In this document: positions 1 through 64,000 of the stretch, piece by piece | How positions within the stretch are numbered: the first letter of the stretch is position 1 | Layout of the letters: the number at the start of each line of letters is the position of its first letter | Origin: Candidatus Nanosyncoccus alces | GTDB taxonomy: Bacteria > Patescibacteriota > Saccharimonadia > Saccharimonadales > Saccharimonadaceae | Assembly: GCF_004138395.1 (NCBI RefSeq) | Contig: NZ_PRLM01000006.1 | Span: forward strand, 62,001-126,000 | Direction of reading: 5' to 3' | DNA length: 64,000 bases | Notes under the pieces: generated by a model | The model's input: the letters and a program-made list of their open reading frames with translations, nothing else | Databases searched by the model: none | Told to the model about the DNA's origin: nothing | Position numbers and translations under genes: made by a program

Positions 1-283
1 GATGCCAAACCCGAAGGCCGGCACCGTAACTATGGATGTAGAGAAAGCTGTAAAAGAAGCTAAGGCTGGCAAGGTAGAATACCGTGTAGACAAGCAGGCG
101 ATTGTGCACATTGGTGTAGGTAAAGTTTCGTTTGGTGCAGATAAACTAATCGAGAACGCAAATGCTTTCTTTGATTCTCTAAAGGCACAGAAACCAGCGT
201 CGCTTAAGGGTACTTATGTAAAGTCAGTATTTATTACTACGACTATGGGCCCCTCTATCGCAATCGAAAACCTATACAACTAA
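1..283 (+). CDS. rplA: 50S ribosomal protein L1, C-terminal part
   Basis: The last 93 or so codons of ribosomal protein L1 run in from the left edge. The reading frame is already open at base 2, and the residues GxMPNPKxGTV and the ending [11 protein letters not shown] are typical of the L1 C-terminal half. L1 binds 23S rRNA at the L1 stalk and usually represses its own rplK-rplA operon. Here it is the last gene of its operon: a terminator follows 10 nt after the stop. The rplJ-rplL pair that commonly follows L1 lies about 1.1 kb away on the other strand. The start lies outside the window. Confidence 0.96.
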
Positions 284-292
284 GATTTAGGA

Positions 293-317
293 AATAGCCC
301 TGCGGGGCTATTTTTTT
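293..317 (+). terminator. Intrinsic terminator after rplA
   Basis: An 8-bp stem (AATAGCCC/GGGCTATT) with a TGCG loop is followed by a T run. It sits directly behind the rplA stop codon and overlaps the promoter region of the next gene. Confidence 0.9.
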
Positions 318-333
318 GTGGTATACTAAAAAT

Positions 334-900
334 ATGAATTTAGACTTTAGCAATTTGGGCACACCAGAAATGATAATTATGGCGGCAGCAGGGCTAGCGC
401 TACTGTTTTTTGGCTATCGCATTAAGAAAATTGCATTCTTTATTATTTGGTTTATTTTAGGCTACAATTTAATGACGTTTTTGATGCCGACGGTTAATAA
501 TTTAGTGCCGCAGATTGCTGAGAGCAACTTGTATCAAATGCTACTGCCGATTGGTGGTGGGTTACTTTTGGCGCTACTTGGGTTTTCCATTGAAAAGCTT
601 TGTGTAGGCGGCATATGTTTTGCACTAATAATGGTAATAACGGTGCGGTATTTTGGTGCGGAAATGCAAACTTTAGCGATAGGCGGGGTGATCGGCGTAA
701 TAGCAGCTGGCGCAGCAGTAATGATGATGAAACCAGCCACCATTATCGCTACCGCTACGGCTGGGGCTTATGCATTGACTTTGGCGATCCTTACACTGTT
801 TCCGGATATTAGCAAAGAAACTTATTACTTTATTATCCTAGGTGGGCTGGATGCGATCGGCTCGGTATTTCAGTTTCTTACGGCTAAACGCATCATGTAA
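334..900 (+). CDS. Polytopic membrane protein of unknown function
   Basis: This 188-residue, very hydrophobic protein has about six or seven predicted membrane segments starting near residue 15 and running almost to the C-terminus. No catalytic motif is visible and I do not recognise the family with confidence; it vaguely resembles small TMEM198/DUF4203-type membrane proteins. The ATG at 334 was chosen because a TATACT -10 element (322-327) ends exactly 6 nt before it and no ribosome-binding site is present, so the mRNA is probably leaderless. The upstream in-frame TTG at 316 lies inside the preceding terminator and is unlikely to be used. Confidence 0.8.
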   Translation: MNLDFSNLGTPEMIIMAAAGLALLFFGYRIKKIAFFIIWFILGYNLMTFLMPTVNNLVPQIAESNLYQMLLPIGGGLLLALLGFSIEKLCVGGICFALIMVITVRYFGAEMQTLAIGGVIGVIAAGAAVMMMKPATIIATATAGAYALTLAILTLFPDISKETYYFIILGGLDAIGSVFQFLTAKRIM

Positions 901-910
901 CCCCTTAAGC

Positions 911-939
911 TTGACTTTTTTGCATAAGTGTGCTATAAT
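911..939 (+). promoter_or_regulatory. Strong full-consensus promoter
   Basis: TTGACT (911-916), a 17-nt spacer ending in AAGTGTGC, then TATAAT (934-939). The spacer box is shared with the promoters at 3004-3031, 44701-44729 and 58462-58490. It drives the small frameshifted membrane-protein gene that begins near 1008. Confidence 0.85.
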
Positions 940-1007
940 AAGGCTGGATCCTGCGAAAGGGTTACACTAGAGACTAAATGTCTCGCACCTTAAGGAGTTG
1001 AGCTACT

Positions 1008-1305
1008 TTGAAAAGTTATTTTAAAAAGCATTATAGGTTTTTTTGCCATATTAGCTGCCTTGATTGGTTGCAATCTGTGCACATCCGGTTTAACGATTTT
1101 CGTTATAACTGGCGAAATCGTTGGACATAGCGCTCCGCTGTACGTAATCATAGGATATGCCCTTGGTATTATCTTTTGGGCATCAAATGTTATTTTCATC
1201 TATTTGAGAGAAAAGGACATTAGAATTCCAGATTCTATAACAATCTTAGATTTTATGATATTCGTGGCTTATTTGGTAATAATGTCTATCTATTGTTTTT
1301 CTTAG
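1008..1305 (+). pseudogene. Small membrane protein or lipoprotein gene with a one-base frameshift
   Basis: A ribosome-binding site (AAGGAG, 992-997) precedes a TTG at 1008, but that frame soon ends. The long coding frame is shifted by one base. It is open from 1012 to 1305, yet has no normal start codon before a TTG at 1060 that lacks a binding site. Removing one base from the A4 run (1011-1014) or the T7 run (1038-1044) joins the two parts into a protein of about 98 residues. The result would have a hydrophobic N-terminus, a possible lipobox (LIGC) and two or three further membrane segments. A strong promoter lies upstream and a terminator downstream. Function unknown. The break could be a slippage site, a decayed gene or an assembly error. 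Confidence 0.6.
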
Positions 1306-1321
1306 CACAGCAGTTTAGCTT

Positions 1322-1346
1322 AGCCGCCTTTATATGGCGGCTTTTT
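1322..1346 (+). terminator. Intrinsic terminator, GCCGCC type
   Basis: Stem AGCCGCC/GGCGGCT around a TTTATAT loop, followed by a T run. It ends the small unit at 911-1305 and is nearly the same in sequence as the terminators at 2604-2625, 44991-45012 and 61859-61886. Confidence 0.9.
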
Positions 1347-1365
1347 CCTGTAGTTATTTTCCACC

Positions 1366-1395
1366 AAAAATCACCCCATGGGGGGTGATTTTTTA
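1366..1395 (-). terminator. Terminator of the rplJ-rplL operon
   Basis: A near-perfect palindrome (AAAATCACCCC ... GGGTGATTTTT) sits between two convergent units. A-tracts and T-tracts on both sides allow it to act in both directions. On the minus strand it follows rplL by about 25 nt. Confidence 0.85.
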
Positions 1396-1419
1396 TAACA
1401 AATTAGCTAACCTTGTAAA

Positions 1420-1794
1420 TTACGCGAGTTCTACGGTCGCGCCAGCTTCTTCAAGAGCTTTCTTCATCGCTTCAGCGTCCGCCTTAGCAACTTTTTCCTT
1501 GACGGTAGCAGGAGCACCATCAACGATAGCCTTAGCCTCACCGAGGCCAAGCCCAGTAGCTTCCTTTACAGCCTTGATGACTGCAATCTTTTGTGCGCCA
1601 GCATCTTTCAAGACAACGTCGTATTCAGACTTGCCTTCATCAGCGCCAGCGTCACCAGCACCACCAGCCGCCACAGCTACAGCTGCTACAGGCTCGATGC
1701 CGTATTCGTCTTTTAGCAAAGTTTTGAGTTCGTTAACCTCAAGCACGGTCATATTGACCAACTCTTCGGCCAACTTTTTGATATCAGTAGCCAT
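1420..1794 (-). CDS. rplL: 50S ribosomal protein L7/L12
   Basis: This 124-residue protein has the full L7/L12 layout. An N-terminal dimerisation helix begins [18 protein letters not shown] flexible Ala/Gly hinge lies around residues 37-52. The conserved C-terminal factor-binding domain (residues about 53-124) carries [20 protein letters not shown] and ends in GATVELA. It forms the ribosomal stalk that recruits translation GTPases. It lies 21 nt behind rplJ, with an AGGAAA binding site before the ATG, and is co-transcribed with it. Confidence 0.97.
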
Positions 1795-1815
1795 AAATTT
1801 CCTTTCTGATTAATA

Positions 1816-2415
1816 TTAAGCGGTTGCTTCTTCTTTAGCTTCTTCGACTGGTTTTTCTTCAGCTTTTGGTTCTTCTGCAGGCTTTTCCTCGGTTTCGGTT
1901 TTTTCTTCAGCCGGTTTAGTTTCGATAGTTTCTGGCTTGTTTTCAAGCGCAGAAACTACACCGTTGATGCCGGACAAAAGCGTATCCACCACCTGAGCGA
2001 TAAGTTCGTTCTTGGTAGGTAGACTCCCAAGCGTAGTAACTTCTTCTTTGGAAAGAGCAGCACCTTCGCCGTTGAAACCACCAACGAGTTCCATCTTGGC
2101 ATGAGTTTTCGCGAATTTCGTGAGAACTTTTGCCGCGTCGAAATCTTCGTCAGTACCAAGCGCGTAAAGCAATTGTCCGGTCAGGCCAGAAGCGTCGGTG
2201 TCTTTGTAGGCAGCGATTTCTTTCATCGCAACTTTTACCAAACGGTTCTTTACAACCTTGATTTTAATATTTGCTTCACGAGCCATTTTGCGGAGCTCTT
2301 GCAATTCTGCTACGGTAAGGCCTTCGTACTTGGCGTAGACCACCATTTTAGAGTTGGAAAGAAGCTCGGTAAGATCAGCAACCAATGTAGTCTTTTTATC
2401 TTTTGAAATTGCCAT
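1816..2415 (-). CDS. rplJ: 50S ribosomal protein L10
   Basis: This 199-residue L10 protein forms the base of the L7/L12 stalk. The N-terminal ~165 residues match the family (MAISKDKKTTLVADLTELL..., ending around SGINGVVSALENKP). The last ~35 residues are an unusual low-complexity tail of Glu, Lys and Pro repeats (PAEEKTETEEKPAEEPKAEE), longer than in model L10 proteins. An AAGGA site precedes the ATG. It is the first gene of rplJ-rplL, behind an L10-type leader and its own promoter, which suggests feedback control by L10-L12. Confidence 0.96.
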   Translation of the reverse strand: MAISKDKKTTLVADLTELLSNSKMVVYAKYEGLTVAELQELRKMAREANIKIKVVKNRLVKVAMKEIAAYKDTDASGLTGQLLYALGTDEDFDAAKVLTKFAKTHAKMELVGGFNGEGAALSKEEVTTLGSLPTKNELIAQVVDTLLSGINGVVSALENKPETIETKPAEEKTETEEKPAEEPKAEEKPVEEAKEEATA

Positions 2416-2487
2416 AAAAAGTTCCTTGGTTATTTTTGATAAAAATGGTTAGCCAATTGTTAATTAACGTCACCAAATAATTACAAG

Positions 2488-2544
2488 AATATTTCCTCGG
2501 TGGCATGATTGAGTGTCCAAGACACCGCCACTGTCTTTGGCAAC
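2488..2544 (-). promoter_or_regulatory. Ribosomal protein L10 leader (autoregulatory RNA)
   Basis: On the minus strand the 5' leader of rplJ carries the core of the known L10 leader: AAAGACAGTGGCGGT, then a variable hairpin, then ATGCCACCGAGG, so GTGGC and GCCAC can pair around it. In other bacteria L10(L12)4 binds this structure to repress its own operon. It lies about 75 nt upstream of the rplJ start. Confidence 0.75.
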
Positions 2545-2551
2545 TATTTCC

Positions 2552-2580
2552 AGTTTAACATAAATAGACAAAAAATTCAA
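2552..2580 (-). promoter_or_regulatory. Promoter of rplJ-rplL
   Basis: On the minus strand TTGAAT (2580-2575), a 17-nt spacer and TAAACT (2557-2552) precede the L10 leader at the right distance. Confidence 0.65.
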
Positions 2581-2603
2581 TAGTGTGGTTAACGTACGAC
2601 AAG

Positions 2604-2625
2604 AAAAAGCCGCCCAGTGGGCGGC
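2604..2625 (-). terminator. Intrinsic terminator, GCCGCC type
   Basis: On the minus strand GCCGCCCA-C-TGGGCGGC is followed by TTTTT. It closes the small unit at 2652-2937 and keeps its transcription apart from rplJ. Confidence 0.9.
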
Positions 2626-2651
2626 GAAGATGAGACTTGGATGGCTTACGG

Positions 2652-2937
2652 TTAACCGATGGGGATAAGTTTAATGAGGATACTAATACATAGTAAGCCT
2701 AACCCTACTAACGCAACCCATCTTATGCGGGAGCCTTTACGATAATATTCATACCTGTCGAATATCAGCGCCAGCTCGCCAACGGCCGCCACTGCATCAC
2801 CAATTATTAATGGTATGCCCCCCCCGGACGATATTAAGGATCATAAAACCGAGGAAGAATATGGTAAAGGCTCCATAAATAGAGGCAATTGCCGATATGG
2901 CCGCATCTTTTCTTGACATCTTGTTGTCATTGTTCAT
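2652..2937 (-). pseudogene. Small two-helix membrane protein gene broken at a G8 tract
   Basis: An AGGAG site (2951-2947) leads into an ATG at 2937. The frame begins MNNDNKMSRKDAAISAIAS, contains one membrane segment, and reaches a run of eight G (plus-strand C8, 2818-2825). As sequenced it stops soon after the run, at 46 residues. With one G fewer the frame stays open to 2652 and adds a charged loop and a second membrane segment, giving about 94 residues. Coding character and hydrophobicity continue across the tract, so the long form was or is functional. A strong promoter and its own terminator frame it. Function unknown. Phase variation by G-tract slippage or an assembly error are both possible. 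Confidence 0.7.
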
Positions 2938-3003
2938 CTCTTTCAGCTCCTAAAGAACGAGGTTAGTTTTCCTCTAATGTAACCTTTTCCAAGGTCCTTT
3001 CTT

Positions 3004-3031
3004 ATTATAGCACACTTTTCAAAAAAGTCAA
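3004..3031 (-). promoter_or_regulatory. Strong full-consensus promoter
   Basis: On the minus strand TTGACT (3031-3026), a 16-nt spacer ending AAAAGTGTGC, then TATAAT (3009-3004). It belongs to the AAGTGTG-box family and drives the gene at 2652-2937. Confidence 0.85.
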
Positions 3032-3067
3032 GCTTATTTCTGCCCAGAGGTGTTATATAATAGAGCT

Positions 3068-4231
3068 ATGAATGATTTTGATTATTTAGACGAAGGTGAA
3101 GTTTATTTGGATGGTGCATGTCAGAGTTTGCGTCCGCGTCCAGTGATTGATGCAATTAACCAGTACTATGCTGAGCATAATTCTTGTGGTGAACGAGTGA
3201 AGTATAAATGGGGCGTAGAAACGGATGCAAAAGTAGAAGAAACGCGAGAACTGGTACTAAAGTTCTTGAAACTTTCCGCGCGGAAATACACAGCATCTTT
3301 TACCTTGAACACTACTTACGGAATTAATTTGATTCTAGATCAATTGGATGCGAAATATTTCAATAAAATTATAACGAGCGATATCGAGCATAATTCGCCG
3401 TTTCTCGCGACAATGGCGTTCAGCGAGCGCACGGGCCTGCCACGCGAGGTGATAAAGCGAAATGAAGACGGTTCGATGAATTTGACGGATTATGATTTTG
3501 CGCAAGCGATAGTAGTAGTGAATTGTGCAAGCAATTTTGACGGGCGAAAACTCGAGAACATCAAGGAGCTGGTTAAGACGGTTCACAAGGTCGGAGGGAT
3601 TGTAATAGTTGATGCGGCGCAGGCCATGGCACATTCGGCGGATATTGTGCGTGGGGTAGAAGCGGATGCAATTTGTTTTTCTGCACATAAACTATACGCG
3701 CCGTCGTTAGGCGTAATCGTATGGCGAGATGATTTAATGCCAAAACTCACGCAAGGTTTTGTGGGTGGGGGCATGGTAGACGATGTGACAAAAGACAGCT
3801 ATTTGCTTTCGGCCGAGAATAAAGAGCATCGATATACGCGTTTTGAGGCGGGTCTGCAAGCGTGGGGTGAGATAGTTGGGCTAGGCGCGGCGCTAAAGTG
3901 GCTAGACAAGTTACCTAAAAAGGCTTGGCAAAATTTAGAAAAAAACACAACTGAGCTATATGATTTCTTGAGAGGATCAGAAAAAGTACACCTGGTGAAT
4001 TACAAAGCCAATCCGACTATGACGTTTTACGTGGGTGGGCTAGACTCGCACTTGCTTGGCAATGCACTGAGCCGTGAGGAGATTATGGCACGCACAGGAT
4101 ATTTCTGCGTACATTATTATTTAGACCATGTGCTAGGACTGCCACCCCTAATTAGATTTTCACTAGGGCTACATAACCGACCCGAAGATATCGCGAAAAT
4201 CAAAAAGGTCATGGAAAAAATTATTTATTAG
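3068..4231 (+). CDS. Class V aminotransferase, SufS-like cysteine desulfurase family
   Basis: This 387-residue PLP enzyme of aminotransferase class V has the PLP lysine in SAHKLYAPSLGVI (around residue 211) and the pocket motif DAAQAMAH about 30 residues earlier. A cysteine in ARTGYFCVHYY near residue 345 sits where SufS enzymes have their active cysteine. Cysteine desulfurases move sulfur from cysteine to Fe-S or tRNA-thiolation acceptors. No suf partner gene is adjacent, so the exact acceptor is unknown; selenocysteine lyase or an epimerase-like role is also possible. The ATG at 3068 is leaderless: TATAAT (3056-3061) ends 6 nt before it. Confidence 0.8.
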   Translation: MNDFDYLDEGEVYLDGACQSLRPRPVIDAINQYYAEHNSCGERVKYKWGVETDAKVEETRELVLKFLKLSARKYTASFTLNTTYGINLILDQLDAKYFNKIITSDIEHNSPFLATMAFSERTGLPREVIKRNEDGSMNLTDYDFAQAIVVVNCASNFDGRKLENIKELVKTVHKVGGIVIVDAAQAMAHSADIVRGVEADAICFSAHKLYAPSLGVIVWRDDLMPKLTQGFVGGGMVDDVTKDSYLLSAENKEHRYTRFEAGLQAWGEIVGLGAALKWLDKLPKKAWQNLEKNTTELYDFLRGSEKVHLVNYKANPTMTFYVGGLDSHLLGNALSREEIMARTGYFCVHYYLDHVLGLPPLIRFSLGLHNRPEDIAKIKKVMEKIIY

Positions 4232-4249
4232 TGATAGAATGAGTTCATT

Positions 4250-5299
4250 ATGGTGTGTATAGCTGCTTTTATTATTTTGGCGTTGATTGGGGTGTTTGTA
4301 GCAATCATTTCGATCTTTAAGCCCAAAGTCGGTAAAGCTTACTGGAAAATGTTCAAAAAGGCTTGGGGCTGCCTATGGAAAAAGGTGCGCCTACAAAAAT
4401 GCGAAACCGGTTTTAAAGACGACGTAAAACACACTTTGCTTAGCCGCGTGATCATAAAACATCCGAAGTGGGTAAAGCCGTTATCGGTAATAATTGAAAT
4501 CATTTCGGTAGTAATAGTAGTAGTGGCGGTGTGGGCGATACTTACGGCAATCAAATCCTTGCTGGCGCTATGGGCACTAGGCTCGTGTAATGTAACTAAG
4601 CCTTCGGCGTGTTCGCTAGGAGCAGAAGTTTGCTCGATAGACGAGAGCGAACCAAGTAATCCTTTAGATGCTACCGGGCGATGGTTTACTGAATGGGGTG
4701 AGATATTCGAGGCGATTCCAGACAAATTCCGCACCTATAACGCTGAGGATTACGATTTTAATTACGTTGTGGTAAATCCATATGATGCCGATAGGCCAGT
4801 AGCGGTGGATATTTTCGATCCGGGCTGTTCAGTGTGTATGATTTCATATCGCAACCAGAAAGCTAGCGGATTTTTTGACAACTATGATGTTCGTTTGGTG
4901 CCATTCGCAATTCAAGACACTGACGATAATTACAAGTTTAAAAATTCAGAGATTGTAGTGCGTTACATGCTGGCAGCAGAGCAGTTTCGGTCTGGTCTAG
5001 CGATAGAGCTGATAGACCATATCTTCACTGGCAAAAATAGTGAAGGAATTTCTTACCAAAATAAATTTAACGAAGACTATTCGCACGAAGAAGCAGTAGA
5101 ACACTTGGAGCTTTGGCTGAATGAAGCAGGGTTAAACGAAGACGCGGTTGCCGAGATTCGTCAAATTGTAGCCTATTCAGAGATCACCGATAAAATGAGC
5201 GAGAATCGTCAGATTGTCGAAAACGACTTGCGAATAAAGGGTATCCCGACGATGATTTATGACGGCAAACGGCATACTGGGCTGTACGAATCAAAGTGA
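4250..5299 (+). CDS. Membrane-anchored thioredoxin-fold (DsbA-like) protein
   Basis: The protein has 349 residues. A first membrane segment spans residues 1-23, a basic loop follows, and a second spans about 78-111. After that come about 230 extracellular residues. The motif CSVC (193-196) in DIFDPGCSVCMISYRNQ has the spacing of a thioredoxin/DsbA redox centre, and the C-terminal part contains LRIKGIPTMIYDGK, which resembles the cis-Pro loop (GIPT). It probably forms or repairs disulfides in secreted proteins, although no VKOR or DsbB partner is nearby. Several extra cysteines (113, 121, 128) lie before the domain. The ATG follows a TAGAAT element by 9 nt, 18 nt after the previous stop. Confidence 0.72.
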   Translation: MVCIAAFIILALIGVFVAIISIFKPKVGKAYWKMFKKAWGCLWKKVRLQKCETGFKDDVKHTLLSRVIIKHPKWVKPLSVIIEIISVVIVVVAVWAILTAIKSLLALWALGSCNVTKPSACSLGAEVCSIDESEPSNPLDATGRWFTEWGEIFEAIPDKFRTYNAEDYDFNYVVVNPYDADRPVAVDIFDPGCSVCMISYRNQKASGFFDNYDVRLVPFAIQDTDDNYKFKNSEIVVRYMLAAEQFRSGLAIELIDHIFTGKNSEGISYQNKFNEDYSHEEAVEHLELWLNEAGLNEDAVAEIRQIVAYSEITDKMSENRQIVENDLRIKGIPTMIYDGKRHTGLYESK

Positions 5300-5405
5300 G
5301 TATTTTTTACAACGTTTTTTGCATGACCGGTGTTTTTTAGGTGGAAAACTTTCGGAAAAAAATCTTGACTTTACGATAAAACAAATATAATATAATATTA
5401 ATACT

Positions 5406-5429
5406 ATGTTTAGACAGGATGCGAGGTGA
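5406..5429 (+). CDS. Possible 7-codon leader peptide
   Basis: ATG at 5406 opens a 7-codon frame (MFRQDAR) that stops at TGA (5427-5429). That stop overlaps the ATG of the next gene as TGATG. The embedded GCGAGG could serve as the binding site of the downstream gene. It follows AT-rich -10-like sequences, with TTGACT further upstream. It may couple translation or be chance. Confidence 0.35.
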   Translation: MFRQDAR

Positions 5430-5947
5430 TGTCTGAAATACCAGAAAAACAAATAAAAAGATTGCGAAGTTTACTAAGTGAGGCTGAGACAAATTTATCG
5501 GCCGCGAAAGAATTGTTAATCTCTATACTAGGGGATGGCGAAGCGATTTCTGCGCCACGTGAGACGGTAGTCTCCAGTCCAGAAGGCAAGATCATCGAAG
5601 GGATTTTTGACGGGCAAATTATGATTGGCCCTGACGGCAAAAATTATCCAGTACCGGCTAACTATGCCTCTAAGTCTAAGCTTGTTGAGGGCGACATTAT
5701 GAAGCTCACGATTACGGAGGATGGCAAGTTCCTATATAAACAGATCGGTCCAGTAGAGCGTAAGACGGTCATTGGTACGCTGATTCATCACGATGATAAA
5801 TATTTCGTAGAAGTGGCGGGCAAAGAATATCAAATTTTGTATGCTTCCGTAACTTATTTTCATTTGCGTGATGGTTCCCAGGTATCCGTAGTGATACCAG
5901 CAAATAACGAAGATGCGACCTGGGCAGCAGTGGAAGCTGCACTGTAG
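5429..5947 (+). CDS. Conserved hypothetical protein, helical N-terminus plus beta-rich domains
   Basis: This 172-residue soluble protein is not recognised. Residues 1-35 (EKQIKRLRSLLSEAETNLSAAKELL) form an amphipathic helix suited to coiled-coil pairing. The rest is beta-rich, with two repeats of the pattern 'IEGIFDGQIMIGPDGK' and 'VIGTLIHHDDKYFVEVAGK', suggestive of small barrel folds. It lies 33 nt before dnaX in the same direction. ATG 5429 was preferred over GTG 5426 because it overlaps the leader-peptide stop and has a GAGG-type site. Function unknown; the position suggests a link to DNA replication or nucleic-acid binding, which is inference. Confidence 0.75.
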   Translation: MSEIPEKQIKRLRSLLSEAETNLSAAKELLISILGDGEAISAPRETVVSSPEGKIIEGIFDGQIMIGPDGKNYPVPANYASKSKLVEGDIMKLTITEDGKFLYKQIGPVERKTVIGTLIHHDDKYFVEVAGKEYQILYASVTYFHLRDGSQVSVVIPANNEDATWAAVEAAL

Positions 5948-5980
5948 GCTTTTTGCTTTTGGTGTATAATATTAATAGAG

Positions 5981-7339
5981 ATGAAAAACCTTTATAGAAG
6001 ATACCGGCCGGTGAAGCTGGAGGATGTAGTAGGGCAACCACAAGTCACTGAGCCTTTAGCGAAATCGTTGGAGCTAAAGAAGATTGGCCATGCATATCTT
6101 TTTATTGGTCCAAGGGGGACAGGAAAGACAAGCGTAGCTCGTATCTTCGCACACGAAGTAAACGGCTTTAATTATGAGCTAGAAGACGATTATGTAGACA
6201 TCATTGAGATAGACGGGGCTAGCAATCGTGGTATAGATAATATTAGAGAGTTGCGAGAAAAGGCAGCGATCGCGCCAACTAGTGGTAAGTATAAAATATA
6301 CATTATCGACGAAGTACACATGCTAACCAAAGAAGCTTTCAACGCTCTACTTAAGACTCTAGAGGAGCCGCCGGCTCATGTAATATTTATCATGGCGACT
6401 ACCGATGCCTATAAGGTGCCTGTGACCATTACCTCGCGCGCACAAACCTATACATTCAAATTGGCAGACAGCAAGACAATGTTCGGTCATCTGAGGACCA
6501 TTGCCGATCAGGAAAAGATCAAAATTGCTGATGAAGCGTTGAATATTATAGTAAAAAGAGGCGGTGGCTCATTTAGGGATTCTCTGTCGCTACTGGACCA
6601 GATTTCGACTTTGTCTGATCAAGAGATTACGAAAGAGTTAGTAATTTCGGTAATGGGTTTGCCAGAGGGTGAAAAAATTGCCGAGCTGCTCACAGAATAC
6701 ACTACGGGAAACATTGCAAAAATTGCGACCCTTTTGAAAGACTTATTATCTAACGGAATAAAACCAGAGACTTTGGCGGAGGAAATGATTAGCACAATCA
6801 TTGCCGAGCCAAAACCAAATTTGCTAACGCTACTAGCAAGATTACCAGAAGTTAAAGCTCCTTTTGCGGAGGCCAAGTTATTAGTAGCACTGGCCTGTAG
6901 TCCGTCGGTTACATCGGGGGCGCATGTTCCAGAACAATCTGATCGGAAAATGTCTTCGGAAAAAGACGTTGTGACTACTCCATCAACTAACAAAAATACT
7001 ACCGCGGCCCCAAGTGCAGATTTTGATTGGAACACATTTACTAGCAAAGTGCAGTCGATGAACGATGCGGTATATTCACAGTTAGTAAAGACCAGCCATG
7101 AGCTATTGGGCGGGGTGCTACATATTTATCCAGAACGAAAGATAGTCAAAACTATTCTGTCACGAGACAACAACAAGAGGCTATTATCTGAGGCGGCAGG
7201 AGGGAACACAAAAATCACCATCCACGAGTTTGGCGAAACACCTAGCCAAGTACCAAAAGACGACGTACTAGATAAAATATCTGGTATAATGGGAGGAGAG
7301 GTACGAAATGATGGAGGAGGAAACCCGTTCGAAGAGTAG
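5981..7339 (+). CDS. dnaX: DNA polymerase III subunit gamma/tau, minimal form
   Basis: This 452-residue clamp-loader ATPase shows Walker A GPRGTGKTS (residues about 44-52), Walker B IIDEVHML and the sensor region ATTDAYKVPVTITSRAQ. It loads the sliding clamp at replication forks. Between Walker A and B, where most DnaX proteins have a four-cysteine zinc module, this protein has no cysteine at all (VNGFNYELEDDYVDIIEIDGASNRG). The C-terminal part after residue ~310 is a Ser/Thr-rich linker and a short domain rather than a long tau tail. The start follows TATAAT (5965-5970) by 10 nt. The dnaB start lies inside its last 32 nt. Confidence 0.95.
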   Translation: MKNLYRRYRPVKLEDVVGQPQVTEPLAKSLELKKIGHAYLFIGPRGTGKTSVARIFAHEVNGFNYELEDDYVDIIEIDGASNRGIDNIRELREKAAIAPTSGKYKIYIIDEVHMLTKEAFNALLKTLEEPPAHVIFIMATTDAYKVPVTITSRAQTYTFKLADSKTMFGHLRTIADQEKIKIADEALNIIVKRGGGSFRDSLSLLDQISTLSDQEITKELVISVMGLPEGEKIAELLTEYTTGNIAKIATLLKDLLSNGIKPETLAEEMISTIIAEPKPNLLTLLARLPEVKAPFAEAKLLVALACSPSVTSGAHVPEQSDRKMSSEKDVVTTPSTNKNTTAAPSADFDWNTFTSKVQSMNDAVYSQLVKTSHELLGGVLHIYPERKIVKTILSRDNNKRLLSEAAGGNTKITIHEFGETPSQVPKDDVLDKISGIMGGEVRNDGGGNPFEE

Positions 7340-8672
7340 TGGCCGAGTACCGCCACAGGATGTTGTTGCCGAGAAGTCTCTGCTCGGAGCTTTAATGTTG
7401 TCCAATGATGTATTGCCAGAGATATTAACCGTTCTGCGCCCGCGTGATTTTTACGAACAGCGCCATCAAGATATTTTTCAGGCAATGTTAGATCTATATG
7501 ATCGACATCAACCGGTAGACTTGTTGACATTGACGTCAGAGCTCAAGACTAAGAAAAAATTGAAGGAGATCGGTGGTGCACCTTATCTGACTGAACTTTC
7601 TAACTTTGTACCAGCAGCGTCACATGCTAGGGCCTACGCCGATATAATAGAAAAAGCTTCGATAAGACGACGATTGATTAAGGCTGGCACTGAAATAGCC
7701 AATCGGGCCTACGAAGATGATGTTGTAGCAGACACGTTAGTGGGAGAAGCGGAGCGCCAATTATTTGAAGTTTCAGACAAGATTGTCAAGAGTGATTATG
7801 TACCAATGGAAGAGCTTTTGGCTGATGCGTTTGATAGAATTGAAGAATTACACAAAAATAAGGGCGCGCTACGTGGACTAAAAACTGGGTTTCGTGATTT
7901 AGATAAAAAGACGGCCGGATTCCAAAAGGGTGATTTAATAATTGTTGGTGCGCGGCCAGCGATGGGTAAAACAACTTTTGCACAAAACTTAGCATATAAT
8001 ATTGCTAGTATTAATAAAAAGGGTGTGCTATTCTTCTCGATGGAAATGGCAGCAAATGAAATTATTGACCGGATGATCTCAGACGTATCAGGCGTAGATA
8101 ACTGGAAGATGCGCACTGGCAATTTATCTGATGAGGAGTTTTCGAAAATTGGTGATGCGTTGGGCGAAATGGACGAAATCCCAATTTACATAGACGATAC
8201 TAGCTCGATGACAATAGTTGAGCTTCGTAATAAAGCACGTCGAGCAATGCACGATCATGATATTGGCATAGTGATTGTAGATTATTTACAGCTAATTCAG
8301 GGCTCCGATAGATATAAAGGCAATCGCGTACAAGAAGTGACTGAGATTTCGCGTGGGTTAAAGATTCTTGCACGTGAATTAGAAATACCGGTAATTGCTC
8401 TGGCGCAGTTATCTCGTAGCGTAACTGGAAGAGATGATCCCCGGCCAGTACTCTCTGATCTTCGGGAATCTGGGTCTATCGAGCAGGATGCCGATTTGGT
8501 AATGTTTTTGCATCGGCCAGATTACTATAAGCAAAACGACGATAACTACGAAGAAACACACATTACCGAATTATTGGTAGCTAAGCATCGTCATGGTGCG
8601 GTGGGTAAGATTGAGCTATACTTCCATCCGGAATTATTGCGCTTTATGTCGCTAGATAAAACCAGAGAATAG
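7308..8672 (+). CDS. dnaB: Replicative DNA helicase DnaB
   Basis: This 454-residue RecA-fold hexameric helicase unwinds DNA at the replication fork. Its N-terminal domain begins PPQDVVAEKSLLGALMLSNDVL. Walker A is GARPAMGKTTF near residue 213, followed by FFSMEM, the Walker B region GIVIVDYLQLIQG and the arginine-finger/loop region LRESGSIEQDADLV. It overlaps dnaX by 32 nt in another frame. A GGAGG site and an internal TGGTATAAT (7285-7290) lie upstream, so it can be expressed with dnaX or alone. Full length for the family. Confidence 0.96.
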   Translation: MMEEETRSKSSGRVPPQDVVAEKSLLGALMLSNDVLPEILTVLRPRDFYEQRHQDIFQAMLDLYDRHQPVDLLTLTSELKTKKKLKEIGGAPYLTELSNFVPAASHARAYADIIEKASIRRRLIKAGTEIANRAYEDDVVADTLVGEAERQLFEVSDKIVKSDYVPMEELLADAFDRIEELHKNKGALRGLKTGFRDLDKKTAGFQKGDLIIVGARPAMGKTTFAQNLAYNIASINKKGVLFFSMEMAANEIIDRMISDVSGVDNWKMRTGNLSDEEFSKIGDALGEMDEIPIYIDDTSSMTIVELRNKARRAMHDHDIGIVIVDYLQLIQGSDRYKGNRVQEVTEISRGLKILARELEIPVIALAQLSRSVTGRDDPRPVLSDLRESGSIEQDADLVMFLHRPDYYKQNDDNYEETHITELLVAKHRHGAVGKIELYFHPELLRFMSLDKTRE

Positions 8673-8720
8673 TTATGGTTATATCGCTAGACATTGTACG
8701 AAATATGGTATAATACTTAT

Positions 8721-10166
8721 GTGAAGAAAATTATTATTTCTAAACTTTTTTTGTACCGTTATAGGTTTGTAATCGGCTACATAATATTAGGCTTGGCGTT
8801 TACTATATTGCTAATTACCTTGCCTTTGTACGCACAGAATGGCCTATCCGAAGCAGAGATGAGTTCTGCCACCAGCTCATACTACCTGGGTAAAAATGGT
8901 ATTCTAAATGGCGATTTGGTGGACTTACCGTATAGGCTGTTACAAAAATTTTCTGTAGTCATGTTTGGTTTATCAACATATAGCATAAAATTACCGAGCG
9001 TTATAGTGGGGTTGCTATTAGGATTCCTATTGATACTGCTGCTTAACCGTTGGTTTAAGAGCAATGTTTCGCTACTGGCATCGTGTTTAATAGTACTGTC
9101 TACACCCTTTTTGTTTTTGGCTGGGTCTGGCACCCCGTTAATAATGGTAGTGTTTTGGCCAACTTTGTTATTATGGTTAGGGTCAAAAATACAAGGCGAG
9201 AAACGTCCGCGACCACTATATTGTTTTATGTTTGCGATAGCAATGCTATTTTCTATTTTCACGCCATATATGATATATTTTGCGATATTCTGTATAATAT
9301 TCGTTTTAGCGCAGCCACATCTTAGATTTATAGTGAAGGGGCTACCTAAATTACCTCTAGCTCTGGTTGGTATTATGATATTGGCTGGTTTTACGATATT
9401 AGGCATTAGCGTCTTTAACCATCCGGAAACTATTATGGAATTATTATTCAGCAAAGGTTTTCATATGGGGCAGTTCTTCGGCAATATAGCGGCTGGGTTA
9501 GCACCGGTGTTTTCGTGGCACCATAGTCTCGAAAATGTGTTCTTGGCCCCATTGATAAGTCTACCGACCTTTGCCTTGGCGTTAATTGGACTATTTTCTA
9601 CCACTAAAGGCTTCTTCGCTTCTCGTAATTCTATTGCCTCCATATTGACAGTGTTTTGTCTAATCATTACAGGGTTTAACTCGCAAGCAGTAGTATTCTT
9701 TATTTTGCCGTTTTCTATATTGATAGCACATGGGTTAAAGTATTTACTAGAAAAATGGTACGGCCTGTTCCCAGAAAACCCGTATGCGAGAATATCTGCG
9801 TTGTTGCCACTTACGATACTTTTCGGGCTTATGATAGTGCCTGGATTGCTACAATACATATATGGTTATCGTTATAATCCAAATATTGCGAACGAGTTTA
9901 GCGATAAGCTGTCTGTGATACAAGAAAATTTAACCGATGGATATTTGCTGGTTAAAGAAGATTTCGATTTTTATAAGATATTAGAAGCAAAAAGTGATAT
10001 AACGGTAATAGATGAAATAGGCGAGATGGACGAAGTGGCAGTCTTGGGTAAATTAGAGGCAAAGTCAGAGCAATATACTTTAAGCCGCATAATTACTTCC
10101 CCAATGAGGGACAACTCTGATATAATATATCTATATACACATACTGAAAAAGTGGAAGGAGAATAA
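8721..10166 (+). CDS. Polytopic membrane protein, GT39/ArnT-like glycosyltransferase candidate
   Basis: The 481-residue protein has about eleven membrane segments and a small extracytoplasmic C-terminal domain (from about residue 400). The first outer loop contains SEAEMSSATSSYYLGKNGI, which resembles the acidic first-loop motif of GT39/PMT-type enzymes that use polyprenyl-phosphate sugars. That fold class is the best guess but substrate is unknown. GTG at 8721 is chosen as a leaderless start: TGGTATAAT (core 8709-8714) ends 6 nt before it. An in-frame TTG at 8694 lies upstream of the promoter. The downstream ybaB begins 1 nt after the stop. Confidence 0.7.
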   Translation: MKKIIISKLFLYRYRFVIGYIILGLAFTILLITLPLYAQNGLSEAEMSSATSSYYLGKNGILNGDLVDLPYRLLQKFSVVMFGLSTYSIKLPSVIVGLLLGFLLILLLNRWFKSNVSLLASCLIVLSTPFLFLAGSGTPLIMVVFWPTLLLWLGSKIQGEKRPRPLYCFMFAIAMLFSIFTPYMIYFAIFCIIFVLAQPHLRFIVKGLPKLPLALVGIMILAGFTILGISVFNHPETIMELLFSKGFHMGQFFGNIAAGLAPVFSWHHSLENVFLAPLISLPTFALALIGLFSTTKGFFASRNSIASILTVFCLIITGFNSQAVVFFILPFSILIAHGLKYLLEKWYGLFPENPYARISALLPLTILFGLMIVPGLLQYIYGYRYNPNIANEFSDKLSVIQENLTDGYLLVKEDFDFYKILEAKSDITVIDEIGEMDEVAVLGKLEAKSEQYTLSRIITSPMRDNSDIIYLYTHTEKVEGE

Positions 10167-10167
10167 T

Positions 10168-10470
10168 ATGGGCCAGACTATGGACCAAATGAAGTTACTG
10201 AATCAACTACGTAAAGCTCAGAAGGAGTTAAAAAACGAGATTGTAGAAGTAGAAGCCGGCGATGGCGCCGTGGTGGTGCAGATTAATGGGGAGCTGAAAG
10301 TTAAAAAAGTGAAGATTGACCCGGAAAAGATAGATCTAGACGATATCCATGAATTGGAACGTTGGGTTGAAAACTGCATGCGTGATGGCTTTGCCAAAGC
10401 ACAAGAAATTGCGACAGACAAAATGAAGCCTTTGATGGGTGGTCTTGGCAATCTTGGCCTCGGAATGTAA
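10168..10470 (+). CDS. YbaB/EbfC nucleoid-associated protein
   Basis: A 100-residue protein of the YbaB/EbfC family, DNA-binding dimers commonly encoded between dnaX and recR. Typical features are the N-terminal helix QMKLLNQLRKAQKELKNEI, the strand EAGDGAVVVQINGELKVKKVKIDPE and the C-terminal MKPLMGGLG. Here the order dnaX-dnaB-membrane protein-ybaB-recR keeps part of that arrangement. An AAGGAGA site lies just before the ATG, and recR begins on the very next base after the stop, so the two are tightly coupled. Confidence 0.92.
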   Translation: MGQTMDQMKLLNQLRKAQKELKNEIVEVEAGDGAVVVQINGELKVKKVKIDPEKIDLDDIHELERWVENCMRDGFAKAQEIATDKMKPLMGGLGNLGLGM

Positions 10471-11076
10471 ATGTTGCCGCAAGCACTGAACAATGTAATA
10501 GATGCGTTGGGTATGTTGCCTGGCGTGGGACCACGTACGGCGGAGAGGTATGCTTACTACCTATTTCGTTCAAATCCAAAAGTAGCAGGTAATATTGCTG
10601 ACACATTAGCGAACTTACACACACAGGTAAAATTTTGCCCGGTGACCTTTGCTTTAATCGATGCAAATGATGATGTATCACAGCTTTATACGGATCCGGG
10701 GCGCGATAAAACTACGATATTAGTAGTGGAAGAACCGCTTGATATATATGCTATAGAGCAAACTCGTGGGTACAAGGGTACTTACCATGTACTTGGTGGC
10801 GCGATTTCGCCAATAGATGGGGTCACGCCTGAACAGCTGCATATACAGGAGCTAATTAAACGCATAGATGACGATAACGCAAGAGAAGTGATCATCGCTA
10901 CCAATCCATCAGTGGAAGGTGAGTCTACAGCACTTTTGTTGGAGAAGTTGTTGCACGAAAAATATCCGGAACTAAATCTTACGCGGTTGGCGCGTGGACT
11001 ACCATTAGGTGTAGATTTATCCTATGCCGATCAGATTACATTGAGTGCTGCTCTAGAAAACCGAACTCAGTTGTAG
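10471..11076 (+). CDS. recR: Recombination protein RecR lacking the Cys4 zinc finger
   Basis: This 201-residue RecR acts with RecF/RecO in loading RecA at gaps. It has the helix-hairpin-helix (LGMLPGVGPRTAERYAYYL), the Toprim domain (ILVVEEPLDIYAIEQTRGYKGTYHVLGGAISP) and the C-terminal GLPLGVDLSYADQITLSAAL. The zinc-finger region, normally with four cysteines between residues 50 and 75, keeps only one (FCPVTFALIDANDDVSQL). Zinc binding therefore seems lost while the other domains stay intact. It begins immediately after ybaB with no intergenic base. Confidence 0.94.
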   Translation: MLPQALNNVIDALGMLPGVGPRTAERYAYYLFRSNPKVAGNIADTLANLHTQVKFCPVTFALIDANDDVSQLYTDPGRDKTTILVVEEPLDIYAIEQTRGYKGTYHVLGGAISPIDGVTPEQLHIQELIKRIDDDNAREVIIATNPSVEGESTALLLEKLLHEKYPELNLTRLARGLPLGVDLSYADQITLSAALENRTQL

Positions 11077-11079
11077 GTT

Positions 11080-12813
11080 TTATAATTGTTCAAGAGCTTT
11101 GAAATCGACTTTAGCGAGCTTAGTCTTTGGTAGAGCGTCGATGAAGCGAATTTCGCGCGGAATTTCATATTTGGCGAGATACTGTTTGTAGATACTAGAT
11201 AGCTCTTTTTTGATGCTACGCTCAGAGGCATCAGTTTTCGGGACGACAAATATAACTACCTTCTCGCCGCGAAGTTTATCCTCGCGACCAATTGCGGCGC
11301 AAGCTTCTATGTTTTTGCACTTAAGCGTGACATCCTCTATATTGGCTGGGTAAATGTTGTAGCCGTTGGATATAATCATACGTTTGAGTCGAGAGCGAAA
11401 ATGCACCACGCCACGCTCGTCCATGTAGCCAATGTCTCCCGTACGAAGATATTTTTTACCACCTACTGTGATGAAAGCATCGGCGGTTTCTTTGGGCTTG
11501 CCCAGATAACCTTTCATTACCGACAAGCCTCGCACCAAAATTTCACCATCTTCTCCCAGTTCGGCTTCCTTCTTAGTCTTAATATCCATAATAATAACGT
11601 CATTATCTGGCAATGGGTAGCCGATAGCATCTGGATCTTCGGCAATACTGAGTGGCGAAAAAATGAATCCTCCCGACGCTTCGGTAAGACCGTAGCCGTT
11701 TTCTATGAGAGCCTTCGAGCCGTGTGCCTTCAGGAATTCATTAATTTTTTCTTTGCTGGACATACTCACCATATCACCACCCGAAACGACGAATTTTACG
11801 TGCTTTAGACCGTCTTTTTTGAACTTAATTTTCGTAAGATGTTCAAAAACTGTCGGAACACCCACTAGAATATTCACTTTGTATTTAGTGATATAACTTT
11901 TAAATTTTTTAGGGTTGAATTGTGGTATCAAGAAAGACCGCGCGCCAAAATAAAGTGGCATATGGATACAGCATCCCAGACCAAAGGCGTGAAAATTTGG
12001 CAAAAAGGCCATAAAAGAATGGTCAGTTTTAAAAAGTTCTGGTACAAGATATTTGGCACCAAGAGCCTGGGCATTAAAATTCAAGTTCGACAAGATGATG
12101 CCCTTGGGCTTACCGGTTGTGCCTCCTGAGTACATGATAACCGCATCATCTTCAGAATTGACCCGTGCATGGGGGTTACCGACATATCTGCTGGCTTTCG
12201 ATAAGAACTTATCCCAAGTAATGATATGCTGGCTCTTGTTAATGTGGTTTTTGCGGCCCTTTGTAAGTTTGTAAACAAGGCGGACGATTAGATCCATGGA
12301 CCTGGTAGGCGAGACTACGATAACTTGCTCGACGCTGGTATTTTTGATGATGGTTTCAACTTTAGGGTAAGAGACATCGACGCACAAAATTATTTTAGAT
12401 TCAGATTGATTCAAGTAGTCTTCGATCTCCTTAGCGGAAGAGAGCGGGTGGACCATATTGGCCACTGCGCCGATTTCGTTAATAGCGTAAAACATATAAA
12501 CTGCTTCTGGGGTGTTTGGCATGCAAACGGTAATACGATCACCCTTTTCTGCTCCGATAACCTTCAGAGCTGCAGCCACTTTGTTGATTTTTTTAATCAT
12601 CTCCTTATAGGTAATCTGGACATCAAAATACTCCAGAGCAGTATTGTGTGGCCATTTACAAGAAGCCTCATATATGGCGTCGTACAATCCACCATTAAAG
12701 TACTCAATATCCTTTGGCAATTTTTCAATGTAACCGTACTTAGCGCGCTCTAATCGCATATCGATTTTGCGCAGGGTATTTTTGATCTTTTTGTATATAT
12801 ATTCTAAAGGCAT
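11080..12813 (-). CDS. AMP-dependent acyl-CoA synthetase/ligase (FadD-like)
   Basis: This 577-residue enzyme of the ANL superfamily activates a carboxylic acid, probably a fatty acid, as an acyl-adenylate. Motifs include the P-loop YSGGTTGKPKG (around residue 230), GYGLTEASGG, LRTGDIGYMDERG and the hinge/lysine region RLKRMIISNGYNIYPANIE. A lone acyl-activating enzyme fits use of host-derived fatty acids in a cell without a visible fatty acid pathway; this is inference. It is convergent with recR, 3 nt apart. The ATG at 12813 is leaderless: TAAAAT (12825-12820) ends 6 nt upstream. Confidence 0.88.
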   Translation of the reverse strand: MPLEYIYKKIKNTLRKIDMRLERAKYGYIEKLPKDIEYFNGGLYDAIYEASCKWPHNTALEYFDVQITYKEMIKKINKVAAALKVIGAEKGDRITVCMPNTPEAVYMFYAINEIGAVANMVHPLSSAKEIEDYLNQSESKIILCVDVSYPKVETIIKNTSVEQVIVVSPTRSMDLIVRLVYKLTKGRKNHINKSQHIITWDKFLSKASRYVGNPHARVNSEDDAVIMYSGGTTGKPKGIILSNLNFNAQALGAKYLVPELFKTDHSFMAFLPNFHAFGLGCCIHMPLYFGARSFLIPQFNPKKFKSYITKYKVNILVGVPTVFEHLTKIKFKKDGLKHVKFVVSGGDMVSMSSKEKINEFLKAHGSKALIENGYGLTEASGGFIFSPLSIAEDPDAIGYPLPDNDVIIMDIKTKKEAELGEDGEILVRGLSVMKGYLGKPKETADAFITVGGKKYLRTGDIGYMDERGVVHFRSRLKRMIISNGYNIYPANIEDVTLKCKNIEACAAIGREDKLRGEKVVIFVVPKTDASERSIKKELSSIYKQYLAKYEIPREIRFIDALPKTKLAKVDFKALEQL

Positions 12814-12861
12814 AGGTTTATTTTATCATTTTTTCTAAGGAATTGGTGCTATAATGTGTGT

Positions 12862-13545
12862 ATGGATAAGAATTTTCGGGTGAGGGTGCTATGCGGGTTT
12901 GGATTATTGGCAGCTGCGATTGTTTCTTTGTTTACCTTTGATGGCGTATTATTTAAGATATTATTTGGTATCTTCGCGATGATATCAGGTATGGAGCTAT
13001 TGAGCTTTTTTAAGAAGACGGCACATTTTAAGAATGTAGTATTGGCAATTTTTGAAGTCATGTTTTTAATCTATGGCTCTATGTATGTAGCGCAAATTGG
13101 CGTGATAGAGATTTGGCTATTGATTTTTGGCGTTTGCAGCTATGATGTATTTGCGTATTTGTTTGGCAAAGCTTTCGGTGGGAAAATTTTCAAAAAGTCG
13201 CGGCCGTTCCCACATATTTCCAAAAATAAAACTTGGGAGGGCACTGCACTGGGCTTAGTTTCTTCCGCCGCATTGACGCTGCTCTTATTGGCAGTGCTGG
13301 GGCGTAGCGACTACATCTATCTATTATGCGGGCCGTTAGCCTTGATGGGTGATTTGTTTGAAAGTTATTTGAAGCGACAATTCAAAGTAAAGGATTCTAA
13401 CGAAATAGTCATAAAAAATAAGTTTTTCGAGAAATTGGAGTTTGTGGTTGGCGGGACAGAAGGGCACGGGGGTTTTTTGGATCGCTTAGATTCTTTAGCC
13501 TTTACCGGAACCATATTATTGATTGTTTCGGCAATATTATTTTAG
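12862..13545 (+). CDS. cdsA: Phosphatidate cytidylyltransferase
   Basis: A 227-residue integral membrane enzyme making CDP-diacylglycerol from phosphatidic acid and CTP. The family signature is present in the C-terminal half: SYDVFAYLFGKAFGGKIF, ISKNKTWEGT, and GDLFESYLKRQFKVKDS, with the final GGHGGFLDRLDS-like motif (GTEGHGGFLDRLDSL). The ATG at 12862 follows TGCTATAAT (core 12850-12855) by 6 nt, so it is leaderless. Its 3' end overlaps the convergent pgsA by 9 bp. It supplies the substrate for PgsA. Confidence 0.92.
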   Translation: MDKNFRVRVLCGFGLLAAAIVSLFTFDGVLFKILFGIFAMISGMELLSFFKKTAHFKNVVLAIFEVMFLIYGSMYVAQIGVIEIWLLIFGVCSYDVFAYLFGKAFGGKIFKKSRPFPHISKNKTWEGTALGLVSSAALTLLLLAVLGRSDYIYLLCGPLALMGDLFESYLKRQFKVKDSNEIVIKNKFFEKLEFVVGGTEGHGGFLDRLDSLAFTGTILLIVSAILF

Positions 13546-14094
13546 GATCTTTTTCCAGCCTTTGGTTATGTAATCGAAACCAGAAAAAACTGTTAGCGCA
13601 AGTGCGGCGTAGAGAGCAACATTACCGATGAAGGCAAAAAATTCTAAATTGACGACGAGGTTTAGTAATAAGACGATTAGGGCCGTCATTTGAAAAGTAG
13701 TTTTTAGCTTGCCGTAAAATGAGGCAGAAATCGTGATTCCTTCGCGTGCCGCCATCATACGCATACCGTCAACCGCAAAGTCACGTACTAGAATTATAGC
13801 AAATACCCAAACTGGAATTATATATAGAGTCACCAGCGCCAAGAATGCTAAGTTCACCAACATCTTGTCGGCCAGGGGATCAAGGAATGCCCCCAAGTCA
13901 GTGACGGTTTTCTTTTTGCGAGCCCATTTACCATCAACCAAATCAGTGATTGCTCCTATGACGAATAGAGCTAGCGCTATCACCCTCGCCCAGACGTAAG
14001 GCAGCAGAATGAAGACTAAAAACAAAATAGACAGCGCCATGCGCAAGATGGTAAGATACGTAGGACCAGTGAGTTGAGCCTTTTTGTCACTCAT
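13537..14094 (-). CDS. pgsA: CDP-diacylglycerol--glycerol-3-phosphate 3-phosphatidyltransferase
   Basis: This 185-residue CDP-alcohol phosphatidyltransferase has five or six membrane segments. The metal-binding signature D-G-x2-A-R-x8-G-x3-D-x3-D is visible as DLVDGKWARKKKTVTDLGAFLDPLADK. It makes phosphatidylglycerol phosphate, the first committed step to phosphatidylglycerol. Its start overlaps the stop of the upstream phosphatase gene as ATGA, so the two are translationally coupled; the next step in the pathway is likely performed by that phosphatase. Confidence 0.92.
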   Translation of the reverse strand: MSDKKAQLTGPTYLTILRMALSILFLVFILLPYVWARVIALALFVIGAITDLVDGKWARKKKTVTDLGAFLDPLADKMLVNLAFLALVTLYIIPVWVFAIILVRDFAVDGMRMMAAREGITISASFYGKLKTTFQMTALIVLLLNLVVNLEFFAFIGNVALYAALALTVFSGFDYITKGWKKILK

Positions 14095-14522
14095 ACTACA
14101 AGTTTCCTGTGCTCCACTTGCCAGGCACGAATTTTGGCGAACTTAGCTGCTAAAACGTCAGTTGACCATTTGTCTCCGAGCATTACAGTTTCGGAAGGCT
14201 TAAATTGATATTTAACCATAGCTTCCGTAAGCTTGGTGCTAACTGGTTTTTTGGCCCACCATACACAAGGAACCTTGATTGGCTCGCAAAATTTCTGCAT
14301 CATTTTTTTGCGACCGTTGTTGGAGATAATAACAATCTGTACGCCAGCGTCACGACAATCTTCTACCCAGCTAGCAAGTTCATCTGCTGGTTCTTTTTCG
14401 GAATGAAGCCTCAAGGTATTATCCAGATCACACAGCAAAAGTTTGACGCCTTCTTTTTTTAACAATGTAGGCGTAACATCCTCAAAGCGTTCAAATTTGC
14501 GGTCCGCGCGAAAAATGCTCAT
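14091..14522 (-). CDS. YqeG-type HAD phosphatase, probable phosphatidylglycerophosphatase
   Basis: The 143-residue HAD-superfamily IIIA phosphatase carries motif I LCDLDNTL (residues about 31-38), motif II IISNNG, motif III K (AKKPVS) and motif IV MLGDKWSTDVLAA. This YqeG/Gep4-like group includes phosphatidylglycerophosphate phosphatases. Direct coupling to pgsA, with which it shares an ATGA overlap, makes that role likely here. TAAAAT (14534-14529) ends 6 nt before the ATG, so the mRNA should be leaderless. Confidence 0.85.
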   Translation of the reverse strand: MSIFRADRKFERFEDVTPTLLKKEGVKLLLCDLDNTLRLHSEKEPADELASWVEDCRDAGVQIVIISNNGRKKMMQKFCEPIKVPCVWWAKKPVSTKLTEAMVKYQFKPSETVMLGDKWSTDVLAAKFAKIRAWQVEHRKLVV

Positions 14523-14560
14523 ATGTTTATTTTACCATAAAATAAGGTATAATATATATT

Positions 14561-15541
14561 ATGTACGATGCCTTTTCAGAGTTTTTGAAAAATAAGAAGT
14601 CTATTTGCGTAATACAGGCAGAAAATCCAGATGGGGATTCTTTAGGGAGTGCGATCGCGCTGGATTATTTATTGCCCGATATAGACGTTTCGCTATATTG
14701 TCCAGTAGACATACCGAGATATCTGCACTATTTTATAGATTGGTCACGGGTAACAAATGACTTTGACTTTAAAGCGGATGGTTACATTATTGTAGATACG
14801 GCAGCGACGGTACTGCTATCTAAACTTTTGGAGGACGCGGCAATATTTAGCAGACTACGTTCGGCGCCAGTATTAGTAATAGACCACCACGAAACGCCTG
14901 ACGATATAGAGTTTCCGCATGAAATTATTTTAGAGGTGAGGCCAGCCTGTGCAGAAGTAATCTATCGCATTGCGAAAAATCAAGATATCAAAATTGACAC
15001 CCTGGCAGCGGAAGCGATTTTCCAAGGAATTTTGTCTGATACTTTGGGATTAACTAGCTCTGCCGTAACGGCGGAGACTTTTGAGATAGCGGCAGATTTA
15101 ACGCAATTAGGCGCAAAGATTTCAGACCTAGAAGATAGACGACGAGAGTTCATGAAGAAGTCGCCAAGGATTTTGGATTACAAAGCAGACTTAATTAAAC
15201 GGATAGAATATTCACTGGGCGGAGAGTTAGCCACTGTACATATTCCATGGGATGATATCCGAGAATATTCGGATGAGTATAACCCGAATGTGTTGATTTT
15301 AGAGGAAATGCGTTTGGTGGAAGGCGTAAAGGTAGCTGTGGCGGTAAAAACTTACCCAGATGGCAAAGTAACTGGCAAGATTCGTACTGCTTCTGGTGTA
15401 CCGATTGCTGAAAAAATTGCAGGGTACTTTGGCGGTGGCGGTCATCCACAAGCGGCTGGTTTTAGGACTTATGACACCACCTATGAAAGCGTAGTACAGG
15501 ATCTTGTAAAGATTGTGCCGGAGTTATTGAAGAATGGCTAG
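14561..15541 (+). CDS. nrnA: DHH-DHHA1 phosphoesterase, NrnA-like (nano-RNase/pAp phosphatase)
   Basis: A 326-residue two-domain phosphoesterase. The DHH domain shows NPDGDSLGSAIAL (about 22-34), IIVDTAA and VIDHHETPDD; the DHHA1 domain ends in YFGGGGHPQAAGF. NrnA-type enzymes degrade very short RNA oligomers and may remove phosphate from pAp. A RecJ-type exonuclease is less likely because of the short length. The start is leaderless (TATAAT 14548-14553, 7 nt). The next gene overlaps its stop by 8 nt. Confidence 0.87.
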   Translation: MYDAFSEFLKNKKSICVIQAENPDGDSLGSAIALDYLLPDIDVSLYCPVDIPRYLHYFIDWSRVTNDFDFKADGYIIVDTAATVLLSKLLEDAAIFSRLRSAPVLVIDHHETPDDIEFPHEIILEVRPACAEVIYRIAKNQDIKIDTLAAEAIFQGILSDTLGLTSSAVTAETFEIAADLTQLGAKISDLEDRRREFMKKSPRILDYKADLIKRIEYSLGGELATVHIPWDDIREYSDEYNPNVLILEEMRLVEGVKVAVAVKTYPDGKVTGKIRTASGVPIAEKIAGYFGGGGHPQAAGFRTYDTTYESVVQDLVKIVPELLKNG

Positions 15542-16269
15542 TCTGTTTCAAAAGAAATTAACCCTGAAAAAAACTCATGATTTTTGTGCGGTTAAGCAAC
15601 CAAAATTAACAGTAGTTTTTATTCACGGTATAGCTTCGGATTCTTCTACTTTTAATAATGCAATAAAATATCTGGAAGGAACAACTTCTCTCAGAGATAT
15701 ACGTTTTGTGACGTTTGATCTGTTAGGGTCCGGTAAGTCTTATGCTAGCGACGAGCTGAACTATGATTACAAGGACCAACTGGAGGCACTGCATAACTCG
15801 ATCGAGAAATTGAAGCTTACCACACCGTTGGTGTTAGTGGGTCATTCGATGGGTACTTTTATCGCGACACGTTACGCTGATACTTACAAAAAATCTGTTA
15901 AACATTTAATTCTGATATCGCCGCCAATTTACACAGAAAAGGACCTAGAGAATCCAGCTTTTGCGGCCGCAATAAAGGTATTTAGAGATGCCGTGAGCGT
16001 AAAAAATCGAAAAATCTTAGAAGAAAAAGCATTTAACAGCTCGATGGAGAAAATAGTACTGGACAAGAAAAATTACAAAACTCTAGCCAACCTAAAGACT
16101 TATGCCACATTGATATGTGGAGATGCTGACCAGTTTATTGCAGCTTTTAATTTACCGAAAGTTTTGGCAGAAAACCCAAAATACTTAACAGCAATCAAGA
16201 CTATTGGTCGGCATGGAGTGTCGCGCGATAAGTATAGTAAAATGGTAAATGTTTTGGAGAAAATTTTAA

Positions 16270-16277
<8 letters not shown>
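15534..16277 (+). CDS. Alpha/beta hydrolase
   Basis: This 247-residue alpha/beta-fold hydrolase has the oxyanion motif FIHGIASDSSTF, the nucleophile elbow GHSMG (Ser near residue 103), an acid region ICGDADQF and a late histidine in GRHGVSRDKY. The substrate cannot be read from sequence; it could be an esterase, lipase or acyl-transfer enzyme. It lies between nrnA and cysS with 8-nt overlaps on both sides, so all three are translated from one mRNA. Confidence 0.82.
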
Positions 16278-19732
<3,455 letters not shown>

Positions 19733-19783
19733 GTTTATATATTATACCATAATTTTTCAATTTTGCTTATTGATCATAGTTTC

Positions 19784-20359
19784 CTATGAAGTGGGTCGGC
19801 TTGATGACGCTAAATCACGCTCGATTTGTTTGCGATAGCGGTCTTCTTCACTAAAAATACAGCCGCAATATTTTTGCATGTACAAGCCTAGTTCGCGAGC
19901 TTTGGCTTGACCTTCGCGGAACCCTACACGAAAATCGCGGTACAAAAACTCTATGCCAGCCATAGCCGCTAAATCTTTACAAACTTGTTTTAATTCTTCG
20001 TGTTTTTGGTATGGCGAAACTAGGAGCGTAGTAGTGAAAGCATCGTAGCCATTTTTCGCCGCATAGCGTACGGTCTCAGTAAGACGCTTTTTATAACAAT
20101 AATTGACACAACGATTCGGAATATCACCAACGACATTTCTGCAAAACTCATCTAGGCCATAATCCTCAATAAAAATAGATTTCACATTTACTTTCTTACA
20201 ATAATCTTTCAAACAATCACGACGAGCCTTATATTCTATATATGGGTGGATGTTGGGATTATACCAAAAAACCGTAGGCTCAATATCTTCCGCCCGTAAA
20301 CTGTCTATACAATATACGCTACACGGCGCACAGCAAGTGTGCATTAAAACTTTTTTCAT
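19784..20359 (-). CDS. queH: Epoxyqueuosine reductase QueH
   Basis: This protein of about 191 residues belongs to the QueH (DUF208) family, which replaces QueG to reduce epoxyqueuosine to queuosine. Cysteine pairs that bind metals in the family are visible in MHTCCAPCSVYC near the start and in KYCGCIF near the end, and a central NRCVNYCYKKRL is present. The ATG at 20359 was preferred over the in-frame ATG at 20374. The TATAAT element (20381-20376) ends only 1 nt before 20374, so the transcript would begin downstream of it. It is the last step of the tgt-queA-queH cluster, in its own unit. Confidence 0.92.
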   Translation of the reverse strand: MKKVLMHTCCAPCSVYCIDSLRAEDIEPTVFWYNPNIHPYIEYKARRDCLKDYCKKVNVKSIFIEDYGLDEFCRNVVGDIPNRCVNYCYKKRLTETVRYAAKNGYDAFTTTLLVSPYQKHEELKQVCKDLAAMAGIEFLYRDFRVGFREGQAKARELGLYMQKYCGCIFSEEDRYRKQIERDLASSSRPTS

Positions 20360-20415
20360 AAAACTCGTTTTCATAATTATAACATTTATGCTACAATTAT
20401 TCTATAAGGAGGTCT

Positions 20416-21522
20416 ATGTCTAAAAGAATCGAGACTGATTTGCAGACTTTTATTAAATTTTGGTTAGTACCGTTGGGAATTATCGCGGTAATTTTTCTGA
20501 TCGAGAAATCGATCACTGGCCTAGTTATAATTGGAATTTCAATTTTTTTGGCCTTGGCCTTAAAACCATTAGTGCGTAAAGTTAATGGCTTTTTTACTAA
20601 GCACTTTGGTAAAGATAAAAAACATCAAACTGTATCAGCAGTCCTAGCGTATTTAATAGTAGTATTAGTGCTTGGTACGATTATCGCTATAGTAGGGCCA
20701 GTAGTCGTAAATGAGACCGCAAAATTTGTGCAACACTTCCCAGAAACTTTTGAAAATACTTTCGGTGGATGGGAGGGAATTAACAATTTTGGTAGAAGTA
20801 TCGGAGTGAACAACTTGGAAGGCGAAATCAGCAACGCACTGTCTGGGCTGTCTAATAACTTGCTCGGAGCACTGGGGAACAACTTGGTGTCTAGCGTGAG
20901 CGGCGTAGCGAATATCGTGATGAAAGTAGTATTGATATTAATTTTGACATTGTTATTCCTGTTAGATGGCCCGGGAATGATGGAAAGTTTTTGGAACCGT
21001 ATTGGGACCAAAGATGGAGATGATAGGCCCGCTAAAGTAGGGCGCCGAGTGGTAATGAAGATGGCAAACGTGGTATCTACCTATGTATCTCGCCAAGTAA
21101 TTGTAGCTATTATTGATGGGTGTGCCTCCTCGGCTATTACTTTTGTTTTGTCGTTAATCTTTAACTTTTCGCCGAGTTTAGCTCTGCCGATGGGGTTAAT
21201 TACCATGACGTTCTACCTAATTCCAATGTTTGGACAGTTTATTGGCGGGACCTTAGTAACGTTACTGTTGTTGTTTTCAAGTCCTATTGCTGGTGGAATT
21301 TTCGCCGTAATTTATATTGTTTATGCACAAATAGAGAACAATATCATCTCGCCAAAGATTCAAGGTGATGCCTTGAATTTGAGACCAGTTATAATATTAT
21401 GTGCGATTGTGATTGGTATGTACATGTTTGGATTACTCGGCGCAATCATAGCAATTCCGATTGCAGGCTGTATCCGAGTTTTAGCGGAAGAATACCCGAA
21501 TATAAAAGCAGCTAGGGAATAA
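20416..21522 (+). CDS. AI-2E family (PerM-like) membrane transporter
   Basis: A 368-residue protein of the AI-2E/PerM exporter family with about seven or eight membrane segments. The basic N-terminus MSKRIETDLQTFIKFW, a long extracellular/coil region (130-170) and the conserved C-terminal block YAQIENNIISPKIQG...LGAIIAIPIAG support the family. Substrate unknown; family members have been linked to small-molecule or ion export. An unusually good site (AAGGAGGT) precedes the ATG. The next gene begins 1 nt after its stop. Confidence 0.85.
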   Translation: MSKRIETDLQTFIKFWLVPLGIIAVIFLIEKSITGLVIIGISIFLALALKPLVRKVNGFFTKHFGKDKKHQTVSAVLAYLIVVLVLGTIIAIVGPVVVNETAKFVQHFPETFENTFGGWEGINNFGRSIGVNNLEGEISNALSGLSNNLLGALGNNLVSSVSGVANIVMKVVLILILTLLFLLDGPGMMESFWNRIGTKDGDDRPAKVGRRVVMKMANVVSTYVSRQVIVAIIDGCASSAITFVLSLIFNFSPSLALPMGLITMTFYLIPMFGQFIGGTLVTLLLLFSSPIAGGIFAVIYIVYAQIENNIISPKIQGDALNLRPVIILCAIVIGMYMFGLLGAIIAIPIAGCIRVLAEEYPNIKAARE

Positions 21523-21523
21523 G

Positions 21524-22618
21524 ATGTCGAATAAAAAAGCTGAAACAAAAAATGACGGTTTTTCGGTGAAAAAGTTTTTTAAAAAACCCTTGATGATTTT
21601 TTTGTTTATTTTGTTAAATGTGGCAGTAATTGCGATTACAGCATCTTCAGAATTTGGTAATTCAAAAAACGCAGCAGAACTATCGGAAGTAGTGATAAAT
21701 TGGTGGCTGCTACTACCGGCAACGCTGTGTTTTGTGATAGCGATTACATTAGAAATTTCCAAATACGTGATGATGATGCGCGAGCTTACACCAGACAAAG
21801 AGAATTTTGACGTACGAAAAGTCCGCAAAGTGGCGCGACGCACGGTGTTGCTGGGTAGATATTATGACAACATAACGCCGGCAGCCGTGGGCGGACAACC
21901 GTTCCAGATTTATTATATGCGGAAGAATAGTGGCTTGCCGAGTGGCGCATCTACGGCTATTCCGCTATTTGGGATGATATCTGGACAGATTGGGTTTATT
22001 ATTATCGCGGTGTTTTGTTTTCTATTGGGTAGCCTTAGTATTGAAAATGCAGCATTGATCGCTACGGCGTGTTTTGGCTTACTATTTTACGCATTTTGGC
22101 CAGTGACAATAATGATTGCGACGTTTTTACCAAAAGGTATGGCAGAGCTAATTAATTTGGTGGTGAAATTCTTGGCAAAAATCCATATCGTAAAACATAA
22201 AGAAGAAGTTATTAAAAAAACAGAGCAAGAAGTGGCCGAATATGCACGTTCTATTAAATTGATTCTGAAAACGCGTGGACTATTTCTCAAAATTATTTTA
22301 ATTTCGGTAACTTTTCATTTCTTAGTGTCCATGATCCCATTTTTTGTGTTAACGGCGTTTGGCGGGGATGTAGATTTCTTGCCGTGTTTTGTGACAACGG
22401 TAGCGATTACCAGTGCAGTGTATTTCGTGCCAACACCAGGCAATGCTGGTGCGGCGGAAGGTACTTTTTATGTGGTATTCTCTGCACTATCCGAAGGGTA
22501 TGTCTTCTGGGCGATGTTGGTTTGGCGTTTCTTCTCATATTACATATATATAATAATGGGGGCCATAACTTACTTCTTGATGCACTTAGATAAAAAACAT
22601 GGACATAGGGAGCAATGA
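21524..22618 (+). CDS. Lysylphosphatidylglycerol synthase-type membrane (flippase) domain protein
   Basis: A 364-residue membrane protein of the UPF0104/LPG-synthase TM family with about eight segments. Family blocks include RYYDNITPAAVGGQPFQIYYM and TPGNAGAAEGTFYVVFSAL. The aminoacyl-transfer domain of MprF is absent, so it may be a lipid flippase only. It is coupled to the upstream transporter (start 1 nt after its stop). The rather basic linker around residues 210-240 lies in the cytoplasm. Confidence 0.82.
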   Translation: MSNKKAETKNDGFSVKKFFKKPLMIFLFILLNVAVIAITASSEFGNSKNAAELSEVVINWWLLLPATLCFVIAITLEISKYVMMMRELTPDKENFDVRKVRKVARRTVLLGRYYDNITPAAVGGQPFQIYYMRKNSGLPSGASTAIPLFGMISGQIGFIIIAVFCFLLGSLSIENAALIATACFGLLFYAFWPVTIMIATFLPKGMAELINLVVKFLAKIHIVKHKEEVIKKTEQEVAEYARSIKLILKTRGLFLKIILISVTFHFLVSMIPFFVLTAFGGDVDFLPCFVTTVAITSAVYFVPTPGNAGAAEGTFYVVFSALSEGYVFWAMLVWRFFSYYIYIIMGAITYFLMHLDKKHGHREQ

Positions 22619-22680
22619 CAGAATTTATCGATATTTTCGGAAGAAGGACTTGTAAGCGAAAGGTGATATAATATATATTT

Positions 22681-24432
22681 ATGCTGAGATTGCTGAAGTA
22701 TTTAAAACCTTACTGGTGGCAAGTCTTATTACTGTTTGCAGCAATAGGATTACAAGTTTTTACTAATTTACAATTGCCAGCGCAAATGGCTGACATTATT
22801 AATGGCGGAATTACCGGGGAGAATATAGATTATATCTGGCAAATAGGCCTGCGCATGTTACTGTTTATAGTATTGGGGGCTGGGTGCTCGATATTGTCTA
22901 CTTTTCTTTCTGCGCGAATTGGGGCATATTTTTCCCGGGATCTTAGAGCGGATATTTTTCAAAAAGTGCTAAGCTTCAATGCTACGGATCTAAAAAATTT
23001 TAGCACCGCCTCATTGATAAACCGCACAACCAACGACGTGAATCAAGTACAACAAACTATTATGATGATGCTGTCATTGATGTTGATCGCACCAATATCT
23101 TGTGTCATTTCGCTAGTGATGGCAATTCAGACGGCGCCCGATATGAGTTGGATTATGGCGGTCGGCGTCGTGGCGATTGTCACGCTAATTACCGTGGTGA
23201 TGGTTCTTGTAATTCCGAAATTCAAAATTTTTCAAAAAGTTATAGACAAGATAACTTTATTGACACGCGAAAATTTGACCGGGCTAAAAGTAATCCGAGC
23301 GTTTAATAATGAAGGAATTGAGAAGAAGAAATTTGAAAGTGCAAATGCAGAGTTAACAAATTTAATTATTTTTACCGAAAAGATTATGAAATTGACTAAT
23401 CCATTGATAAACGTAATTTTCAATGGTCTGACCTTGCTTTGTACTTATATCGGGATATCACTTTTGACGCAAAATTTTGATTATCTAGGAGATATGTCGG
23501 CGTTTACGCAATATGTGACGCAATTGATGATTTCATTCCTGATGTTATCAATGTTATTTGTAATGTTACCTCGGGCTAACGTGTCGGCGGAAAGGATTAA
23601 TGAGGTACTAAAGACTAAACCCAAAATTGTCTGGAAAGATGTAACCAGTGGCATACCAGAAAAGATTGCTTCGGTTGAATTTAAGGACGTGGATTTTAGT
23701 TACCCGGGCGCAAAGGAAAAAGTGTTGGATAAAATTTCCTTCAAGGCACATGCGGGAAAAACTACAGCATTTATTGGTTCTACTGGTTCAGGTAAATCTA
23801 CGCTGATTAACTTAGTCCCTAGATTTTACGAGCCAACAAGCGGCGAGATTGTAGTTAACGGCATCGAATTAAGAAAATACGAGAAAGATGATTTGATGCG
23901 CAGAATCGGCTTAGTTCCACAACGTGGGGTATTGTTTTCCGGTACAGTAGCATCAAACATCAAATTTGGTGCGCCCAATGCTACCGATCAGCAGATGAAA
24001 GAAGCAGCCAGGATTGCACAGGCAACGAACTTCATTGAAAAATTACCCGGTAAATACAACGCTCACATTGCACAGGGGGGGTCGAATGTATCAGGCGGAC
24101 AGAAACAGAGATTAAGCATCGCGCGGGCAATTTGCAAAAATCCAGATATCTTCATTTTTGACGATTCTTTTTCAGCGCTAGACATGAAAACTGATGCTAA
24201 ACTGCGTAAAGCACTCATGCCAGTAGTCAAAGACATGGTGGTATTAGTGGTAGCACAACGTATTAGTACCATTAAAGAAGCTGATCAAATCATAGTACTG
24301 GATGCCGGAAAAATTGTGGGGAAGGGCAGACATTACGAATTGCTGAGAACCTGCAAGGTATATCGAGGCATTGTGAAATCGCAGTTATCCGATAAAGAGT
24401 ATGCACACGAGCTGGAGGAGGCCAATGCCTAG
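22681..24432 (+). CDS. ABC exporter half-transporter with degenerate ATP site
   Basis: This 583-residue protein has an ABC exporter membrane domain (six segments) and a nucleotide-binding domain. Walker A is GSTGSGKST, the signature NVSGGQKQR, and Walker B is followed by Asp rather than Glu (IFDDSFSALD), typical of the non-catalytic site in heterodimeric exporters. It pairs with the next gene, which has the canonical Glu. A G7 tract (24074-24080) lies in frame just before the signature motif. TATAAT (22667-22672) precedes the ATG by 8 nt. Confidence 0.9.
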   Translation: MLRLLKYLKPYWWQVLLLFAAIGLQVFTNLQLPAQMADIINGGITGENIDYIWQIGLRMLLFIVLGAGCSILSTFLSARIGAYFSRDLRADIFQKVLSFNATDLKNFSTASLINRTTNDVNQVQQTIMMMLSLMLIAPISCVISLVMAIQTAPDMSWIMAVGVVAIVTLITVVMVLVIPKFKIFQKVIDKITLLTRENLTGLKVIRAFNNEGIEKKKFESANAELTNLIIFTEKIMKLTNPLINVIFNGLTLLCTYIGISLLTQNFDYLGDMSAFTQYVTQLMISFLMLSMLFVMLPRANVSAERINEVLKTKPKIVWKDVTSGIPEKIASVEFKDVDFSYPGAKEKVLDKISFKAHAGKTTAFIGSTGSGKSTLINLVPRFYEPTSGEIVVNGIELRKYEKDDLMRRIGLVPQRGVLFSGTVASNIKFGAPNATDQQMKEAARIAQATNFIEKLPGKYNAHIAQGGSNVSGGQKQRLSIARAICKNPDIFIFDDSFSALDMKTDAKLRKALMPVVKDMVVLVVAQRISTIKEADQIIVLDAGKIVGKGRHYELLRTCKVYRGIVKSQLSDKEYAHELEEANA

Positions 24433-26206
24433 GCCACATAGCTCAAGCGATAGTAATAAGATTCACAACGCTAAAAAAGCGTGGAAAGATTTTTTGGTAT
24501 CCATTAAAGAATACCGTGTAGCAATCGTTATTGCATTAGCGTTGTCCGTGGCTTCGGCCGCATTGGGAGTATTTATCCCAAAACTTTTGGGAGATATGAC
24601 CAATATAGCGGTAAACAGCTATCCAGAAATTGATTTTGGACCGATTCTTAGCAAAGTGTGGCTAGTGGTAGGATTGTTCGTGGGGTCGGCAATTTTAAAC
24701 TATATACAAGGTTACATTCTAGCTCTGGTGGCCGCCAAATACACCAAAAAATTACGTGAACAAATTATCGAAAAAATTACCAAGTTGCCAATTTCATATT
24801 TCGACAAACATAAATATGGTGACATTTTGTCACGCATGACTAACGATATAGACGTTATGGCGACTTCACTCTCACAAGAGATCACTGATATCACCACTAA
24901 TCTAACTACTCTAGTGGGCGTATTGACGATTATGTTAACTATTTCCATAGAGTTATCACTGATTGCGATTGTGGTAGTTCCGCTTTCGGTAATAGTAGTA
25001 GGGAAAATTATGAATTTCGCGCAGAAGTTTTTCCTAGACCGACAAAGAATGCTTGGATCACTAGACAGCCGTATTGAAGAAGATTATGCTGGACAGGCGA
25101 TCATCAAAACTAACTCTTATGAACCTACGGCAATCGCTGAATTTGGTAAAATCAATCAAGATCTAACTACATTAACTTTAAAGGCACAAGTTTTTTCGGC
25201 GTTATCAATGCCGGTAACGCAGATTTTTACCAATTTAGGTTACACGGCGATATGCGTACTAGGCGGAGTTTTCGTAGTTAATGGACGAATCAATATTGGC
25301 AACTTACAGGCTTTTGTACAGTATGTTTCGCGTTTCAATCGACCAATTACTGAGATCGCTTCAACTATGTCCACTATTCAGTCTCTACTAGCATCGAGCG
25401 AGCGAATTTTTGAGTTTTTGCGCGAACCAGAAGAAGAGCCAGACCCGGAGCCGGCACTAGAGATTAATACGGTACGTGGGGAAGTAGAATTCCATGATGT
25501 ATGTTTTAGCTATGATAAAAAAACACCGATTATCAAGAATTTTTCAGTGAAGGTAAATCCCGGAATGAATGTGGCGATTGTTGGTCCGACCGGTGCTGGA
25601 AAAACTACGTTGATTAATTTGCTAATGCGATTTTACGACCTAGACTCTGGGTATATTACTATAGATGGCGTGCCAATTCGTGAAATGAGACGTGCTGATG
25701 TGCGGAAGTTATTCGGCATGGTGCTGCAGGATACTTGGTTATTTAGCGGCACGGTAGAAGAAAACCTACGCTATGGTAAACAGTTTGCCACACACGACGA
25801 CGTGCGAGCCGCAGCCAAGGCTAGCAACGTGGACCATATTATTGAAGCCCTGCCAAAGGCTTATAAATCGGAAATATCGGAGGACTCAGATAATATTTCG
25901 GCGGGCGAGAAGCAATTAGTAACTATCGCTCGAGCAATGGTAGCGAATCCACCCATGATGATACTAGATGAGGCGACCTCTAATGTCGACACCCGTACAG
26001 AGCAGTTGATTCAGGACTCATTTGAGAAGCTAACACACGGACGAACTTCATTCGTAATAGCGCACCGATTATCCACGATTCGCAATGCAGATTTGATATT
26101 AGTATTACGCGATGGGAATATTGTAGAGCAAGGAAACCACGAAGAATTATTGAAGGCTGGCGGATTTTATGCCGAACTTTATAATTCGCAATTTGCAGAA
26201 AATTAA
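24425..26206 (+). CDS. ABC exporter half-transporter with catalytic Glu
   Basis: The 593-residue partner of the upstream gene, overlapping it by 8 nt. It has six membrane segments, Walker A GPTGAGKTT, catalytic Walker B/D-loop ILDEATSNVD, and a variant signature NISAGEKQL in place of LSGGQ. The two genes thus form a TM287/288- or LmrCD-like heterodimeric multidrug/lipid exporter with one working and one weak ATP site. ATG 24425 was chosen because GGAGGAGG lies 4-6 nt upstream and it overlaps the partner stop. Confidence 0.9.
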   Translation: MPRPHSSSDSNKIHNAKKAWKDFLVSIKEYRVAIVIALALSVASAALGVFIPKLLGDMTNIAVNSYPEIDFGPILSKVWLVVGLFVGSAILNYIQGYILALVAAKYTKKLREQIIEKITKLPISYFDKHKYGDILSRMTNDIDVMATSLSQEITDITTNLTTLVGVLTIMLTISIELSLIAIVVVPLSVIVVGKIMNFAQKFFLDRQRMLGSLDSRIEEDYAGQAIIKTNSYEPTAIAEFGKINQDLTTLTLKAQVFSALSMPVTQIFTNLGYTAICVLGGVFVVNGRINIGNLQAFVQYVSRFNRPITEIASTMSTIQSLLASSERIFEFLREPEEEPDPEPALEINTVRGEVEFHDVCFSYDKKTPIIKNFSVKVNPGMNVAIVGPTGAGKTTLINLLMRFYDLDSGYITIDGVPIREMRRADVRKLFGMVLQDTWLFSGTVEENLRYGKQFATHDDVRAAAKASNVDHIIEALPKAYKSEISEDSDNISAGEKQLVTIARAMVANPPMMILDEATSNVDTRTEQLIQDSFEKLTHGRTSFVIAHRLSTIRNADLILVLRDGNIVEQGNHEELLKAGGFYAELYNSQFAEN

Positions 26207-26829
26207 ATGCCAAAAGTCTGTTTGATTTTGGCGAAAACTTCTTCAATGGTGCCAGAAGCATCGATAGTGGGGATGTTGAAGTCTTTAGCAACTTTTAGGT
26301 ATGCGGGGTTAATTTTTTGCTGAAAACTGTCGCCTTGAGATTTCCAAATTTCATTTTTGCGGTTCCATTTTTTGTCGGTTTGGATACCTAAGCGCTTCGC
26401 TTGTTCATCGCGGTTCAAAGTTAAAATAGCAATTTTGTCAGGATTAAAATATTTGGCCGGCATAATGGTTTTGTGGACCTTAATAATTAATGAGCGACTA
26501 ACACCGGCACCATAGCCTTCATAGATTAAGGTGGAAAGCCAGCTGCGGGCCGTCACTACTATCCCGTCTCGTTTTAGAACCGGTTCAGCGATTTTACGCC
26601 ACTGCTCATAACGGTTAATAAGATACAGCATAACTCTGGTACGATGGTCTATATCCTGTTTAGAGCCGTAGTTGAGTTTGGCGATTTCAGCTACAAATTC
26701 GTCTTGGCTAGCAGTACCAGACTCAGCATAAAACACCGCTTCTTTGCCTTGTCTTTGAAAATACTCGGCAACCATTCTGGCCTGAGTATCTTTCCCAGTG
26801 CCATCTTGGCCTTCAATCACAATGTGCAT
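26203..26829 (-). CDS. tmk: Thymidylate kinase
   Basis: This 208-residue P-loop kinase phosphorylates dTMP to dTDP. It opens with MHIVIEGQDGTGKDTQARMVAEYF and has an ARSWLSTLIYEGYG region in place of the classical DRY motif, plus the lid-like RDEQAKRLG. The start at 26829 follows AGGAGA and lies inside the last 17 nt of tdk, so the two are coupled. Its 3' end overlaps the convergent ABC gene by 4 nt. The substrate is inferred from family and neighbours. Confidence 0.85.
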   Translation of the reverse strand: MHIVIEGQDGTGKDTQARMVAEYFQRQGKEAVFYAESGTASQDEFVAEIAKLNYGSKQDIDHRTRVMLYLINRYEQWRKIAEPVLKRDGIVVTARSWLSTLIYEGYGAGVSRSLIIKVHKTIMPAKYFNPDKIAILTLNRDEQAKRLGIQTDKKWNRKNEIWKSQGDSFQQKINPAYLKVAKDFNIPTIDASGTIEEVFAKIKQTFGI

Positions 26830-27466
26830 TATTTCTCTCCTTTTTGGTTTTAACAGGGGTAGTTTCGGAACTTTGAGACGCGCTTTTTTCAAGGTATTTT
26901 TCATAACAGGATGGACAAATAGCACGATATTCTACATCTATGGTTCCGTCATCGATTAGAACGTCTGGCCCGTCGGCGACCAATTTGCCATCTAAGAATC
27001 TGGCATTATGGGTAGCCTTCTTGCCACATTCACAGATAGTTTTGATCTCTTCGATATCATGAGCAATTTGCAATAAGCGAGTAGCACCCTCAAAGCCACC
27101 GTCTTCACGGCGAAAATTTAGGCGCAAGCCATAGGCCATGACTGGGATACCCAGTTTTACTGTAATGAGCATTAGCTGGTCGGCCTGAATAGGCGTTAAA
27201 AATTGTGCTTCATCTATGAGTAAACAATGGACGTCACTATATTCTTGAGATATTTTTTTAAATAAGTCGGTTTCGCGGCTAAAGCAAAAATCTGTTTCGC
27301 GCTCGGGGCCAATACGAGTCAAAAGCTTGGTACCGTTTTTGGTATCAGTCACAGGTTTAATGACGCAAACTTTATGACCACGCTCTTCATAATTGAATGC
27401 GACTTGCAAAAGCTGCATGGTCTTGCCGCACCCCATCGCACCATAACGGAAATATAGTTTTGCCAT
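26813..27466 (-). CDS. tdk: Thymidine kinase
   Basis: This 217-residue type II thymidine kinase salvages thymidine to dTMP. P-loop GAMGCGKTMQLLQ, Walker B region LLIDEAQFL, the lasso region DIEEIKTICECGKKATHNARF and the final zinc pair CPSC are all present. It overlaps tmk, which performs the next step. TATAAT (27488-27483) and a GAGGT site lie upstream, divergent from ung. The C-terminus carries an extra basic tail (KTKKERNNAHCD) after the zinc site. Confidence 0.94.
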   Translation of the reverse strand: MAKLYFRYGAMGCGKTMQLLQVAFNYEERGHKVCVIKPVTDTKNGTKLLTRIGPERETDFCFSRETDLFKKISQEYSDVHCLLIDEAQFLTPIQADQLMLITVKLGIPVMAYGLRLNFRREDGGFEGATRLLQIAHDIEEIKTICECGKKATHNARFLDGKLVADGPDVLIDDGTIDVEYRAICPSCYEKYLEKSASQSSETTPVKTKKERNNAHCD

Positions 27467-27508
27467 TTTACCTCTTTTTTACATTATATCATATTGTATA
27501 ATAGATAT

Positions 27509-28156
27509 ATGCACGAGAGTTGGAAGCCGTTTTTGAAATCCGAATTTGACAAACCATATTTCAAGGAACTATCTGAGTTCCTGCATGCAGAATACGAGAC
27601 CAAAACAATCTTCCCGAAAAAGTCTTTAGTGTTTTCGGCTTTTGCTACGAATCTGAACGAAGTAAAAGTAGTAATCCTGGGACAAGATCCGTATCATACT
27701 CCAGGAGCAGCGGAAGGGTTGGCTTTTTCGGTGCCTCCACGGCAGCCCATACCGCCATCGTTAATCAATATCTACAAAGAGATTGACGATGACATAGGCA
27801 AACATGCAAACCCGACTGGGAGCTTAAGAAATTGGCAAAAACAGGGAGTATTGCTGTTGAATACAGTTTTAACAGTTGAGGCGCACAAGGCTGGATCGCA
27901 TCGTGGACACGGATGGGAAATTTTTACGACTGAAGTAATAAAATATCTGAGTGAAACCAGGCCGCACCTAGTTTTTATTTTATGGGGCAGGGATGCGCGC
28001 AATAAAAAACCGCTGATAGACGGCAGTAAACATTTGATACTGGAGTCGCCACACCCTTCGCCCCTATCTGCACACGCGGGGTTTTTCGGGAACCATCATT
28101 TTTCTAAAACTAATAACTTTTTGAAACAAATCGGCCTAGAGCCAATTGTTTGGTAG
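27509..28156 (+). CDS. ung: Uracil-DNA glycosylase
   Basis: A 215-residue family 1 enzyme removing uracil from DNA. Motifs include the water-activating loop GQDPYHTPGAAEGLAFS, LLNTVLTVE, FILWGRDARNKK and the DNA-intercalating loop ESPHPSPLSAHAGFFG. ATG 27509 is leaderless: TATAAT (27497-27502) ends 6 nt before it. It is divergent from tdk, sharing a roughly 40-bp intergenic space. Confidence 0.96.
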   Translation: MHESWKPFLKSEFDKPYFKELSEFLHAEYETKTIFPKKSLVFSAFATNLNEVKVVILGQDPYHTPGAAEGLAFSVPPRQPIPPSLINIYKEIDDDIGKHANPTGSLRNWQKQGVLLLNTVLTVEAHKAGSHRGHGWEIFTTEVIKYLSETRPHLVFILWGRDARNKKPLIDGSKHLILESPHPSPLSAHAGFFGNHHFSKTNNFLKQIGLEPIVW

Positions 28157-28210
28157 TTTTAATCGCATTTTAAGGTTCTTATTCTATGATAAAAGCATAA
28201 AGGAGAGATT

Positions 28211-28741
28211 ATGGATTCAGAAACAATAGCCAAAAACAAGCAGAACAGCAGTTCGGTGGCCGAAACGAATGGAACTACCACTAGGACAGCGCCGCCGCCT
28301 CGGCCAGGTAGCGATACGACTACAGACGGCAATAGCAGCGAGACGCCGGCTATGTCGGGAGAGGTGGGAGAAATGCCAGAGATGAATTGCGAAGAGAGTG
28401 AAGATGGCGAAACAAATTGCGAACCGCCTGAAATGCCAGAGGGCATGGAAAGGTTCGAAGGTGGACTGATGGGCGATGGGAACTTCCCGGGTGAGACGCT
28501 ACAACAGGCCACCACTTCGAATGATAGTATTTTACATCCGATAGCGTATCTTTCGCTTGGTGCAGGAAGTGTGATTTTATCTACCGTCATGATGTATGCT
28601 TGCTTTTCTAACTTCTTTCATAAAAAACCAGCTGCAACTTTTGATAAATGGCAGAAGTTTATGTGGTTTGTGATTGCGACAGTGGTTTTATCTGCAGCAA
28701 TAATTACGTTATGCTATTTTATACTAATCTGGGTAGACTAA
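28211..28741 (+). CDS. Membrane protein with acidic Met/Pro-rich N-terminal region
   Basis: This 176-residue protein is not recognised. The first ~105 residues are low-complexity, rich in Thr, Ser, Pro, Glu and Met, with no aromatic folding core, and have two cysteines in short MPEMNCEES and NCEPPEMPEGM repeats that could bind metal. Two membrane segments follow (about 110-135 and 148-172). An AAGGAGAG site precedes the ATG. The 3' end overlaps the convergent deaminase gene by 4 nt. Topology and role are unknown. Confidence 0.75.
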   Translation: MDSETIAKNKQNSSSVAETNGTTTRTAPPPRPGSDTTTDGNSSETPAMSGEVGEMPEMNCEESEDGETNCEPPEMPEGMERFEGGLMGDGNFPGETLQQATTSNDSILHPIAYLSLGAGSVILSTVMMYACFSNFFHKKPAATFDKWQKFMWFVIATVVLSAAIITLCYFILIWVD

Positions 28742-29286
28742 ATCCATTTCGCAAGACGTGCATATTCCGTTGAGTCTTTCAAATAAGAGGCCAAGATATC
28801 TTCGATGTAGGTTTTACCGTTTTGAAGGTTCAGTGTTTTTACGTCTGGCATAGAAGTTAACAAGCGGATCACGGCCTCATCAGTTTCTACGTTCGTCATG
28901 GATTTTTTTGGGTCGGTAGAGTGAGAATGAACACGCAGCTCTTTATAGACAAAACGTTTGATACCGGCCTGTAGACAATATTTCAAACAATTTTCACAAG
29001 TGGCGACACGATTGTAAACAGTGCAGCCGGTGAGATCTTGGTGAGCGAAGAGAATGGCGTTCATTTCGGAATGGATGGCAAAATAATACTTCATCGGACG
29101 TTCGCTCAAAGTCATTTTGGACTCATCTGCCCCCTGTAGCATACCGTTGTACCCTAGTGACACTACGCGCTTTTTGGGATCCACAATCACACAGCCCATT
29201 TTACTAGACGGATCTTTGGATTTAAGCGCGACCGTTTCGGCAATTTCCATAAAATATTCGTCCCATGCGCGTTGTTTTTGATCCAT
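28738..29286 (-). CDS. dCMP deaminase family protein
   Basis: This 182-residue zinc-dependent cytidine/deoxycytidylate deaminase has its zinc site in AIHSEMNAILF (HxE, residues about 79-81) and ATCENCLKYC (CxxC). Other family features are SKMGCVIVDPKKRVVSLGYNGM and a KELRVHS turn. It would convert dCMP to dUMP, feeding thymidylate salvage near tdk-tmk. A ComEB-type competence role is a less likely alternative. TATAAT (29311-29306) and a GGAGG site precede the ATG. Confidence 0.88.
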   Translation of the reverse strand: MDQKQRAWDEYFMEIAETVALKSKDPSSKMGCVIVDPKKRVVSLGYNGMLQGADESKMTLSERPMKYYFAIHSEMNAILFAHQDLTGCTVYNRVATCENCLKYCLQAGIKRFVYKELRVHSHSTDPKKSMTNVETDEAVIRLLTSMPDVKTLNLQNGKTYIEDILASYLKDSTEYARLAKWI

Positions 29287-29332
29287 ATTTCCTCCAATTT
29301 CCCCTATTATAGCATGAAATATTAAGGGGGGG

Positions 29333-29362
29333 TTGATTTTTGGCTGAGCTTATGACTATAAT
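29333..29362 (+). promoter_or_regulatory. Promoter of the cutinase-VWA gene, next to a G7 tract
   Basis: TTGATT (29333-29338), an 18-nt spacer and TATAAT (29357-29362). A run of seven G (29326-29332) abuts the -35 element, so tract-length change would alter the sequence just upstream. Confidence 0.65.
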
Positions 29363-29389
29363 CTCGCATCAATTAAATGGGAGCAATTT

Positions 29390-31189
29390 ATGCCAAAACA
29401 ACTGCGAGAAAAAGTTAATAGTGCTCGTCAAAATGCGACGAAAAAGATTCGCTTAAAACATGTGGGCAGAAGAGGGAAGAAAATAAAAATCAGATATTTA
29501 GTGGCCGCAGCGGCTCTGATCAGTATATCTGCACCATACAGACAAGCAAATGCTGAAAGCTGCCCGGATGTTCGTATCGTCTTCGCAAGAGGATCGGGTG
29601 AGGAAAGATGGAAAGAGCAGAACTATTTAGAATATAAATCAACCATTGAAAACAAACTCGCCACTACGGCCTTGAATTATGAGTTTATCGATTTAGATTA
29701 CCCGGCCGTAGGAGTGGGAGTCGAGAATCTAGATGTGACACTGGGAGCATTCTTCGGCGCTGGAGACACATATGAATTTGGGGAAAGTATAAATACTGGG
29801 GTACAAAACTTAATAAAGATGGTAAACGGTGGAGCCTGTACGAATACCAAATATGTAATTGGTGGGTACTCGCAGGGGGCGATGGTCATATCGAAATCAC
29901 TGAAAAGCCTAAATGCAGATCGTATATTATATGCGGCAACTTTTGGTGACCCAAAAATTTACCTACCAGAAGGAGAAGGTTTAATTCCAGCGGCATGCAA
30001 AGGAGAGAACCTATCGGATTACCGAATGTACGTGCCAGACTGTCAGGCCTACAAAGGACTGTTGGGCGCTTATATCCCTTATGAACCAGAAACACTCGTT
30101 GGCAAAGTGGGAACTTGGTGCAACAGACGCGATATTTTTTGTAGCTCACGTTTGAGTATTAGCGATCATGTGGGGTACATATCGGATGCTCTGTACGAAG
30201 ATGCTTCACGAGTAATCTTTGATAAAATCACTAAACATTTTGGTATAGAAAATCATGTTTCCTCACCACACGACACAGCATTTTTGATTGATTCTACCGG
30301 TTCGATGTCAGGCATGATAGAAAGTTACAAATCTGAAGCCTTACGTTTGGCTAAGGAGACTTTGGATTCCGGAGGACGCGTAGCATTGTACGATTATCGT
30401 GATTTAGCCGATCCCTACACGCCGGTAGAGCATTGTAATTTCGAAACTTGTACATTGGAGACTTTTCAGAATGAGCTAGCCACAATTCAGGCAACCGGCG
30501 GCGGAGATATACCGGAATCTCTGCTTTCCGCCTCTTTCCATACTATGCAAAATCTAGAATGGCAACACGGCGCAACAAAGTCTTTAGTAGTGCTGACGGA
30601 CGCAAATTTCCTTTCGCCGGACCGAGATGGAATGACCTTAGACGAGGTAGTAAAACTTAGCAAAACAATTGATCCAGTGAATTTCTATGTTATTACAAAT
30701 TCTGAATACGGCGATTATTACAACGATCTAACTAACAGAACAGGTGGCAAAGTCGTAACGAACTTAGAGGAACTAAGCCTACTAACGGATTATATTATCG
30801 AACGCTATGATAGCCTATCACGAGTAGAGGAGAGTAATAGGCCATTGGAAAGACCCACTCTAGAAATTAAAGAAACCAAACAAATAGATAACGGCGTAAA
30901 AATAAAAATTGAAACCGACGGTGTACGAACTTTAGTGATTCTAAACGATATGGTCCTAGGTGTTACGGAAGACACTGAACTTATAATTAGTGGATTAGAT
31001 GAGACTAAAGAAAATATCTTAAGCTTAGTACCGTTAGGAGAAGATATCCGTGGAGAAGGCATAGAGGTAAATTTGAGTGGATATGGCTTTGGTGGCAGTA
31101 GTGCCAATAGTAGTGCCAACGACACCGCGGCAATCGTAGGTACTGCCGATTTTATTCTCCCTAAAACGCCAAATACCGGAAAACGTTAA
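29390..31189 (+). CDS. Secreted cutinase-like hydrolase fused to a VWA domain
   Basis: The 599-residue protein has a long basic signal peptide (h-region around 36-50, cleavage after ANA at 55). A cutinase-type serine-hydrolase domain follows (about 58-285), with catalytic Ser in GGYSQGAM (Ser161) and Asp/His candidates in CNRRDIFC and SDHVGY. Next come a von Willebrand A domain with MIDAS motif DSTGS (301-305) and TDAN, and a short beta domain. It ends in LPKTPNTGKR, which resembles an LPxTG sorting motif but lacks the following membrane segment. Cutinases are common in Actinobacteria, the usual hosts of Saccharibacteria, so the domain may act on host envelope or come from a host. Inference: surface hydrolase/adhesin. 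Confidence 0.8.
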   Translation: MPKQLREKVNSARQNATKKIRLKHVGRRGKKIKIRYLVAAAALISISAPYRQANAESCPDVRIVFARGSGEERWKEQNYLEYKSTIENKLATTALNYEFIDLDYPAVGVGVENLDVTLGAFFGAGDTYEFGESINTGVQNLIKMVNGGACTNTKYVIGGYSQGAMVISKSLKSLNADRILYAATFGDPKIYLPEGEGLIPAACKGENLSDYRMYVPDCQAYKGLLGAYIPYEPETLVGKVGTWCNRRDIFCSSRLSISDHVGYISDALYEDASRVIFDKITKHFGIENHVSSPHDTAFLIDSTGSMSGMIESYKSEALRLAKETLDSGGRVALYDYRDLADPYTPVEHCNFETCTLETFQNELATIQATGGGDIPESLLSASFHTMQNLEWQHGATKSLVVLTDANFLSPDRDGMTLDEVVKLSKTIDPVNFYVITNSEYGDYYNDLTNRTGGKVVTNLEELSLLTDYIIERYDSLSRVEESNRPLERPTLEIKETKQIDNGVKIKIETDGVRTLVILNDMVLGVTEDTELIISGLDETKENILSLVPLGEDIRGEGIEVNLSGYGFGGSSANSSANDTAAIVGTADFILPKTPNTGKR

Positions 31190-31389
31190 GTAGAACTGAG
31201 GTGATAGTGATCACCGTATTCACATTTGTAAATGGCTAGCGGGCCCGAATGGTGGTCGTATTCGGCCACCTTAGCCGCTAGCTCAGCCTCTTCGCGAGTA
31301 TTGTATATGATTTTATGGCTGTCACCCACCCAACAGCGAAGTGGATTGTAAATTTGATTAGGGTTTAAGTGCTTGTTCCGGTTTGCCAT
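31186..31389 (-). CDS. Small His/Cys-containing protein
   Basis: This 67-residue protein is not recognised. The second half has clustered His and Cys (AEYDHHSGPLAIYKCEYGDHYHLSST), suggesting metal binding, and a possible YKCEYGDHYHL beta-hairpin resembling small zinc-ribbon-like phage and plasmid proteins. It is real by context: TGTTATAAT (31403-31398) lies 8 nt before the ATG and codon use is normal. It overlaps the convergent cutinase gene by 4 nt. Confidence 0.65.
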   Translation of the reverse strand: MANRNKHLNPNQIYNPLRCWVGDSHKIIYNTREEAELAAKVAEYDHHSGPLAIYKCEYGDHYHLSST

Positions 31390-31452
31390 GTTATTACATT
31401 ATAACACGTTGACTCAGTTGTTTTTATTTGAAAATATGTTAAAATATACTTT

Positions 31453-33270
31453 ATGACTTTGAACAAAGACTTAATTCGCAATGTGGCAATCATCGCGCAC
31501 GTAGACCACGGCAAAACCACGCTGGTAGATGGGCTTTTGAAACAATCGCATACTTTTCGTGATAATCAAGCCGAAATGCAACAAACTCTAATAATGGACA
31601 GCATGGACCAAGAGCATGAGCGAGGAATCACGATTACCGCTAAACAGACTTGTGTGTATTATAACGGTTATAAGATAAATATTATTGATACGCCAGGGCA
31701 TGCCGATTTTAGCGGCGAAGTAGAGCGTACTTTAAACATGGCAGACGGCGTGTTTTTAATCGTAGACGCACAAGAAGGGCCAATGCCGCAAACAAAATTT
31801 GTATTACAAAAGGCTTTGGAGTTAAATTTAAAACCAGTAGTTATAATCAACAAGATCGACAAGCCAGCAGCACGAATCGAAGAAGTAAAAGATGAAATTG
31901 AGAGCCTATTTCTGGAACTTGCCACTGACGAATCGCAGCTTTTTTATCCAATATATTATGCGGTAGCGCGTGAAGGTCGGGCTGGCAAGACTACCAATTT
32001 GGATGATGACTTACATGTAATTTTTGAATCTATTATTAATGACATACCGGCTCCAGAAGTAGATAGCAATAATGAGAGTGCACAGTTACTAGTAGCAGCA
32101 TTAGCGGCGGATAATTATTTGGGGAAGTACTGTATTGGGAAAATCTTCCGCGGGCATTTGAAAAAGGGGCAAGCTGTAAAAATCTTGCACAATGGCGAGA
32201 TCAAAAGTGGTAAAGTAGAAAAAATCTTTGTTTATAAAGGCCTTGGTAAGGAGGAAGTGGAAAAAGCAATCGCAGGCGATATTGTGGCAGTAACTGGCGT
32301 GGCAGAAGCTAATATTGGCGACACAATTGCTACCGGGGATAGTCCCGAAGCTTTACCTACCATTGAGCTAGAGGCACCGACATTATCTATTTACATTGGG
32401 CCAAATACTTCGCCTCTAAAGGGGCGTGAAGGCGAATTTACGACTTCACGGCAAATTGCTGAAAGACTGGAGCGTGAATTAGAAACCAATATTGCGCTGA
32501 AGATAAAGCCAGATGGGCTAGGCTACAAGGTATCTGGACGCGGAGAATTACATCTATCCGTACTAATAGAGACGATGCGGCGCGAAGGCTACGAGCTAGA
32601 AGCTGGCCGGCCAGAAGTCGTCTATAAAGAAATTGATGGCGTAAAGTGCGAACCAATCGAAAGTTTAACAGTAGGGGTAGCACCAGAGTTTGTCGGGGCA
32701 GTAAGCCAAGAACTCGGTATCCGGAAAGCCGAGCTGAAGTCTCAAGAGATTACTACCACTGGTTCAACAAGATTTGTATACGAAATTTCTACAGCTGCAC
32801 TAATCGGTCTACGCAATAATTTGCTTACCGCTACTAAAGGTACTGTGATAATGTCTAGTATTCCGAGTGGATACAAGCCGGTAGACGCAAAGTATAAACC
32901 GGAACGCAACGGTGCACTAATTTCGTTTGAAACTGGCACCTCCACGGCTTATGCTTTGGACGCGGCGCAGGCGCGCGGTATATTATATATTCCACCACAG
33001 GTACCAGTATACCAGGGCATGATAGTGGGCCTCTCTAATAAAAAAGATGATCTTGATATCAACGTATGTCGCGAAAAACAGTTGACCAATATGCGAACGC
33101 ATGCATCTGATGGGGCAATTCAGCTAACCCCTTATACGCAGTTATCATTGGAACAGTGTTTGGACTTTCTGTTGGATGACGAACTGCTAGAGGTTACACC
33201 AAAGTCTCTACGTTTACGCAAACGACAACTAGATCCGGTCAAACGAAAAAGAGAGAATCGAAATAGTTAA
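31453..33270 (+). CDS. typA: GTP-binding protein TypA/BipA
   Basis: This 605-residue translational GTPase of the TypA/BipA family acts on the ribosome in stress and subunit assembly. G1 is AHVDHGKTTL, G2 RGITI, G3 DTPGHADF, G4 NKID. The C-terminal BipA-specific region is present (GTSTAYALDAAQARG, RTHASDGAIQLTP). TAAAAT (31440-31445) precedes the ATG by 7 nt, so the mRNA is probably leaderless. tatD follows after 3 nt. Confidence 0.96.
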   Translation: MTLNKDLIRNVAIIAHVDHGKTTLVDGLLKQSHTFRDNQAEMQQTLIMDSMDQEHERGITITAKQTCVYYNGYKINIIDTPGHADFSGEVERTLNMADGVFLIVDAQEGPMPQTKFVLQKALELNLKPVVIINKIDKPAARIEEVKDEIESLFLELATDESQLFYPIYYAVAREGRAGKTTNLDDDLHVIFESIINDIPAPEVDSNNESAQLLVAALAADNYLGKYCIGKIFRGHLKKGQAVKILHNGEIKSGKVEKIFVYKGLGKEEVEKAIAGDIVAVTGVAEANIGDTIATGDSPEALPTIELEAPTLSIYIGPNTSPLKGREGEFTTSRQIAERLERELETNIALKIKPDGLGYKVSGRGELHLSVLIETMRREGYELEAGRPEVVYKEIDGVKCEPIESLTVGVAPEFVGAVSQELGIRKAELKSQEITTTGSTRFVYEISTAALIGLRNNLLTATKGTVIMSSIPSGYKPVDAKYKPERNGALISFETGTSTAYALDAAQARGILYIPPQVPVYQGMIVGLSNKKDDLDINVCREKQLTNMRTHASDGAIQLTPYTQLSLEQCLDFLLDDELLEVTPKSLRLRKRQLDPVKRKRENRNS

Positions 33271-33273
33271 AAT

Positions 33274-33993
33274 ATGTTAATTGATGCGCATTGTCACTTG
33301 CATGATAGAGAATTCTTTTCGGCAGAGCAGGCCGAGGAAATGCTGAAACGGGCACACGAAAAGGGAGTAGAAAAAATCATTTGTATTGGTACTAGCCATG
33401 AAGATTCTTTGGCGGCACGTGATTTTGCCGTAGAGCACGGCGATACTTACTGGACCTACGGCGTACATCCGGAATTTGCCGGAAAAGAGGATTGGACTTT
33501 TGAAGGCACACCGGTGGCAATTGGTGAGGTCGGTTTGGACTATCATTACTCTAGTTATAATCGAACGGCACAAATACATCTGTTTGAGCAAATGTTGCAG
33601 TTAGCGAACGATCATAATTTGCCAGTGTCCTTTCACGTGCGCGAGGCGTTTGATGATTTCTTTCCAGTGGTAACAAATTTTTCAAAAATTCGTGGCGTAG
33701 TACACAGTTTTTCCGATAATAAAAAGAATTTAAAACGAGTTTTGGCCGAAACAGATTTTTACATTGGTGTCAATGGTATGGCTACATATTCTACGCTACC
33801 CACGCCGCCAATCGAACGCATCATCTTAGAAACTGATGCTCCTTTCTTGACTCCAGAACCTTTTCGTGGTATAATTAACGAACCGAGTTATGTGCCAGCT
33901 ATAGCCAAATGGCTAAGCACAAAGCTAGGTCTAGATTACCAAATCGTAGAGAGGAAAACCACGGAGAATGCAAGACAACTCTTCAACATTTAA
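33274..33993 (+). CDS. tatD: TatD family deoxyribonuclease
   Basis: A 239-residue TIM-barrel metallohydrolase of the TatD family. Metal ligands are seen in LIDAHCHLHD, GEVGLDYHYS, VSFHVREAFDDF, VVHSFS and LETDAPFLTPE. TatD proteins are 3'-5' exonucleases with roles in DNA repair and RNA turnover. It is 3 nt behind typA, and its end overlaps the next small ORF by 26 nt. The FSDNKKNLKRVLAETDFYIGVNG block is typical. Confidence 0.93.
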   Translation: MLIDAHCHLHDREFFSAEQAEEMLKRAHEKGVEKIICIGTSHEDSLAARDFAVEHGDTYWTYGVHPEFAGKEDWTFEGTPVAIGEVGLDYHYSSYNRTAQIHLFEQMLQLANDHNLPVSFHVREAFDDFFPVVTNFSKIRGVVHSFSDNKKNLKRVLAETDFYIGVNGMATYSTLPTPPIERIILETDAPFLTPEPFRGIINEPSYVPAIAKWLSTKLGLDYQIVERKTTENARQLFNI

Positions 33994-34117
33994 TATACCG
34001 TCTTTCGCCAAGCAGGAAGTCTACGATTTTGATGCAACTGAAGAATCTTTTAAGGTTTACAAAGAATTAAATGCGATAGCAGAGGAAATTGAAAAATGTC
34101 GTTCAAGAAATTGCTAG
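33968..34117 (+). CDS. 49-residue overlapping small protein
   Basis: ATG at 33968 opens a 49-codon frame (MQDNSSTFNIPSFAKQEVYD...) that overlaps tatD by 26 nt and the next gene by 22 nt. It fills the gap between them, and its codons and amino acids look coding: it is acidic with a helix FDATEESFKVYKELNAIAEEIEK cut short at the end. No close site beyond GGAGAATG is seen. The gap would otherwise be about 100 nt without a gene. Function unknown. Confidence 0.6.
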   Translation: MQDNSSTFNIPSFAKQEVYDFDATEESFKVYKELNAIAEEIEKCRSRNC

Positions 34118-34485
34118 AAAAGCCATCCATAGCAATCAAAAATCCTTTCTACCGCAAACCAAAAACTTATACTAACAAATTAAGTTTAGATGATTTGATT
34201 AACGCTGAATCAGAATTAGGTCGAACGCTCTTTGGACCAGTGCCGGTGGGGCATCGACGCGAGTTTTTTGCGTCAAAAAAGAACGTGTGGATCTGGCATG
34301 AAAGCTGGACAAACCAACTTGGCGAGTTACAAGAAATGACTATTCGCTATGAGGTACGCCCAACTGGCGTATATAAAAAACCTTTAGGCGGTGCATACAA
34401 AAAAATTGAAGGAACGGAGCTAAATAATTTCCGCCAAGCGGCCCATGGATACCTAAATCTTGTCAAAACCAAGCTTTATTGTTAA
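34096..34485 (+). CDS. Conserved hypothetical protein
   Basis: This 129-residue soluble basic protein is not recognised. It has an N-terminal Lys-rich stretch, a central ELGRTLFGPVPVGHRREFF region and a beta-rich part with WIWHESWTN and MTIRYEVRPTGVYK. The start has a GAGGAAATT site upstream and overlaps the previous small ORF. No membrane segment or catalytic motif is seen. It sits between tatD and a small anchored protein. Confidence 0.75.
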   Translation: MSFKKLLEKPSIAIKNPFYRKPKTYTNKLSLDDLINAESELGRTLFGPVPVGHRREFFASKKNVWIWHESWTNQLGELQEMTIRYEVRPTGVYKKPLGGAYKKIEGTELNNFRQAAHGYLNLVKTKLYC

Positions 34486-34494
34486 AATGTGCTT

Positions 34495-34881
34495 ATGAAT
34501 AAAAGGCGCGTTTCACTTATAGTTTTTATCATTGGCATCGTCACACTGGTCGCTGGTGTGGTTTTTTTGATTGTGCGATTGAATACTGGGCCGAGCGTGC
34601 AAGATGGGGAGTTTTTGGTTTCCGTCGGTGAGTGGCAAGAAGAAAGCGAGCCTGGGGTAATCTGGAATTTTACCGAGATTGGCAAGGGAACTTTGACCAC
34701 TAATAACCACACTAATGATTATGATTTTTCCTGGGCGCTGGAGGATAACAAAATAAAAATCGACACCGAGTGGTTATATACGCTGAGTGATGAATTCGGG
34801 TACGAATTGGATCAGAACGGTAGCGTGCTGACAATCACTAAAGACGATGAAGAAATCAGGTTCATACCAGTTAATAACTAG
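34495..34881 (+). CDS. Small anchored extracellular protein
   Basis: This 128-residue protein has one N-terminal membrane segment (about 6-30) followed by a ~95-residue extracytoplasmic beta-rich domain (EFLVSVGEWQEESEPGVIWNF...), without cysteines. Its family is not recognised, though the pattern of W and V resembles small lipocalin-like or META-type beta domains. ATG 34495 is leaderless: TAAAAT (34483-34488) ends 6 nt before it and overlaps the previous stop. Its 3' end overlaps DUF1846 by 11 nt. Confidence 0.72.
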   Translation: MNKRRVSLIVFIIGIVTLVAGVVFLIVRLNTGPSVQDGEFLVSVGEWQEESEPGVIWNFTEIGKGTLTTNNHTNDYDFSWALEDNKIKIDTEWLYTLSDEFGYELDQNGSVLTITKDDEEIRFIPVNN

Positions 34882-36337
34882 TATCTATTTCTGTGTCACA
34901 AGTGGCATCAATGCCGAGATTAGATAATACAATCATTTCGTCGTCTGGTATCATGTGTGTAGCATGGAGTTGAGCGCTGCTTAGTTTTTCTAAATTATCC
35001 AGGGCTTTCTTTACAACCGGATTGGTGGAAGAACAAATAGACAGAGCGATTAGGACCTCACCAATCTTGAGGTAACTTTCCTTAAAATTAGATGTTTTGT
35101 TTTTAGTCTCCAGAATTGGTTCAAGCACAGCAGAAGCTATTAAGTCCATTTCGTCTGGGATTCTGGAAATAGTTTTAATGGCGTTGATCATGGTGCTGGA
35201 GATTGGGGAAAGGTATCCGGTTTTGCGGCCAGTGACATATTTCTTACCAATTTTAATACAAGCGCTGGGGAGATTGCCGGATTGTTCACGTTTCTTAACC
35301 GCTTCAGTAGCAACGGCGCGGTCTCTTTCGGAAATTTCAAGTTCGTTCATCAAGAGCTTAATACGTTCTGGCACCGCTTCATCTACGGCTCCTTTTTTGA
35401 GGTCTACCAAAGCGCGATAATAGCGGCGTATGATTTCATCCTTAGCAGCGCGCTGTACAGCTTTGTCGTCCGTGATACATTTACCAATCACGTTAACGCC
35501 CATATCGGTAGGAGAGAAATAAATGCTTTTGCCATTAATTCGCGTTAGGATTTCTTTGAGAACCGGAAAAGTCTCCAAGTCGCGATTGTAATTTACGGCA
35601 GTGACGCCATATTTTTCTAGGTGGAAATAATCGATCATATTTTTATCGGCAAGGTCGGCAGTAGCAGCTTCGTAGGCGATATTCACCGGGTGCTTAAGTG
35701 GCAAATCCCAGACCGGGAAAGTTTCAAATTTGGCATAGCCAACTTTTTTGCCTTGTTTACTTTCGTGGTAAAGCTGCGAAAGTGATGTAGCGAGTTTACC
35801 CGAGCAGGGTCCAGGAGCAGACACTACCACAAGTGGCTTAGTAGTCTTAATGAATGGGTTAGCTCCGTAGCCCTCATCCGATACGATAGTGTCGACATCA
35901 GTAGGGTAACCCTTAGTAAACGTGTGGAAATATGGCGTAATACGGTAATCTTCCAATTTCTTAGCAAAATCTTGAGCCTTTTTCTGGCCATTGAAGAGTG
36001 TGATTACTACAGAATTTACAATGATGCCTTTCGAACGCAAGAATTCTATTAACCGTAAGACCTCGGTTTCATAAGAGATCATGTGATCGGCACGGATTTT
36101 GGATTTTTCGATAGCATTAGCATTGATGCACAAAATAACCTCAGCGTCGTCTTTGAATTCTTGGAGGAGACGAATCTTGAGGTCTGGGAGAAATCCGGGG
36201 AGAGTGCGGGCCGCGTGCTGGTCATCTATTAGCTTACCGCCAAACTCTAGGTAGAGTTTATCAAACATTCGGATGCGTTCTTTGATTTTCTTTTTCTGAA
36301 TCTTTAAGTATTTTTCGGCATCAAAACATTTTTTCAC
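34871..36337 (-). CDS. DUF1846 family protein
   Basis: This 488-residue protein belongs to the DUF1846 family (about 490-500 residues elsewhere). It begins MKKCFDAEKYLKIQ and continues RIRMFDKLYLEFGGKLIDDQHAARTLPGF. A nucleotide-binding-like loop VVSAPGPCSGKLATSLSQLYHE lies near residue 175, and the C-terminus SAQLHATHMI is typical. Structures exist but the reaction is not established to my knowledge. The start is GTG at 36337, behind AAGGAGGT (36349-36342) and TATAAT (36366-36361), one of the strongest ribosome-binding sites in the window. Confidence 0.85.
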   Translation of the reverse strand: MKKCFDAEKYLKIQKKKIKERIRMFDKLYLEFGGKLIDDQHAARTLPGFLPDLKIRLLQEFKDDAEVILCINANAIEKSKIRADHMISYETEVLRLIEFLRSKGIIVNSVVITLFNGQKKAQDFAKKLEDYRITPYFHTFTKGYPTDVDTIVSDEGYGANPFIKTTKPLVVVSAPGPCSGKLATSLSQLYHESKQGKKVGYAKFETFPVWDLPLKHPVNIAYEAATADLADKNMIDYFHLEKYGVTAVNYNRDLETFPVLKEILTRINGKSIYFSPTDMGVNVIGKCITDDKAVQRAAKDEIIRRYYRALVDLKKGAVDEAVPERIKLLMNELEISERDRAVATEAVKKREQSGNLPSACIKIGKKYVTGRKTGYLSPISSTMINAIKTISRIPDEMDLIASAVLEPILETKNKTSNFKESYLKIGEVLIALSICSSTNPVVKKALDNLEKLSSAQLHATHMIPDDEMIVLSNLGIDATCDTEIDTSY

Positions 36338-36469
36338 CAGTACCTCCTTATTACTTTTTTATTATAGCATGGGATTTTAAAAAGCTTTCCGAAGAAGCAC
36401 AAAAAAATAATTACCGAAGGAACTTTAGCTAACTTTTTTGAATCGTAAAAATATGTTATAATATGTTTT

Positions 36470-37615
36470 ATGATTTATTTAGATCATGCCGCAGCAACCC
36501 CTGTATCAGCAAAAGCTCTGAAGGCGATGGAACCGTATTTTGCGACGGAATTTTTCAATCCATCTGCCGCATATTTACCAGCTAAAAAAGTGGCAGCTGA
36601 TTATGAAGCAGCGAAGGACACGATTGCTCACGCGGTGGGAGCTAAAGGCACAGACTTGGTGATTACGGCCGGAGCAACTGAAGCAAATAATCTGGCGTTT
36701 ACAGCAGTGGCACAACACAACTATGGTAAGGATGAGGTCCTGTATCTGGAGACCGAACACGATTCGGTGCGGGCGGTAGCGCAGCGATATGGTGGCAAAG
36801 CTATAAGAGTGTTATCAAGCGGACTGATCAACTTGAATGATTTAAAAACAAAGATTACTGATGAAACAAAGCTAATATCTGTATCGCTGGCCAATAACGA
36901 ATTAGGTACTATTCAGCCGCTAGCAGAAGTTGCAGCAATTATTAAAGAAATAAAAATTGATCGCTATAAGCGAGGAATAAAAAAGCCACTGTATCTACAC
37001 TCCGACGCTTCGCAGGCGCTGAATTTACTGGACATTAACGTAGCACGACTAGGTGTAGATATGTTGACTATAAGCTCAGCGAAGATTTATGGACCAAAGG
37101 GCATAGGAGCATTATATGTCTCTCATGGCGTAAAATTATCGCCACTCACCTTAGGTGGCGGGCAAGAAAAGGGCCTTAGATCTGGGACCGAAAACGTGCC
37201 GGGCGTAATAGGATTTGCCACAGCAGCAAAAGAAGCGAAGGAGCATCTGAACGGTAACCGCAAAAAATACAAGGATTTGAAGCGGATTTTACTCTCCGGG
37301 CTGCAGGGATATGAGTTGATCAATAAAAAGCATACACTTGACAATTTTATAGTTTTGTGCTATAATGGAGTAGATGCAGAGAGGTTAATCTATCTCTTGG
37401 AAGATAGAGAAATATATGTAGCAACCGGTGCGGCCTGTGCGGCTTCTAAGGGGCAGAAATCCCACGTATTGACGGCGATAGGCTTAAACAATAGCCAGAT
37501 TGCCGGATCCCTACGTTTGACTTTGGGAGAAACCAATACCGCAGAGCAAATTCACGAAGCGGCACGAATAATCAACGAGACGGTAGCGGCAGAAAGGAAG
37601 CGAATCAATGGCTAA
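36470..37615 (+). CDS. iscS: Cysteine desulfurase, IscS/NifS type
   Basis: A 381-residue PLP enzyme that takes sulfur from cysteine. Motifs are MIYLDHAAATPVS, ATEANN, HSDASQALNLL, the PLP lysine in SSAKIYGPKGIGALYV and the catalytic cysteine in ATGAACAASKG. It overlaps mnmA by 8 nt, so its sulfur very likely goes to 2-thiouridine in tRNA. A second, SufS-like paralog is at 3068. TGTTATAAT (36457-36462) precedes the ATG by 7 nt (leaderless). Confidence 0.93.
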   Translation: MIYLDHAAATPVSAKALKAMEPYFATEFFNPSAAYLPAKKVAADYEAAKDTIAHAVGAKGTDLVITAGATEANNLAFTAVAQHNYGKDEVLYLETEHDSVRAVAQRYGGKAIRVLSSGLINLNDLKTKITDETKLISVSLANNELGTIQPLAEVAAIIKEIKIDRYKRGIKKPLYLHSDASQALNLLDINVARLGVDMLTISSAKIYGPKGIGALYVSHGVKLSPLTLGGGQEKGLRSGTENVPGVIGFATAAKEAKEHLNGNRKKYKDLKRILLSGLQGYELINKKHTLDNFIVLCYNGVDAERLIYLLEDREIYVATGAACAASKGQKSHVLTAIGLNNSQIAGSLRLTLGETNTAEQIHEAARIINETVAAERKRING

Positions 37616-38687
37616 GACAGTGTTTGTCGGGATGAGCGGTGGGGTGGACTCGAGCGTATCGGCTTTACTTTTGAAAGAGCAGGGCTACAAGGTGGTGGGA
37701 ATATATATGAAAAACTGGTCCAAAGATTTGCCGGGAATGAAATGCCCATGGGCGGAAGATTTGGCCGATGCTAAGCGTGTAGCGGTGAAGTTGGGGATAG
37801 ATTTTGAGGTATTTGATTTTGAGAAAGCCTACCGCGAAAAGGTGGTGGAGTATATGCTAGCGGAATTTAAGAAGGGGAATACTCCAAATCCGGACGTAAT
37901 GTGCAACCAAGAGATTAAGTTTAAACTGTTTTACGAAGAAGCAATGAAGCGCGGGGCGGATTTTATCGCCACTGGACATTATGCTAGAGTTGAAACATCT
38001 TCAGAGGTTCCTCTGTTGATGCGGGCCATCGACGAGAACAAAGACCAGACATACTTCTTATATCGCATTTCTGATGAAGCTTTGACGCACACACTTTTTC
38101 CGATTGGCGAAATGACAAAACCAGAAGTAAAAAAGCTAGCAGCGGAAAATGGTTTACATAACGCCTACAAGAAAGAGTCTATGGGGGTGTGTTTTGTGGG
38201 CGAAGTAGGAATGAAGGATTTTTTGAAAGAATATATAGACATAGAGCCAGGTGAGATTCGCGAGATTGAAAGCGAAAAAGTGTTGGGCTATCACGAAGGT
38301 GCGGTATTTTATACGATTGGACAGCGACATGGGTTATATTTGAATGGCGTGGCCGGGGAGGTAAATGACGGGCTACCATATTATGTGGTGAAAAAGGATA
38401 TCGAGAATAATGTTGTGTATGTATCGAAAAATTTGAACGATGAGCATATTTGGACAGACATATTAGAGCTCAAAGACGTCATCCTTCGGATGAGTCCTGC
38501 CGTCACCAGTGAAGGCGCATTTGCACGTCTTCGTCACCGCGCACCGCTGATCCCGGTTAGAATTATATTAAGGGAGGACGGAACAGCGGCATTAAAGTTT
38601 GAAAATAAGATTAAACGCCCGGCTAGTGGACAATCTGCCGTGATTTATGGCGGTGAGATCTGTTTGGGCGGTGGAATTATCGTATAG
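37608..38687 (+). CDS. mnmA: tRNA 2-thiouridylase MnmA
   Basis: This 359-residue ATP-pyrophosphatase adds sulfur to U34 of tRNA-Lys/Glu/Gln. The PP-loop GMSGGVDSS, NPDVMCNQEIKF with the first catalytic Cys, KDQTYFLYRIS and GVCFVGEV with the second Cys are present, as is the C-terminal beta barrel. It is coupled to iscS (8-nt overlap), its sulfur donor. It is convergent with the unknown gene at 38690, 2 nt apart. Confidence 0.95.
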   Translation: MAKTVFVGMSGGVDSSVSALLLKEQGYKVVGIYMKNWSKDLPGMKCPWAEDLADAKRVAVKLGIDFEVFDFEKAYREKVVEYMLAEFKKGNTPNPDVMCNQEIKFKLFYEEAMKRGADFIATGHYARVETSSEVPLLMRAIDENKDQTYFLYRISDEALTHTLFPIGEMTKPEVKKLAAENGLHNAYKKESMGVCFVGEVGMKDFLKEYIDIEPGEIREIESEKVLGYHEGAVFYTIGQRHGLYLNGVAGEVNDGLPYYVVKKDIENNVVYVSKNLNDEHIWTDILELKDVILRMSPAVTSEGAFARLRHRAPLIPVRIILREDGTAALKFENKIKRPASGQSAVIYGGEICLGGGIIV

Positions 38688-38689
38688 TT

Positions 38690-40867
38690 TTATCCTTTTA
38701 GCGCTGGTTTTTTCTTGAGGCTATCGAAAAAACTTGCTTTAACTGGATCAATTTCACCCTTGATATAATCTATAAAATCCTTTATAAAAATAGTGCGCTC
38801 GATTAGCTCTCTACGTACAGTTGCGTCCGAAACGATTTTACCATACGCTTTGTAAAAAGTTGCGTCGGAAATATTTAATGAATCTCCAGCGAGCGTACGA
38901 TACTCTTTCAATTTGTTACCTGACAAATCATTGTAGAGCGAGACGCCTACTTCGGACAGAAGTCGGCTATAAGCTTTGTCATGTTTTTCTTTATCGGTGT
39001 TATCAAAGAGTGATCTGATAATATTAACCGATAGACTACGGTGCGGCGCACATAGTAGCATAAATTCCCCATCGCTATCGCCGGACAAAAAAGATATTAT
39101 TTCCAGGCGAGTACTCTTTAAAGTTACACCTCTTTCAGTTGTTTTTAGATTAACGCTATCAATAAAGTCTCCAAAATGAGAAATAAGTGGTTCCAAAAAC
39201 TCTATATCTTCGATTTGAGCATCGCCATAGATTTTCCCAGTATTAGCATCAAAATAATCTGGTTTTTTGATTTGATTATGTTCAAAAAAATCGTACACCA
39301 TGCTATCTGTAGCATCTTTTGCCGCCAAAGCTTCTCGGTCTATAGCATCATGAACCGCACTTAATGCAACTTTATCATACTTATTCTGTTTTTCTAGCCA
39401 AGATTTCTGCCATAAAACAGCAACATCGGAATCATCTTCGAAGGGCTTTACTAGACGATCATCGAGAGGAGATATAACAGAAGTTAATACGGAACCAGAT
39501 TCAAGTCTTGCAATGACGCCAGTAGGAAAAAAGAATAAATTATCAATGTCCTTCCGTCCTGGAAAAATAACTTCAGCAACAGATTTTTGGAATTTATTGA
39601 TGGCCTTGCCCGTTTCTCTGGCGGCAGCCTCATTAATAAATAAGTCCTTATTTCGTTGTAGAGCTCGTTTTCTTTCTTCTAACTGAAGCATTTCTTTACC
39701 ATTTGGTGTAAAAAATCGTTCTTGGGCATCAAGATATCTCGGGGCAATCGAACCATAATAAGCTGAAGTGGCCGCTTCGGAATTTTGGATGAATTCCAAA
39801 ATGTCAGTGTTTTTTGCAATATGTCTATATTGACGAAGTTTTCTATATAAGGCCTCGCGACATTTATCGACGCCTTTCGAAGAAGCGCCATTTCTATCCG
39901 TACTCTTGAGAGTAGCTCCAATTCTACTGTTCAGTTCATCATGGACGTTTTCCGGACTCACAAGATCAAGATTCGAATCACTAGACACTATACTAGAAAT
40001 TTGACTTTGAGCCAAAAAAGCCAGATATCTTCTAAAAATATTTTTTGTTTCAGAAAAATATTTTTTTGAAAGAACGGAATATTTGCTGCTTCCCCCTTGG
40101 TAGTTATTCTTGTAGGCAGTTTTCAGCTTTCTCTCAAAAAGTTCAGCAATTTTCAAAAATGAGAAATTATCATATTCCTCTATTTCTTCTTCAGTAAGTA
40201 ATTTACGATTAATGGCGTATTCTTTAAATTTTTCCTCATAATATTCGCCAACATCATCAATATAGTTGCCGGCGAGGTCTTTTTTGTCAGATTTAAGCTG
40301 CGCTGGTCGTTTATCTTTCAGCTCGGTTATTGATTGGTTAATTTCATTAATACGAAAATTAAAAAGTTGTTTAACTATAGGAATGCAACGATCAAAAAAC
40401 ACCCTCTGAAGCGGGACGCGCCAAGATGAATTTTCATCATCTAGACGAGAATAAAAGTCATCAATATCGGATGAGTCAGACAGGCGGTTTTTTAAAATAG
40501 CTTTGTGTATGATTTCTTGGTATTCTGCGGTAAATGGATAGCGGGTACTACCGTATTCGAGACCAAAAGTCGTAAAAATGGCTTTGTCACGAATAGGGAT
40601 TGGAAAATTAGAATGATCATCTGTGGCAGAAATGGCGGAAAAAAGTAATTTATGCTCAGCGGAAATATGGTAGTCATCCGGTAGTCTAGCTAGTTCTCGA
40701 AAGAGATTTTCGCCGCGCGATAACCTTCGCATAGTCTCTGGAGGGATTCTAGATTCAGATTCATAACGGTCAGAGAATATCTCTGCGTCCGTTAAGACAT
40801 CGAAGCTATCAGCGGAAGGAGATTCTTCCGCTGACAAGGAACTTGGTGCTTCAAAATGTTTTTTCAT
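38690..40867 (-). CDS. Large hypothetical protein, third gene of an unknown operon
   Basis: This 725-residue soluble, charged, mainly helical protein is not recognised. There is no signal peptide or membrane segment. Notable stretches are an acidic N-terminus (about 1-45), a long helical centre and a C-terminal region with DGEFMLLCAPHRSLSVNIIRSLFDN. The ATG at 40867 forms TAATG with the stop of the upstream gene, indicating coupling; an in-frame ATG 9 nt upstream is an alternative. Together with 40867-42524 and 42539-42736 it makes an operon with no known function. A cytoplasmic protein partner for its upstream neighbour is the simplest reading. Confidence 0.8.
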   Translation of the reverse strand: MKKHFEAPSSLSAEESPSADSFDVLTDAEIFSDRYESESRIPPETMRRLSRGENLFRELARLPDDYHISAEHKLLFSAISATDDHSNFPIPIRDKAIFTTFGLEYGSTRYPFTAEYQEIIHKAILKNRLSDSSDIDDFYSRLDDENSSWRVPLQRVFFDRCIPIVKQLFNFRINEINQSITELKDKRPAQLKSDKKDLAGNYIDDVGEYYEEKFKEYAINRKLLTEEEIEEYDNFSFLKIAELFERKLKTAYKNNYQGGSSKYSVLSKKYFSETKNIFRRYLAFLAQSQISSIVSSDSNLDLVSPENVHDELNSRIGATLKSTDRNGASSKGVDKCREALYRKLRQYRHIAKNTDILEFIQNSEAATSAYYGSIAPRYLDAQERFFTPNGKEMLQLEERKRALQRNKDLFINEAAARETGKAINKFQKSVAEVIFPGRKDIDNLFFFPTGVIARLESGSVLTSVISPLDDRLVKPFEDDSDVAVLWQKSWLEKQNKYDKVALSAVHDAIDREALAAKDATDSMVYDFFEHNQIKKPDYFDANTGKIYGDAQIEDIEFLEPLISHFGDFIDSVNLKTTERGVTLKSTRLEIISFLSGDSDGEFMLLCAPHRSLSVNIIRSLFDNTDKEKHDKAYSRLLSEVGVSLYNDLSGNKLKEYRTLAGDSLNISDATFYKAYGKIVSDATVRRELIERTIFIKDFIDYIKGEIDPVKASFFDSLKKKPALKG

Positions 40868-42524
40868 TAATCCCATTCATCACTTAGAAGCTGACTTTCA
40901 TGTTGGAGATTCTGTAAACGATAATTAACATTATGAAGATGTTCGTCCATCTTGGTAAGATATTGAGGGAAAGCTTCGTCGAGATATTTCGACCTGCTCT
41001 CGGTCAAAGCTCCTGCACTAGCAGCCAGCTCTTCGAAGAACTCTTTTTTGAAAGGGCGAGAACTCCCATATCGTTTTTTAAGATCATCTGATTTGTAACC
41101 AAGCATTTGTGCAGCATAATAGCCTAAATAAGTACAGGCACGTTTCATAGAATCATATTCAACCCTCTCGCTATCATCTTTTGGGATTTCCATGTCTATG
41201 ACTTCAATGGCAATAGAAGAGGACGATATTAGCATGCTTTTTGCTTGGAGGCGGCGATTTTGTAAAATTTCTCTAGCTACAAAGTCGCTAAGTAAGTCCT
41301 GTTCTAGACCTGATGGCCCGGCAGCAATAGTGTCGCCGATCAATGTGGATAAATTTGCTCCAGCACGCCCTACTTCGCCAGTGGAGAAGCTTCTCTTATT
41401 ATAGGCATCATAGGCAATCCTGATAGCTCTCGCACTACGACTGTTGTCGTTTGGATCGAGCTGCTCGAATTGTTGCTTTAATTTCTTACCATAATCAGAT
41501 TTAGTCTGTTTTTTATATCCTCCCACACTGCGTTGATCGGTTATATCCCGCCATTTGGATACGTCGAAGGCTTGCATGTTTTCGAGGTCCTCAGTAGTAA
41601 ATGGGCCATACACATAGAGAGAAGATTCATCTAATAAACCCTCATCTATGAGATCTTCCGCATCATCTTCTTCCAGCTTGCGCCTTAAAAAGCTATTGTC
41701 ATCGTAGCCATTTTCTATCAACTTTTGATATACTTCTTCGACGTCAAATCCACGCTCTAGGTCAAGTTCGCCGCGAGTCCAGGCTTCATATTTGTCTTGA
41801 AGATCTGCTTTAGCTCGCATTTCGGCCTGATTGAAATAGGTAGGGTCTGCGCTATCATGACGCGATTTCTTAGCGTTGATGTGCATATCTAATCTATCAA
41901 AAATGCGGTCGACTTTTTCTGAAACTACTTCTGGTGTGGCATTAGTAGCATAAGCATACACGCGCGCTGCCTCAACTGGAGTTAAGTTACTAGCATTAAT
42001 GCCGCGGGTACTTAGCCCGTGCATGACAGCACGAGACTCATTCGAAAGTTCGCCTCTAGCCTCTAATGCGCCGATAGTCTCTTTTTGGATATCGTTAATT
42101 ATGGTTAGTTCGGTTTGAATACCTCGTGAGGTTTCGATCCCAAATCGTTTTTCTATTGCGCCCAATGTTACGGCAAAAATTGCTATTTCTTTACCGCTTC
42201 GTGGCCCATTACTTCTTTCTATCCTACCTTCGTCCCGTGATCTCTGATCGCTCTGATGAGGCCTTCCGCCTTCTGGCTCTTTATTAGATTCTAACTTGTT
42301 ACTATTCAGTACACCAAGGTTGGCCGCACCGCCTAGTTTTTGACTATCTAATACCCCCCCCCGTGTGGTTCATCCGTCTCATGGTCTAGGGAAGGACTAG
42401 ATAAATTCTCGTCAGAATTATCCTCCGGGGCTATATCATTTTTATACTCGTTAAGCGTATCGGCATCCATTGATTGGCCCTGAGAATCCGAATCATCACC
42501 CGAATATTTTAATTGTGGTTCCAT
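40867..42524 (-). pseudogene. Large hypothetical protein broken at a G9 tract
   Basis: An AGGAG site leads to an ATG at 42524. The frame encodes an acidic, Ser/Asp-rich N-terminus (MEPQLKYSGDDSDSQGQ...) and then hits nine G (plus-strand C9, 42354-42362), after which it stops at TAG. With one more G (or two fewer) the frame stays open to 40867 and joins the long part, giving about 552 residues. Without that, the long part has only a weak TTG start at 42165. The protein is helical and soluble, of unknown family. It is the middle gene of an operon and is coupled to the next by TAATG. Slippage-based switching or an assembly error can explain the break. Confidence 0.72.
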
Positions 42525-42538
42525 AATACTCCTAATAT

Positions 42539-42736
42539 TTAAGCTACGATCATCAAAAGATTAGCGAAGAGCAAAGTGGCGGCCAGCACACTCATTGAGA
42601 TAACGAAGAACATGTTGGACTTTTGCCCGCGCTGATATTTCTCGTACTTAATGCCTTTGCGACCAGACTTTTTCGCAGCGGTACGAGTAGTCTTTTTAGC
42701 AGTTCTAGTTGCAGTTTTTTTCTTTGCTTGTGCCAT
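42539..42736 (-). CDS. Small histone-like basic protein with C-terminal membrane anchor
   Basis: A 65-residue protein: residues 1-40 are Lys/Arg/Ala/Thr-rich (AQAKKKTATRTAKKTTRTAAKK), like bacterial histone H1-type tails, and residues 42-65 form a membrane segment (NMFFVISMSVLAATLLFANLL). It could tether DNA or anionic lipid to the membrane. ATG 42736 follows an AAGGAA site; the frame extends upstream but without a promoter. It is the first gene of the operon leading into 42524-38690. Confidence 0.75.
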   Translation of the reverse strand: MAQAKKKTATRTAKKTTRTAAKKSGRKGIKYEKYQRGQKSNMFFVISMSVLAATLLFANLLMIVA

Positions 42737-42815
42737 AGTAATTCCTTTTTTATAATACTTAAGTTTATAGTAACACAGGTTTACCAAAGTAGCAAGAAAT
42801 GTTATAATTATCTCT

Positions 42816-44696
42816 ATGGACGCGAACGAAATCAGACGCAAATTTTTAGAATTTCAGGTACGAAAAGGGCATAAAATTATTCAGCCGGCGCCGCTGGTAC
42901 TAGAAAATGACCCGACTACCCTCTTCACCGGTTCGGGGATGCAACCTTTACTGCCTTATCTTTTGGGTAAGGAACATCCGGAAGGCACTAGACTGACGGA
43001 TTCGCAACCGTCTATGCGCTTACAAGATATTGAGGATGTGGGCGATCCGCGCCATACTACTGTGTTTGAGATGCTAGGAAACTGGTCGCTGGGAGATTAT
43101 TTCAAAGAGGAGCAAATTCGGAACTTTTTTGAATTTTTAACAAAAGAAGTGGGACTGAGCCCTAGTAAAATTTATGTAACTTGTTTTATCGGCGATGAAA
43201 AAAACGGCATCCCGCGCGACACCGAAGCAGCCGAAATCTGGCAAAAAGTGTTTAGCGAAGCAGGAGTGGAAGCAAAGATTGCTGAAATCGGCTCGGCCGC
43301 AGACGGCGATAAGCGGGGGATCAAGCCGGGTGAGCGAATTTTCTTCTACGATGATAAGGAAAACTGGTGGAGCCGTGGTGGTGGCATTGACACTACGCCG
43401 ATCGGCGACCCGTGTGGGCCGGATAGTGAAGTGTTTTATGATTTTGGCGAAGAATTACAAGATGAAACAAAGTATGGCCTAGCACACCCGGCTAGTGACG
43501 GCGCGCGATTTATGGAAATTGGCAACCAGGTGTTCATGCAATATCGCCGCAAGGAAGATGGTTCGTTTGAGGAGCTAGAAAAGAAAAATGTAGACTTTGG
43601 CGGCGGGCTAGAACGAATTGCGGCAGCGGCAATTGGTTCGTTTGATGTGTTTAAGATTTCGCTGATGAAACCGATTATTGATCGGCTGGAGGAGATTTCC
43701 GGCAAGAAATATGAAAATAATACCGACGAAATGCGGGTAATCGCCGACCATACTCGTGGAGCATATCTATTGGCAGCGCAAGGTCTAGTGCCGTCCAATA
43801 AGACCCAGGGGTATGCGATGCGCCGCCTGGTGCGACGAGCGATTTTGCGCGCGTTAGACCTTGGAATTTCGGCGAATTTTCTTTCGGCGGTAGTACCGAT
43901 TGTGGCGGAGAATTACCGCGATTTACCGGATAGTATTTTGACTCACCGAGAAAATGCTTTAGCGGTACTACTAAAGGAGGAAGAGAGTTTTCGTAAGACC
44001 TTAAATAAGGGTCTGAGGGAGCTGAGAAAAATTGCCAACAAAACCGAGCAATTATCTGGAAATGATTTGTTTAAACTACAGGACACTTACGGGTTCCCGC
44101 TGGAATTGTCTGTGGAAGAATGTTACCGCGAGGGAATTAAACTATCCGAAAACTATCTGAAAGAATTTGAGATGGCATTGGCTAAGCAGCGTGAACGTTC
44201 GCAGACGGCCAGCAAGGGGATGTTTAAGGGTGGCCTGGAAGACCATGGCGAGCAGACAGTAAAGTACCATACTGCGTGCCATTTACTCCTGGCGGCTTTA
44301 CAAAAACTGGTGAGCTCAGATATAGTGCAGAAGGGTTCTAATATTACAGCAGATAGAGTGCGGTTCGATTTCAATCTGGACCACAAGATGACGCCGGAGG
44401 AGATTGCGGCGGTAGAAGACCAGGTGAATGAGTGGATTGCTGCGGATTTACCAGTAGTATTCGATGAATACGAAAAAGCCTACGCGCGTGACACCTTGAA
44501 AGCGCATGGCCAATTTTGGGATGAATACCCCGAGATTTTGAAAGTTTATACAATCGGGGATTTCGACAATCCAATCTCGCGCGAAGTGTGCGGCGGTCCA
44601 CACGTAGAACATACCGGCGTGTTGGGGCATTTTAAGGTAAAAAAAGAAGAATCTTCTTCCGCTGGCGTACGTAGAATTAAAGCAATACTAGAGTAA
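42816..44696 (+). CDS. alaS: Alanyl-tRNA synthetase lacking the C-Ala domain
   Basis: A 626-residue class II enzyme charging tRNA-Ala. The aminoacylation domain (MDANEIRRKFLEFQVRKGH..., GSGMQPLLPYLLG, TVFEMLGNWSLGDYF) and tRNA-recognition domain are intact. The editing domain keeps zinc/active motifs KYHTACHLLLAAL and EVCGGPHVEHTG. The chain ends just after it (SSSAGVRRIKAILE), about 240 residues short of typical bacterial AlaRS. The missing part is the DHHA1-like C-Ala domain that helps dimerise and bind tRNA. The start is leaderless (TGTTATAAT core 42803-42808, 7 nt). Confidence 0.95.
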   Translation: MDANEIRRKFLEFQVRKGHKIIQPAPLVLENDPTTLFTGSGMQPLLPYLLGKEHPEGTRLTDSQPSMRLQDIEDVGDPRHTTVFEMLGNWSLGDYFKEEQIRNFFEFLTKEVGLSPSKIYVTCFIGDEKNGIPRDTEAAEIWQKVFSEAGVEAKIAEIGSAADGDKRGIKPGERIFFYDDKENWWSRGGGIDTTPIGDPCGPDSEVFYDFGEELQDETKYGLAHPASDGARFMEIGNQVFMQYRRKEDGSFEELEKKNVDFGGGLERIAAAAIGSFDVFKISLMKPIIDRLEEISGKKYENNTDEMRVIADHTRGAYLLAAQGLVPSNKTQGYAMRRLVRRAILRALDLGISANFLSAVVPIVAENYRDLPDSILTHRENALAVLLKEEESFRKTLNKGLRELRKIANKTEQLSGNDLFKLQDTYGFPLELSVEECYREGIKLSENYLKEFEMALAKQRERSQTASKGMFKGGLEDHGEQTVKYHTACHLLLAALQKLVSSDIVQKGSNITADRVRFDFNLDHKMTPEEIAAVEDQVNEWIAADLPVVFDEYEKAYARDTLKAHGQFWDEYPEILKVYTIGDFDNPISREVCGGPHVEHTGVLGHFKVKKEESSSAGVRRIKAILE

Positions 44697-44700
44697 AAAT

Positions 44701-44729
44701 TTGACTTTTTAGTGTAAGTGTGATATAAT
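44701..44729 (+). promoter_or_regulatory. Strong full-consensus promoter
   Basis: TTGACT (44701-44706), 17-nt spacer ending AAGTGTGA, TATAAT (44724-44729). It belongs to the AAGTGTG-box family and drives the small gene at 44765. It overlaps no coding sequence and begins 4 nt after the alaS stop. Confidence 0.87.
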
Positions 44730-44754
44730 TAGAGTAGGAAGGGGGTGTATTTTA

Positions 44755-44772
44755 TGGCTGTACTATGTTAAC
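44755..44772 (+). CDS. Possible 5-codon leader peptide
   Basis: A GGAAGGGGG site lies 8 nt before an ATG at 44755 that encodes MAVLC and stops at TAA (44770-44772). The ATG of the next gene (44765) lies inside it in another frame (ATGTTAA). This looks like a coupled start, or the remains of a one-base frameshift in a longer N-terminus. Confidence 0.35.
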
Positions 44773-44986
44773 TTCATCTGGTACCACCATAACTGGCGAA
44801 GGAACAATATTCCATAGTAGAGAAAATCGGATTGGCGATCTTGATCAAAAAGAGTTTGACAAAGTCGTAGATGAACTGAAAGATACGATATTGAATACTA
44901 TGGATAATAGAATTATAAAAGAAAGTTATTCTGTTGTAGATGATGGTAAAAATATTGTGTTTAAATCAATCCAGTTGATAGAATAG
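44765..44986 (+). CDS. Small acidic hypothetical protein
   Basis: A 73-residue soluble, acidic protein with a beta hairpin at each end and a central helix (KEFDKVVDELKDTILNTMDN). Not recognised. It has its own strong promoter (44701-44729) and GCCGCC terminator, so it is an independent, probably highly expressed unit. Its own start has no binding site; the site in front of the 5-codon frame at 44755 probably serves both. Confidence 0.68.
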   Translation: MLTSSGTTITGEGTIFHSRENRIGDLDQKEFDKVVDELKDTILNTMDNRIIKESYSVVDDGKNIVFKSIQLIE

Positions 44987-44990
44987 CAGC

Positions 44991-45012
44991 GGCCGCCTCT
45001 TGGCGGCTTTTT
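44991..45012 (+). terminator. Intrinsic terminator, GCCGCC type
   Basis: Stem GCCGCC/GGCGGC with a TCTT loop, followed by TTTTT. It ends the small unit at 44765 and lies 6 nt before the 3' end of the convergent FtsA/PilM-like gene. Confidence 0.92.
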
Positions 45013-45018
45013 CTTGTA

Positions 45019-46242
45019 TTAGTTTTGCAAAAGTTTGGCTAGCTTGGCTTTGAGTTTGTTTTCTTCGGGGGCGCCGGCTAGAGTATCAGTGCCGACACGA
45101 AGGAGCCCTAACGCTGTAGCAAAGGAATGGTCTAGGTGGTCTTCTTCGCCGATAATAAGATTTGGCAATTCATTAACATCTAGCAAATGAATAACCGGGC
45201 GGCGCGAGAAAGGAAGACTTTGGTACCAATCTGATACAGCTAGAGTCTCTTGAAGTAGAGATAACCCAGCGCCACCGCCGCAAAGTAAAACATTACGCGG
45301 GAGGCTGCCAGAAATATCAAAATCTTCTAAGGCTACCTCTACACCCGTAAGCCAGACACTGAGATTTCGCGAAAGAGCAGTTTCTACCTTGGCCTTGATG
45401 CGGTCGTCCAACTTGCCACTGTCGTAGTCTAACTTATAACGCTCGGCGGTAGCGGTATCTACACCAAGAGATTCGGCGATTTGATGAGTAAAACTACGGC
45501 CACCGATAGAAAACATTTTGGTGCCTTCTACGCCACCGTCTTCTACCACGGCAATATCGGTAGTACCACCGCCGATATCCATCACTACGCTAGAAAAACT
45601 AGACTCTAAATCGTCTCCAAGACAGGCGCGACAAACTGCAAAAGGTTCTACGGCTACGGTAAGCAGGTCCAGATTGAGTTCTGCACAAACCTTTTCGATG
45701 GCCGCCACGTGGATAAGGGGCGCAAAGGCAGTGTAGAATTGAATCACCACGTCGGAACCCTTGAAGCCAATAGGATTGGAAATCTTGTAGCCGTCTATGG
45801 TAAGGGAAACAATGGCAGAATTAATTAAGCGGACTTCAACGTTTTTGTTGCCGGTTTCTAGCGCTACAGTCTTACGCGCGACTTCACCAGATTTTTGCTG
45901 AACTTTTTTGATGATATCGTTCATTTCGGCTTCGGTAATAGGCTTGTTAGGGTTTTTGCGGCTATAGCGAACGGTAGTAGTGTTGCCCTTAATAAGCTCG
46001 CCTGCAATGCCGACTACGGTAAGCCCGGCGCGTTCGCCAGCCTGTTTCTCCACCTTGACCAAAGCCTCTTCACAGGTAACCACTACGGCAGGGATGTCGG
46101 CCACTGCGCCAGCATGCATGTTACCCTCAGCCTGCTTGGCCTTGCCAACGCCTAAAATCTCTAGGTTGCCTTTTTTGGCTGGGCGTGCCAAAACCGCCTT
46201 GACGAATTCAGTACCGATATCGAGAGCCAGAATAGTACTCAT
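45019..46242 (-). CDS. FtsA/PilM-like actin-fold ATPase
   Basis: A 407-residue protein of the actin/Hsp70 ATPase fold. Phosphate-1 is ILALDIGTEFVKAVL; phosphate-2 is VVMDIGGGTTDIAVVEDG; the adenosine motif is VLLCGGGAGLSLLQ. The insertion after phosphate-1 is of the SHS2 (1C) type. FtsA links FtsZ to the membrane; PilM anchors type IV pili. No pil or ftsZ gene is adjacent here, so the choice is open. ATG 46242 overlaps the rluB stop as ATGA and also follows TGTTATAAT (46254-46249) by 6 nt, so both coupled and leaderless starts are possible. Confidence 0.82.
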   Translation of the reverse strand: MSTILALDIGTEFVKAVLARPAKKGNLEILGVGKAKQAEGNMHAGAVADIPAVVVTCEEALVKVEKQAGERAGLTVVGIAGELIKGNTTTVRYSRKNPNKPITEAEMNDIIKKVQQKSGEVARKTVALETGNKNVEVRLINSAIVSLTIDGYKISNPIGFKGSDVVIQFYTAFAPLIHVAAIEKVCAELNLDLLTVAVEPFAVCRACLGDDLESSFSSVVMDIGGGTTDIAVVEDGGVEGTKMFSIGGRSFTHQIAESLGVDTATAERYKLDYDSGKLDDRIKAKVETALSRNLSVWLTGVEVALEDFDISGSLPRNVLLCGGGAGLSLLQETLAVSDWYQSLPFSRRPVIHLLDVNELPNLIIGEEDHLDHSFATALGLLRVGTDTLAGAPEENKLKAKLAKLLQN

Positions 46243-46922
46243 GGTTTGATTATAACACATTTGCCCGGGACAAGGCCGGAGAGTTGGTATTTGCCAAATT
46301 GAGTGCGGTGAAGAGAAACAACGCGATAACCAAGCGCCGCAAAAGTACGACGAATCTGACGATTACGACCTTCCGAAAGGACGACCTTATACTTGTTGCT
46401 ATCCTGACGAAGTACGGTAAATTTTGAAGGGCCGTCGTCAAGCATAATACCATAATCAGAGATCATCTGTTGATGGAGAGGTTCAAGTGGTCGGTCTAGT
46501 CCCACCTCATAGACTTTTTCTTTGTGAAATTTAGGGTGGGTCATCTGATAAGCGAAGTCGCCATCATTAGTTAGCAAAATTAGACCCGAGCTGTCTTTGT
46601 CTAGTCGGCCGACAGTTTTTAATTTTTGGTATTCTTTGGGCAATAATTCATACAGAGTAGGGGTGCCGCCTTGAGCACGACGTGAACAAACATAACCGAT
46701 CGGTTTGTTGAAAGCGATATACAAGAAATCCGTGTCAAACGGAATTATCTTCTTATTATAACATACTTTGCTATATTTGTCCAGTCTAGCACCCAAAACG
46801 GCAGTCTTGTCGTCTATAAAAATCTTACCGGCAACAATCAACTCATCTGCTTCGCGACGGGAGACGCCAAGACGCTCGGCTAAAAATTTATTGAGTCGGA
46901 TTGGCTTGGGCTGGTCCGTCAT
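46239..46922 (-). CDS. Ribosomal large-subunit pseudouridine synthase RluB/RsuA family
   Basis: This 227-residue enzyme isomerises uridine in rRNA. The S4 domain begins RLNKFLAERLGVSRREADELIVAGKIFID. The catalytic Asp lies in GRLDKDSSGLILLTNDG. KVVLSEGRNRQIRRTFAALGYRVVSLHRTQFG is the family C-terminal motif. The ATG at 46922 lies 35 nt inside the response-regulator gene in another frame. Its last codons hold the -10 element for the FtsA/PilM-like gene. Product specificity (RluB, RluE or RsuA) cannot be assigned. Confidence 0.88.
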   Translation of the reverse strand: MTDQPKPIRLNKFLAERLGVSRREADELIVAGKIFIDDKTAVLGARLDKYSKVCYNKKIIPFDTDFLYIAFNKPIGYVCSRRAQGGTPTLYELLPKEYQKLKTVGRLDKDSSGLILLTNDGDFAYQMTHPKFHKEKVYEVGLDRPLEPLHQQMISDYGIMLDDGPSKFTVLRQDSNKYKVVLSEGRNRQIRRTFAALGYRVVSLHRTQFGKYQLSGLVPGKCVIIKP

Positions 46923-47508
46923 AAGCTTGTGATTCTGCCGGTGCAATGGCCGGCATTGGTTGCGAAACTTCTGGCTGAGGTGTTGTTGCTGGTTCAGTTG
47001 GCATTTGGACCTGGGGCTGTTCGATTGGCTGTGCCGGTTGTGGCACAGTTTGGGCCGACATTTCTGGAGCCACTGGTTGAGCGGCAGACTTGGCTTGTGG
47101 AACTGGGACAGCAGCTGGTTCTGGCACGGTAGGGGCGACACGGTCGCCTAGCACTTCGTGAATGGCGTTAATTACATCCTCGATTCCAACCTGAGACTTA
47201 ACTAAGTAGCGGTCCGCCCCGAGACGCTCGCCGCGTTGACGCTGATCTTCTGCCGAAAGAGCGGTCATCATGATAACTTTAATGCTAGCGGTCTCTGGTG
47301 TAGTCCGTAAGATATCCAGCATGTCAAAACCAGAAATTTTTGGCATCATAACATCTGACAAAATCAGATCCGGTTTTTCGCGCACCGCCATAGCCAAAGC
47401 TTCTTCACCGTCGCCGGCAGATACTACATCATAACCCTCGGCAGTGATACGAATGCCATAGATTTCACGTAGGCTTGCGTCATCTTCGACTACCATTACT
47501 TTACTCAT
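46888..47508 (-). CDS. Single-domain response regulator with Pro/Gln-rich tail
   Basis: A 206-residue receiver protein. The phosphoacceptor is Asp52 in LILSDVMMPKISG, the acidic pocket VVEDD (residues 6-10), Thr82 in MMTA and Lys104 in YLVKSQ. There is no DNA-binding output domain. Residues 125-206 are a disordered tail rich in Pro, Gln, Ala and Val. It is coupled to the upstream kinase by ATGA and overlaps rluB by 35 nt. Its output is probably protein-protein contact, which is inferred. Confidence 0.93.
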   Translation of the reverse strand: MSKVMVVEDDASLREIYGIRITAEGYDVVSAGDGEEALAMAVREKPDLILSDVMMPKISGFDMLDILRTTPETASIKVIMMTALSAEDQRQRGERLGADRYLVKSQVGIEDVINAIHEVLGDRVAPTVPEPAAVPVPQAKSAAQPVAPEMSAQTVPQPAQPIEQPQVQMPTEPATTPQPEVSQPMPAIAPAESQAYDGPAQANPTQ

Positions 47509-48899
47509 TGTTGTACTCCGTTTAAGTTATTATTGATTTGAGGTTGAATAGGTTGAGGTGTTGGAGGGGATATGGGCGGAGCTGCGGCCGGAGGAGCGGG
47601 TGGCGTAACTGCTGGTCTAGGTTGCATGACTGACATGACTGGAGCGGCGGTAGCAGGGGCGACTGTTTGGGGAGCTGGGGGTGACGACGGAGTTGGAGTG
47701 AGTTGTTTTTGCATTTGCTGATTACGGACTACAATCATGCGCTTTTCGTATTCGTCGCTAGTAATCCGTGGCAGCGAGACGTAGAAAGTCGACCCTTCAC
47801 CGAAAGCAGACTCTGCCCAGACACGCCCACCCATCGCTTCGGCACGCTGTTTAACTAGATATAGACCCAGGCCGGTACCGCCAATAGTACGCGTATCGGA
47901 ATTATCTGCGCGATAGAATTTCTGGAAAATATGCCCAAGGTCGTCTGCAGAGATACCAATGCCAGTGTCAGTAACGTTGATTAGAACTCTGTCACCATCA
48001 CCACGAACATTAACATAGATTGAACCACCTGCAGGAGTGTATTTAATTGCATTTTCTATAAGATTGTCCAGGATCTCGCGCATGAAATTAACATCCACAT
48101 AACCATAAACCACCTGGTTCATTTGGCGATTATTGTCAAATGATATGGAATCGTTGGAGCCAAAGGTAAAACTGAGTTTGGCATCCTTGGCGCGCATGAG
48201 GTAGTCGTCTGCGATGGTTTTTACTAAACCGACCATTTCGGCTGGCTCAAAGCGGGGCTTAATTTTGCCGTCATCTAGTTTGGTGACATCGAGTAAATCT
48301 TGGAAAAGTTTACCTAAGTGCTGAGAAGCGGCGTGTGCAGCATTTAGATATCCCCGGGCACGCTCATCAATGGCAGCAGTCTGAGGATTAAGCGCAAGTG
48401 ATAAATATCCTTCGATAGAAGCTACTGGCGTACGCATTTCGTGGGAAGCTGTGGAGATGAATTCAGTTTGCTCACCTTCTTCTGCAAGTTCTTTAGTAAT
48501 ATTACGAAAAGTGATAATACGGTTTTGGCCTAAACCGTCGGTAGGCATCACGGATACAGCGATTGGGATACGCTTATCAGATTGGCTAGCAATCAAGCAG
48601 CTTTGAAAAGGGTCAAGAGGTCGTCCAGTACTCATGGCTTGGATAAGCGGATTCTCGGACTCAGGAAGCTCACGTCCTTCTTTGGATTCTAGTTTCAAAA
48701 GTAGGCCATAGTCTAAACCAATAGCTTTATCTGCAGAACCACATTCCGTCATGTTAATAGCGGCAGGGTTAATGAATTGGATTACTCCGGACTTGTCAGT
48801 AATGATTACCCCGTCATGAATATTTTTAAGAGCAAGCTCAGCTAACCCGGATTGGTTACCCACGCCGTCTTTGGGGTTATTGCGCTTAAATATCTTCAT
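47505..48899 (-). CDS. Soluble PAS-domain sensor histidine kinase
   Basis: This 464-residue protein has a PAS domain (about 20-135), a HisKA domain with His153 in ASHEMRTP, and a HATPase domain with N-box LIENAIKYTP, G1 DTGIGIS and G2 GGTGLGLYLVK. There is no membrane segment, so the signal is probably cytoplasmic. It ends in a ~75-residue Pro/Ala/Gln-rich tail like that of its partner regulator. The start has TAAAAT (48913-48908) 8 nt upstream. It is the first gene of a kinase-regulator-rluB-ATPase operon. Confidence 0.93.
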   Translation of the reverse strand: MKIFKRNNPKDGVGNQSGLAELALKNIHDGVIITDKSGVIQFINPAAINMTECGSADKAIGLDYGLLLKLESKEGRELPESENPLIQAMSTGRPLDPFQSCLIASQSDKRIPIAVSVMPTDGLGQNRIITFRNITKELAEEGEQTEFISTASHEMRTPVASIEGYLSLALNPQTAAIDERARGYLNAAHAASQHLGKLFQDLLDVTKLDDGKIKPRFEPAEMVGLVKTIADDYLMRAKDAKLSFTFGSNDSISFDNNRQMNQVVYGYVDVNFMREILDNLIENAIKYTPAGGSIYVNVRGDGDRVLINVTDTGIGISADDLGHIFQKFYRADNSDTRTIGGTGLGLYLVKQRAEAMGGRVWAESAFGEGSTFYVSLPRITSDEYEKRMIVVRNQQMQKQLTPTPSSPPAPQTVAPATAAPVMSVMQPRPAVTPPAPPAAAPPISPPTPQPIQPQINNNLNGVQQ

Positions 48900-48947
48900 C
48901 TAAGCTTATTTTAACACAAGCTAGATAAAATGTGTTATATTTTAATT

Positions 48948-50618
48948 ATGAATAAAGACGTCATTTATATTGAGCCGGAAGATGACATCACCGATATCAT
49001 CACCAAAATTGAGAATTCAAAAGAAAAAATTGTGGCATTAGTGCCACCAAAAAAGGCTGGCGTATTTCGTAGCGTAGTGAATATTAAATTGATTTCCAAG
49101 GTGGGAACCACATCAGAAAAAACTATTGTACTAGTGACGACGGACCCGTCCATTGTGAAGTTGGCGGCTGCCACAAAAATGCCCGTGACCAAGAATTTGC
49201 AAACTCCACCAGCAATTTCTACAGCAGAAACTGAAATAGAGGAAGTTTCTGAGGAAGAATTAGTTGATGAACCGGAGGGAGAGGTTGAAGAGGGGATAAC
49301 CGAAGAAACGATAGAAGCCACCGAGGACGATGAAAAAGAAGAGCCGACGTCCAAAAAAGATAAAAAGAAAGAAAAAGCCGATAAAAAGAGCGAGAAGAAA
49401 AAACCAACCGGGAAGACTGGCAACCCAATAATAGATTGGATAAAATCACACAAGAAGCTGTCAATTTTTGGGGGAATCGGGATCTTGGTATTAATATTAG
49501 TCCTAGTATGGGCCTTCGCAATAGCCCCGGCTGCCACGGTAAATGTCAGTATAAAAACAGAAAACAACAACTTTTCTGAAAATATCACTTTCACCACTAA
49601 TGCTGCCGACGAAGATGCCACTGCTGGGAAGTTCTACCTCCAGGAAAAGAAACTAGAATCCGTGTCGGAAGTTTCCTTCACGGCTACCGGCCAAAAGAAT
49701 AATGGCGAAAAAGCTACAGGCGAGGTGATCGTATATACTTTCTTCAAGAGGGAAGGAACAGTAGCGATTAATGCTGGTTCAACCTTCACAATTAATGGCC
49801 TTTCCTTCACATCCGACAAGAACGTTTCGTTGTCTTGGGGCGGGGACGATTTTAATGACTGCGACAATAAAAACAATGCCACCCAGATTACAAATTCTGG
49901 TTGTCAAATATCCGGCAGAGTAACGGTGACGGCTACCGGAGCTGGGACAAAATATAACATCGCAGCTTCTAACTCTGGCTGGAGCACTACTGCGAATGTG
50001 AGCGTATATTCTGATAAGGCCATGTCTGGCGGCACTGACGATATTGTAACAGTAGTGGAGCAAGCTGACATTGAAAAGGCAAAAAATGAGCTCAAGGCTT
50101 CTAATGAGGACGAGAACAAGGAAAAGTTATTTGACAGTTTAGGCGAAGACGTACTAGTGATAGAGGCTAGCTTCAACCAAGATACTTCTGCTGCTGTAGC
50201 CACACCGGCCGCCGGAGAATCGGTAAAAGACGGTGAGCAGCCCACACTAAAAGCTACTACTACAGCTTCTGTGTATGTGATTGATAAAACCAAGGTGGAG
50301 GAATTTATTAAGGAAAAGGCTAAACTTGGAGATGACCAGAAAATTTATGAAATTAAAGACCCGTTCATTGAGAATTTCCTTAAAACTGGTGACGGATATA
50401 CTGGTAAACTTAAAACTACTTATGCCTCCGGACCTAAAATCACCGATAGCGATGTAGTAGAAATCGTCAAGGGGAAGGGTGTTGGGGACGCCAGACATGA
50501 TCTCAATAATATCAACGGTGTTGCCAAGGTTGAAATTGAGACTTCTTACCCATGGGTAAATGCGATACCTGGCGATACAAACAAAATCACCGTAAACGTC
50601 AGCATTGAGGAAGAATAG
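48948..50618 (+). CDS. Large membrane-anchored surface protein with acidic cytoplasmic part
   Basis: This 556-residue protein starts with a ~75-residue conserved domain (MNKDVIYIEPEDDITDIITKIE...). A long Glu/Lys-rich low-complexity stretch follows (about 90-155), then one membrane segment (about 173-195). The remaining ~360 residues face outside, with repeated beta-type modules (EATGEVIVYTFFKREGTVAI..., KITVNVSIEEE at the end). A related layout is found in CPR proteins called baseplate J-like; I make that comparison with low certainty. TATATT (48936-48941) precedes the ATG by 6 nt (leaderless), divergent from the histidine kinase. Confidence 0.72.
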   Translation: MNKDVIYIEPEDDITDIITKIENSKEKIVALVPPKKAGVFRSVVNIKLISKVGTTSEKTIVLVTTDPSIVKLAAATKMPVTKNLQTPPAISTAETEIEEVSEEELVDEPEGEVEEGITEETIEATEDDEKEEPTSKKDKKKEKADKKSEKKKPTGKTGNPIIDWIKSHKKLSIFGGIGILVLILVLVWAFAIAPAATVNVSIKTENNNFSENITFTTNAADEDATAGKFYLQEKKLESVSEVSFTATGQKNNGEKATGEVIVYTFFKREGTVAINAGSTFTINGLSFTSDKNVSLSWGGDDFNDCDNKNNATQITNSGCQISGRVTVTATGAGTKYNIAASNSGWSTTANVSVYSDKAMSGGTDDIVTVVEQADIEKAKNELKASNEDENKEKLFDSLGEDVLVIEASFNQDTSAAVATPAAGESVKDGEQPTLKATTTASVYVIDKTKVEEFIKEKAKLGDDQKIYEIKDPFIENFLKTGDGYTGKLKTTYASGPKITDSDVVEIVKGKGVGDARHDLNNINGVAKVEIETSYPWVNAIPGDTNKITVNVSIEEE

Positions 50619-50670
50619 TGTTCCCAGAATTAATTAGTGGACTGGTCGATAGCTGCGGGAAGGCTAGAGA

Positions 50671-52104
50671 ATGAAGATTTTAGCTTTGGATGTGGGCGAA
50701 AAACGTATTGGAGTAGCACGTGCTGATTCTGATACTAGGATTGCCGTTCCCGTGGGATTTATTGAGGTAAATGGCTCAGAGTGGCAAGAAATTGCAAAAG
50801 TTGCACGTTTGAATAGCACTAGCTTCTTTGTATTGGGGCTGCCGCGTAGCAATGACGGGAACGAAACTGCCCAGTCCCTATACGTAAGGCAATTTGCTAA
50901 GAAAATGGTAGAGCGTATCCCAGGAGTAAAGATCAGATTCCAAGATGAATCTCTCACTTCGGTAGTGGCAGAGGAAAGACTGAAATCTCGCAAGAAGCGC
51001 TACGAAAAAGGCGAGGTCGATGCAGAGGCCGCCTCGATTATATTGCAAGATTTTTTGGAGAGTCTTGGGAGGGATACTGCGATGCCGTCTTCTCCCGATG
51101 CGCAGAATTATATGGAGAGTAATGGTGCTCGCCTAAACTCATGGTCCTCAGGGGATAGCACCGAACGATTACAAGGTGCTGCCAATTTGGCAAAAAGGGA
51201 GGCAGATAAGGTAAAGTTAAACGCAAAAAAGGCAAAACATAAAATGAAAACAACAACGAAGTGGATATCTGGACTAATTATATTGGCGATAATAGGGCTA
51301 GCGGCGGCGGGAGTGGCAATGTTTATTAGAGACCAGCGTTATAAAGATTATGCTGAGCAATTTGCCCAGATAGAAGCAAATATGCAGGCTGAAGTGTTTG
51401 ATTTTACTATAAAACCCGGCGAAACAATATCCGATATTAAAGATAATCTGGTAGAACTAGGTTACAGCACCACGGAAGTGGAGGCCGCCCTGAACGCTGA
51501 TTACAATTTTGCGTTTTTACAGAACCGGCCAGATGGGGCAAGCTTAGAAGGTTACCTTTATGGCGAAACGCACGAATTCTATAAAAATACCCCCGTCGGA
51601 GAGATTATTGAAACATACCTCGCAGGGATGGAGAGAGTGATCACCGAAAACGAATTGGAGGTTAAATATGCTGCCCAAGGGCTATCTTTATTTGAGGGGA
51701 TTACGTTAGCGTCGGTAGTACAAAAAGAGGCTCCTTCAGGAGAGCAACCTACTGTGGCACAAATATTTTTGACACGTTTATCATACGGAATACCACTTGG
51801 AAGTGATGTAACAGTATCCTATGCGATTGACCAAATCGATCCTAATAGACAGATTTATGCAGATAACCAAGCAGCCCTAAGCGTAGATTCATGTTATAAT
51901 ACACGCCTTTATACTGGTTTGCCCTGTGGCCCAATCTCCAACCCTGGTCTATCTGCTCTGTTAGCAGTGGCTGAGCCATCAGATACCTCTTATCTTTACT
52001 TCTTGACAGGAGACGATGGAATGATGTATTATAGTTACACGGAGGCCGAGCATATCCAGAATATTGCCAGCCATTGCCGAGACCTCTGTAACATATCATT
52101 ATGA
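50671..52104 (+). CDS. RuvX (YqgF) resolvase fused to endolytic transglycosylase MltG
   Basis: One 477-residue frame joins two genes usually separate. Residues 1-~130 are a YqgF/RuvX RNase H-fold domain (MKILALDVGEKRIGVARAD, FVLGLPRS, DESLTSVVAEE, KGEVDAEAASIIL). About 50 residues of charged linker follow, then a membrane segment (about 195-215) and MltG, which cuts nascent peptidoglycan (IKPGETISDIKDNLVELGY, LEGYLYGETHEFY, ASVVQKEAP, PLGSDVTVSYAI, SNPGLSALLAVAEP). No internal start or stop separates them. RuvX processes pre-16S rRNA or Holliday junctions in the cytoplasm, so its domain stays inside while MltG faces out. ATGA overlap with the next gene. Confidence 0.9.
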   Translation: MKILALDVGEKRIGVARADSDTRIAVPVGFIEVNGSEWQEIAKVARLNSTSFFVLGLPRSNDGNETAQSLYVRQFAKKMVERIPGVKIRFQDESLTSVVAEERLKSRKKRYEKGEVDAEAASIILQDFLESLGRDTAMPSSPDAQNYMESNGARLNSWSSGDSTERLQGAANLAKREADKVKLNAKKAKHKMKTTTKWISGLIILAIIGLAAAGVAMFIRDQRYKDYAEQFAQIEANMQAEVFDFTIKPGETISDIKDNLVELGYSTTEVEAALNADYNFAFLQNRPDGASLEGYLYGETHEFYKNTPVGEIIETYLAGMERVITENELEVKYAAQGLSLFEGITLASVVQKEAPSGEQPTVAQIFLTRLSYGIPLGSDVTVSYAIDQIDPNRQIYADNQAALSVDSCYNTRLYTGLPCGPISNPGLSALLAVAEPSDTSYLYFLTGDDGMMYYSYTEAEHIQNIASHCRDLCNISL

Positions 52105-53156
52105 CGAAACGTAAGAAAAAATTTGATTTTGAGCGCTATAAGAGCGGTTTGTTATATCTGGTTGCCAGTTTGGCAATACTGATGCTAGTTTTTGTTGGTT
52201 CTATAGATAAACATAATAGCGACACAAGCTTGAGCCTGGATACTTTTGCTGCAAATGACTACAATGTTTCGGTCGATCAGCTATCTGAGCTGTATGTGGT
52301 AGCGGATTTATCAGACGCGTTGGGTTTGGCGAGTGCGTCTGATGTGGCATCAAACTATGTTATAGCCACCACGATGTACGATTCGGGCCAAACATCTACT
52401 GGTAAGCTTGAAAAACCCAACATAACTAATATCTCCGCCTCGCGCGGCGTAATAGAGCATACCGTCGAGGAGGGGGAAAGCATGGATACAATTGCGGCTG
52501 AGTATGGCGTTTCTACTGATGAAATTCGTTGGTCTAATGGTCTTAAAACTACTGATGTATCACCGGGTTCAGTGCTTTATGTGCCAAGTACTTCTGGCAT
52601 TGTATACACTGTGAAGTCTGGCGACACGGTGGAGAGCATTGCGGAAAAGTATGGTTCCAACGCGGCGGAGATTGTTGCCCTGAATGACCTTGAGGTATCG
52701 GGCGTGTCTGAAGGGATGAAGATTATAGTGAAGGGCGGCTCTCTACCAGAGACAGAGCGGCCAGAATATGTAGCGCCAACGGTGCGTTATTATGCGACAT
52801 ATACCTATCTGGGTAATACGTCCACCAGGGAGAACCTTGTTTGTAACCGAAGCTTAGGCGCGGGGCAATGTACGACCTGGGCATGGTTAAAACGACCAGA
52901 TCTTACTTTTATCCAAGCCAATGCTAACAGATGGGACGATATTGCCAGAAACAGCGGACGTTTAGTCGACCATAGCCCGTCGGCTGGCGCAATTTTCCAG
53001 ACAGATTCAGGCTGGTATGGCCACGTGGGGTATGTGGAATCAGTCAACGGTGATGGGTCAATTAACGTATCTGAGCGGAACTACTCGGGCTGCTACGGCG
53101 TGCTTTACTCTACTATTCCTGCCAGCGCAGTGGGGAACTTCAATTATATTCATTAG
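52101..53156 (+). CDS. Anchored LysM-CHAP peptidoglycan hydrolase
   Basis: The 351-residue protein has an N-terminal membrane anchor (about 14-34). Two LysM repeats bind glycan (EHTVEEGESMDTIAAEYGVS... and VYTVKSGDTVESIAEKYG..., about 118-215). A C-terminal CHAP domain follows, with its Cys in GAGQCTTWAW and His in YGHVGYVESV, then SINVSERNY. It probably cleaves peptide crosslinks in the cell's own wall or that of a host. It is coupled to the RuvX-MltG gene (ATGA), so cutting and remodelling of peptidoglycan are expressed together. Confidence 0.9.
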   Translation: MTKRKKKFDFERYKSGLLYLVASLAILMLVFVGSIDKHNSDTSLSLDTFAANDYNVSVDQLSELYVVADLSDALGLASASDVASNYVIATTMYDSGQTSTGKLEKPNITNISASRGVIEHTVEEGESMDTIAAEYGVSTDEIRWSNGLKTTDVSPGSVLYVPSTSGIVYTVKSGDTVESIAEKYGSNAAEIVALNDLEVSGVSEGMKIIVKGGSLPETERPEYVAPTVRYYATYTYLGNTSTRENLVCNRSLGAGQCTTWAWLKRPDLTFIQANANRWDDIARNSGRLVDHSPSAGAIFQTDSGWYGHVGYVESVNGDGSINVSERNYSGCYGVLYSTIPASAVGNFNYIH

Positions 53157-53164
53157 TAGTGTTT

Positions 53165-54157
53165 TTAGATTAGGCTCCAATTATTGAGCCCGAGAGAACG
53201 GATACGAGATTTAATCTCTAGCAAAGTTGTGGCTTCATTGAATACTTCGGGCGGGAGACTGGTTGCCGTCATTATATCTTCGCCGGAACGAAGGCCACTA
53301 GCTAAGGCCTGGAGGATCTTTGTTTCAACATCATTGTCGCCGATAAGGTTGGCCTGACAGAGTTTTTTGTACTTTTTAGTATAATCTTCTGGAAAAAGTA
53401 GCTCTAGTATGTCTTTTGGTTCAGTGTAAGGAATTGCCCCCTGTTTGATAAGTTTATTACATCCTTGGGAATAGGGATTATTAATATTACCGGGTACAGC
53501 AAAAACTTCTTTACTTTGTTCTAAGGCATGGGTAGCAGTATTAAGTGAGCCAGACCTTTCAGCGGCTTCCACGACTACAACAATGTCGGAGAGCCCAGAG
53601 ATAAGGCGATTCCGCTCAAGAAAACTAACCTTAGTAAAGACATTGGCTCCTGGGGCATATTCGCTCATTACGGCGCCACCTTTCTTAATAATTTCTGCGG
53701 CCAATGGCTTGTGAGAGGCTGGGTAGATATGATCAATTGGTGTACCGAGTATTGCTACGGTAACTCCGTTGGCGTCTAGACACCCTCGATGGGCAATTGA
53801 ATCAACCCCAAAAGCTAACCCAGACACCACGACAACCCCACGTTTCCCAAGCTCATAGGCTAATTTGTAGGCTACTTCCTCGCCGTACTTGGTGTTATGA
53901 CGGCTACCGACAATGGCAACAGTTTTGGGCCGCTTCGCTCTGGCGTCTGTTCGGTTTTTCTCACTTGATTTTTGTCTAGATTTGTTTTGTTTTTGGTCAG
54001 TACTTTTAGAAATTTCGGCCATATTTTCCGGCATTTTGCCATAAAAATACAATGTTTTAGGCTTAAGCGCAATACTGTCTAACACCTCTGTAAAATTGGC
54101 TTCTAGGGGTGAAATTTGGTTGATTTTTGTAAAAAAGTGTGAAAATAGTGTTGACAT
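53165..54157 (-). CDS. dprA: DNA-processing protein DprA
   Basis: This 330-residue DprA/Smf protein hands incoming single-stranded DNA to RecA during transformation. The Rossmann-like domain shows VAIVGSRHNTKYGEEVAYKLA, VVSGLAFGVDSIAHRGCLD and GTPIDHIYPASHK, with FLERNRLISGLSD and QGCNKLIKQGAIPYTEP toward the end; the C-terminal winged-helix-like part is present. A lysine-rich loop (residues 58-80) is longer than usual. ATG 54157 has a GAGGA site; the plus-strand promoter of the neighbouring RNA begins inside its first codons. Confidence 0.94.
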   Translation of the reverse strand: MSTLFSHFFTKINQISPLEANFTEVLDSIALKPKTLYFYGKMPENMAEISKSTDQKQNKSRQKSSEKNRTDARAKRPKTVAIVGSRHNTKYGEEVAYKLAYELGKRGVVVVSGLAFGVDSIAHRGCLDANGVTVAILGTPIDHIYPASHKPLAAEIIKKGGAVMSEYAPGANVFTKVSFLERNRLISGLSDIVVVVEAAERSGSLNTATHALEQSKEVFAVPGNINNPYSQGCNKLIKQGAIPYTEPKDILELLFPEDYTKKYKKLCQANLIGDNDVETKILQALASGLRSGEDIMTATSLPPEVFNEATTLLEIKSRIRSLGLNNWSLI

Positions 54158-54179
54158 ATTTTTCCTCGTGTGATATAAT
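54151..54179 (+). promoter_or_regulatory. Perfect consensus promoter for a structured RNA
   Basis: TTGACA (54151-54156), 17-nt spacer ending GTGTGA, TATAAT (54174-54179). All twelve core bases match the sigma-70 consensus. The -35 overlaps the dprA start codon on the other strand. Confidence 0.87.
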
Positions 54180-54185
54180 GAAGTC

Positions 54186-54494
54186 AGTTGGGGCACAAAA
54201 AAGTGCACCACACCGCACCTAAATAAATTATAATTTCGGCTATACTACTTCCAGTGTAGCAGAAATTGCGTGCTTTTGAAACCCTTTCGACTTTTGAATT
54301 TCTTCATGGTTCACAAGTTTTTAAGTATTACCTCCACTTAGAAAGGCCCATTTCGAAGGCATAGCAATCCCTCTAACCGGCGGGCCCCAATTGTGTGAGG
54401 TGGGTTACGCTCCGGGGTTCACCCGGTATAGTAGTGAAGCGTTAGAGGGCCAAAATAGCCTCAGGTGATGCCCACCCTTACCTGAGGCTTTTTT
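54186..54494 (+). ncRNA. Unidentified structured RNA of about 310 nt
   Basis: Between dprA and topA, about 310 nt run from a perfect promoter to a strong terminator with no credible protein frame. Visible hairpins include TGGGGCAC/GTGCACCA (54190-54210), GCTATAC/GTGTAGC (54239-54260) and a large closing helix CCCTCTAAC (54369-54377)/GTTAGAGGG (54441-54449) that encloses GC-rich sub-hairpins. I tested by eye for RNase P, tmRNA, SRP and 6S signatures and did not find their hallmark motifs. An 11-codon frame (MVHKFLSITST, 54306-54341) lies inside. Size and expression signals suggest a major housekeeping RNA or divergent sRNA. Confidence 0.7.
54458..54494 (+). terminator. Intrinsic terminator of the 310-nt RNA
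   Basis: Nine-base stem GCCTCAGGT/ACCTGAGGC with a 13-nt loop, followed by TTTTTT. It separates the RNA from topA, which has its own promoter element at 54570. Confidence 0.95.
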
Positions 54495-54581
54495 GATACG
54501 ATTATAAAAGCTAGAGAAGTAGGTCGTAAAGGGTTCTGGATTCATAATATTTATGCTTGCATGATGTGATATTATAGTATT

Positions 54582-56969
54582 ATGTCTAAAAACTTGGTGA
54601 TAGTAGAGAGCCCAGCAAAAGCACATACGATCGAGAAATATCTCGGATCGGATTTTAAAGTGTTGGCAAGTGTAGGGCACATTCGTAAGGACACCAAGGT
54701 TGATAAAACTACTTTTGATGTGACCTATGAGATTGATCCAGGGCACAAATCAATTATTGCGGAACTAAAAAAAGAAGCCAAAGCGGCCGAACGGATTTGG
54801 CTAGCAACGGACGAAGACCGCGAGGGAGAATCAATTTCTTGGCATCTGTGCGAAGTATTAAAGTTACCGAAAGACACAGCCAGGATTACCTTTCACGAGA
54901 TTACTAAGCCAGCGCTAGAGAATGCTATTAAGAACCCGCGCACGGTGGATATGGATATGGTAGCCAGCCAGCAGGCGCGGCAAACACTGGATATGCTAGT
55001 GGGGTACGATCTCTCTGATATCGTACGAAAAAAGGTGCCAGGGGCAATTTCGGCGGGGCGGGTACAGAGCCCAGCGCTGCGCCTAGTAGTAGAGCGCGAA
55101 AAAGAGATTGAGAAATTTGAGAGTAAGTTTAGCTTTAAAATCGCTGGTGAGTTTATACAGAAAGAAGCCGAAATGTTTGATTCGGGACACACTCAAGGTC
55201 GTTCAGCCGAGCTTACGGTCCCAAATCAAACATTTTCGGCTTCTTATGAAAGTAAATCTCCCGAAGATGAACAAAGTGCCAACAAATTGCTTGAATCGTT
55301 ATCTCGAGCTGATTTTGTTGTAGCAGATGTAGAAGAAACGGAAGGCACCAAGGCTAATCCGGTACCATTTACTACGGCGGCGCTACAGATAGAAGCTAAT
55401 AGTAAGCTAGGATTTACTTCGCGCACCACGATGAGTGCGGCACAGGGACTATACCAAGCCGGGCTGATTACTTACCACAGAACCGACTCGCTAAACCTGT
55501 CTAGTCAAGCAATTGGGGCGATATCTGGCTATATCGAAACGAATTTTGGGAAAGAATATCTAAAGGTGCGGCATTTTAAAACCAAAGATGCCAGCGCGCA
55601 AGAAGCGCACGAGGCAATCCGCCCAACCAATATTGCGAATTTAAATGCCGGAAAAAACGATTATGAGAAGCGGCTGTATCGTTTGATTTGGGCACGAACG
55701 GTAGCCACACAGATGGCCAATGCCAAAGTCGCAAAAACCACTATCAAGATTGCTGCTGGGGCAGACGAAACTTTTGTTGCCAAGGGCGAAGTAGTGATAT
55801 TTGATGGGTTTTTAAAAGTTTATGGAAAGTCTAAGGATCTAGAGCTGCCAAAGTTGGCCAAGGGCGATAAAATGGATTGCCTGGAGTTAACCGCACGTCA
55901 GACTTTCGCCAAGCCAGCAGCTAGATACACCGAAGGCTCACTAGTGAAAAAACTAGAAGAGCTAGGGATTGGCCGACCGTCTACCTATGCATCCATTATG
56001 ACAGCGATTCAGGCGCGGGGTTACGTGGTAAAGGGCGAAAACGAAGGCGAAGAGCGCGAGATAGTGGAATTAAAGGCCTCCAAAGGTAAAGTTTCGCGCG
56101 CAGTAGTGAAAGAAAAATTTGGCGCTAATAAGGGTAAATTAATCCCTACGCCGATTGGCGAGCTAGTGTCTGGGTTTCTGACAGACAATTTTAAAAATAT
56201 CGTGGATTATAAATTTACCGCAAACATTGAGAAAGATTTGGACCTAGTGGCAGATGCCAAGCTGGAACGGGTAAAAATGCTGAAGGACTTTTACGGGCCG
56301 TTTCGCGATACAGTGCTGGTGGCGAATGGGGTAGAGCGATATAATAATGCGCGTCTCTTGGGTCACGACCCAAAAACTGGCAAGCCAATCTATGCCAAAG
56401 TAGGAAAAAATGGTGGTTTCATCCAATTGGGGGACAACGAGAAGGAGACTGGCGAAAAACCACGCTTTGCACCATTGCCAAAACGAAAATCCGTTAAAAC
56501 AGTGAGCCTGGAACAAGCGCTAAAGCAGCTAGCTTTGCCGGTGCTACCGAGAGAGCTAGGCAAAGCACCTGACGGCGCGGTAATCGTTGCCGCCAATGGG
56601 CCGTTTGGACCATATCTCAAGGGCGGCAAATACAATATTCCGATGAAAGATTTGGACCCTTATACCGTAAGCTTAGAGGAAGCTTTGCCTTTGTACCAGG
56701 CTAAGGTGGATTCTATTATCGCGGATTGGGACGAAATCATGATTGTTAATGGTGCTTATGGGCCATATATCAAGGGGCCGGGGCGGAGAAATAACGTCAA
56801 AATACCGAAAGAAACCGATCCAAAAACTATCACGCGCGAACAGGCAGAAGAAATGCTAAAAAATAAGCCGAAAACTACGCGGCGGGGCGTGCGTGGCGGG
56901 GCGAAAAAGAAAACTGCTGCTGGAAAAACGACAGCTAAAAAACCTGCGAAAAAGTCTGCAAAGAAATAG
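54582..56969 (+). CDS. topA: DNA topoisomerase I
   Basis: This 795-residue type IA topoisomerase relaxes negative supercoils. The Toprim motif (VIVESPAKAHTIEKYLG ... ATDEDREGESISWHL), the active-site Tyr region GLITYHRTDS and SARVQSPALRL (as AGRVQSPALRL) are visible. The C-terminus has no cysteines; zinc fingers are replaced by two repeats of the GPYGPYLKGGK kind (GPFGPYLKGGKYNIP, GAYGPYIKGPGRRNN), ending in a Lys/Ala-rich tail like histone H1. TATTAT (54570-54575) ends 6 nt before the ATG, so it is probably leaderless. Confidence 0.96.
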   Translation: MSKNLVIVESPAKAHTIEKYLGSDFKVLASVGHIRKDTKVDKTTFDVTYEIDPGHKSIIAELKKEAKAAERIWLATDEDREGESISWHLCEVLKLPKDTARITFHEITKPALENAIKNPRTVDMDMVASQQARQTLDMLVGYDLSDIVRKKVPGAISAGRVQSPALRLVVEREKEIEKFESKFSFKIAGEFIQKEAEMFDSGHTQGRSAELTVPNQTFSASYESKSPEDEQSANKLLESLSRADFVVADVEETEGTKANPVPFTTAALQIEANSKLGFTSRTTMSAAQGLYQAGLITYHRTDSLNLSSQAIGAISGYIETNFGKEYLKVRHFKTKDASAQEAHEAIRPTNIANLNAGKNDYEKRLYRLIWARTVATQMANAKVAKTTIKIAAGADETFVAKGEVVIFDGFLKVYGKSKDLELPKLAKGDKMDCLELTARQTFAKPAARYTEGSLVKKLEELGIGRPSTYASIMTAIQARGYVVKGENEGEEREIVELKASKGKVSRAVVKEKFGANKGKLIPTPIGELVSGFLTDNFKNIVDYKFTANIEKDLDLVADAKLERVKMLKDFYGPFRDTVLVANGVERYNNARLLGHDPKTGKPIYAKVGKNGGFIQLGDNEKETGEKPRFAPLPKRKSVKTVSLEQALKQLALPVLPRELGKAPDGAVIVAANGPFGPYLKGGKYNIPMKDLDPYTVSLEEALPLYQAKVDSIIADWDEIMIVNGAYGPYIKGPGRRNNVKIPKETDPKTITREQAEEMLKNKPKTTRRGVRGGAKKKTAAGKTTAKKPAKKSAKK

Positions 56970-56970
56970 T

Positions 56971-58452
<1,482 letters not shown>

Positions 58453-58461
58453 TCATTACTA

Positions 58462-58490
58462 TTGACTTTTTGACATAAGTGTGATATAAT
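58462..58490 (+). promoter_or_regulatory. Strong full-consensus promoter of the SPFH unit
   Basis: TTGACT (58462-58467), 17-nt spacer ending AAGTGTGA, TATAAT (58485-58490). A member of the AAGTGTG-box family. The ATG of a 23-codon frame lies 8 nt downstream. Confidence 0.85.
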
Positions 58491-58498
58491 CTGGTCTT

Positions 58499-58570
58499 AT
58501 GGGGGAGTACTTTAGCATTTTTGTGAGTTTTATGCAAGGTATGACCTCCTTTTTGTTCGAATATACATAA
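58499..58570 (+). CDS. 23-residue hydrophobic leader peptide (possible)
   Basis: ATG at 58499, 8 nt behind TATAAT, encodes MGEYFSIFVSFMQGMTSFLF and three more residues before TAA at 58570. It is hydrophobic and amphipathic, like small membrane peptides. It precedes the SPFH gene by 29 nt in the same transcript. It could be a leaderless small protein or a regulatory leader. Confidence 0.45.
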   Translation: MGEYFSIFVSFMQGMTSFLFEYT

Positions 58571-58599
58571 GTAGATTTGTTTTGAAAGGGAGGCATTAT

Positions 58600-60201
58600 A
58601 TGTCATTCGAATTATTTTTACCCATCATAATTGGGGCCGTCATCGTGTTAGCAGTAGTTATACTGCTCTTTTCGATGATAAGAACCGCTAATGGTAACGA
58701 AGCACTCGTGGTTTCCGGCGTCGGGGCTACCGATAAAAAAGGGAACCCCAAAATTAAGCGCGCCGGCGGCAGAGTCGTGATACCTTTTATCCAAAAGGCA
58801 AAATATTTTGACCTTTGTGTCCGCACGGCGAAAGTTGAAGGCGATGTGACCAAAACTCAGACCGGTGTACCGATTCAGATTGATTGGGCTGTTGCGTACA
58901 GCCCTGATATATCCTCTGACGAGAGTTTGCAACGCGCAGTTTGCAATTTTCTTGACAAGGATGACACCGAGCTGAAGCGTGTTATTCTGGACGTAGTCTC
59001 TGGCGGCGTACGTGCCGTAATTGCTAAAATGACTCCGGAAGAAGTCATGAACGGCAAAGATAAACTTGATGATCAGGTCAAGGAGTCTATCTCGGCTCAG
59101 ATGAAAGATCTTGGTTTTAACGCCATTCTTTCCATTCATGAAGTTGAAGATGCGTCTGGCAGCACTTATTACAAAGACTTGGCAGCTAAGGACCGCGAAA
59201 CTAAACGCCGTGAGGCGGCAAATATCACAGCTGAAAACGATCAGCAGATCCGTGAGACCAGAGCTGAGACCGATAAGGCGGCTCAGGAAAAAGAACTGGC
59301 GGCTCAGGTGACTATTGCCGAGAAACAGCGCGATACCGACGTTAAAAAAGCCCAATTCCAGGCGGAAACCGCCCGTGAGCAGGCCAAATCCGAAATGGCC
59401 GGCGAACTCGAAAGGGAAGACATCAACAGACAGCTCGAAGAGCGCAAGGGTGCCGTAGCAGTCACACAGGCTGAACAGCAGAACCTTGCTGCTAAGAAGC
59501 AGCAGGAAGTTGAAGTCACCAAGGCGGAAACTGCCAAACGTACTACTATCATCAACGCGGAAGCGGAAGCGGGCAAGAAGAAGGCCGAAGCAGAGGGTGA
59601 AGCCGAGGCGGCTGCAACCCGTAAGACGCGCGAAGCTCAGGCGGCTGCGACAGCACGCAGGACTGAAGCCGAAGGTAATGCCGAAGCGCGCAAGACCGAA
59701 GCAACCGCGGAAGCGGAAGCCACTAAAACCCAGGCTAACGCAGATGCTGAAGCTACCAAACTGAAGGGCGAAGCTGAAGCTGCCGCCATTTCTGCTAAAG
59801 GTAAAGCGGAGGCAGAAGCTATCGAAGCCAAAGGCAAAGCGGAGGCAGAAGCCGCAAAGGCACTTTCCGATGCACAGGCCGCGAATGACAAGATCAACTT
59901 CGAACTGAAGAAGATCGAGATTGAACAGAACACCAAAGTCCAGGTAGCAACCAACATTGCTACTGTCATGGCCGAGGTCGGCAAGAACGCTAAGTTCTAT
60001 GATTTCGGCGGCGGAGCTAAGGATGGAGGTGGCGGTGATCTCCTTACCAGCGTTATAGGCCGTCTCCCGCAGCTATTCGCGAAAGCGGATCTGACCGGCG
60101 AGGCATTGAATGGAGAAAAAGTAGACGAGACCATTAAGCGTCTTGTTTCATCCATTGCAGGACCTATTAAAGGACAGGATATGACCCCCCCCCAGGAGTA
60201 G
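58600..60201 (+). CDS. SPFH/flotillin-like membrane scaffold protein
   Basis: This 533-residue protein has one N-terminal membrane segment (about 5-26), then an SPFH domain (about 30-200) and a very long Ala/Glu/Lys coiled coil (about 200-440) with repeats of EAEA, KGKAEAEA and TEATAEAEA type. It ends in a short domain with GGGAKDGGGGDLL. Flotillins assemble into membrane microdomain scaffolds. GC-rich codon use (GCC, GAA, CGC) differs from neighbouring housekeeping genes, which hints at transfer. The GGGAGG site before ATG 58600 is strong. A C9 run (60185-60193) lies four codons from the stop. Confidence 0.88.
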   Translation: MSFELFLPIIIGAVIVLAVVILLFSMIRTANGNEALVVSGVGATDKKGNPKIKRAGGRVVIPFIQKAKYFDLCVRTAKVEGDVTKTQTGVPIQIDWAVAYSPDISSDESLQRAVCNFLDKDDTELKRVILDVVSGGVRAVIAKMTPEEVMNGKDKLDDQVKESISAQMKDLGFNAILSIHEVEDASGSTYYKDLAAKDRETKRREAANITAENDQQIRETRAETDKAAQEKELAAQVTIAEKQRDTDVKKAQFQAETAREQAKSEMAGELEREDINRQLEERKGAVAVTQAEQQNLAAKKQQEVEVTKAETAKRTTIINAEAEAGKKKAEAEGEAEAAATRKTREAQAAATARRTEAEGNAEARKTEATAEAEATKTQANADAEATKLKGEAEAAAISAKGKAEAEAIEAKGKAEAEAAKALSDAQAANDKINFELKKIEIEQNTKVQVATNIATVMAEVGKNAKFYDFGGGAKDGGGGDLLTSVIGRLPQLFAKADLTGEALNGEKVDETIKRLVSSIAGPIKGQDMTPPQE

Positions 60202-60240
60202 AGGACGCTACGGAATAAAGTTCCGCCAAAAACTCACACT

Positions 60241-60266
60241 ATGTCCCGTCTTCGGACGGGACATTT
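60241..60266 (+). terminator. Intrinsic terminator of the SPFH unit
   Basis: Ten-base stem ATGTCCCGTC/GACGGGACAT with a TTCG tetraloop and a T run. Confidence 0.95.
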
Positions 60267-60283
60267 TTATTTTAAAAATATGC

Positions 60284-60312
60284 TTGACAGTTGCACGCTT
60301 ATGCTTTATCAT
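60284..60312 (+). promoter_or_regulatory. Promoter of a small RNA
   Basis: TTGACA (60284-60289), 17-nt spacer, TATCAT (60307-60312). It lies 18 nt behind the SPFH terminator and ahead of a region without a protein frame. Confidence 0.8.
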
Positions 60313-60318
60313 GAGAGT

Positions 60319-60473
60319 AAGCTGATACGCTTCACAGGGGTTCCACTGAATAGTTAGTGAAGTGTGGAGACTTACATTAAAACAAAAACAGCGGATTAAA
60401 ACAAACCAATGTGCCCCAAGGGTGGGCGCGCATCAGCGCGAAGGGAAGACGACTACCGGAGGTCGTCTTTTTT
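60319..60473 (+). ncRNA. Unidentified small RNA of about 155 nt
   Basis: The stretch 60202-60577 holds no convincing gene apart from this unit. From the promoter's expected start to the terminator (AAGACGAC/GTCGTCTT plus T6, 60446-60473) the RNA shows a nested helix GTAAG...CTTAC (60316-60374) around CTTCAC/GTGAAG. Two ATTAAAAC repeats follow (60376-60383, 60395-60402), then short helices CCCC/GGGTGGG and GCGCG/CGCG. No binding site precedes its only ATG. It is unlike 6S, SRP or tracrRNA as far as I can judge. Confidence 0.6.
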
Positions 60474-60520
60474 CTATTGGATACACAATACAAAATGATA
60501 GTTTAGCCCATGAGGGCAGG

Positions 60521-60546
60521 AAAAAACCGGCACTTTAGTGCCGGTT
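60521..60546 (-). terminator. Terminator of the FISUMP-like gene
   Basis: On the minus strand ACCGGCAC-TAAA-GTGCCGGT is followed by T6. It lies about 30 nt after the gene's stop. Confidence 0.92.
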
Positions 60547-60577
60547 TAAAGAAAGGAAGTTGGAACTGCCTTAAAGG

Positions 60578-61129
60578 CTAAGATAAGCTCCTGAAGACCA
60601 AGCGAACTGTAGCGTTAGCGCTAGGATTGCACTGCTTAGATACTACAATATTGTCGTTCCCACCATACATGTAGAGTGCACAAGGGATATCGGGGGAGAG
60701 GGCACTCCGGCCAAGATAACATCCGCTGACGTTATATCCATCTACATAACACAGACCGTTCTGAGGGTCGGCATTATAGTGTACATAAAGGCTCTCGCCG
60801 ATGATGTTCCCGTACAGCCCCAGCCCAAGAGACGTCATTAGATGGTGTGAATGACGATTGCCATCCCTCACGCTAAATTCCGCGGCGATCTCCCTCAACT
60901 CTTTGTAGCTAGGCACGTCCCAGCCGCAAGGGATAACAGTATGTGGGGATTTGAGGGCCTTTAAAGCATCAATCTCAGACAAGGTAAAATACTTTTTGCC
61001 TTGTCTGAAGATGGTACCATCTTCAAGAGTGACGTCTTCCGGGAGATAAAAATCCGATTGAGCTATGAAGAGTCCGCTCTTGGTTTGGGTTGCCAAGTCG
61101 AGAGAATAATTGCGCATAAAATCTTTCAT
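60578..61129 (-). CDS. FISUMP/DUF1566-like protein
   Basis: The 183-residue protein lacks a signal peptide. Residues about 65-180 resemble the Fib_succ_major (FISUMP)/DUF1566 domain: PCGWDVPSYKELREIAAEF, then GLGLYGN, and the closing NATVRLVFRSLS, which parallels the usual 'VRCVR' end. Such C-type-lectin-like domains often occur on surface or phage-tail proteins; here the role is unknown. The AAAGGAGGA site before ATG 61129 is very strong, and TTGACT/GATAAT promoter elements lie at 61214-61186. Confidence 0.7.
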   Translation of the reverse strand: MKDFMRNYSLDLATQTKSGLFIAQSDFYLPEDVTLEDGTIFRQGKKYFTLSEIDALKALKSPHTVIPCGWDVPSYKELREIAAEFSVRDGNRHSHHLMTSLGLGLYGNIIGESLYVHYNADPQNGLCYVDGYNVSGCYLGRSALSPDIPCALYMYGGNDNIVVSKQCNPSANATVRLVFRSLS

Positions 61130-61185
61130 TGCGATTCCTCCTTTCTAAGGTACTCTCTGACTACAACGTCTAAGCTTCCGGGCTC

Positions 61186-61214
61186 ATTATCTCTTATCCA
61201 CTCTTAAAAGTCAA
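61186..61214 (-). promoter_or_regulatory. Promoter of the FISUMP-like gene
   Basis: On the minus strand TTGACT (61214-61209), a 17-nt spacer and GATAAT (61191-61186). The spacer starts TTTAAGAGTG, related to but weaker than the AAGTGTG-box family. Confidence 0.75.
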
Positions 61215-61283
61215 TGTTCTGCGCAGTTTTATTATTGTTACTTTGGGAGTAACTTTTTCTTACGGATTAATTCCATAGATTAT

Positions 61284-61312
61284 TTGATTTTTTAGATATT
61301 TTGTGATATAGT
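61284..61312 (+). promoter_or_regulatory. Promoter of the DUF5680 gene
   Basis: TTGATT (61284-61289), 17-nt spacer ending TTGTGA, TATAGT (61307-61312). Divergent from the FISUMP-like gene across 230 nt, which otherwise hold nothing I can identify. Confidence 0.75.
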
Positions 61313-61360
61313 ATAGAGTAGTACGTTTATCCTGTTAACTAAATTAGGGGGTGAAAAAAA

Positions 61361-61852
61361 ATGGAAAAGCGTATTGTCAACGAGAAGTTCATTAACGAAT
61401 TGCGCGAATTTCTTTACCGCGCACAGAAGTACGGTTACGGCGGAAACGTAAAACCGCACGACGGCGTAGACGGGACACACACTTTATCCTATACGGACAG
61501 AAGAAGCGGGTTGTCTTTGTCTGACACTTGGTACGGTGGGGAACCGTTTCGTGGGATTACGGTAATACGGTGCAAAGGCATTGTATGTTGGGTGATGACC
61601 TACGGTGGAGAAGTATCCCCTGGCGTAGACAAGGAGGCCGTGTATGCCTGCTTGCGCCCCGCTTTGGTGGCTAGGAATCATGTCAGCCCGTGGCGTGGAC
61701 CTGAGGTATACATCGCCGAGAACGGCATGCGCTACGTCAACGAATGGCACGGTGATATAAATAAATTCAGCGGTAAAGAAAACATCTACGAGAAAGGCGG
61801 CACCCGTCTGTACGAATGCAAATACGAGGGCGGGTTCGTAGACCGGAGATGA
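61361..61852 (+). CDS. DUF5680 family protein
   Basis: This 163-residue soluble protein resembles DUF5680: an N-terminal helix EKFINELREFLYRAQKYGYGGN, the core LSYTDRRSGLSLSDTWYGGEPFRG, WVMTYGGEV, WRGPEVYIAENGMRYVNEWHGDINKFSGKENIY and the end YECKYEGGFV. The family's activity is unknown; members occur in mobile and accessory gene sets. Codons are GC-rich compared with neighbours. An AGGGGGTG site and an A8 run precede the ATG. It has its own promoter and terminator. Confidence 0.75.
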   Translation: MEKRIVNEKFINELREFLYRAQKYGYGGNVKPHDGVDGTHTLSYTDRRSGLSLSDTWYGGEPFRGITVIRCKGIVCWVMTYGGEVSPGVDKEAVYACLRPALVARNHVSPWRGPEVYIAENGMRYVNEWHGDINKFSGKENIYEKGGTRLYECKYEGGFVDRR

Positions 61853-61858
61853 TTGCTG

Positions 61859-61886
61859 GCCGTCGCTACTTTAGCGGCGGCTTTTT
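61859..61886 (+). terminator. Intrinsic terminator, GCCGCC type
   Basis: Stem GCCGTCGCT/AGCGGCGGC (one G-T pair) with an ACTTT loop and T5. Same family as the terminators at 1322, 2604 and 44991. Confidence 0.9.
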
Positions 61887-61928
61887 CTTGGGATAGATGA
61901 ATAAGCCGAAAAATGGTATAATATAGGT

Positions 61929-62672
61929 ATGATTAAGTTTACAATTGTTACGCTGTTTCGGGAAGCGCTGGAGCCATACCTCAAGACTTCGATGATGTGG
62001 AAGGCCACCGAGAAGGGTTTAGCAGAATTCGACTTTGTGAATTTAAGAGATTTTGGCCTAGGACCGCATAAATCAGTAGACGACACACCTTATGGAGGCG
62101 GAGATGGAATGTTGCTTCGATGTGAACCGGTATTTAATGCAATAGAACCAGTAAAAGCGAAGGATCCAGACGCGAAAGTGATTTTGCCTACCCCAGTAGG
62201 AGTGATCTGGAGCCAGAAGCTAGCAAGAGAGTTTGCATTTAATTCGGGGCTGTGTCCGTCCGGCCTATCGCCATGGGCGGACGGCACTAATTCTCGCGCT
62301 GCCGCGCTCCGAAATACCCCGAATCAAAACGCAAATTCTCATTTTATCATTCTGTGTCCTCACTACGAGGGGTACGACGAGCGGATTTTATCTATTGTAG
62401 ACTATAAAATTTCTCTAGGAAAATATGTGCTAACTGGCGGAGAATTGCCGGCGCTAATTATTATTGATTCGGTAGTGCGACTAATTCCAGGGGTGCTAGG
62501 GGGTGAAAAGTCGGCTGAGATTGAAAGTTTTTCGGATGGAGATAATCTAGAATACCCGCAATATACCAAACCCTATGATTTTCGTGGGATGACGGTGCCA
62601 GACATTTTACTCTCTGGTAATCATGGTGAAGTCGCCAAATGGCGCGCGGAACATAGCGGTAAGGCCGGATAA
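61929..62672 (+). CDS. trmD: tRNA (guanine-N1-)-methyltransferase with an inserted repeat
   Basis: This 247-residue SPOUT methyltransferase makes m1G37 in tRNA. Motifs are MIKFTIVTLF, DTPYGGGDGMLL, the knot region ILCPHYEGYDERIL and the SAM-loop ISLGKYVLTGGELPALIIIDS. Between QKLAREFAF and HFIILCPHYEG, where TrmD normally has a short link, residues about 105-133 come from an inserted GC-rich repeat (NSGLCPSGLSPWADGTNSRA...) also found in obg. The C-terminal domain is shortened (ends EVAKWRAEHSGKAG). The start is leaderless: TGGTATAAT (core 61917-61922) ends 6 nt before ATG. Confidence 0.95.
   Translation: MIKFTIVTLFREALEPYLKTSMMWKATEKGLAEFDFVNLRDFGLGPHKSVDDTPYGGGDGMLLRCEPVFNAIEPVKAKDPDAKVILPTPVGVIWSQKLAREFAFNSGLCPSGLSPWADGTNSRAAALRNTPNQNANSHFIILCPHYEGYDERILSIVDYKISLGKYVLTGGELPALIIIDSVVRLIPGVLGGEKSAEIESFSDGDNLEYPQYTKPYDFRGMTVPDILLSGNHGEVAKWRAEHSGKAG
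62242..62324 (+). repeat. In-frame palindromic repeat, copy inside trmD
   Basis: An 83-nt element bounded by perfect arms ATTCGGGG (62242-62249) and CCCCGAAT (62317-62324), so the whole could close into a three-way junction. Hairpin 1 pairs GTG-CCGTCCG-CC (62252-62265) with GG-CGGACGG-CAC (62276-62287); hairpin 2 is GCGC-TGCC-GCGC (62296-62307). It is much more GC-rich than trmD and adds about 28 residues in frame. See the obg copy for covariation. Confidence 0.87.
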
Positions 62673-62693
62673 AAATCGGTCGTAAGACTATTT

Positions 62694-63236
62694 TTACATT
62701 GGACAACAAGGCACAAGAGTTCGTCTGCCGTTAATCTCTATATATTTGTCTTCACAATCACAATGATATTCCTGATGAAGTTCCTGGTAATTGTCTATTG
62801 CGATTGGTAAACAGAATATAGATGTAGAAATTATCATAACGAAAAACGATATATAAAGAAATATTTTTTTCCTAAATAAAAATTTGTAAAAAAATGCTAG
62901 CAACGTGGCGCTGGATATAATAAATACAAGTGAGACTGCAGAATACAAAATTGCGGCAACAGACCAATTATAAGAATCAAAATAGAAATTTATCAGGTCA
63001 AACAAACCCAGAAATATCGATATAAAGGAAGTTATAGTAATTAAGCCTCTTGTAAACTTACTCCTTTTGCTATATAGTGAATCTTTTTTAAGAGTAACAA
63101 AAGCTAATAAAACAATGGAGAGCAGAGCCAACATATAAAAGACTGTCATGAGTAGGTAGGTTCCACTCATTAGCATGTAGTAGCCACTATCTATCTCCCA
63201 TCTTGCTGCTTCGCCAAATATTTCAAACATATGCAT
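62694..63236 (-). CDS. Four-helix membrane protein with a C-terminal cysteine cluster
   Basis: A 180-residue protein (178 if the second ATG at 63230 is used) with four membrane segments (about 25-50, 65-85, 95-120, 128-150). A C-terminal extracytoplasmic tail carries CDCEDK and VPCCPM, a possible metal or disulfide site. Family not recognised; AT-rich codons. TATACT (63246-63241) ends only 4 nt before ATG 63236 and 10 nt before ATG 63230, so the second may be the true start. Confidence 0.72.
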   Translation of the reverse strand: MHMFEIFGEAARWEIDSGYYMLMSGTYLLMTVFYMLALLSIVLLAFVTLKKDSLYSKRSKFTRGLITITSFISIFLGLFDLINFYFDSYNWSVAAILYSAVSLVFIISSATLLAFFYKFLFRKKIFLYISFFVMIISTSIFCLPIAIDNYQELHQEYHCDCEDKYIEINGRRTLVPCCPM

Positions 63237-63240
63237 TTTT

Positions 63241-63270
63241 AGTATAACAGCCAATTGATTAACTTGTCAA
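63241..63270 (-). promoter_or_regulatory. Promoter of the four-helix membrane protein
   Basis: On the minus strand TTGACA (63270-63265), an 18-nt spacer and TATACT (63246-63241). Confidence 0.75.
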
Positions 63271-63319
63271 TCATAGATGTAGGCAAGGGCAGATTTAATA
63301 ACTATAGTATAATGGGATC

Positions 63320-64000
63320 ATGGATTTGTTTGCCGGAGTGGAGACTTTACCAGGGATAGGCCCGAAACGGGCAGAGATTTTGAAAAAAGCCGGCATCCGC
63401 ACGGTACGGGATTTTTTTTACAATTTACCGAGAGATTACAACAATTACGAAACGCCCACTTCTATTGCCGAAATGCGCCCCGGCAAGGTGGCGATAAAGG
63501 GAAAAATAGATAGCCTTTCCGTGCGGCAGGCGCGGAGGCGGCGGCTCTCTATAGTGGAAGGCGTGATTAGGGATGGTACCGGGGCAGTAAAAGTAGTGTG
63601 GTTTAACCAATCCTACCGGATGCGACAGTTCTCGCCAGAGAAGGAATATTTTTTTACCGGTAATTTTGAGCTCAAAAACGGGCGTTACAGCTTGATTTCG
63701 CCGTCGGCCGCCGAAGTAGCCGAGATAGATCCCAGGAACGGTCTTAGCCCCATCTACGTGGCTCACGGGGCGTTGAAATCGCATGATTTTAGGCGGCTCA
63801 TCGCAAATTCGCGTAGTAAATTCGCCAGCATCCCTGATCTTTTGCCTACGGTGAAGCCCGGCACGCGCAAAAACGCCCTGTTTTACGCCCATTTTCCCAA
63901 TTCCATTAAATCCGCCCAAAACGCCAGAGATTATCTGGCCTACGAAGAGCTATTCGAACTGATACTGGCGGCAAAGCTCAACCGCCAAGAGAACGACAAG
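63320..64000 (+). CDS. recG: ATP-dependent DNA helicase RecG, N-terminal part
   Basis: An open frame runs from ATG 63320 to the right edge (227 codons, no stop). It opens MDLFAGVETLPGIGPKRAEILKKAGI, with RTVRDFFYNLPRDYNNYE, then an OB-fold wedge domain (VAIKGKIDSLSVRQARRRRLSIVEG... GAVKVVWFNQ) and the linker PIYVAHGALKSHDFRRLI and HFPNSIKSAQNARDYLAYEELFELILAAKLNRQEN. These match the RecG wedge that remodels stalled forks. The helicase domains lie beyond the window. The start is leaderless: TATAAT (63308-63313) ends 6 nt before it. Bases are more GC-rich than in its neighbour. Confidence 0.93.
   Translation, partial: MDLFAGVETLPGIGPKRAEILKKAGIRTVRDFFYNLPRDYNNYETPTSIAEMRPGKVAIKGKIDSLSVRQARRRRLSIVEGVIRDGTGAVKVVWFNQSYRMRQFSPEKEYFFTGNFELKNGRYSLISPSAAEVAEIDPRNGLSPIYVAHGALKSHDFRRLIANSRSKFASIPDLLPTVKPGTRKNALFYAHFPNSIKSAQNARDYLAYEELFELILAAKLNRQENDK

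Follow-up and report, generated by a model that had tools for sequence, protein, structure and literature searches.

The interval between dprA and topA in Candidatus Nanosyncoccus alces raises the question of what kind of transcript is made there: a known housekeeping RNA that has diverged, a leader of one of the neighboring genes, or an RNA belonging to a family of its own. Within the window, the 64,000-nucleotide stretch of DNA analyzed here, an original prediction made from the sequence had placed a structured RNA of about 310 nt in this interval, and we followed it up with Rfam scans, alignments of relatives and searches of viral genomes.

The RNA gene and its predicted fold

The promoter agrees with the consensus at all twelve core positions, as originally read (Table 1), and the TGA that precedes TATAAT makes its −10 element an extended one. 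The promoter sequence places the expected transcription start at 54186/54187. This promoter is retained throughout the genus alignment and, by sequence comparison, can also be recognized in distant families; judged from it, the RNA is predicted to be strongly expressed. The strong terminator that had been proposed is likewise evident as a GC hairpin followed by T residues. The placement between dprA and topA holds in this genome; in some relatives dprA and topA instead adjoin, with the RNA divergent from dprA. The −35 box covers the first codons of dprA (ATG TCA A on the opposite strand, window positions 54150-54157, with the ATG at 54157-54155 on the minus strand), and because the same bases serve both, promoter strength and the dprA start would be jointly constrained. 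A promoter-like TATTAT lies directly 5′ of topA. Elsewhere in the window, the sole Rfam match is a ribosomal protein L10 leader (RF00557) at 2431-2558 on the minus strand.

Table 1. Features of the RNA gene and its neighbors (window positions)
Feature	Positions	Strand	Remarks
dprA	53165..54157	−	head to head with RNA gene; start codon overlaps −35 box of RNA
Promoter	54151..54179	+	−35 TTGACA 54151-54156; 17-bp spacer; extended −10 TGATATAAT, TATAAT 54174-54179
RNA gene	54186..54494	+	~309 nt, expected start to end of T-run; sequence, fold, genus alignment, covariance-model matches
P1, 5′ hairpin GGGGCAC/GTGCACC	54190..54209	+	covaries
Conserved unpaired segment ACCGCACCTAAATAA	54212..54226	+	distant families: GCACCTTATACCCCC...; sequence comparison
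P2 hairpin, AATTTC/GAAATT + CTATACT/AGTGTAG	54232..54267	+	length variable; fold and genus alignment
P3, long helix TTGCGTGCTTTTGAAA with TTTCGAAGGCATAGCAA	54266..54367	+	encloses anti-SD-like hairpin
Anti-SD-like hairpin AAGT[ATTACCTCC]ACTT, loop ACCUCC	54323..54339	+	stem covariation
3′ domain, closed by CCCTCTAA/TTAGAGGG	54369..54449	+	covariation in diverse set
Hairpin GTGTGA[GGTGGG]TTACGC	54393..54410	+	loop GGTGGG 54399-54404, partner of terminator loop
Local hairpin CCGGG/CCCGG	54412..54426	+	sequence comparison; preferred over long-range CCGG pairing
Terminator hairpin	54457-54489	+	six T after, end ~54494; loop GCCCACCC at 54470-54477, invariant
topA	54582..56969	+	downstream neighbor, incidental to this genome

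The several hairpins expected in an RNA of this length are borne out by the fold, whose predicted energy of −108.9 versus −82.0 kcal/mol (z −4.8) beats 100 of 100 dinucleotide shuffles. Covariation supports the helices in the genus alignment, where 21 of the 58 consensus pairs show compensatory changes on both sides, as well as in a diverse set of 25 sequences, in which 97.9% of cells are paired and 28 are compensatory, values that none of 500 shuffles reaches for either measure. In P1 (alignment columns 5-9 with 37-41), every pair has changed on both sides. The stretch between P1 and P2 is unpaired and reads GCACCUAAAUAA, with GCACCUUAUACCCCC in other families. P3 comprises 16 pairs, several of them with changes on both sides and none broken among 28 sequences. 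The long closing helix that had been predicted, CCCTCTAAC/GTTAGAGGG, is real and covaries, pairing 54369-54377 with 54441-54449, but it closes the 3′ domain only and not the whole RNA; in the diverse set 99.5% of the cells of this stem are paired and four of its eight pairs have changed on both sides. Within the 3′ domain, a long-range CCGG pairing proposed by RNAalifold was rejected because the local hairpin at the same bases suits distant relatives better, with equivalents such as CCTG/CAGG (L065) and CCAC/GTGG (L066). A coding reading was also discarded: a 32-codon frame at 54266-54364 is open in some relatives, but the spacing of conserved blocks has no 3-base periodicity, their distances falling in all three phases among 129 homologues, as expected of an RNA without a protein frame.

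Known RNA families and distribution across the order

No Rfam family matches the locus with an E value below 8, and none matches the distant homologues. The absence by eye of hallmarks of RNase P RNA, tmRNA, SRP RNA and T-box fits this result: the covariance models for RNase P RNA (RF00010) and tmRNA (RF00023) have no match at the locus, and the genome's own copies are matched at C4:36524-36861 and C4:41327-41680, respectively. 6S RNA is characterized by one long hairpin with a large central bubble and SRP RNA by a conserved helix-8 GGAA/AGCAG motif and its partner Ffh. Models of 6S RNA (RF00013) found nothing in 36 genomes of the genus, and the fold described here is multi-domain rather than one long 6S-like hairpin. 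SRP RNA (RF00169, RF01854) was found in none of 30 genomes of the genus at E ≤ 1 and none of 12 in a second search, the helix-8 motif pattern was not found in the genome, and the Ffh M domain was absent from 20 of 20 genomes of the genus, with 14 of 14 controls positive. Since both Rfam types of SRP RNA and the M domain are missing from the genus genomes tested, the canonical signal recognition particle seems, on these sequence searches, to have been lost in the genus.

The RNA itself was found by DNA search in 32 of 35 other genomes of the genus and, at that sensitivity, in none of 24 genomes of other genera. With a covariance model of the RNA core (R1), further genera of the family and one additional family also proved to have it. 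Among 295 genomes of the order, 167 match a model built on the 3′ domain (R2), each once; they include almost every complete genome of family f1 and, with weaker matches, some from other families of the order, and a 287-genome sample of the phylum gave none beyond the order. The named matches are Candidatus Saccharibacteria/TM7, among them TM7 taxa from the mouth and numerous genomes from the ruminant gut, which places the window genome in Saccharibacteria too. Homologues in relatives thus reveal a single-copy RNA throughout the order whose link to topA is incidental. Most genomes have dprA head to head with the RNA, genus g32 retains the RNA without an adjacent dprA, and the gene 3′ of the RNA differs among relatives. 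There is no constant same-strand downstream gene, neither topA nor dprA, of the kind that a cis-acting leader would have. Its retention without dprA, as in g32, argues that the RNA is not merely a dprA leader, and the variable downstream gene together with the inconstant dprA indicates that it serves neither topA nor dprA as a leader.

These data make two readings very improbable: a diverged 6S, SRP, RNase P or tmRNA, and an element that regulates topA or dprA in cis. A gap for a diverged RNA does exist, in that neither 6S nor SRP RNA was found in the genus; against this, RNase P RNA and tmRNA are present at other loci, nothing in the RNA resembles any Rfam model, its fold is not a single long hairpin, and the SRP protein M domain is missing too. 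A cis-regulator is countered by the varying downstream genes and the dispensable adjacency of dprA. The reading as a structured RNA that stands alone between its own promoter and terminator and lies outside the named families has therefore held, on the lack of Rfam matches, deep conservation and covariation, and we regard a new family of this kind in Saccharibacteria as virtually certain. Comparison among sequences gives it a conserved fold with covarying helices, a conserved promoter and terminator, and order-wide single-copy occurrence. The RNA has its own promoter and terminator by sequence, as trans-acting small RNAs do, and it is probably a trans-acting RNA of the housekeeping regulatory kind. 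Because Saccharibacteria genomes are very small, an RNA kept across the order likely does something basic.

A close parallel is the raiA-motif RNA, or ModT, which is reported to occur mainly in Bacillota and Actinomycetota and to act in trans (PMC11706538). As described there, that RNA is also single-copy, standalone, deeply conserved and housekeeping-like (PMC11706538); it contains pseudoknots and often lies beside the competence gene comFC (PMC11706538), and here dprA adjoins in most genomes. The two differ in that RF03072 is unmatched here (up to E 10 at the locus and up to E 2 in the distant homologues), with no common motif seen, and in that phage-borne loop copies, described below, are not mentioned for the raiA-motif RNA in the passages of that report consulted here (PMC11706538). 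GOLLD, ROOL and OLE are large structured bacterial RNAs with no known catalytic role that form homo-oligomers (PMC12286853). The Saccharibacteria RNA resembles them as a structured bacterial RNA without a known catalytic role; they are larger, and it matches no Rfam family. Our literature search found no description of such an RNA, and a paper on Saccharibacteria genetics does not mention noncoding RNA. Its function is open to experimental test, since Saccharibacteria that can be grown in culture and manipulated genetically are available (PMC10633639).

The terminator loop, its internal complement and viral hairpins

Both the terminator loop GCCCACCC and an internal GGUGGG are invariant in the diverse set. 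GGUGGG occurs in all homologues listed except L123, which has GGGTGG. It precedes GCCCACCC by 57-117 nt where it forms part of a hairpin loop and by 32-40 nt where it adjoins the closing stem. The hairpin-loop position is found in the genus and in its close relatives; in the remaining genera and families GGUGGG lies next to the closing stem's 3′ strand, as GGGUGGGUU, and several genomes have it at both places. In the host terminator loop, only the eight bases matching GGGUGGG(U/C) are constant, with variation outside GCCCACCC, and in two homologues (L053, L056) a C after GGUGGG turns a U-G into a C-G pair. That the complement is kept though its place shifts supports pairing between GCCCACCC and GGUGGG; the GGUGGG/CCCACC pairing never varies, so covariation cannot prove it. 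We infer that the terminator loop pairs with GGUGGG in the folded RNA, where the contact would be a loop-loop interaction or a pseudoknot, and consider this pairing mechanism an evenly balanced proposition. Among single records, L014 has a second terminator hairpin after the RNA, and L218 has a pair of hairpins separated by 50 bases.

Hairpins with the same loop also stand alone in viral genomes. The 19-base f1-type terminator loop is present in 28 IMG/VR contigs, and in 27 of the 28 its flanks are complementary while the stems differ (covariation score 0.707 versus 0.176 shuffled). Two further host loop types occur in 9 and 37 viral contigs, most with stems; a control loop with one base altered gave six matches and no stems. 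In total, there are ~68 stemmed viral hairpins in 67 contigs; the search patterns fixed the loop, so its conservation in phages partly reflects how the matches were selected. Of the 68 hairpins, 81% lie outside long frames, compared with 26% for the background. A −10-like box at the right distance accompanies 28% of them (9% of the intergenic background), and a T-run follows 24%, also above background. Based on the matching loop types and on G+C, from which hosts were assigned to the viral contigs, the phages carrying these hairpins appear to infect Saccharibacteria. A DNA search of INPHARED phages gave no match. This host assignment is tempered by the nearest protein relatives found for two viral contigs, which are from phages of Actinobacteria; phages shared between Saccharibacteria and actinobacterial hosts have been predicted (PMC10746230). 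Stemmed hairpins were also seen in two actinobacterial records, one in a phage-like region of Antrihabitans sp. YC2-6 (L161 4218) and one in an Aeriscardovia MAG (L253) in a region closely similar to viral contig L273; these reflect either shared phages or contamination. Another viral contig (L328 8000-8400, IMGVR_UViG_3300049064_000004) appears to contain the entire RNA, its promoter and terminator included, and has a separate hairpin on the opposite strand; the full copy may be a provirus flank or phage-borne.

Many elements integrate at RNA genes, and the viral hairpins might on that account be attachment sites matching the 3′ end of the RNA gene, uninformative about its function. Some viral stems are indeed similar to host stems, and in genome G006 (L013 1790-2650) the terminator of the RNA is directly repeated on either side of a ~0.7-kb insertion that lies 3′ of the RNA and contains two small minus-strand frames. 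However, viral stems that differ from one another and yet remain complementary already weaken this explanation, and the genes near the hairpins include those for the major head protein, portal, tail, primase and exonuclease, and a crude motif check picked out just a single integrase-like candidate. We therefore consider attachment sites a highly unlikely account.

The recurrence of the loop suggests instead that phages of Saccharibacteria copy or exploit the RNA. In the mechanism we favor, a single-copy RNA, which would also present an anti-Shine-Dalgarno loop (described below), would be made from a strong constitutive-type promoter and ended by its own terminator, and the terminator-loop copies in phage transcripts would compete in trans for its GGUGGG site; such competition would mean that phages titrate the RNA, hijack it or are regulated through it. 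GGTGGG is not enriched near the f1-type viral hairpins, and an intramolecular partner within the phages was accordingly rejected; the viral loop must then act in trans or bind a protein. The complete reading, a housekeeping trans-acting RNA with loop pairing that is mimicked by phages, seems to us to have even prospects of being correct. More tentatively, and with somewhat less than even confidence, we picture an order-wide core RNA with a loop-loop lock (GGUGGG/GCCCACC), for which many unrelated phages have independently evolved host-type-matched free hairpins as picks.

CsrB-type RNAs titrate the protein CsrA, and the main rival, which we find doubtful, is of this sort: the GCCCACCC hairpin would be the site of a Saccharibacteria RNA-binding protein that the RNA titrates or scaffolds and that phages recruit by carrying such a site in their own transcripts. 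A protein reading GCCCACCC fits the phage data equally well, as the viral hairpin stands alone with no GGUGGG partner nearby, keeps its loop constant while its stem is free to vary, and is found close to phage-unit promoters and terminators. In the host, however, no more of the loop is constant than the eight bases matching GGGUGGG(U/C), and the partner within the RNA is kept when it moves, which a protein site alone would leave without explanation. An abundant RNA with a recurrent recognition element, as in CsrB/6S-type sequestering RNAs, may serve as a working model, although repeated GGA sites, a 6S-like long hairpin and any Rfam match are lacking here. On either the pairing or the protein reading, the viral hairpins would be natural ligands, of the RNA or of a protein, with which the partner could be fished out. 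Our literature search found no precedent for the mimicry pattern. Regulatory RNA as such is already known in bacteria; the novelty lies in the RNA family and the hairpin it shares with phages, and the pattern, if confirmed, would be a case of phages imitating, on a large scale, the loop of a structured RNA of their hosts, a bacterial group about which little is known.

The anti-Shine-Dalgarno-like loop and gene starts

The hairpin enclosed by P3 presents ACCUCC, the anti-Shine-Dalgarno (anti-SD) sequence of 16S rRNA. Its stem occurs as AAGU/ACUU, UAGU/ACUA, CAGU/ACUG and GCGU/ACGC, which are compensating variants, and the loop is always ACC(C)UCC while the stem covaries (173 extracted matches, some of them off-target CCTCC). 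This loop would be free to pair with the Shine-Dalgarno (SD) sequences of messages. In the window genome, read as stretches amounting to ~434 kb of 727 kb, in which no rRNA gene was found, AGGAG precedes 63 of 318 genes and none of 315 controls, so that SD sequences are in use. The ribosome-binding sites of two genes, named metK and glmS from their N-terminal sequences, carry AAGTGGAGGT, complementary over 10-11 bases to ACCUCCACUU of the RNA (one genome).

It is possible, though rather improbable, that the RNA is foremost an antisense regulator of translation, its ACCUCC loop blocking the SD sequences of certain mRNAs, metK and glmS among them, and the terminator contact only shaping the fold. 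The invariant loop on a covarying stem, the genome's use of SD motifs and the presence of AAGTGGAGGT at two of them speak for such a role. On the other hand, the candidate targets come from one genome only, a general anti-SD motif would confer low specificity, and the viral hairpins would be left unexplained. Like RNAIII and similar regulatory RNAs, the Saccharibacteria RNA has several hairpins whose C-rich loops could pair with SD sequences; it differs from them in matching no Rfam family and in that an internal GGUGGG complements one of its C-rich loops, which is also found in viral genomes. In the window genome, TATAAT is the most frequent 6-mer immediately before start codons (77 counts in 318 leaders), which suggests that many messages are leaderless beside those led by SD sequences.
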